Of a stretch of 26,151 nt of DNA, positions 1 to 26,151 are shown piece by piece. The number at the start of each line of letters is the position of its first letter. The stretch's first letter is position 1. The notes beneath the pieces were generated by a model, which worked only from the letters and a program-made list of their open reading frames with translations, did no database searches and was not told the origin of the DNA. The position numbers were made by a program, and so were the translations under genes. Source of the DNA: a virus; the IMG/VR virus record IMGVR_UViG_3300030430_002890, positions 1 through 26,151 of that record, one strand, 5' to 3'.

Positions 1-80
1 CCATGACAAAAACCGATACACTTTTTTGGGGTTTTTGCCCCCCCCTAGCAGCCCCAGGAAGCGGGTTTTGAGGAAATACC
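1..80. other. Leader before TerS with homopolymer tracts
   Basis: Short stretch upstream of the first gene. It holds six T (22-27), four G (28-31), five T (32-36) and a run of eight C (38-45). The segments at 8-14 and 30-36 are complementary and could pair. An SD-like AGGA at 71-74 sits 6 nt before the TerS ATG. No convincing sigma-70 promoter is visible. If the genome is circular, this would be part of a divergent intergenic region between the minus-strand pair at the other end and the packaging operon. Confidence 0.4.
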
Positions 81-413
81 ATGGACGGAGAACAGACCCC
101 ATTGGACTGGGCCACAGGCCGTGTTCAAAAATTGATTGCATCTAGGGCCAGTTGGTCCCCAGCTGAAAAGCTGATGCTGAGCCAAATGCAAGAAGCGTTG
201 GCCGACTGGGAACAGGCCAGAAGAATCCTGCAAACACAGGGCATGATCACAGAAGGCAGTCAGGGCCAGCCGGTGCCCCACCCAGCCCAGGCAATCAAAG
301 TAGCTCAGGCAGATCGGGTTTCCAGGTGGCTGCGGCAGCTGGGCCTGTTGGATGATGCGGCTGATGTGCTGGATGAATTAGATGAAAACAAAAAGCGGAT
401 GCTGGGGCTGTGA
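81..413 (+). CDS. terS: Terminase small subunit, P27-like
   Basis: A 110-residue protein that probably recognises phage DNA and recruits the large terminase to start packaging. The central segment with 'G.Q.VPHP' followed by a long helix and a 'LGLLDDAADVL' stretch fits the phage P27 small-terminase pattern, in which a conserved His-Pro is followed by helices ending in a short 'lGL...R' motif. The length is normal to slightly short for that family. The ATG has SD sequence AGGA 6 nt upstream. The stop codon overlaps the ATG of the next gene by one base (TGATG), so translation is probably coupled. Family assignment is by motif and by position before TerL. The subfamily is less certain than the role. 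Confidence 0.75.
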   Translation: MDGEQTPLDWATGRVQKLIASRASWSPAEKLMLSQMQEALADWEQARRILQTQGMITEGSQGQPVPHPAQAIKVAQADRVSRWLRQLGLLDDAADVLDELDENKKRMLGL

Positions 414-1150
414 TGGTGCAGACCAAGGTGCCACCACCATTCAGTTTCTACGGCGGCAAACACAGGATTTCAGGCAAATATCCAGAGCCAACCACAGATG
501 TGATTATTGAACCATTTGCTGGTTCAGCGGGCTATTCCTGTCGGCATGGCCATGGCAGGCAGGTCATTCTGTTTGATGCTGACCCTGTGTTGTGTGAAAC
601 CTGGCAATGGCTTATTGATGCCAATTTTGATGATGTGATGGATTTGCCATTGTTGAATGATGGTGAAACTGTTGATGTGATTGAATCACCTGGTGCCAGG
701 AATGTTGTGGGTTTCTGGGTGAACAAAGGCTGTTCCAAACCGGCAAAACGCAAATCATCCTGGGTGCTGGGCATTGGTGATGTTTCCTATGTTTGGGGCG
801 CTAAATGCAGGCAGCGTTTGGCTGAGAATGTCCACCATTTCAATACCTGGCAAATCCACAACATAGGATTTGAACACATCCCCAGTGAGTTCTTGCAAAC
901 CAGGGCAACGTGGTTTATTGATCCCCCATACCAGGGAAAGCAAGGCACCCACTATTCATGCGGTTCACAGGGTATTGATTACAACCAACTGGGCAAGTTT
1001 TGCAAATCATTGGCTGATCAGGTCATAGTGTGTGAATCATCAAACGCAACCTGGTTGGATTTTGAACCACTGTGTGAATTGAGCGGTGCAGCCAAATCCG
1101 GGGATGGTAGGAAAAAATCCATTGAATGTGTCTGGACAAAACACGTTTGA
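413..1150 (+). CDS. D12-class N6-adenine DNA methyltransferase
   Basis: A predicted DNA adenine methylase related to Dam and D12-class enzymes. Visible motifs are an N-terminal 'SFYGGK' near residue 15, the AdoMet-binding 'EPFAGSAG' near 33-40, an acidic 'FDADP' after the next strand, and the catalytic 'DPPY' near 170. The order is that of the alpha-type D12 family (binding motif first, catalytic motif later). At 245 residues it is compact, so the target-recognition part is small. The start is ATG 413, which overlaps the TerS stop; a GTG at 410 is the alternative. The 3' end overlaps the start region of TerL. Placement between terminase subunits suggests modification of phage DNA around packaging or protection from host restriction, but no specificity can be read from the sequence. 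Confidence 0.85.
   Translation: MVQTKVPPPFSFYGGKHRISGKYPEPTTDVIIEPFAGSAGYSCRHGHGRQVILFDADPVLCETWQWLIDANFDDVMDLPLLNDGETVDVIESPGARNVVGFWVNKGCSKPAKRKSSWVLGIGDVSYVWGAKCRQRLAENVHHFNTWQIHNIGFEHIPSEFLQTRATWFIDPPYQGKQGTHYSCGSQGIDYNQLGKFCKSLADQVIVCESSNATWLDFEPLCELSGAAKSGDGRKKSIECVWTKHV
1108..1124 (+). promoter_or_regulatory. SD and TTG start proposed for TerL
   Basis: SD-like AGGA at 1109-1112 is followed 9 nt later by TTG at 1122. The other in-frame candidates (GTG 1086, ATG 1104, GTG 1128) lack a well-spaced SD. TTG starts with a good SD also occur at 2753, 18680 and 22286 in this window, which makes this choice reasonable. The site lies inside the 3' end of the methyltransferase gene. Confidence 0.45.
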
Positions 1151-2762
1151 ACCACCCACTGACCTGGCAGGGTATGACCCCACCAGGGATGCTGATGGGT
1201 TTGTGTTTGACAGTGAAAAGGCCCAACGGGTTGTTGGGTTTTTTGAAGCATTCCTGAAACACCAAAAGGGTTTGGAAGCTGGCAAGCCATTCACCCTGTT
1301 GCCCTGGCAGCGTGATTTCCTAGCAACCCTGTTTGGCTGGGTGGATGCTGACGGGCGGCGGCGGTATCGGCGGACCTGGTTGGAGATCCCAAGGAAAAAT
1401 GGCAAATCAACATTGTCCAGCGGGCTGGGTTTGTATCTCCTCTTTGGTGACGGTGAACAATCGGCTGAGGTTGTCAGCGCTGCGGGTGACCGTGACCAGG
1501 CTGCAATTGTGTTTGATGTTGCAAAGGGCATGATTCAGGCTGATGGGATGTTGTCCAAACTGGCACAGGTGTACCGGCGTGAAATCAAATACCCCAGGAC
1601 CAACAGCGTTTTCAAAGTGATTTCATCAGACGCTGGCACAAAGCACGGCATGAACATTTCAGGTCTGATTGCAGATGAAGTGCATGTGTGGCCCAACCGT
1701 GATTTGTGGGACACACTCCATACAAGTATGGGTGCCAGGGCGGCACCATTATCCATTGCAATCACCACAGCTGGACACAGCAGAACATCAATTGCCTGGG
1801 AACAACATGATTACGCATTAAAGGTGCGTGATGGCACAATCAAAGATGAACGGTTCCTGCCAGTGGTGTATGCGGCACCAGAGGGTTCAGATTGGACAGA
1901 GCCAGAAACCTGGCACATTGCCAACCCAAGTTTGGGCCAGTCAATCAGCCTGGACTATTTGGAACAGGAATGCAAACGGGCCAAAGAGGTGCCAGGGTAT
2001 GTCAACACGTTTCTGCGTTTGCACCTGAATGTTTGGACCGAACAGCAAACCAGATGGTTGCCAATGGACAGCTGGGATGCAAGCGGTTCAGAGATAGATC
2101 CAGGAAAGCTAGATGGGCAAGAATGTTGGCTAGGCGTAGACCTTGCCACCACCCAGGACACTACATGCGTGGCAGCCGTTTTCCCAGGCGCTGATGGCAC
2201 CATCACAGTGTTGCCACATTTCTTCTTGCCCAAGGACAACATTGAAGCCAAGGAACGGAATGACAGATTGCCCTACAGAGCCTGGTCCAGTGAAGGGCAC
2301 ATCACCCTGACCCCAGGCGTGGTGACGGATTACAGCTACGTTGAGGCCAAAATCATGGAGCTGGTTGAACGGTACAAGGTTCAAGAAGTGACATTGGACC
2401 GTTGGAATGCAACAGACATTTCCACCAGGCTGAGTGAACAGGGGGCCAATGTGACCTGGATTGGCCAGGGGTACAGATCATTGTCAGCCCCATCAAAGCG
2501 GCTGGAAGAATTGGTGTTGTCTGGCAAGCTGATTCATGGGGATCACCCCATCCTGCGGGCACAAGCAGCCCAAGTGATGATTGAGACAGACCCAGCTGGG
2601 AACATCAAACCATCAAAGAGGGCAAGCGGATCAAAGGCCAATTCCGAACGGATTGATGGGATTGTGGCCCTGGTGATGGGCCTGGGACGTTGTATGGATT
2701 CAGGTGAATCCAAAACCAGCGTGGATGATGTTTACACTGACAGGGGATTGCGTTGGCTTTAG
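1122..2762 (+). CDS. terL: Terminase large subunit (ATPase and nuclease)
   Basis: The packaging motor and DNA-cutting enzyme, docking on the portal. Numbered from TTG 1122, the ATPase has Walker A-like 'PRKNGKST' near residues 90-97 and Walker B 'LIADE' at 182-186. The RNase H-like nuclease domain has 'GVDLA' (Asp 340), 'TLDRW' (Asp 426) and 'RIDGIVAL' (Asp 512) as the likely metal-binding residues. The 546-residue length fits HK97-type (Terminase_1, YmfN-like) large subunits. The start is uncertain by up to 36 bases. The last ten bases overlap the portal gene, whose SD (AGGGG 2742-2746) lies within this gene. Confidence 0.95.
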   Translation: MNVSGQNTFEPPTDLAGYDPTRDADGFVFDSEKAQRVVGFFEAFLKHQKGLEAGKPFTLLPWQRDFLATLFGWVDADGRRRYRRTWLEIPRKNGKSTLSSGLGLYLLFGDGEQSAEVVSAAGDRDQAAIVFDVAKGMIQADGMLSKLAQVYRREIKYPRTNSVFKVISSDAGTKHGMNISGLIADEVHVWPNRDLWDTLHTSMGARAAPLSIAITTAGHSRTSIAWEQHDYALKVRDGTIKDERFLPVVYAAPEGSDWTEPETWHIANPSLGQSISLDYLEQECKRAKEVPGYVNTFLRLHLNVWTEQQTRWLPMDSWDASGSEIDPGKLDGQECWLGVDLATTQDTTCVAAVFPGADGTITVLPHFFLPKDNIEAKERNDRLPYRAWSSEGHITLTPGVVTDYSYVEAKIMELVERYKVQEVTLDRWNATDISTRLSEQGANVTWIGQGYRSLSAPSKRLEELVLSGKLIHGDHPILRAQAAQVMIETDPAGNIKPSKRASGSKANSERIDGIVALVMGLGRCMDSGESKTSVDDVYTDRGLRWL

Positions 2763-4666
2763 CAGATTTCATCAGGACCATCATCAGCCCCAAAGCTGAA
2801 CAACGGCACACATTCAAACAGCCGGACAAATGGAGTTTCCTGGGCAACCCATCGGGTGCTGGGGTTGAAGTATCTGAACAGACAGCCCTGAGCCTGTCAG
2901 CGGTTTACAGCTGCGTACGGATCATTTCAGAATCATTGGCGGCATTGCCACTGGTGACCTACAGAAACACGGATGATGGCAGAAGGCAGGCGGATGACCT
3001 GCCCATATACGGCATCCTGCGTGACCAGGCAGATGAAAACCTTACAGCGTTTATGCTGTTTGAAACCCTGATCAGCCATGCCTGTACCTACGGCAACGGG
3101 TTTGCCTACATCACCCGCAACGGGCGTGGTGAGGTGACAGCCCTGACCCCAGTGGACCCTAGGAACGTGGAAGTGAAAATGACCACATCCGGGCGGGTGG
3201 CATATGAGTTCACCACGGGCCAGTTCCAGGGGGCATGGACATCTGACCAGGTGTTGCACATTCGGGCGCTGGGGCCATTGGGTTTGGTGGGATATTCACC
3301 CATTGGTTTGGCACGGGAAACCATCGGTTTGGGGATTGCGGCTGAACAGTATGGGGCCAACTGGTTTGGCAACAGCGGCACCCCATCGGGCATCCTGAGT
3401 GTGCCAGGCAAACTGTCTGATGAGGCGTTTGGCAACCTGCGGCGGAGTTGGGAAAAGCTCCACAAGGGCGCTGGCAATTCAGCCAGGGTTGCCCTGTTGG
3501 AAGCTGGTATTGATTTCAAGCCAATCAGCGTCAACCCGAATGATGCACAGTTCCTGGAAACCAGACGGTTCCAGGTTGCTGAGATTGCGCGTATTTTCCG
3601 GGTCCCACCATCCATGTTGGCTGACCTGGAGAATGCTGGCAGCTACGGTTCCATTGGTGAGCTGAACAGGGCGTTTGTGGTTCACACATTGACCCCATGG
3701 GCACGGCGGATTGAATCAGAAATCAAATCCAAATTGCTGCCAACCACGGGTGGCGTGTTTGCTGAATTCCAGTTTGACCATCTGTTGCGTGGTGATTTGG
3801 ATTCCAGATTCAAGGCATACCAGACGGCACGGCAGGCTGGGTTCCTGTCTGTCAATGACATCCGCAAAATTGAAAACCTGGACCCGATTGGTGGCAACGG
3901 TGATTTGTACCTGTCCCCATTGAACATGGAGGCATTGAAACCTGGTGATGCCCCAGAGCCAATGCCCATGGAGGATGAACAGCGGGCGCTGCCAACTGTG
4001 GATGTGGTGGCCCTGCGGGATGCTGCCAGGGGTAATGCCAAAGCCAACTGGGAACGGGCGCTGAACACCATTGCCCAGGCTGAGGTGAATGCAGCCCAAC
4101 GCCAGCTGGACCGTGAACCAGGCAAGGTGGCTGAATGGGCTGAAAAGTTTTATGAAGGGGAATACCAGCGGTTGGCGTTCAGACAGATCCTGCCAGCATT
4201 GACTGAGCTGGGCAACCAGTTGTCAAACATCATGGGTGATGAGTTGGGGCGCAACCCTGGCCAACTGAGTGTTGAAGCGTTGGAAAACATGGCACGGCGG
4301 TTTGCCACCAGGCGTTCACGGCGTTCAGCCCAAAGCATTGTGGCATCGGAAAACCGTGATGGTGTGATTGCCAGCTGGGCCAACGGTGCCCATTCCACAG
4401 ACATCATTGATGATGAAATGAGGCGGGCCGAAGGCAGCATTGTCCTGGAGCTGTACCGGCAGGCCGGTGTGAACCAGGTAGTTTGGCGGGCGCTGGGCAC
4501 CAATGCCCCAGTGAGCCTGGACGGTGTGACCGTCAAACCTGGTGAACCATTCATCCTGCGTGGCCAAACTGTGACATACACAGATGGCACAACCTATGAA
4601 CCCAGAACGGACATCAGACACAGCCCAATCAAAACTGGTGATGTGTCAATCATTCAGGCAGTTTGA
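2753..4666 (+). CDS. HK97-type portal with MuF-like C-terminal extension
   Basis: Residues about 1-400 form the portal, the dodecameric ring through which DNA enters the capsid. Typical HK97-portal segments are 'SAVYSCVRIISESLA' (49-63), 'YGNGFAYI', 'VGYSPI' and 'VPPSML...YGS'. Portals of this class are usually about 400 residues. Here a further 230 or so residues follow, ending in 'AEGSIVLELYRQAGVNQVVWRALG' and '...DIRHSP', which resembles the Mu gpF-like minor head (capsid morphogenesis) domain. The Cys residues usual in that domain are not seen. The TTG start is forced: an in-frame stop lies at 2738-2740 and SD AGGGG is 6 nt upstream. The stop overlaps the next gene (TGATG). The portal call is firm; the extension call is moderate. 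Confidence 0.93.
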   Translation: MALADFIRTIISPKAEQRHTFKQPDKWSFLGNPSGAGVEVSEQTALSLSAVYSCVRIISESLAALPLVTYRNTDDGRRQADDLPIYGILRDQADENLTAFMLFETLISHACTYGNGFAYITRNGRGEVTALTPVDPRNVEVKMTTSGRVAYEFTTGQFQGAWTSDQVLHIRALGPLGLVGYSPIGLARETIGLGIAAEQYGANWFGNSGTPSGILSVPGKLSDEAFGNLRRSWEKLHKGAGNSARVALLEAGIDFKPISVNPNDAQFLETRRFQVAEIARIFRVPPSMLADLENAGSYGSIGELNRAFVVHTLTPWARRIESEIKSKLLPTTGGVFAEFQFDHLLRGDLDSRFKAYQTARQAGFLSVNDIRKIENLDPIGGNGDLYLSPLNMEALKPGDAPEPMPMEDEQRALPTVDVVALRDAARGNAKANWERALNTIAQAEVNAAQRQLDREPGKVAEWAEKFYEGEYQRLAFRQILPALTELGNQLSNIMGDELGRNPGQLSVEALENMARRFATRRSRRSAQSIVASENRDGVIASWANGAHSTDIIDDEMRRAEGSIVLELYRQAGVNQVVWRALGTNAPVSLDGVTVKPGEPFILRGQTVTYTDGTTYEPRTDIRHSPIKTGDVSIIQAV

Positions 4667-6426
4667 TGGCAACAGATTTTCCCCAATCCGGTGATGATGA
4701 ACCAATCAGCCTGGGCAATTCCAGATTTGATGTGTTTGATCATGATTACGCTAGGGATTTGAAACGCAACCACCCAGATATCTGGGGCGCTGGTGGCAAC
4801 ATCCGTGGGAATGAAGCGTTTGAAATTTGGAAGCGGGCTGAACGTGGTGTGAGTTCCCCAGCCGTGTTGGCATGGATCAAAGAGCGTGAAGCCTGGAGCG
4901 CCAGGCATTTTGAAGATGGCAAGCAATTCCAGGATGCTGACCTGGGGCCAAACCTGTCCAATGTTGCTGGCATTGTTGCCCAGGTGAAATGGGGCACGGT
5001 TGGTGTGCTGGGTGAATCCAGAATGAAGGCCGTATTGGATCAGCTGAAGGAACGGCGTGAAACACGGGCTGACCTAGCAGATATTGAACCAGGTTTGTTT
5101 GTCAGGTGGCGGGCTGAAAAAGGTATCTACACCGGCGTGGTGGATGAGGTTGTGACATCCGGCATGGCCGAGTTTGGTGCAGAATCCATGGACACTGATG
5201 ATGTTGGGCCAGTAGCAATCATCACAGTGTTTGTGGAAATGAATGATGACCTGATTGAAACAGACAGGCAAGTGGGTGTGCCTGTGGTGGATTTGGACCT
5301 GGTGGCAGACCTGGGTGACGGATCAGAAGAACAGCGGCAGGTGACCGGCAACGTCAAAGTTGCATTGGAACGCAAGCTGGAAGAACACAATGATGAACAT
5401 GGGGATGATGCCAGGAAGCGGGCCACCATGTCCATGTTGGAACAAGTGTTTGAACGTGGTGTTGGGGCATACAAAACCCAGCCCAGTTCAGTGCGCCCAA
5501 GCATCCCCAATGCAGAAGCATGGGCCTATGCACGGGTGAATTCATTTCTGTATGCCCTGGCCAATCTGAAGTTCAGACGGGGCAAGCATGACCTAGATTT
5601 GTTGCCCAGCGGGCACCCAGAATCAAGTAAGGATGAACGTATGAGTGATGAAAAACGGGAACGTGTTGGTGTGGATCAATACACCACTGAGGATGAAGCA
5701 ATGGCACGGGCTGATGCCCTGGGGTGTGATGGCACCCACAGCATGACTGTGGACGGTGAGACCATCTATATGCCATGTTCAAGCCATGCGGCATATCAAT
5801 CTGTGACTGGTGGCAGCGGTGGTGGCGGTGGCGGCTACAGCCGATCAGCCCCAGCAGAAAAGCTGGAACGCCGTGCCCACCAGGAAGTCAAGTTGGAATC
5901 TGGTGACACAGCTGACACGATTGTGGGCTACGCAAGTGTTTTTGATTCAGAAAGCCGTGACCTGGGTGATTTTGTGGAATACATCAAGCCAGGTGCGTTC
6001 ACCAGGGCAATCAATGAACAGCATGATGTGCGGGCGCTGGTGGACCATGACCCCAAGATGATTTTGGGCCGGACCAAATCCGGCACCCTGCGTTTGTCCC
6101 AAGATGAACATGGGTTGCGCACAGAGATTGACATTCCCCACACAACGGTTGGCCAGGACACTTTGGAATCAATCAGGCGTGGTGATTTGGATGCCATGAG
6201 TTTTGGATTTGTTGTGCGGGATGATTCATGGGAAGAGCGTGACGGAAAAACGGTGCGGGAAATCCGTGACCTGGATTTGTTTGATGTTTCCGTGGTCAGC
6301 TTCCCTGCCTATGAGGACACAACCGTGGCTGTGCGTGGTTTGAAGCGTGAAGCTATGCGGCGGGATACACCCAAACCTGAAATGTTGCGGCTGTATCTGC
6401 GGATTTCAGATGGGGTTGCCGAATAA
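4666..6426 (+). CDS. HK97-family prohead protease with long N-terminal extension
   Basis: The C-terminal part, about residues 415-555, is the capsid maturation protease: 'VGYASVFDSESRDLGDF', 'IKPGAFTRAI', 'LVDHD...LGRT.SGTL', 'MSFGFVV' and 'LFDVSVVSFPAYEDT'. His 461 and Ser 512 are the likely catalytic residues. The extension includes a charged region with 'DYARDLKRNHPDIWGAGGNIRGNEA', a possible small barrel near 'GLFVRWRAEKGIYTGVVDEV', a 'WAYARVNSFLYAL' segment near 290 and a 'TTEDEAMARADALGC' segment. A glycine-rich linker (GGSGGGGGG) precedes the protease. Ordinary HK97-type proteases are roughly 200 residues, so this 586-residue protein is a multi-domain version. The ATG overlaps the portal stop. 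An internal start at 5641 may give a short form. Confidence 0.92.
   Translation: MATDFPQSGDDEPISLGNSRFDVFDHDYARDLKRNHPDIWGAGGNIRGNEAFEIWKRAERGVSSPAVLAWIKEREAWSARHFEDGKQFQDADLGPNLSNVAGIVAQVKWGTVGVLGESRMKAVLDQLKERRETRADLADIEPGLFVRWRAEKGIYTGVVDEVVTSGMAEFGAESMDTDDVGPVAIITVFVEMNDDLIETDRQVGVPVVDLDLVADLGDGSEEQRQVTGNVKVALERKLEEHNDEHGDDARKRATMSMLEQVFERGVGAYKTQPSSVRPSIPNAEAWAYARVNSFLYALANLKFRRGKHDLDLLPSGHPESSKDERMSDEKRERVGVDQYTTEDEAMARADALGCDGTHSMTVDGETIYMPCSSHAAYQSVTGGSGGGGGGYSRSAPAEKLERRAHQEVKLESGDTADTIVGYASVFDSESRDLGDFVEYIKPGAFTRAINEQHDVRALVDHDPKMILGRTKSGTLRLSQDEHGLRTEIDIPHTTVGQDTLESIRRGDLDAMSFGFVVRDDSWEERDGKTVREIRDLDLFDVSVVSFPAYEDTTVAVRGLKREAMRRDTPKPEMLRLYLRISDGVAE
5628..5643 (+). promoter_or_regulatory. 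Internal SD and ATG inside the protease gene
   Basis: TAAGGA at 5628-5633 is followed 7 nt later by an in-frame ATG at 5641. This would give a 261-residue product starting 'MSDEKRERVGVDQYTTEDEA' and containing the whole protease domain, close in size to stand-alone HK97-type proteases. The SD is better than that of the full-length start at 4666. Nested head genes with internal starts are known (lambda C/Nu3). That this one is used is inference. Confidence 0.5.
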
Positions 6427-6442
6427 AAGAACAACCCTCCTG

Positions 6443-6480
6443 GGCTGGGTTGGGGCAACCTGATTCAGCCTTTTTGTTTT
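6443..6480 (+). terminator. Intrinsic terminator before the capsid gene
   Basis: GGCTG (6443-6447) pairs with CAGCC (6466-6470). Inside it, GGTTG (6448-6452) pairs with CAACC (6456-6460) around a GGG loop, with a five-base bulge on the 3' side. Nine T in ten bases follow (TTTTTGTTTT, 6471-6480). The shape fits a Rho-independent terminator, probably partial, placed 17 nt after the protease stop codon. Confidence 0.65.
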
Positions 6481-6607
6481 GGGAATCTGCCAACGGGCAG
6501 TGGGGCCAACTGGCCATCCGGTTTCCAACGCCACAGGTGCCATTGTCTGTTGATGGTGGTGCGCTGAAACCTGTTTTTTTGTTTCACGTTTCAAAAGGAA
6601 AAACACC
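6481..6607 (+). promoter_or_regulatory. Structured leader of the capsid gene
   Basis: This non-coding stretch holds three potential hairpins: CTGCC/GGCAG at 6487-6500, GGCC/GGCC at about 6504-6515, and TGAAAC/GTTTCA at 6565-6586 with a T-rich loop, followed by a second copy of GTTTCA at 6588-6593. The capsid SD AAAGGA at 6595-6600 precedes the GTG by 7 nt. No good sigma-70 promoter is seen, but the upstream terminator implies either readthrough or an unrecognised promoter here. Confidence 0.4.
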
Positions 6608-7807
6608 GTGAACATCAATTCTCTGAAGGAAAAGCGCGCTGCCCTGATTGCAAAGCAGCGTGAAATCTTGGATGCCAACAAAGACGCATCCGCATTGTCT
6701 GCCGATCAAATGGAATCATTTGAAGGCATGGAATCTGAAGTGCGTTCCATTGAAAGCCGCATCAAGCTGGAAGAGCAAACCGCCCAGCGTGAAGCTGAAA
6801 TGGCTGACATTGTTGTGAAGGCTGAAGAAGCTGAACACCGTGGTGAAATCACCACCGAGTCAGAAGAATACCGCACCGCGTTCATGAAGCGTTTGTGTGG
6901 TGAACCAATGTCCGGCGCTGAACAGCGTGCATTGTCCATTGGTTCAGCCGGTGCTGGTGGCAACCTGGCCACCACCGCTGTCAGCCAACAAATCAGCCAG
7001 TTGCGTGAGGAAGCAAACTTCATGCGGCAAATCGGCACGGTCACCCAAGTCAGCCAGAAAACCGCATTTGCAACTGAATCCAGCATTGGTTCAGCCGCAT
7101 ACGGTGCTGAGGGTGCATCCATCTCCGAGTCTGATCACAGCTTTGGCCAAGTGACCATGAACCCAGTGCGTCTGGGCCGGATCATGAAGGTTTCTGAAGA
7201 GCTGTTGAATTACACCGGCACCTTCAGCGCTGCCCAGTTGGAAGCTTACATTGCATCCAGCTTTGCACGTTCATTTGCCACCGCTGAATTGGCAGCATTC
7301 TTGACTGGTGACAACAGCAATGCACCACGGGGCATTTTTGACAATGCCACATCTGGTCTGACCGCTGCCAGCGCCACCGCTGTGACGGGTGATGAAATCA
7401 TTGACCTGTTCTACAGCGTGGCTGTGGATTACCGCATGGCACCAACCGCCAACTGGATTGTTTCCCCAGAAGCAGCCAAGGCAATCCGCCAGCTGAAAAA
7501 CCCAGTGACCACCAGCGGTTCATTGAATTACCTGTGGACCCCAGGTTTGGGTGCGGCACCTGACACCCTGTTGGGCAAGCCGGTGTATGAGTCTGACAAC
7601 GTGGATGCGTTGGCGGCAACCAAGAAGCCGATTCTCTTTGGTGACACCAGCTACTACCAGATTGTGGATTTCGGCGGGTTTGAATTCAGCCGATTGGATG
7701 AGCTGTTTGCGGCCAATGGCCAAGTTGGTGTGCGTGGCATTGCGTTCAATGACGGTGAGTTGTTGAACACCGCTGCCTGTAAGGTCATCACCATGGCATC
7801 ATCCTGA
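6608..7807 (+). CDS. Major capsid protein, HK97 fold
   Basis: This 399-residue shell protein has the typical precursor layout. Residues about 1-105 are a charged, coiled-coil-rich delta domain ('SLKEKRAALIAKQREIL') that acts as internal scaffold. The mature part follows, with 'GGNLATTAVSQQISQLREEANFMRQIGTV', 'RIMKVSEELLNYTG', 'LTGDNSNAPRGIF' and 'LGKPVYESDNVDALA...ILFGD'. By analogy with HK97, the protease encoded just upstream should cut near residues 107-110 ('QRALSIGS'); the exact site is inference. GTG is the start, with SD AAAGGA. The gene is bracketed by intrinsic terminators at 6443-6480 and 7835-7862, so its transcript level may be set separately from its neighbours. Confidence 0.96.
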   Translation: MNINSLKEKRAALIAKQREILDANKDASALSADQMESFEGMESEVRSIESRIKLEEQTAQREAEMADIVVKAEEAEHRGEITTESEEYRTAFMKRLCGEPMSGAEQRALSIGSAGAGGNLATTAVSQQISQLREEANFMRQIGTVTQVSQKTAFATESSIGSAAYGAEGASISESDHSFGQVTMNPVRLGRIMKVSEELLNYTGTFSAAQLEAYIASSFARSFATAELAAFLTGDNSNAPRGIFDNATSGLTAASATAVTGDEIIDLFYSVAVDYRMAPTANWIVSPEAAKAIRQLKNPVTTSGSLNYLWTPGLGAAPDTLLGKPVYESDNVDALAATKKPILFGDTSYYQIVDFGGFEFSRLDELFAANGQVGVRGIAFNDGELLNTAACKVITMASS

Positions 7808-7816
7808 TCTCAGGAT
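7801..7816 (+). repeat. Inverted repeat over the capsid stop codon
   Basis: ATCCTGA (7801-7807) and TCAGGAT (7810-7816) are perfect inverted copies separated by two bases. The first arm includes the capsid stop codon. It could form a small hairpin at the 3' end of the coding region, 18 nt before the main terminator stem. Confidence 0.45.
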
Positions 7817-7834
7817 TGACAATTTGAACAGATG

Positions 7835-7862
7835 GGGCACCCTCCGGGGTGCCCTATTTTTG
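7835..7862 (+). terminator. Strong intrinsic terminator after the capsid gene
   Basis: A perfect 8-bp stem GGGCACCC (7835-7842) / GGGTGCCC (7847-7854) with a TCCG loop is followed by TATTTTTG. It sits 27 nt after the capsid stop and should end or strongly attenuate head-gene transcripts. Confidence 0.88.
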
Positions 7863-7920
7863 TCTGAGGGCTGTTTTTTGGGCATCCTGAAAAAAAATGT
7901 GGAAAATTTGCCCAAGAGGG

Positions 7921-7949
7921 TTGCAATCTACATTTGGTGCGGCTAATCT
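7921..7949 (+). promoter_or_regulatory. Weak candidate promoter for the isolated gene
   Basis: TTGCAA (7921-7926) and TAATCT (7944-7949) are 17 bases apart, downstream of a strong terminator and 40 bases before the next start codon. Both boxes match the sigma-70 consensus only partly. Position is the main argument, because the gene is insulated by terminators and would need its own promoter or readthrough. Confidence 0.22.
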
Positions 7950-7988
7950 GTCCATGTGCCCAATGGTGGGCCTGGAAGGAAATCAAAA

Positions 7989-8333
7989 ATGAATCTTGCA
8001 CCCCTGGCAAAAGCAAAGTTTGAATCAAACAGCACAATCAAAACAACGTACACGCGCGGTTCTCTGGACAACTTTGCACTCCACACAAGGGAGTTTCAAA
8101 TTGTGCGCTGTTCGGACCACTACGTTTGGTTGGCTGGACCAAAGGGCAAGCTGATCAAGCGCAAAATTCAGGTCAACGCTAAGGGGATCCAATATGTGTA
8201 TCCAGGGCGTGATTTAGGCCATTGCATGAATCTCTACGCATCGGACACTGTGAAGGAGGAGTTTGATCCATTTGCCGCTTTTGAAAACATGGCGGACCGG
8301 CAAGAATCCCGGAATGGCAATGATTATTGCTGA
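7989..8333 (+). CDS. Unknown 114-residue protein, likely moron
   Basis: I do not recognise this family. The protein starts 'MNLAPLAKAKF', is rich in Lys and Arg in its first 85 residues, and has a short acidic stretch ('VKEEFDPFAAFENMAD') before the C terminus. No signal peptide, membrane segment or known motif is seen. It could be a small beta-rich basic protein. ATG 7989 is chosen over the upstream GTG 7956 because SD GGAAGGA (7974-7980) lies 8 nt before it. A terminator stands on each side, and it interrupts the otherwise contiguous head-to-tail gene order. This is the layout of a moron, an added gene transcribed on its own. A structural role such as capsid decoration is the main alternative, given its place directly after the capsid gene. 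Confidence 0.75.
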   Translation: MNLAPLAKAKFESNSTIKTTYTRGSLDNFALHTREFQIVRCSDHYVWLAGPKGKLIKRKIQVNAKGIQYVYPGRDLGHCMNLYASDTVKEEFDPFAAFENMADRQESRNGNDYC

Positions 8334-8361
8334 ACAAACAACCCAAACATCAAACATTACA

Positions 8362-8388
8362 GGGCACCAAACGGTGCCCATTTTTTTT
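8362..8388 (+). terminator. Strong intrinsic terminator after the isolated gene
   Basis: A perfect 7-bp stem GGGCACC (8362-8368) / GGTGCCC (8373-8379) with an AAAC loop is followed by A and eight T (8381-8388), a textbook Rho-independent terminator. The stem sequence is the same as in the terminator at 7835-7862, although the loops differ. Confidence 0.92.
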
Positions 8389-8417
8389 GATTCCGAATAA
8401 TCACCAAAAGGGGCAGC

Positions 8418-9017
8418 ATGGATCCACATTATTTTGGCCTGAAACAAACCACGGCACCATCAGCAGCGGTGGTTGCAACATCCGATGCCAAAGCCTGGTT
8501 GCGCATTGACCATTCCGATGAAGATACCCTGATTGCCAGTTTGGTGACCAGGGCAACCAATGTTGTTGAGCATTTGACCAACCGGCAGATGATCAATGCC
8601 AGCTGGACCTACCAGGTGGACATGTTCCCCCACCAGGATGCTATTTTCTTCCCGATTGCCCCATTGGTTTCTGTGACATCCATCAGCTACACAGACGGTG
8701 ACGGAGCCAGCCAGACATTGCCCACCAGTGTGTATGGGGTTGGCACCATCCGTGACCCTGGCAGGATTTTCCTGAAGTCAGGCCAGGAGTGGCCAAGCAC
8801 ATTGGACCAAGCCAACGTGGTGACGGTGGTGGCTGTTGCAGGCTACGGCACCAGCGCGTCTGATGTACCAGAGCCATTGAAACATGCTGTGTTGATGCTG
8901 GTGAGCCATTACTATGAACACCGTGAAGCAGTTGACCCAAAGGGAAACACATTTGCGGAAGTGCCATTGGGCGTGAAAAACATTTGCCACCAGTTTGAGG
9001 TTGGGAAGGCGTACTGA
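8418..9017 (+). CDS. Head-tail connector (gp6-like / phiE125 gp8 type)
   Basis: A 199-residue adaptor that likely forms the ring below the portal. The N-terminal half has the helical signature 'DAKAWLRIDHSDEDTLIASLVTRATNVVEHLTNRQ' (about 24-58). It is followed by 'APLVSVTSISYTDGDG' and a C-terminal helical segment 'VPEPLKHAVLMLVSHYYEHREA', the usual arrangement of this family ('..P..l..A.l.l....YehR'). SD AAAGGGG is 4 nt before the ATG, a slightly short gap. It is the first gene of the head-tail joining and tail run after the terminator at 8362-8388, so a promoter or antitermination is needed upstream. The stop overlaps the next ATG (TGATG). Confidence 0.85.
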   Translation: MDPHYFGLKQTTAPSAAVVATSDAKAWLRIDHSDEDTLIASLVTRATNVVEHLTNRQMINASWTYQVDMFPHQDAIFFPIAPLVSVTSISYTDGDGASQTLPTSVYGVGTIRDPGRIFLKSGQEWPSTLDQANVVTVVAVAGYGTSASDVPEPLKHAVLMLVSHYYEHREAVDPKGNTFAEVPLGVKNICHQFEVGKAY

Positions 9018-9334
9018 TGCGCACTGGACCCATGCGGCATCGGGTTCAGGTTCAGAACCCATCAATGACTGTGGACGGCGTTGGGCAGCGCACAGCCAGC
9101 TATTCCACAGCCATCACCGTTTGGGCCAGGATTGAACCAAGCCGTGGTGAAGAGCTGCAAAACGCCAATCAGACCAAGGGACGGATCACCCACAAAATCA
9201 CCACCAGGTATGCCAGCCAAATCACCACCACATCTAGGCTGGTCTACAGCAGCAGAAATTTTGAGGTGGTGCAGGTCCTGAACAGGCTGGAAAAGGATGA
9301 ACAGCTGGAAATCCTGGCAAGGGAAATGGTATGA
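9017..9334 (+). CDS. Head closure / head-tail joining protein
   Basis: This 105-residue protein fits the small beta-barrel head-closure family (SPP1 gp16-like, Phage_H_T_join). Its start 'MRHRVQVQNPSMTVDGVGQR', then 'VWARIEPSRGEELQNANQ', 'ITHKITTRYASQITTTSRLVYSSRNFEVVQVLNRLE' reproduces the family pattern in order, with the typical length. It would seal the connector and provide the surface on which the tail docks. The ATG overlaps the previous stop by one base and the stop overlaps the next gene by four bases (ATGA). Confidence 0.85.
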   Translation: MRTGPMRHRVQVQNPSMTVDGVGQRTASYSTAITVWARIEPSRGEELQNANQTKGRITHKITTRYASQITTTSRLVYSSRNFEVVQVLNRLEKDEQLEILAREMV

Positions 9335-9879
9335 GAGTCTCCCAAAGCAGAAACAAAATGGGCCAGTTCAGCAGCAGCCTGGGGGTGGATGTTCAGTTGA
9401 TCGGGGCCAACCAGCTGATGCAGGCCATGAGCATTCTGGGTCATAAGGATGCCAAACGGATTGCAAAGCTGGCAATCAGAACAGAAACCAAGAAGCTCCA
9501 ACGGACTGCCCAGGAAGTTGTATCTGTTGACAAAGGCAAAACAAAAGAACAAATCCAGGTTCAAATCAAAAACACGGATGGTGGATTTGGATTCCTGGGC
9601 CGTGTTGGTGTTGGTTTGCGTGGTGGTGGTGAGGGGCCAGGCAAGCGGAGAAACGTTGCAGCCATCATTGAATTTGGGCGGCGTTCATTCACGCAAAAGA
9701 TTGTTGGCAGAAATGGCACAACGTATCGGGTCCGAATTCCAGCTGTGCCAGGCCAGTTCTATCTATCCAGGGCAGCTGAAAGGCACCTGCCAACATTCAT
9801 GGCAGACCTATCAAAAGAGTTTGACCGGCGGGTGAAAAACCGCATCAAACGGTTGGCAAAACAGGCAGGTATCAAATGA
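9331..9879 (+). CDS. HK97 gp10-like neck / tail completion protein
   Basis: This 182-residue protein sits where HK97 gp10-like proteins are found, between head closure and the DUF3168-type protein. Supporting features are the N-terminal helix with many basic residues, 'AAIIEFGRRSF' near 108-118 (the family's 'vEfGt' segment) and 'PAVPGQFYLSRAAERHLPTFMADL' (the family's 'pFl.pA' segment followed by an amphipathic helix). The C terminus is strongly basic. SD AAGGGA lies about 7 nt before the ATG. The assignment rests on short motifs and gene order and is good but not absolute. Confidence 0.75.
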   Translation: MRVSQSRNKMGQFSSSLGVDVQLIGANQLMQAMSILGHKDAKRIAKLAIRTETKKLQRTAQEVVSVDKGKTKEQIQVQIKNTDGGFGFLGRVGVGLRGGGEGPGKRRNVAAIIEFGRRSFTQKIVGRNGTTYRVRIPAVPGQFYLSRAAERHLPTFMADLSKEFDRRVKNRIKRLAKQAGIK

Positions 9880-10325
9880 CCACCAACAGCCCATTGGAAC
9901 GTGCCATATTCAAGAAGCTGTCAGAGGATTCAGACATCAGCAGCAGAGTTGGCACCAGGATCAGCCCACTGGTTTTGGACCAGGAATTGGCGCTGCCAGC
10001 AATCACCTATGAGGTTTCCACCAGCAGGCCATACAGTGACCTGTCTGGGGCCACCCAGCTGATCAGCGTGGATTTTGATTTTTTCTGCATGGGTGAAACA
10101 TTCCTAGATGCGTCTGACCTAGCAGAAGAGGTGCGGAAAGCATTGTCAGGGTTCAGGGGCAGCATTTTCATAAATGTGGGTGGCCTGATCAATGTGCAGG
10201 TTTTGGGGTGTACCCATACCAATGACCGAACAGATTATGCAGCCCCAGTTGATGGGGACCGGCAGGGAACATATATCAGGATGTTGTCATTCCTGATTTC
10301 TTATAGAGCTAACGCAACGGGATAG
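9876..10325 (+). CDS. Tail terminator / completion protein (DUF3168-like)
   Basis: This 149-residue protein resembles DUF3168 tail-completion proteins. It has an N-terminal helix 'SPLERAIFKKLSEDSDISSRVGTRI', then 'LALPAITYEVST' and a beta strand 'QLISVDFDFFCMG', a helix 'ASDLAEEVRKALSG' and a C-terminal strand ending 'MLSFLISYRA'. Such proteins cap the tail tube and join it to the neck. The ATG overlaps the preceding stop (ATGA) with no strong SD, so coupling is likely. It lies immediately before the tail-tube gene, as expected. Confidence 0.78.
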   Translation: MTTNSPLERAIFKKLSEDSDISSRVGTRISPLVLDQELALPAITYEVSTSRPYSDLSGATQLISVDFDFFCMGETFLDASDLAEEVRKALSGFRGSIFINVGGLINVQVLGCTHTNDRTDYAAPVDGDRQGTYIRMLSFLISYRANATG

Positions 10326-10332
10326 ATTCACC

Positions 10333-10752
10333 ATGGCAGCATTTTTGGGACAAGGCGCAACCATCAGTTGGAACGGTAACAACATCGGTCAGGTGTTGAG
10401 CATTGACGGACCCAACATGGAACGTGCCATGGTGGACACCACCCATTTGGGGACCAGTGCAACTGTTGACAGTGTTTCAGTGAAATTCAGAACATTCACA
10501 GCTGGATTTGGTGATGCTGGTGAAGTTTCCGTGGAAGTTCAGTTTGACCATGATGACACAGCCCAAGGAGCAATCTGGGATGATTTCACAGCTGGCACCT
10601 CACGTTCAGTTGTCATCACATTCAGTGATTCCGACACTTACACCTTCACGGCGTTTGTGCGTTCATTGAGCCACAGCCAAGCAATTGATGAAGTCAACCG
10701 TGCCACCATTGCGTTCAAGATCACCGGCGCTGTTGACCACACCACCGCATAA
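10333..10752 (+). CDS. Major tail tube protein
   Basis: A 139-residue subunit predicted to build the tail tube. The start 'GQGATISWNGNNIGQVLSIDGPNMERAMVDTTHLGT' is the usual opening of tail-tube proteins, followed by 'FGDAGEVSVEVQFDHDD' and alternating strands ('SRSVVITFSDSDTYTFTAFVRSL'). The C-terminal 'ATIAFKITGAVDH' also fits. It is a single-domain version without an Ig-like extension. Gene order (after the tail terminator, before the chaperones) agrees. SD is weak for this start. A strong SD for the following gene lies in the gap behind it. Confidence 0.85.
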   Translation: MAAFLGQGATISWNGNNIGQVLSIDGPNMERAMVDTTHLGTSATVDSVSVKFRTFTAGFGDAGEVSVEVQFDHDDTAQGAIWDDFTAGTSRSVVITFSDSDTYTFTAFVRSLSHSQAIDEVNRATIAFKITGAVDHTTA

Positions 10753-10780
10753 CACACACAGCCAAAAGGAGGGCTGACAC

Positions 10781-11155
10781 ATGGCAGATGTTTTGTTGTC
10801 AAGGGATGACATTTTGGGCACGGATGATTTGCACCTGGAACGGGTTGATGTTCCAGAGTGGAACGGCGTGCTGTATGTGCGGGTGATGACCGCTGGGGAA
10901 CGGGACCAGTTTGAAGCTGAGGTTTCAGGCGGCACCAAACGCAAACAGAACATGGTGAACCTGCGTGCCAGGTTGGTGTGTCTGGTGGCGTGTGATGAAA
11001 AGGGTGAAAAGCTATTTGAACCACTAGACGCTACAGCCCTGGGTGCCAAATCCGCTGCGGCGGTTGATCGGGTTTTCACGGTTGCGGCCAGACTCAATGG
11101 GTTCACCAGCCAGGATATTGATGACCTGGAGGGGGAATCCGCGCCCGACCAATGA
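10781..11155 (+). CDS. Tail assembly chaperone, G-like
   Basis: This 124-residue acidic protein stands between tail tube and tape measure, the place of lambda gpG-like tail assembly chaperones that coat the tape measure during assembly. Its sequence ('VPEWNGVLYVRVMTAGERDQFEAEV', then 'NMVNLRARLVCLVACDEKG..LF') matches the G-type chaperone pattern of many siphoviruses. SD AAGGAGGG (10766-10773) is excellent. The 3' end holds a run of five G at 11131-11135, and the next gene is in the -1 frame, open from 11125, so a G-T fusion by programmed frameshift is possible. Otherwise the ATGA overlap would couple the two genes. Confidence 0.78.
   Translation: MADVLLSRDDILGTDDLHLERVDVPEWNGVLYVRVMTAGERDQFEAEVSGGTKRKQNMVNLRARLVCLVACDEKGEKLFEPLDATALGAKSAAAVDRVFTVAARLNGFTSQDIDDLEGESAPDQ
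11131..11137 (+). other. Candidate -1 frameshift site in the tail chaperone pair
   Basis: In the G frame the codons read GAG GGG GAA. A -1 slip at the five-G run re-pairs GGG perfectly, and GAA to GGA needs one G-U pair. The -1 frame opens just after a stop at 11122-11124 and runs straight into the T-like gene. A stem CCGG/CCGG with a T-rich loop lies downstream at 11157-11172. The heptamer is not a classical lambda-type GGGAAAG, so use of the site is unproven. Confidence 0.4.
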
Positions 11156-11472
11156 GCCGGTTTTTGTTCCGGTTAGCGCTTGCATTGGGAATGACTGTCG
11201 GGCAGCTAAAGCGTGAAATGTCCAGCTTGGAGCTGGCATCATGGATTGCGTATGACCGCATCAGCCCGATTGGGCCAGAACGTGGTGACATCAACCAAGC
11301 CATTCAAACAGCGTTGATTGCCAATGCCCACAGGACCAAAGGGGCACGGGCGTTCAAACCTGCGGATTTTATGCCGTATGTAGATGGCGCTGACGGCAAG
11401 GCCAGAACAGCCGAACAAATGAAGGCAAAGCTGGGTTTCCTAGCGCGCATGTCCAAACCCAGGGAAAGCTAA
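11152..11472 (+). CDS. Tail assembly chaperone, T-like
   Basis: A 106-residue protein in the lambda gpT position. It has the pattern seen in T-type or DUF4035-like proteins: 'LALALGMTVGQLKREMSSLELASWIAYDRISPIGPERGDINQAIQTALIANAHR', followed by a 'FKPADFMPY' segment. It would be made either by re-initiation at ATG 11152, which overlaps the G-like stop (ATGA), or as the C-terminal part of a G-T fusion by -1 frameshift. The N-terminal stretch is hydrophobic, but this is better read as a buried helix than as a signal peptide, given the family pattern. Confidence 0.75.
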   Translation: MSRFLFRLALALGMTVGQLKREMSSLELASWIAYDRISPIGPERGDINQAIQTALIANAHRTKGARAFKPADFMPYVDGADGKARTAEQMKAKLGFLARMSKPRES

Positions 11473-13191
11473 ATGGCAACCGTCAAAGCCTTACACATTG
11501 CAATTGGAGCCAAAACGGATGGGTTTCGGCGCGGGCTGAAGCGTTCACAGAATGACCTATCCAGCTTCAAATCCAAAGTTGCAGGTGTGGGTGCTGGGAT
11601 TGCCAAAGGGTTTGCAGTTGGGGCAGCTGGAATTGCAGCAGTAGGAACAGCCATTGGGTTGGCCACCAGGTCATTTGCTGGGTTTGAATCTGGCATGTTG
11701 CGGGTGCAAGCTGTTAGCGGTGCCACAGCCCATGAAATGAAAGTGCTGACAGCCCAGGCAGAACAGCTGGGGGCCACCACAGCGTTTTCAGCCAAACAGG
11801 CGGCTGAGGGTATGGGGTTCCTGGGCCAAGCTGGTTTCAAGGCAGCAGAGATTCAAGCGGCCATGCCCAGCGTTTTGAACCTGGCAGCAGCAGGTGCAAT
11901 GGAATTGGCTGATGCGGCTGATATCACATCAACGGTGTTGCGTGGTTTTGGATTGCAGGCCAGTGAGGCCACCAACGTGGCTGATGTTCTGGCAAAGGCA
12001 GCTGCCAGTTCAAACACCAGCGTTCAGGAAATGGGTGAAGGGTTCAAGTTTGTTGGGCCAGTTGCCAGTGCCATGGGGATCAGCATTGAGGAAACAGCGG
12101 CAGCATTGTCTGTGTTGTCTGATGCTGGTTTGAAAGGTTCCCTGGCCGGTACAGGTTTGCGGCAGGCGTTGGTGAAGCTGGGGCCAGACATCATTGCCCA
12201 GGGCGGTTTGCTGCCAGCCCTGAAAGCATTGGATTCAGAAGGCATTGCAGCGGTGACAGCTGCCATGGACAATCTGGGAGCGCGGGCAGGTACAGCGGCC
12301 ATTGCCCTGGCAAACAACACAGGACGGGCTGAGGAGCTGAGAGAGAGCTACCAGAATGCGGGTGGATCCGCACAGGAAATGGCTGACACAATGATGTCAG
12401 GCGTGACTGGTGCGGGGCTGGAAGTCAAATCAGCGTTTGAAGCTGTGGTCAATTCTGTTGGCAAGGCGTTTGGACCATTCACCATTGGTTTGTTGGATGG
12501 AGTTGCAAAAGCTTTGCAGATGATGTCAGGCGTTGCAACCAACCTGGGTGAAACATTTGGGCTGACAGAAGAGGATGGAAAAGCAGCGTTCATGGGCATT
12601 ATCAATGTTTTGGAAACCCTTGCAATTGCTGGTTCCCATGTTGTTGATGTATTCCGTGCTGGTTTCTTAGGTGTGCGGATTGTGATTGGTTCGGTGCTGT
12701 CAGTAATTGTGGCAGGAATCACGGAAATGATTGCCCTGGCCCAAATGGCGGCTGAGGTGCTGGGGTTTGATGAAACGGCAGCAAAACTGCAAGCGGGTGT
12801 GAATTTTGCAGCTGATGTGCGTGATGAGTTGGCCAAGGGCGTGGAAGATGACATGGACACCATGGGTGGTCTGTTCCAGGGCACAGAAGTCAAAGAGTTT
12901 TTCAAAGACCTGCGCGGGGTGCTGGATGGTTCAGTGGTGACCATTGAAGAGCCACCACAGCTAGAGGTGCCAGAGGCAATCAAGGTTGAAGCACCACCAG
13001 AGCTGGAAGCAGCTGCGGCTGAAGTTGCCGATCCAGAAAAAATGAAATCAACAGCCGCTAGTATTCAAACAGTATTGGGTGCGGTGAAGGTTGATGCGGG
13101 TGCGGCCAAGAAGGATTCAGACAACCTGGAAAAGATTGCCAAAGCCACAACAGCGTTGGCAGACAGAACAGAGGAAGGGGCGTTTGTATGA
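11473..13191 (+). CDS. Tail tape measure protein, TP901-type core
   Basis: This 572-residue protein sets tail length and is threaded inside the tube. Residues 37-66 are a Gly/Ala-rich hydrophobic stretch. The TP901-type core follows: 'FAGFESGMLRVQAVSGAT..EM..LTAQAEQLGATTAFSAKQAAEGMGFLGQAGF', then 'LADAADITSTVLRGFGL'. Further hydrophobic segments occur around 370-430, and the C-terminal 140 residues are acidic with Pro/Glu-rich linkers. At about 0.15 nm per residue this predicts a short tail, near 85 nm. The ATG follows directly after the previous stop, with AGGGAAAG as SD. The last four bases overlap the next gene (ATGA). Confidence 0.93.
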   Translation: MATVKALHIAIGAKTDGFRRGLKRSQNDLSSFKSKVAGVGAGIAKGFAVGAAGIAAVGTAIGLATRSFAGFESGMLRVQAVSGATAHEMKVLTAQAEQLGATTAFSAKQAAEGMGFLGQAGFKAAEIQAAMPSVLNLAAAGAMELADAADITSTVLRGFGLQASEATNVADVLAKAAASSNTSVQEMGEGFKFVGPVASAMGISIEETAAALSVLSDAGLKGSLAGTGLRQALVKLGPDIIAQGGLLPALKALDSEGIAAVTAAMDNLGARAGTAAIALANNTGRAEELRESYQNAGGSAQEMADTMMSGVTGAGLEVKSAFEAVVNSVGKAFGPFTIGLLDGVAKALQMMSGVATNLGETFGLTEEDGKAAFMGIINVLETLAIAGSHVVDVFRAGFLGVRIVIGSVLSVIVAGITEMIALAQMAAEVLGFDETAAKLQAGVNFAADVRDELAKGVEDDMDTMGGLFQGTEVKEFFKDLRGVLDGSVVTIEEPPQLEVPEAIKVEAPPELEAAAAEVADPEKMKSTAASIQTVLGAVKVDAGAAKKDSDNLEKIAKATTALADRTEEGAFV

Positions 13192-14009
13192 CGTTACAGG
13201 CAGTTGAGGTTTCCAGACAACAAACTAATTCATCTGATGCCCAAACCGGCACCAGGGAGTTTTTGGTCTTTGAAGATGACCAAAGCCAAGATCAGCCAAC
13301 ATTGCAGCAGGCCATATCAGCCACAGGTATCAAGCTGTTCAAGCGTGACACAAACCCAGTTCTGGGCAGGTTGATTCCGCTGGAAGTGAACGTACAAACT
13401 GACCTGGAGGCCGTTGGAAAATTCAAAGTGAGTTGGCGTTATGGGCTAGAGGAAATCACTGAAACAGGCACAGAACCTGGTGACCCTGATTTCATTGATT
13501 TCAGCATCAGCCAAAGACCTGTTGCCGTGGACACATACCGCATTGATCCAGAGTTGGACATCCCTGGCACGGAATCTATCCTCCGAGATATAGCTGGCAC
13601 ATCGGTTGATTCAGGTGGTGAACCATTGACCACGTTTGTGCGGCAACAGGATTTGCAACTGACAGTGCGTTCAGAATCATTTGACAACATCCCGATTTCA
13701 ACATCTTTGGGGATCCTGTCCAGCAGAAACAGCACGGTGTTTTTGGGTGCGGCACCAGGGTTTTTATTGTTTACAGGGCTAAGTGTGCAGCGGGATGGGG
13801 TGAACAGCTACAACACAACGCTGACATTCACGTTTGATGAGCTGGCCCACAGAAGGCAAGTGCCAATCCGTGATGTCAATGGTGACATTACACCAAAGAA
13901 TGCTGGCACATCATCTGAGCCAAACCAAGTTGCAAAAACTGTTCACCTGATTCAGCCGTTTCCATTCACATCTGATTTCAATGATTTGGGCATTCCCAAC
14001 CCTGTCTGA
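13188..14009 (+). CDS. Unknown tail-tip protein 1
   Basis: This 273-residue protein directly follows the tape measure, where a distal tail (Dit-like) protein is expected. I see no recognisable Dit motif. The sequence is rich in Thr, Ser and hydrophobic strands ('FKVSWRYGLEEI', 'NSYNTTLTFTFDELAHRRQVPIRD'), consistent with a beta-rich structural protein, and has no cysteine, signal peptide or membrane segment. SD GAAGGGG lies about 7 nt upstream of the ATG. Stop and next ATG overlap (TGATG). It is probably part of the tail tip or baseplate, by position only. Confidence 0.8.
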   Translation: MTLQAVEVSRQQTNSSDAQTGTREFLVFEDDQSQDQPTLQQAISATGIKLFKRDTNPVLGRLIPLEVNVQTDLEAVGKFKVSWRYGLEEITETGTEPGDPDFIDFSISQRPVAVDTYRIDPELDIPGTESILRDIAGTSVDSGGEPLTTFVRQQDLQLTVRSESFDNIPISTSLGILSSRNSTVFLGAAPGFLLFTGLSVQRDGVNSYNTTLTFTFDELAHRRQVPIRDVNGDITPKNAGTSSEPNQVAKTVHLIQPFPFTSDFNDLGIPNPV

Positions 14010-14509
14010 TGAGAAACTATCCAAACATTTCAACTGGGCTGGGCAAGTTCACGCCAGATCTGTTTGCCAGGTTGATGGCCATGCTGGAGGTGTTTGAATC
14101 CAACCCAGACATCATGGCTAAACTTGACCAGCGGGGCAAGGGCATAAAGGCCAGGCGGGTTTTCATTGGCAAGATCACCCACACAGGCACCATTTCCACC
14201 AACCGATTCACCTACACCGTGACGGAACAGGAGCTGGCAGACTTCACCAGCGGCAGCCCAGACTATTTGTTTTCAGACAAATCAAATGGCATCACAGATA
14301 TGGTGGCGGTGAACACCGTGGAGGTTGCAAACACTTCATCATTTGCAGGGCCAGGTGTTGATTTGTCAGCTGCGGACTTTCCATCTGGTATGTCATTGCA
14401 AGCTGTGGCCACAGGCACCCTGGCAATCTGCAACATCCAGCGTGATGAAAACGGGGAACAGGTTGCATTGTTCACCATTGCCAATGCCATTGATGGCAGC
14501 TGTACCTGA
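14009..14509 (+). CDS. Unknown tail-tip protein 2
   Basis: I do not recognise this 166-residue protein. Residues about 1-50 are predicted helical ('FTPDLFARLMAMLEVFESNPDIMAKLDQRGKG') and the rest looks beta-rich ('TGTISTNRFTYTVTEQEL', 'MVAVNTVEVANTSSF'). The layout suggests a small oligomerising helix followed by a barrel, as in many hub or connector proteins of tail tips, but that is inference. It is fused to its neighbours by one-base overlaps on both sides and has no strong SD of its own, so its level should follow that of tail-tip protein 1. Confidence 0.78.
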   Translation: MRNYPNISTGLGKFTPDLFARLMAMLEVFESNPDIMAKLDQRGKGIKARRVFIGKITHTGTISTNRFTYTVTEQELADFTSGSPDYLFSDKSNGITDMVAVNTVEVANTSSFAGPGVDLSAADFPSGMSLQAVATGTLAICNIQRDENGEQVALFTIANAIDGSCT

Positions 14510-16038
14510 TGTTCAACAAAAAACGCCAGTGCTGTTGCAACACCCCTGTGAGCGGGCCAACATTTTTTGAATGCTTTAGCAAAATCCCAATTGCATCTGG
14601 GGAGCTGTCCCAATCTGGCACCTATTCATTTTGGATCAAAAAAGACATTGCCCTGACAGATTTGACTGACAGTTTTGCATTTTTCCCACAAAGCAGCAGC
14701 GTATCCCCTGGAAACACAAACAACACCAGTGGCACATTGACCTGGGGGGATTTCAAAACGGCAGGAAACAATTCAGTGTTTGTCCCATTTGGGTTTTCAA
14801 CCATGACTGAATCCGGCACAACCAATGCTGGATTTTTGATGGACAGCCTTTTTGATCAGCCCTACGGTTTGAACAGACGGGGTTGGCATTTCACCAGCAG
14901 CAGCAGAACACTCACACAGGCCCAATGGGATGCCCTGAGTGAACACAGAACACTATTTGAGTTTCCATTTTTTGCCCAAAACTTTGGCAACAGCCAGATG
15001 TTTGAATTCACCCGGTTTGGATTCCTGTTTGTTTCTGACCTGTTCAGTTCATCACCAGCATTGAGTGAAACACGCGGAGCATTGACTTGGGAGCTAGATC
15101 CGGCATTGGTTGCCAACATTCCTGATATCTATGGGTTTCCATCAAGTGGCAAAAAGTTTTTTGATTTCACGCACAACTTCCCCAGTTCCATCACCATCAG
15201 CATTTCAGGCACAGCCCCATTTGCGTACGGTGATGGCACCCACACAACAGGGGTGCCAGGTGCAAATGCACCTAAGACTGCGGACATCAATTTGTCAGGC
15301 AACATTGTTGCAGACAAAACCACAGCGTTTGGCGTTGGCACAATCCCGCTGCAATACACCGTGAACGCAAGCACATCAACAGCCGTGTTGGGAAGTGCTG
15401 ATGTGCAGGTGGATGATGGGGCCGGAAACATCACAACCAAAACAGTTGAGATTCTGAACCAGACTAGTGGTAGCTTCATCATCAAAACCCAGGGTATTTC
15501 CAGCCCACCAATCAGGTGCCGTACAGATATTGGATTTGGTGCCAACCTGAACAGGTTTGTTTGTGATGCCTGTGACCCCAACAGCGGGACATATTCCTAT
15601 GGGGATTGCAGCCCCAAAAACTATGATGGGGATTTGGGTCAGAAAAATGTTTGTGCCATTGTTGATCGGGAGATTGATTTTTCAGACAACACCCTGGGGC
15701 TGAACATTCCTGGGCCATTTATCCCACCCGATTTGCCAATCGGATATGCCTGGGAGTTTCAGTTCCAGGTACAGGATTTGATTGAAGGTTTGGACATTGC
15801 ACCAGTGTTCACCTGGGGAGCTGCCACAGGTAGTGCGGTGACAATCAACATTGAAAAGCCAAGTGGACCACAGCTGAGTTCCTACCTGGAAACAGCCCCA
15901 ACCACGGCATGTTCTGGGGGGGTTTTCCCACCGCTGGTGGACTATTTCTTCAATGGGCCAGAGCCACCAATCCTGAGCGGCACGGGCACAATCCAGCTGG
16001 GGCCATTCACCCCACAGATATATTTGTATGCAACCTAG
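14509..16038 (+). CDS. Unknown tail-tip protein 3, cysteine-rich ends
   Basis: I do not recognise this 509-residue protein. It opens with 'MFNKKRQCCC', and a second group of Cys lies near residues 343-385 ('IRCRTDIG', 'FVCDACDP', 'YGDCSPK', 'NVCAIVD'), with a final Cys near 467. The body is Ser/Thr/Phe-rich and looks beta-stranded, with a possible Ig-like or beta-sandwich stretch around 240-325 ('ITISISGTAPFAYGDGTHT'). No signal peptide fits. Clustered cysteines in an intracellularly assembled tail protein suggest metal binding rather than disulphides. By position it is a hub or fibre-type component. It ends 14 nt before the next gene. Confidence 0.8.
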   Translation: MFNKKRQCCCNTPVSGPTFFECFSKIPIASGELSQSGTYSFWIKKDIALTDLTDSFAFFPQSSSVSPGNTNNTSGTLTWGDFKTAGNNSVFVPFGFSTMTESGTTNAGFLMDSLFDQPYGLNRRGWHFTSSSRTLTQAQWDALSEHRTLFEFPFFAQNFGNSQMFEFTRFGFLFVSDLFSSSPALSETRGALTWELDPALVANIPDIYGFPSSGKKFFDFTHNFPSSITISISGTAPFAYGDGTHTTGVPGANAPKTADINLSGNIVADKTTAFGVGTIPLQYTVNASTSTAVLGSADVQVDDGAGNITTKTVEILNQTSGSFIIKTQGISSPPIRCRTDIGFGANLNRFVCDACDPNSGTYSYGDCSPKNYDGDLGQKNVCAIVDREIDFSDNTLGLNIPGPFIPPDLPIGYAWEFQFQVQDLIEGLDIAPVFTWGAATGSAVTINIEKPSGPQLSSYLETAPTTACSGGVFPPLVDYFFNGPEPPILSGTGTIQLGPFTPQIYLYAT

Positions 16039-16052
16039 CCGAAGGAATAAGC

Positions 16053-16904
16053 ATGGCAGTAGTGACATGGACAGGGACAACAAACGGTGATTGGAACACC
16101 ACCACCAACTGGTCAACAGGTGCGTTGCCAGGGGCTGGGGATGATGTCATTTTCAACACCAGCAGCCGTGATGTGACCATTTCCAGCAGCGTGGCGGGGA
16201 CCACATATGGCAGTTTGAAAATCTTAGATGGTTTCACGGGTAGCCTGGGGGTTTCTGGCACCAAGCTAGAAGTGATGGCAACCAGTCTGTTGATTGCCAC
16301 AGATGCTGCCAAAATCCATTTGGATGGCCACCACACAACGGCAATCATCACAGACATTCACCCAGGCACAGCGGCCAGCCCAAATGTGACGTTTGGCACC
16401 AGCAGCCAAATCACAACCCTGAGAATCACAGGTGGCGCTGGGGCTGTGGAGGTGGCATCAGCAGGGATCACCACCACCCAGATGTTGGATGCCCCACGGG
16501 CAGTTCTGTCCATCCTGTCAACCGCATCAAGCGTTACAAACATCCTGATGGATTCCGGCACCATCACAACCGCTGAATCAATCACAACGGCAGATGTGTC
16601 TGGGGGCAGCTTGGAGTTGACTGGGGCAGCTGGGGCCACCACGGTGAATCTCACTGGCAGCGGCACCCTGCGGCACAATTCCACGGGTACGGTGGCAACA
16701 CTGAATGTGTTTGATCGGGCGTGCCTGGCAACCACAGCTGGGAATAGCACATCCACTGGTCCTGTGTTCACCACCACCAATCTTTATGATGGGCAGATTG
16801 ATGAGAGGAACGGGGCAGCAACCACCACATTCAGCAACGGGATTGTTGTGAACGGGGCTGGCACCATTCGGCCAGATGTGTCCAGAACCCTGACGGTGAC
16901 CTGA
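16053..16904 (+). CDS. Tail appendage protein with W-NW-P repeat domain
   Basis: A 283-residue Thr/Ser/Gly/Ala-rich protein. Its N terminus 'VVTWTGTTNGDWNTTTNWSTGALPGAGDDVIF' carries the pattern W, W, NW, P, DD seen in beta-strand surface proteins. The rest consists of short repeated strands ('GTSSQITTLRITGGAG', 'ESITTADVSGGSLELTGAAG') typical of beta-helix or beta-prism fibres. ATG 16053 is chosen over upstream in-frame starts because SD AAGGA (16042-16046) is 6 nt before it and the W motif begins directly after it. The stop overlaps the next ATG (TGATG). The next gene contains a related domain. A role as tail fibre or adhesin is inferred from composition and position. Confidence 0.82.
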   Translation: MAVVTWTGTTNGDWNTTTNWSTGALPGAGDDVIFNTSSRDVTISSSVAGTTYGSLKILDGFTGSLGVSGTKLEVMATSLLIATDAAKIHLDGHHTTAIITDIHPGTAASPNVTFGTSSQITTLRITGGAGAVEVASAGITTTQMLDAPRAVLSILSTASSVTNILMDSGTITTAESITTADVSGGSLELTGAAGATTVNLTGSGTLRHNSTGTVATLNVFDRACLATTAGNSTSTGPVFTTTNLYDGQIDERNGAATTTFSNGIVVNGAGTIRPDVSRTLTVT

Positions 16905-18511
16905 TGGCTGGTGGAGATTGGACACCAGAGGAGCTGAGTAGCCAAACCGTTGGCTGGTATAAAGCTGACATCATCACAGGCAAAAGTGATGGTGATGAGG
17001 TTGACAGCTGGACCGATTCCAGCGGTGAATCAAACACTCTGACCCAAACCCAAAGCGGTGCGGATCCGATATACAAAACCAACATCATCAACAGTCTGCC
17101 TGTTTTGCGGTTTGACAAAGATGTTTCACCAGGTGACAACCTATTGAGTGCAGACCTGGGGGGTGATTTTGAACCAGGTACTGGTGATTTTTACATTGCC
17201 ATGGTGATGAAACTACCATCAGCAACATCAACCCAGTTTCTGATGTCAAAGGCTGACAGTGGCACCCAGGGTTTGAATGTCTTTGTGAACACCAGCGGCA
17301 CCTTGTTTTTCAGACCTGGCACCCATGGAAGCACAAACAACAACATCCAACAAACCAATGTAGTTGATTCAAACTTCCACATATATGTTTGCAGGCGTGT
17401 CAGTTCAACAATCACAGGCCATTTTGATGGGGCTGCGTTTTCAACTGATGATGGCTCCAAAGTCAATGACAGTGACATGAACAATGATTCCAGCTTCAGG
17501 CTGGGTTCATCATCCACTGGGGGTTTGGATGCTGACATGGATTTGTCTGAAGCCATGATTGCAACCGGCACATTGTCTGATGACAACCGGGACAGACTCA
17601 CAGGCTATTTGGCTTGGAAGTATGGGCTACAAGGCAACCTGCCAGATGACCACCCATACCGTTTCAGCAAGCCCAAGATTGACCCAATTGTGTGGACTGG
17701 TGGACGGGGCAGCAGTTTGGATGCTGCCCAAAACTGGAGCGGCGGCGTTGTTCCAACAGCCAAAGACAAAGTGTTGTTCAATTCTGGGGATGTTGATGCC
17801 ACAACAGGTTCATTGACAGCTGGCAGCGTGTTCATCACAGAGGGATATACCGGCAGCATTGGCACCAGCAGCAGCCCCAGGACATTCACAGCGGATGAAG
17901 TTGTGATTGGTTCCAGCAATTCAAACGTGAACATTCAGTTGGCCAGCAACACCAAAGCGTTTGTGACTGAATCAGCCAACGGTGTGAATCTGTCTGGTTC
18001 ATCAACCAATCTGTTTGTGCGTTCCAAAGATCCAACAACCCTGGCCCTGTCCAGCAGTGGCAGCATGAACATAGATGTGCGGCACCCATCCGGGAATGGT
18101 GGATTGTGCAGCCACACAAGCGGGGTGCCATTCAAAACCACTGTTGGATTTGGTGGCGCTGTTGAACGGTCTGTTGCAGCATCTGGTGACACATTTGAGG
18201 TGACCGGCAACGGATCATACACCCACACAGAAGGGGCCATGCCAGAGTTCATCCAGCGTGGTGGCAATGTTATTTTCAATGGCACAATCATTGATGGTGG
18301 GTTCAGCAAACTCATTGGTGGGGTTTTCAGCATTGACCGTACCAGCCAGCCTACGGTGGAAATGAACACAATTGATGTGTTCCCCAGGGGGCTGATGGAC
18401 CTGACTGGGCCAGCCACTGGGCAGGTTGATTTTGGTTCCAGTAAGATCCTGCGTTCCAACGGTGGTTCCAGGTTGAAACTGGGGCCAGGGCGTAGTGCTG
18501 CAATGTCTTGA
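16904..18511 (+). CDS. Tail appendage protein with LamG-like and W-NW-P domains
   Basis: A 535-residue likely receptor-binding protein. Residues about 16-250 look like a LamG/concanavalin-A-like fold: 'GWYKADIITGKSDGDEVDSWTDSSG', 'LPVLRFDKD', 'FYIAMVMKL', then 'LSDDNRDRLTGYLAWKYGLQGNLPDDHPYR'. After residue 260, 'IVWTGGRGSSLDAAQNWSGGVVPTAKDKVLFNS' repeats the domain at the start of the previous gene, including the later 'GYTGSIG' (there 'GFTGSLG'). A Gly/Ser/Thr-rich beta region ends the protein. Carbohydrate binding is the usual role of LamG-type domains in phage tails. The target is not known. It is the last gene of the structural run. Confidence 0.85.
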   Translation: MAGGDWTPEELSSQTVGWYKADIITGKSDGDEVDSWTDSSGESNTLTQTQSGADPIYKTNIINSLPVLRFDKDVSPGDNLLSADLGGDFEPGTGDFYIAMVMKLPSATSTQFLMSKADSGTQGLNVFVNTSGTLFFRPGTHGSTNNNIQQTNVVDSNFHIYVCRRVSSTITGHFDGAAFSTDDGSKVNDSDMNNDSSFRLGSSSTGGLDADMDLSEAMIATGTLSDDNRDRLTGYLAWKYGLQGNLPDDHPYRFSKPKIDPIVWTGGRGSSLDAAQNWSGGVVPTAKDKVLFNSGDVDATTGSLTAGSVFITEGYTGSIGTSSSPRTFTADEVVIGSSNSNVNIQLASNTKAFVTESANGVNLSGSSTNLFVRSKDPTTLALSSSGSMNIDVRHPSGNGGLCSHTSGVPFKTTVGFGGAVERSVAASGDTFEVTGNGSYTHTEGAMPEFIQRGGNVIFNGTIIDGGFSKLIGGVFSIDRTSQPTVEMNTIDVFPRGLMDLTGPATGQVDFGSSKILRSNGGSRLKLGPGRSAAMS

Positions 18512-18606
18512 TTTTTTGGTATGCTTCTTGCCTGGTGCCCATCCAATTTGCTGTTTGATTTCTGCGGCGGGTTGATGGAACGATGGGTGCCGATTTCCTC
18601 CACCCT

Positions 18607-18640
18607 TGCCCACGTTGTTCATTCAGCGTGGGCAGGTTTT
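18607..18640 (+). terminator. Possible terminator of the structural operon
   Basis: TGCCCACG (18607-18614) and CGTGGGCA (18627-18634) form a perfect 8-bp stem with a 12-base loop. Only GGTTTT follows, so the T tract is short. The hairpin is clear; termination is uncertain. Confidence 0.4.
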
Positions 18641-18658
18641 CAGCCCAGGAGGGGCTGA
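18640..18658 (+). promoter_or_regulatory. Hairpin with AGGAG in its loop
   Basis: TCAGCCC (18640-18646) pairs perfectly with GGGCTGA (18652-18658), leaving the loop AGGAG. No ATG, GTG or TTG lies at SD distance after it. The next gene uses a second AGGAG at 18667-18671. The exposed loop could be a protein- or ribosome-binding site. Confidence 0.35.
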
Positions 18659-18679
18659 GACATCACAGGAGTTTCAGCG

Positions 18680-19003
18680 TTGGACGGATTCAGCGCCAAA
18701 ATGGAACGGGCTATTGCCCTGTATCAGCAGCTACAAAGCTGTTCTGATTCTGCTGCAACGCAACGGTGTGATGACATTGCAAAATTGGCAACAGCGTGGC
18801 TGTGCTTGGCACCCTGGGTTTTGAAGGGTTTGTTGGGCACACAAGCGTTGATTGAAAACAGGGGTGATGATGACCTGGCACGGATTTGGCAGCTGGAAAA
18901 GCGGTTGCCAGATTTGGAGCTGTTCATTGTTGCCCTGGATTTGGCGGCACAAAACGCCAGGAGGGTTGATCGGCATGACAACGGACAAAATCCCAACGGG
19001 TAG
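18680..19003 (+). CDS. Unknown early protein, 107 residues
   Basis: I do not recognise this family. The protein is mostly helical, with two cysteines near residues 20-30 and a hydrophobic 'LATAWLCLAPWVLKGLLG' stretch at about 36-53 that is more likely a buried helix than a membrane span. A charged C-terminal half follows ('LARIWQLEKRLPDLELFIVALDLAAQNARR'). The TTG start is supported by AGGAG (18667-18671), 8 nt upstream; an internal ATG at 18701 lacks an SD. It is the first gene of the early run, and its 3' end overlaps the exonuclease gene by 29 nt. Confidence 0.65.
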   Translation: MDGFSAKMERAIALYQQLQSCSDSAATQRCDDIAKLATAWLCLAPWVLKGLLGTQALIENRGDDDLARIWQLEKRLPDLELFIVALDLAAQNARRVDRHDNGQNPNG

Positions 19004-19880
19004 TTTTCTAGAAGAAAATGACAACGTTTACCACCAGTATGCCAAAGATGGCCGGGCCATTTCCGCCAGCAGTATGAAGCTGTTTAGGAAATCACCACGG
19101 GACTACCAGGCCAGGTACATCACAAAAGAAATCAAACAGAAGGATTCACCTGCGTTGGTCCTGGGCCGCGCGGCACATGCCCTGATCCTGGAAGGTACCC
19201 AAGCGTTCATGGATGGGTTTGTGCGGATTGATGAGCTGTGCCCCAGCTTTGGATTCATCAACCCCAAAACGGGTTCAATGTACGGTGAAACCACCAAAGC
19301 ATTCCGTGAGGCCAAAGCAGCGTTGGAGGATGCAAAGCCTGGGGTGAACATCCTGAGCAATGAACAGTGGGACCAGTGCCAGGGAATGGCTGAGGCAGTG
19401 CGGCAACATCCGATTGCCAAAAGCCTGTTTGCTGATGGTGATGCTGAACGGGCGTTCCGCAAATATGTGGGTGATGAACCATTTGCAAGGCAATGCAAAA
19501 TTGATTTTGTTGCCGATACCGGCAGCGGCTACACCACATTGGTTGACCTGAAAACCACAGAAGATTTGGAAATGTTTCCCAGGAATGCCCACAGGTTTGG
19601 GTATCCAGAACAGCTTGCCTTTTACCGTGATTTGTTCATCAGAACATTGGACAACGGATGTGGATGCACATCCAACATTGATGTTGTGATTGTGGCGGTG
19701 GAAAAAAACCCACCATACAAAGTGGCGGTGGCCAACATCCCGCATGCTGTATTGAAGATGAAGCAGGATGAAAATGAACACAACATTGCAAGGTTGGCAG
19801 CGTTGTGGCACCAGGAGGGTTCATGGCCAACCGGATATGAGGGCGTGCAAAGTTGGTTTGTGCCGCAACCACAGCTGTGA
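18975..19880 (+). CDS. RecE-like exonuclease (PD-(D/E)XK, RecB-type)
   Basis: A 301-residue nuclease predicted to resect double-stranded ends for recombination. Motifs from ATG 18975: 'LVLGRAAHALIL' with His 68, Asp 177 in 'CKIDFVA', Asp 191-x-Lys 193 in 'LVDLKTTED', and the Q-x3-Y motif Gln 213/Tyr 217 in 'EQLAFYRDL'. These are the RecB/Cas4/RecE nuclease motifs, and the length fits the catalytic domain of phage RecE-like (exodeoxyribonuclease VIII) proteins. SD GGAGG (18960-18964) sets the start. An ORF reading from 18852 in the same frame has no SD. The next gene begins inside its stop (GTGA). No RecT-like annealing partner is recognised; the SSB-tipped protein at 20451 is the nearest ssDNA-binding candidate. 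Confidence 0.85.
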   Translation: MTTDKIPTGSFLEENDNVYHQYAKDGRAISASSMKLFRKSPRDYQARYITKEIKQKDSPALVLGRAAHALILEGTQAFMDGFVRIDELCPSFGFINPKTGSMYGETTKAFREAKAALEDAKPGVNILSNEQWDQCQGMAEAVRQHPIAKSLFADGDAERAFRKYVGDEPFARQCKIDFVADTGSGYTTLVDLKTTEDLEMFPRNAHRFGYPEQLAFYRDLFIRTLDNGCGCTSNIDVVIVAVEKNPPYKVAVANIPHAVLKMKQDENEHNIARLAALWHQEGSWPTGYEGVQSWFVPQPQL

Positions 19881-20437
19881 ACAAATACGTTTGTATGCAG
19901 GGCGTTCCGTTGCATGGGCCATACCGGCGCATCATCAAACAGGAATATGATGGGCTGGTGGCCACAGCCAAAAGCCGTGCCAGCGTGACCCCAGATTGGG
20001 GGTTCAAAGGTCGGTGGGATGGTGATGAGGATTACTACCTGGAACAGCGGCACATCCCTGGCATAGCTGGTGAATGGTATTTGCGTGACCTATTGCCAGA
20101 TGCTGAACCACATGCCCATGAGTTGGACCGGCATGACCTGGTTTGGAAAAGGCAAATCATTGAGGTCAAAACGTTTGGCAAGCGCAACAAATACTGCAAC
20201 TTCTACCAGCGGGACCAGGGCAAATTCTTTGATTGGCTATATGCATTTATGTATGACCCAGATGTGCGGACCATTGTTTGTTGCGGGTACATTGACCGGG
20301 AAAAACTAATGTTGCGTGAAAATTTCTCCGATCAACTACCACAGGTGGTTGGAGGAAGATCAACAACAACCACAGGGTGGCGCGTGCCACTGATTGATTT
20401 GGTGCCCCATGGAACGGGGCCATTGTTCAACATATAG
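19877..20437 (+). CDS. Second PD-(D/E)XK-type nuclease
   Basis: A 186-residue protein with a likely restriction-endonuclease-like core: Glu 66 in 'AGEWYLRDLL', Asp 84/Asp 87 in 'ELDRHDLVW' and Glu 96-x-Lys 98 in 'IIEVKTFG'. This order (E, then D, then ExK on adjacent strands) matches the PD-(D/E)XK superfamily. The specific family is unknown. Substrates could be branched DNA, nicks or ends. The GTG start at 19877 overlaps the previous stop (GTGA). TTG 19853 and ATG 19895 are alternatives, none with a strong SD. The pairing with the RecE-like gene suggests a joint role in recombination or end processing. Confidence 0.7.
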   Translation: MNKYVCMQGVPLHGPYRRIIKQEYDGLVATAKSRASVTPDWGFKGRWDGDEDYYLEQRHIPGIAGEWYLRDLLPDAEPHAHELDRHDLVWKRQIIEVKTFGKRNKYCNFYQRDQGKFFDWLYAFMYDPDVRTIVCCGYIDREKLMLRENFSDQLPQVVGGRSTTTTGWRVPLIDLVPHGTGPLFNI

Positions 20438-20450
20438 GAAGGAATCTGCA

Positions 20451-20849
20451 ATGCCAGATATGTCACAAGCGTTTCCAGGCAAATGGATGAAAGCTCATGA
20501 TGTTCAACAGCCAGTAGTGCTGACCATCACAGACATTGAGCAAGGCACATATTCAGACGGCACCCCAAGTTGGGGCATGGGGTTCAGTGAAACCCAACAG
20601 CGTCTGGGCCTGAACAAAACCAACACCCAAACCCTGATTGAATTGTTTGGGCAGTTCAGTGAACAGTGGGCTGGCCGACAGATTGAAGTGTTTGCCACCA
20701 CGGTTGAAATGGGAGGGCGTACGGTGCCCTGTGTGCGGCTGCGTGCCCCAAGCCAACCCCAACAGCCCCAACAGGGTGCAGGCGTTCAGGCGGCGTTTGG
20801 GCAGCAGCAACAGCCACCAGTGCAACCTAATGATGGGATTCCGTTTTGA
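20451..20849 (+). CDS. Putative ssDNA-binding protein with SSB-type C-terminal tip
   Basis: A 132-residue protein. The first 95 residues form a compact, probably beta-rich domain ('PVVLTITDIEQGTYSDG', 'WAGRQIEVFATTVEMGGRTVPCVRLRAP'). A Gln/Pro-rich flexible linker (about 97-125) then leads to the end 'NDGIPF'. Bacterial SSBs share the plan of OB fold, Gln/Pro/Gly-rich linker and acidic 'DDDIPF' tip that recruits partner enzymes. The N-terminal domain does not show the usual SSB sequence, so the DNA-binding call rests on layout, tip and neighbours. SD AGGAAGGA is 7 nt before the ATG. The stop overlaps the next ATG. Confidence 0.6.
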   Translation: MPDMSQAFPGKWMKAHDVQQPVVLTITDIEQGTYSDGTPSWGMGFSETQQRLGLNKTNTQTLIELFGQFSEQWAGRQIEVFATTVEMGGRTVPCVRLRAPSQPQQPQQGAGVQAAFGQQQQPPVQPNDGIPF

Positions 20850-21589
20850 TGGCTGGTGGAGGAAATGACAACACGCCATGGGTGGCCTGGTATCCCCAAG
20901 CATTTCTGGCAGATACTTGGAGCATGAGCCTAGAGGTCAAAGGGGCGTACATCATGCTGTTGTGCGTTCAGGCCAACGGGGGCAGGATCCCCAATGATTT
21001 GGAACGGTTGCAGGGTGTGATTCCTGGGTTCACGGTTTCAATGTGGCGGGAGCTGGCCAGCCGGTTTGAAGTGGTGGCCGATCCAGAGACAGGAGAAGAG
21101 CATCTGCAAAATCCAAAGATGCGGAAAGAGGTGGAACAGGCCAGGGCCAAGGTGGAAAAAGCCACCAGGGATTCAGAAGCTGCCAGGGACCGTGCCCGCA
21201 AATCCAGACAGTGCGCGAACAGTGCGCGCACGGTGCGGGAATGTTTCTCCGGGGAGAATAAGAAACAGAAACAGATCCCTCCCCCCCAAACCCCCCCAGG
21301 GGGGCAGGCTGGTGGGGATGATTATTCCCAAGAATTGAAACAGCACATCCTGACCTGGGCTGAACACTACAACACCCGCTGGGAGGCAGCAGGATCCACT
21401 GTGAGGCTCTCTGGCAACCGGATAGCCCTATCGGTCGGTTCAATGTCTGCGGAGGCGTGGAACGGCATTCAGGCGGCGTTTGAGGATGCGTACAAATCCG
21501 GCGTGAATGATCCCAAACAGAAGCTGAAAAACCCAACGGCGTATGTTTTGAATCTGGTGAAGGAATCACGCCATGTGCCAAGTGGGTGA
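20849..21589 (+). CDS. DUF1376-domain replication protein
   Basis: A 246-residue protein. Residues about 10-100 match the DUF1376 (YdaU-like) pattern: 'WVAWYPQAFLADTWSMSLEVKGAYIMLLCVQANGGRIPNDLERLQGV', then 'MWRELASRFEVV'. A charged coiled-coil stretch (about 100-135) and a Pro-rich linker 'IPPPQTPPGG' precede a C-terminal domain with 'AEHYNTRW', 'AEAWNGIQAAFEDAYKSG' and 'NPTAYVLNLVKE'. DUF1376 proteins occur in phage replication modules and are thought to act as initiators or helicase loaders, so this is the best candidate for replication start. The linker is encoded by two runs of seven C, prone to slippage. The next gene overlaps by 17 nt. Confidence 0.78.
   Translation: MAGGGNDNTPWVAWYPQAFLADTWSMSLEVKGAYIMLLCVQANGGRIPNDLERLQGVIPGFTVSMWRELASRFEVVADPETGEEHLQNPKMRKEVEQARAKVEKATRDSEAARDRARKSRQCANSARTVRECFSGENKKQKQIPPPQTPPGGQAGGDDYSQELKQHILTWAEHYNTRWEAAGSTVRLSGNRIALSVGSMSAEAWNGIQAAFEDAYKSGVNDPKQKLKNPTAYVLNLVKESRHVPSG
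21281..21304 (+). repeat. C7-A3-C7-A-G6 homopolymer tract
   Basis: Seven C (21281-21287), AAA, seven C (21291-21297), A and six G (21299-21304) within the linker of the DUF1376 gene. The second C run and the G run are complementary. The frame is kept here, giving Pro and Gly codons. A one-base change would truncate or alter the C-terminal domain. Confidence 0.85.
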
Positions 21590-21914
21590 ATCAGGCAGAA
21601 ACCGTTGGACCATGTTTGTGGCTGACCTAGCCATGACTGGTGGGATGTCTGCCAGCATCACCAGATGGCGGGGCAACAGAACAGCCCCATGCCGATTCCA
21701 GAACGGCGGTAAGAATTTGCCCACGCTGATTGGCGGCATGGTGGCCATTGGCATGACCAAATCAGAAATCCAACACAGGTTCAACATTGACCCAGAGCAA
21801 ACACGGCAGTTCTGGTTGGCATTTCTGGAGCTGCCAGAATCAGAACAGGTGGACACATTCCGCTGGGCTGACAGGCTGGGCAAACAGGCAAGGTTCCGAA
21901 TAGGTGACATGTGA
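21573..21914 (+). CDS. Unknown early protein with possible HTH-like segment
   Basis: A 113-residue protein I cannot assign. The middle, 'LPTLIGGMVAIGMTKSEIQHRFNIDPEQTRQFW' (about 49-81), looks like helices with a turn and could be a DNA-binding helix-turn-helix. The N-terminal part is basic and the C-terminal part acidic and aromatic. ATG 21573 has SD AAGGAA (21560-21565) 7 nt upstream, inside the 3' end of the DUF1376 gene, so the two are coupled. The stop overlaps the next GTG (GTGA). A role beside the replication protein is plausible by position only. Confidence 0.65.
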   Translation: MCQVGESGRNRWTMFVADLAMTGGMSASITRWRGNRTAPCRFQNGGKNLPTLIGGMVAIGMTKSEIQHRFNIDPEQTRQFWLAFLELPESEQVDTFRWADRLGKQARFRIGDM

Positions 21915-22126
21915 CCAACCCACCCACCAAGCTGCAAAAGGAAATCCATGCCCTGATCAGACGGTGGGACCAGGAATGGAACATCAGCCATGCAGAGTTG
22001 GTGGGGGCATTGTCCATGGCCCTGTTTGATTTGTTGATGTCCAGGTGGACCATCACGGAGGAGCCATTGGTGCAGGATGTGGACGATGAATTGGATGATG
22101 AAGATGAATTGGAGGAGGAAGAATGA
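21911..22126 (+). CDS. Small protein with highly acidic C-terminal tail
   Basis: A 71-residue protein with a helical N-terminal part ('LQKEIHALIRRWDQEWNISHAELVGALSMALFDLLM', about 8-43) and a tail in which nearly every residue after about 55 is Asp or Glu ('DVDDELDDEDELEEEE'). Tails like this can mimic DNA or bind basic proteins, but function is unknown. The GTG start overlaps the previous stop and the stop overlaps the next ATG (ATGA), so it is probably coupled both ways. Confidence 0.6.
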   Translation: MTNPPTKLQKEIHALIRRWDQEWNISHAELVGALSMALFDLLMSRWTITEEPLVQDVDDELDDEDELEEEE

Positions 22127-22305
22127 TTTGTGACCAATGCGGTGGCCAAATGATTCATGGTGGGAGCCATGATGGTGAGGAATGCGGCACAGAATGGGCG
22201 TTGATTGTCAACAATCACAGCTGCCCTGAATGCGGTGTGTTTGTTTTGGAATACGTCCCTGAAAATCTAGAGGAGGAAAAACAGGTTGAACCCATACAGG
22301 ATTGA
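22123..22305 (+). CDS. Small zinc-ribbon protein
   Basis: A 60-residue protein with CxxC at residues 3-6 and CxxC at 34-37, plus Cys 21. This is a zinc-ribbon layout with two knuckles. The last 15 residues are acidic. Small phage zinc ribbons can bind nucleic acid or a protein partner; no target can be read. The ATG overlaps the preceding stop (ATGA). Its 3' end overlaps the next gene by 20 nt and contains that gene's SD. Confidence 0.65.
   Translation: MICDQCGGQMIHGGSHDGEECGTEWALIVNNHSCPECGVFVLEYVPENLEEEKQVEPIQD
22271..22288 (+). promoter_or_regulatory. Strong SD for a TTG start
   Basis: AGGAGG at 22271-22276 precedes TTG 22286 by 9 nt. This decides the TTG start of the PAPS-reductase-family gene and keeps the residues just before the PP-loop. 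Confidence 0.7.
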
Positions 22306-23119
22306 AGGACCAGCGGCCATTGCATTCAGCGGTGGCAGAACGTCTGGTTTTATGTTGAAACAAATACTTGATGCTCATGATGGCAAACTGCCTGATGATG
22401 TGATTGTGTCATTCCAAAACACTGGGCTGGAGCATGAAAAAACTTTGGAGTTTGTCAGGGATTGCCAAGCTCATTGGGATGTTGACATTGTTTGGCTGGA
22501 GGCCAGCACAGACTATGAGCCGGGGCAAAAATCACCAGACGCTGCCAGGGTTGTTGATTTTTGTTCAGCATCCAGAAACGGTGAACCCTTTGAGGCTTTG
22601 ATCAATGCCAGGGGTTCCCTCCCAAATCCAATTGCCAGGTGGTGTACGTTTGAATTGAAAATCCGAACCATGCGGCGCTGGATCCTGGAGAATCTAGGCT
22701 GGGAAGAATGGGATATTGCAATTGGACTGCGTGCAGATGAGCCAAGAAGGTTGGCCAAGCTGGCAGGGGATACAAACAGGGAAACTGTGATTGCCCCAAT
22801 GGGTGAAGCTGGACACACAGAAAATGACGTTCTGGAATTTTGGCAAACCCAACCGTTTGACCTGGATTTGCCTGGGGGCAACAACACGTTTGGAAATTGC
22901 GTTGGTTGTTTCCTGAAGTCATTGCCCAAGATGCAAAAGATTGCTGATGCCAAATCTGAACATCTGGACTGGTGGGCCAGGATGGAAAAGGAACAGGAAC
23001 AAAATTTCAGGCTAGACCGTCCGAATTATCACCAAATCCAAGTTGAATTGACATTGCAGGGCAGGCTGTTTGACGATTCATTGGTTGATGATTCAATTCC
23101 CTGTACCTGCACAGACTAA
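22286..23119 (+). CDS. PAPS-reductase-family / adenine nucleotide alpha-hydrolase
   Basis: A 277-residue ATP-pyrophosphatase-fold protein. The PP-loop 'AFSGGRTSGF' is at residues 13-22, followed by 'VSFQNTGLEHEKTLEFV' (the usual 'v.f.nTG.E...tl.fv' strand and helix), 'RWCTFELKIRTM' around Cys 120, and Cys 205-x2-Cys 208 in 'GNCVGCFLKS'. A Cys-Thr-Cys sits near the C terminus. Members include PAPS reductase and the DndC-like enzymes of DNA phosphorothioation. The cysteines could hold an Fe-S cluster. No Dnd partners are present here, so the substrate is unknown. Possible roles are sulfur activation, nucleotide or DNA modification. The stop overlaps the next ATG (TAATG). Confidence 0.82.
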   Translation: MNPYRIEGPAAIAFSGGRTSGFMLKQILDAHDGKLPDDVIVSFQNTGLEHEKTLEFVRDCQAHWDVDIVWLEASTDYEPGQKSPDAARVVDFCSASRNGEPFEALINARGSLPNPIARWCTFELKIRTMRRWILENLGWEEWDIAIGLRADEPRRLAKLAGDTNRETVIAPMGEAGHTENDVLEFWQTQPFDLDLPGGNNTFGNCVGCFLKSLPKMQKIADAKSEHLDWWARMEKEQEQNFRLDRPNYHQIQVELTLQGRLFDDSLVDDSIPCTCTD

Positions 23120-23496
23120 TGGCCAAGAAGAAGAAACGCGGCAACTGCAACCGAGTGAATCCGCTGACCCGGACCACATTGGAGGACCAAGGCTACATGG
23201 TGGCACTGGTTGAACAAACCATTCCAGGCACCAGGGGCATCAAGCGTGACCTATATGGGTTTCTGGATTTCCTAGCTGTCAACCAATATGAAACCCTGGG
23301 TGTTCAGGCCACATCATTGTCAAACGCATCACACCGGAGGAAAAAGATCCTGACTGAACGGGCGGAGGAGGCCAAGCAATGGCTGAGTTTTCCAGGGCGG
23401 CGGCTAGAGGTTTGGGGATGGGGCTGGGACGAAAAAACAAAATCATGGTTCCTGAATGCCAGGGAAATCACGTTGGGTGATTTTGATGGACCCTGA
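23119..23496 (+). CDS. Possible PD-(D/E)XK-fold protein with QxT in place of ExK
   Basis: A 125-residue protein starting with a basic 'MAKKKKRGN'. Its core reads 'EDQGYMVALVEQTI', 'KRDLYGFLDFLAV' (Asp 44, Asp 50) and 'LGVQATSLSNASHRRKKIL' (Gln 63, Thr 65), followed by 'RLEVWGW'. The order of elements resembles small VRR-NUC or Hjc-like nucleases, except that the expected Glu-x-Lys is Gln-x-Thr. It may be a variant nuclease or an inactive DNA-binding derivative. Assignment is by pattern only. The ATG overlaps the preceding stop; its end overlaps the next gene by 11 nt. Confidence 0.6.
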   Translation: MAKKKKRGNCNRVNPLTRTTLEDQGYMVALVEQTIPGTRGIKRDLYGFLDFLAVNQYETLGVQATSLSNASHRRKKILTERAEEAKQWLSFPGRRLEVWGWGWDEKTKSWFLNAREITLGDFDGP

Positions 23497-23887
23497 CCTG
23501 GAGGATGTTTTGGCCTACCTGAAGGCGTATGCCCTGAAGGTGACCAGGGAACGCAAGTTCCCACTGTGGACTAGGGAGGATGTTGAATCTGAATGTTGGT
23601 TGTTGTGGCATGATGAAATCCTTATGAAGCACAAAAACAATTTGCATGAACGTTGGCGGGGGCTGGCCAAGCTGGTTTTCAACCGCCGGTTGCCAGACAT
23701 CTACCAGCGGAGCCTGGGCAAAAAGATCAGACGAACCAAGGATCATGGCCGGACCTACCACACAGATGCTGACCTGGGCTACATCAGCCCAAACAGGACC
23801 GAACAACCACAGGTGCAGGATGTTGTCATTCCAACAATCCTGCGGGCCATGAAATCTCTGCAAACCTACGTTGACACATTCAAATGA
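23486..23887 (+). CDS. Unknown protein, faintly sigma-factor-like
   Basis: A 133-residue protein. The segment 'LEDVLAYLKAYALKVTRERKFPLWTREDVESECWLLWHDEI' (about 4-45) recalls sigma-70 region 2, where helices end in 'eDv.qE.w...'. A basic stretch 'KLVFNRRLPDIYQRSLGKKIRRTKDHGRT' follows. No clear region 4 HTH is seen, though the C-terminal 'ILRAMKSLQTYVDTFK' is helical. ATG 23486 is favoured, but no strong SD precedes it; ATG 23456 is an in-frame alternative. Its position, last of the early genes and just before the lysis and packaging genes, is where late-gene activators often sit. The sigma link is weak. Confidence 0.55.
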   Translation: MDPDLEDVLAYLKAYALKVTRERKFPLWTREDVESECWLLWHDEILMKHKNNLHERWRGLAKLVFNRRLPDIYQRSLGKKIRRTKDHGRTYHTDADLGYISPNRTEQPQVQDVVIPTILRAMKSLQTYVDTFK

Positions 23888-24111
23888 AAAAAGACCCAAC
23901 CCCACAGCCTGAAACCGTACAACTGGCCAGCCGTGATTGGGTTGGATTGTTGGCCGTGGCGGTGACCATCATCGGTGCTTTCTTTGCAGCGTATTCACGC
24001 CATGACCGGATGCTGTCAGAAATCAGCGTTTCACAGCAGCTGCAAGGTGAACGGATCAATCGGTTGGAGGGCAAGCTAGATCAGCTGGAACGTGACCTGC
24101 GGGGGCGCTGA
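23884..24111 (+). CDS. Small membrane protein with coiled-coil tail
   Basis: A 75-residue protein with one predicted membrane segment at about 19-37 ('WVGLLAVAVTIIGAFFAAYS'), a short charged link, then a coiled-coil ('RINRLEGKLDQLERDLRGR', 57-75). Phage proteins of this size near lysis genes include holins and XhlA-like partners (XhlA has the reverse order, coil first). The ATG overlaps the preceding stop (ATGA). It is followed by two more membrane proteins, which suggests a cell-envelope cassette. The function is not proven by the sequence. Confidence 0.65.
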   Translation: MKKDPTPQPETVQLASRDWVGLLAVAVTIIGAFFAAYSRHDRMLSEISVSQQLQGERINRLEGKLDQLERDLRGR

Positions 24112-24491
24112 TGCGTTGGCTGTGGTTGCTGTTTTTGTTGGGGTGCCAGGGTGCCCAAAACCCTTTGACATCAGGGGTGGCCAAGGCAATGCCGACACCA
24201 CCCAAGGCGGAAAACGCGGTGGCATGGAGTCTGTTTCCCCTGAGCCTATCAGGGGGGCTGGCAATCCTGGCAGGGGTTGTGGCCATGATTTGGTTTCCAG
24301 GCCCATCAGGCAGGCGGGCGCTGGTGGTGGGAATCATCATCAGTCTGGTGCCGCCAATATTCCTAGCCCTGGAACACAGTTTGTTGGTGCCGGTATCAAT
24401 TGCCACAGTGGTTGTTGGTGGCGGCATGTTGGTTTTCTATCTAGCCCGAAGCTGGGAGCGGCAGCGGCATGGGCAAGGGGTTTCAAAATGA
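24111..24491 (+). CDS. Lipoprotein-like protein with three membrane segments, possible holin
   Basis: A 126-residue protein opening with 'MRWLWLLFLLGCQG', a short hydrophobic stretch ending in a lipobox-like Leu-Leu-Gly-Cys (Cys 12). Three further hydrophobic segments lie at about 45-63, 69-88 and 93-112, followed by a basic tail 'ARSWERQRH'. If the Cys is lipidated the N terminus lies outside. Multi-segment topology and position fit a holin-type lysis protein. A plain inner-membrane protein is the alternative. The ATG overlaps the previous stop (TGATG). Confidence 0.65.
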   Translation: MRWLWLLFLLGCQGAQNPLTSGVAKAMPTPPKAENAVAWSLFPLSLSGGLAILAGVVAMIWFPGPSGRRALVVGIIISLVPPIFLALEHSLLVPVSIATVVVGGGMLVFYLARSWERQRHGQGVSK

Positions 24492-24583
24492 TTGAGTTTT
24501 CTATCTGCGTTGGTTGTTTTGTTGTTGGATTCATCATGGGCATGGTTCACAAACAACGGGTTTTGAATCGGCTGAACAAATGA
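24488..24583 (+). CDS. 31-residue membrane micro-protein
   Basis: A very short gene with good start signals: AAGGGG at about 24475-24480 is 7 nt before ATG 24488, which overlaps the previous stop (ATGA). Its own stop overlaps the HNH ATG. The product has one membrane segment 'ICVGCFVVGFIMGMV' (6-20) and a basic tail 'HKQRVLNRLNK'. This small single-span form with a positive end resembles lysis accessory proteins, but there is no family match. Confidence 0.6.
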   Translation: MIEFSICVGCFVVGFIMGMVHKQRVLNRLNK

Positions 24584-24939
24584 CCATCCGCAAGGTGACA
24601 GGTGATGGCAGGCTGGTTCCGCTGGGCAAGCGTGACCGTGGACCAGACCCAAGGCAGGACCGATCCACCAGGGCCAACAGGGGGCGGCGCTGGATGAAGC
24701 TACGTGGCCAGGTCTTGGCACGGGATCCTGTTTGCCAAGTTTGCCAGCGGGCAGCATCAGCCCAGGTGGACCACATCAAACCCCTGGCCCAAGGCGGTGA
24801 TGATTCATATGAGAATCTGCAAGGGATTTGCCTGGCATGCCATGCCACCAAAACAGCCCATGAGCGCCAGCCTGAGCGGGCCAGCATGACTGGCCACCAA
24901 GTCAGACAAAACCCCTATGAGGTCAGGCACAACCAATGA
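24580..24939 (+). CDS. HNH endonuclease
   Basis: A 119-residue protein with a basic N-terminal arm ('GRRWMKLRGQVLARDP') and a full HNH motif with zinc ligands: Cys 52-x2-Cys 55, Asp 64-His 65 ('VDHIKPLAQGG'), Asn 79 ('YENLQGIC'), Cys 84-x2-Cys 87-His 88. In many HK97-type phages an HNH protein acts with the terminase and lies next to terS (HK97 gp74 type). Here terS is at the other end of the window, so adjacency would hold only if the genome is circular or permuted. The ATG overlaps the previous stop and the stop overlaps the next ATG (ATGA). Confidence 0.88.
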   Translation: MTIRKVTGDGRLVPLGKRDRGPDPRQDRSTRANRGRRWMKLRGQVLARDPVCQVCQRAASAQVDHIKPLAQGGDDSYENLQGICLACHATKTAHERQPERASMTGHQVRQNPYEVRHNQ

Positions 24940-25400
24940 GCTGCCCAGTCTGTGAACGGCGTGCAGCCCAGGAACAAAAAGCTGGGGCTGAATGCAAACA
25001 GGAGGTGAAGCGGCTGCAAAGCCATTCACAGCGTATGGCAATCCTGGTTGCAGTTCTTGGAACACTTATTGGTCAGGAAGCGTTTGAACGGGCAGTTGCA
25101 ATCATGGGGGCAGTTGACACATTTGCAGCAGCTGAACAGCAGCCAGAACACTACGCTGCAACCCAAGCAACAGATGCTGGTGATGAAAAGCAACACACCC
25201 AAGATGAATTCAGTGGACATTCAAACAACCTTTTCACATATGTCCCACCATTGTTGCCCACGTTGGACCAGGTGGAATCCAACCATATTTTCGGATTTGA
25301 TGGGTGGGATGAGGCCGATCCATTGATTCTGCCAGACACAGGAGTGGCAACACCACTGGCAGCTGCCCTGTTGTTGAGGCCCAGCCGCAAGCGCAAATAA
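24936..25400 (+). CDS. Unknown protein with CPVC start and LPDTG-like C terminus
   Basis: A 154-residue protein of unknown family. It begins 'MSCPVCERRAAQEQKAGAECKQEV' (CxxC plus a third Cys), has a moderately hydrophobic helix at about 34-60 ('MAILVAVLGTLIGQEAFERAVAIMGAV'), then a long acidic, Gln/His-rich low-complexity middle. The last 23 residues contain LPDTG (132-136), a short hydrophobic run (137-147) and a basic end 'RPSRKRK', in the order of a sortase-type sorting signal, although the hydrophobic run is short. There is no N-terminal signal peptide, so genuine surface anchoring is doubtful. The ATG overlaps the HNH stop. Confidence 0.6.
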   Translation: MSCPVCERRAAQEQKAGAECKQEVKRLQSHSQRMAILVAVLGTLIGQEAFERAVAIMGAVDTFAAAEQQPEHYAATQATDAGDEKQHTQDEFSGHSNNLFTYVPPLLPTLDQVESNHIFGFDGWDEADPLILPDTGVATPLAAALLLRPSRKRK

Positions 25401-25422
25401 AAAACCCCAACGTTGGCTGGGG
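25399..25422 (-). terminator. Intrinsic terminator of the minus-strand pair
   Basis: On the minus strand, CCCCA (25422-25418) pairs with TGGGG (25409-25405), followed by six T (25404-25399). The loop region contains the palindrome CCAACGTTGG (25407-25416). On the plus strand no T tract follows, so it acts mainly for the minus-strand genes. It begins at the stop codon of the plus-strand gene, keeping the convergent units very tight. Confidence 0.75.
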
Positions 25423-25448
25423 CTGTGTATTGAGTTGTATGCAATCGG

Positions 25449-25799
25449 CTAGGCCACCCATGGTTCCAGAAGTTCAAGAACACCACGGGCTGTTTGGTGT
25501 TTCAGTTCTGCCAAAGCTTCACGTTCAGGCAGGTGGTCAGATGTGAAAATGGTGACATCATTCCCCATGAATTCCAGATTGGTTGTGCCACTCTGATGCC
25601 TGGTGGTGATTTTGAACAGGGCTGGGCCGTTCATCACCCCAGCTTGCCCAAGCTCCACCACATAGCCTTGCCAGGTGCGGTGGATGTTGGCTGAATCCCT
25701 GATCGGTGCAAATCCGGTGATGCGGCTACCACCATCAAAGATTGATTCAAGGGTTTCACCAACCCAACGGTATGTGTGTGTTTCTTCAAGCGGGTGCAT
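25449..25799 (-). CDS. Unknown minus-strand protein, 116 residues
   Basis: I do not recognise this family. The protein starts 'MHPLEETHTYRWVGETLESIFDGGSR', looks mixed alpha/beta ('WQGYVVELGQAGV', 'TTNLEFMGNDVTIFTSDHLPEREALAEL') and ends in an acidic-hydrophobic helix. No motif, signal peptide or membrane span is seen. ATG 25799 (reading leftwards) has SD AGGAGG at 25814-25809, nine bases upstream. A longer in-frame TTG start at 25826 would contain that SD and is rejected. It overlaps the upstream minus-strand gene by 14 nt and ends before its own terminator. The pair forms an opposite-strand accessory unit. Confidence 0.75.
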   Translation of the reverse strand: MHPLEETHTYRWVGETLESIFDGGSRITGFAPIRDSANIHRTWQGYVVELGQAGVMNGPALFKITTRHQSGTTNLEFMGNDVTIFTSDHLPEREALAELKHQTARGVLELLEPWVA

Positions 25800-26142
25800 T
25801 TGCTGATTCCTCCTTATGGATTGCAAACTTGGGGTTTTTCAGGTCGGTCAGGTCAACACATTTGACCCAATGGATTCCGTGCCAGCCTGATGTGTCAGGT
25901 GTGCGTACCTTCACGCGGTAGATGTATCCGGTGGAAACCGGAAGTGATTTTACCTCTGACACCGTTTTGAGGTTGGTCCACTGTGGCGGCAAATAGAGTG
26001 CAGCGTGGTTGGTGGGCAAAGATGAGACTGGCAATTTTTTCCCTGAACGGTTGGTGTAGTGCCAAGGCAAGATTTCCACAGTTCCAGGTTGACCGTAGGC
26101 CAAAAACAATTTGCGGATGGCTTTGATTTGTCTGAGGTTCAT
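25786..26142 (-). CDS. Unknown minus-strand protein, 118 residues
   Basis: The first gene of the minus-strand pair, possibly partial at its start, because the frame is open to the window edge. From ATG 26142 it begins 'MNLRQIKAIRKLFLAYG' (basic helix), then beta-rich 'GTVEILPWHYTNRSGKKLPVS', 'AALYLPPQWTNL', 'YIYRVKVRTPDTSGWHGIHWVKCVDLTD'. The strand-rich, aromatic centre suggests a small barrel (OB- or SH3-like), but this is inference and no family is recognised. Only nine bases precede the ATG in the window, so the SD cannot be judged. The 14 bases AAATCAAAAATGAA around this start are identical to those at the start of the isolated gene at 7989. Confidence 0.65.
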   Translation of the reverse strand: MNLRQIKAIRKLFLAYGQPGTVEILPWHYTNRSGKKLPVSSLPTNHAALYLPPQWTNLKTVSEVKSLPVSTGYIYRVKVRTPDTSGWHGIHWVKCVDLTDLKNPKFAIHKEESANAPA

Positions 26143-26151
26143 TTTTGATTT

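Follow-up and report, generated by a model that had tools for sequence, protein, structure and literature searches.

The protease open reading frame at positions 4666–6426 lies between the portal and capsid genes (portal–protease–major capsid) of a tailed phage, sequenced as IMGVR_UViG_3300030430_002890. We analysed positions 1 to 26,151 of this record, a stretch of 26,151 nt that we call the window; all coordinates are those of the window. The capsid protein is encoded by a gene of its own and is not fused to the protease. The long start, ATG 4666, shares one base with the portal stop codon TGA (4664–4666) and has no Shine–Dalgarno (SD) sequence of its own. Within the frame, TAAGGA is followed by a 7-nt spacer (TGAACGT) and then by ATG 5641–5643, which is residue 326 of the 586-residue frame opened at 4666. 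An earlier sequence-only reading had described the SD, its 7-nt distance from ATG 5641, the shared frame and a 261-residue product, and re-reading the sequence confirmed each of these. RNA structure near 5641 showed nothing notable (z −0.19). Elsewhere in the window, positions 410–1150 hold a D12-class DNA adenine methyltransferase-like gene, flanked by the small and large terminase genes. The features of the protease locus are:

4666–6426, + strand: full open reading frame, 586 amino acids; start overlaps the portal stop (TGATG)
4678–5079, + strand: N-terminal helical module with 'GGNIRGNEAF' (residues 5–138), from the structure model; also conserved among close relatives (clades A, B and C)
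5089–5310, + strand: weak Hva1_TUDOR-like patch (residues 142–215); 14 bits, low model confidence, missing from clades B and C
5341–5640, + strand: DUF5824-like module, a mobile cassette (residues 226–325)
5628–5633, + strand: internal Shine–Dalgarno sequence TAAGGA
5641–6426, + strand: nested open reading frame from the internal ATG, 261 amino acids (DUF3721 and S78)
5680–5790, + strand: DUF3721 domain (residues 339–375), Pfam E 4.5e-8
5809–5835, + strand: glycine-rich linker GGSGGGGGG, of varying length among relatives
5896–6357, + strand: Peptidase_S78 prohead protease domain (residues 411–564), PF04586, E 4.9e-55

A prohead protease fused to a mobile cassette

In the open reading frame (ORF), a mobile N-terminal cassette is fused to a prohead protease composed of DUF3721 and S78 domains. 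The PF04586 match spans profile positions 8–162 of 165, covering the catalytic domain and placing the protein in the S78 family; phrog_80, a head maturation protease family, matches the ORF with E 1e-59; and the DHD and MSFGF motifs are conserved in the S78 domain, a predicted protease. Foldseek searches with the model of this domain returned herpesvirus proteases (assemblin) and, more weakly, T4 gp21, as expected for S78.

The extra 325 residues consist of the helical module, the weak Tudor-like patch and the DUF5824-like module. They had been taken for unknown domains, a description that does not hold for their end, which is DUF5824-like and aligns with a large family. We call the module DUF5824-like because its score of 21–23 bits (E 1e-4) lies below the Pfam cut-off of 25 for DUF5824 (PF19141); the Tudor-like patch likewise stays below the cut-off for Hva1_TUDOR (PF11160), with 14 bits against 24.1. 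In the structure model, confident domains are separated by disordered stretches at residues 140–222, 326–333 and 383–414, and Met326 opens a linker, since model confidence falls at residues 326–333. The short form comprises DUF3721, the glycine linker and Peptidase_S78, so that the earlier description of it as the protease alone was wrong in detail.

Modules of these kinds are shuffled between portal C-termini and protease N-termini, the set comprising DUF3721, Hva1_TUDOR, the DUF5824-like module and an 'ARH...WG' helical module (L149–L161, L173–L186 and L042–L056). For halovirus HGTV-1 (L020 and L025), the 888-residue prohead protease weakly matches the DUF3721 region; in a related viral contig, a 1396-residue frame has a protease-like N-terminus followed by DUF5824-like and DUF3721-like stretches. 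We rejected the idea that DUF3721 inherently marks the start of a gene, as in L162–L186 it lies inside larger proteins, mostly with no preceding Met. Among open-licence papers, we found none on DUF5824.

The internal site within the window

A score for contiguous SD matches that takes spacing into account gives 5641, with its 6-nt match, a tie for first rank among the 135 internal in-frame ATGs of the window genes, and only two other internal ATGs, 18975 and 16053, have matches of at least 5 nt. By anti-SD duplex energy alone, 5641 is 15th of 135 and is equalled by three other ATGs of the same gene, and synonymous recoding of the gene yields at least one equally good ATG in 96% of trials, the figure for the 5641 codon itself being 2.3%. 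Duplex energy did not discriminate between sites in the window, and we therefore added the spacing-aware score and the comparison with relatives, and report both measures. From the window alone, the site is suggestive, because its rank depends on the measure. As to the two other matches, 18975 (spaced SD of 6 nt) and 16053 (5 nt) lie in ORFs listed from 18852 and 15909, respectively, and may be the true starts of mis-called genes.

These figures bear directly on the possibility that the site arose by chance, AAG GAT being no more than the Lys-Asp codons of a charged linker and the Met an ordinary residue. Other ATGs of the gene do match its duplex energy, and recoding readily produces equals somewhere in the gene; nevertheless, 5641 ranks at the top of the window when correct spacing is required, and the homologous border in relatives is strongly enriched over two internal controls (below). 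We consider chance improbable.

Conservation of the border in close relatives

The order helical module–DUF5824-like module–DUF3721–S78 is common to three clades. In clade A (the window and L001–L009), the border reads AAG GAT GAA CGK ATG throughout. Clade B (L010–L018), which is about 65% identical and lacks the Tudor-like patch, has AAA GGC GAA GAC ATG, such that the border Met occupies the same site in both clades and a spaced AAGG core is present despite differing codons (AAG GAT versus AAA GGC). Among the Mets shared across clades, only the border Met is preceded by a spaced SD core throughout clades A and B; in clade C, this property belongs to a neighbouring Met. There (L055 and kin), the border runs AAR GGR AAR AAC, a Ser codon and ATG, with AAGG(A/G) standing 9 nt before the in-frame ATG; in the L055 type, the Met that aligns with 5641 lies four codons downstream of this SD-bearing one and has no SD. 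In clade B, the SD falls short of the strength given by synonymous recoding (−4.2 versus −6.7), and the site shows clearly reduced synonymous variation only in this clade (2nd percentile, compared with the 18th in A and the 40th in C). Genome contigs yielded only four relatives.

The long start also has a consistent setting, lying within TGATG or TAATG in 9 of the 10 sequences shown from clades A, B and C. This setting is relevant to the proposal that only the short form matters, with the upstream frame a passenger and the protease gene truly beginning at 5641. The lack of an SD at the long start would fit such an arrangement, but conservation of the N-terminal module extends across the three clades and to many other settings, and the position of the long start next to the portal stop is typical of coupled phage genes; we give this proposal very little credence.

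Recurrence of the start signal at module borders

The DUF5824-like module is found at the portal C-terminus in some phages and before the protease in others, often before a protease–capsid fusion. We drew on the best 80 of at least 545 DUF5824-like loci listed, and examined the border in 45 strict, divergent lineages in which the module is fused upstream of other parts.

First, a Met stands 3–16 residues past the HP end motif in 27 of the 45 lineages, compared with about 14 expected (binomial p 1e-4), and a spaced SD precedes 19 of these 27 border Mets (70%). The frequency is 13% for the other internal Mets of these ORFs (p 4e-11) and 18% for linker codons other than Met (p 1.5e-8). These p-values are optimistic, given the common ancestry of the lineages and the Lys/Glu-rich composition of the linkers, which favours SD-like strings. 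Second, synonymous recoding does not fully account for the border SD, which is stronger than it predicts (z −0.55 versus +0.12; p 0.003, optimistic for the same reasons). Third, portal ORFs in which DUF5824 is followed by another domain, a small negative control (L042-type, L053, L076, L086, L187 and L189), showed no spaced SD with Met. Conservation of the internal start signal is strong across the broad family and mixed in the sister clades, where the SD is weak in B and attached to a shifted Met in C. Judged from these sequence comparisons, the site at 5641 is raised above chance.

The main rival explanation, ahead of chance, is that the Met and SD are relics of fusion, left from a once separate protease gene that lost its upstream stop; only the long form would then be made, and any short enzyme would come from self-cleavage. 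The border Met is missing from several fused relatives (L095, L230, L254 and L260), cassettes have clearly been shuffled between genes, and the weak SD of clade B and the shift in clade C point the same way. A relic would not, however, be expected to keep SD and ATG beyond amino-acid constraint in lineages whose linkers share less than 50% identity, and among the relatives we found none in which the cassette forms its own gene ahead of the protease, the unfused cassettes instead ending portal genes. We regard a relic as unlikely, although less so than chance. Because the SD and ATG recur at the same border in divergent relatives and not in the negative control, we favour, with some reserve, the reading that ATG 5641 is a real, used internal start at a module border. 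The phage would then probably make both long and short forms of the enzyme.

Probable internal starts at the protease–capsid border

As a positive control, we turned to 36 lineages with cassette–S78–capsid ORFs of about 800–1040 residues (L101, L104, L211, L024 and 32 others). An SD with ATG is present at the protease–capsid border in 34 of the 35 lineages that have a Met there, often as AAGGAGG; for Mets within the capsid body the figure is 3.4%. The capsid protein of these fused ORFs is therefore very probably translated from an internal start. Within this group of genes, module borders would be the sites of internal starts, and the border in the window is a milder case.

One isolate, Roseobacter phage CRP-831, has such a fused ORF annotated as a single 'major capsid protein'. 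In Roseobacter phage CRP-823 (L272:3026–3066), an additional T within a run of Ts puts the cassette and the protease–capsid part in separate frames, and the two parts are annotated as two major capsid proteins; this is either a sequencing error or a real split. We set CRP-823 aside as a natural proof of an internal start, as the frame break amounts to one base and lies downstream of the junction Met.

Comparison with known nested head genes

The prohead proteases of the HK97 type (gp4) belong to the same S78 family and occupy the same portal–protease–capsid order as in the window. Standard members are similar in size to the short form and, to our knowledge, do not carry a DUF5824-like cassette. 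Among nested head genes, Mu I/Z is similar to lambda C/Nu3. Lambda C and Nu3 are nested, in-frame, 3′-coterminal head-assembly genes, of which the long product has the protease (PMC8508860, citing Shaw and Murialdo 1980; PMC3224144) and the short product, the C-terminal part, is the scaffold and has no protease (PMC8508860, PMC3224144); P2 O is described as similar (PMC8508860).

In the window, ATG 5641 provides the in-frame internal start with a ribosome site that characterizes a nested head gene. The short product is the scaffold in lambda, whereas here it would be the protease, holding the S78 domain, and the extra part is N-terminal. The gene would function as a nested head gene yet stand outside the C/Nu3 kind, because the arrangement is inverted. 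The parallel that had been drawn with nested head genes of other phages is no more than an analogy, the short product of lambda C/Nu3 and of herpesvirus UL26/UL26.5 being the scaffold.

Herpesvirus UL26/UL26.5 is comparable in that capsid protease and scaffold genes are nested in frame and in that the S78 model has the fold of herpesvirus proteases. However, UL26.5 has its own promoter and encodes the scaffold only (PMC2949831), whereas in the window control would be exerted through an internal ribosome site, and the short form would be the enzyme. Pseudomonas phage MD8 has a fused protease–scaffold–capsid gene with a ClpP-like protease, and the portion of the report available to us does not mention an internal start (PMC8508860); the window resembles such fused head ORFs in combining head modules in one ORF and differs in its separate capsid gene. 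A literature search of open-licence papers found no description of this internal protease start.

A proposed scheme and its implications

We infer initiation at 5641, the coexistence of the two forms, their ratio and the location of the long form along the following lines. At the fusion border, the protease would have kept, or gained, its own translation start. Ribosomes finishing the portal gene would re-initiate at ATG 4666, which overlaps its stop, and yield little of the 586-residue form, and ribosomes binding TAAGGA would start at ATG 5641 and make the 261-residue form, the main enzyme pool. Within the procapsid, the cassette may direct the long form to the portal vertex, a location we propose because other phages carry the cassette on portal C-termini. 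The earlier reading had also envisaged two products, a long one that would join the portal or scaffold and a short one that would be free.

More tentatively, and with rather less confidence than we place in the start itself, the window may belong to a large and little-recognised group of tailed phages, most of them marine, with a cassette–protease–capsid frame and a ribosome site at each border, in which nested, C-coterminal products would set the stoichiometry: few cassette-bearing proteins, more protease and very many capsid proteins. The window would be a member with its own capsid gene, in which only the first border is nested.

If the start at 5641 is used, it would represent the inverse form of the classic nested protease–scaffold gene, and phage 'major capsid proteins' of 800–1040 residues would really be several nested products. 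It would also show how phages tolerate the constant shuffling of domains onto essential head enzymes: because the enzyme keeps its own start, the cassette would be an option rather than a burden.
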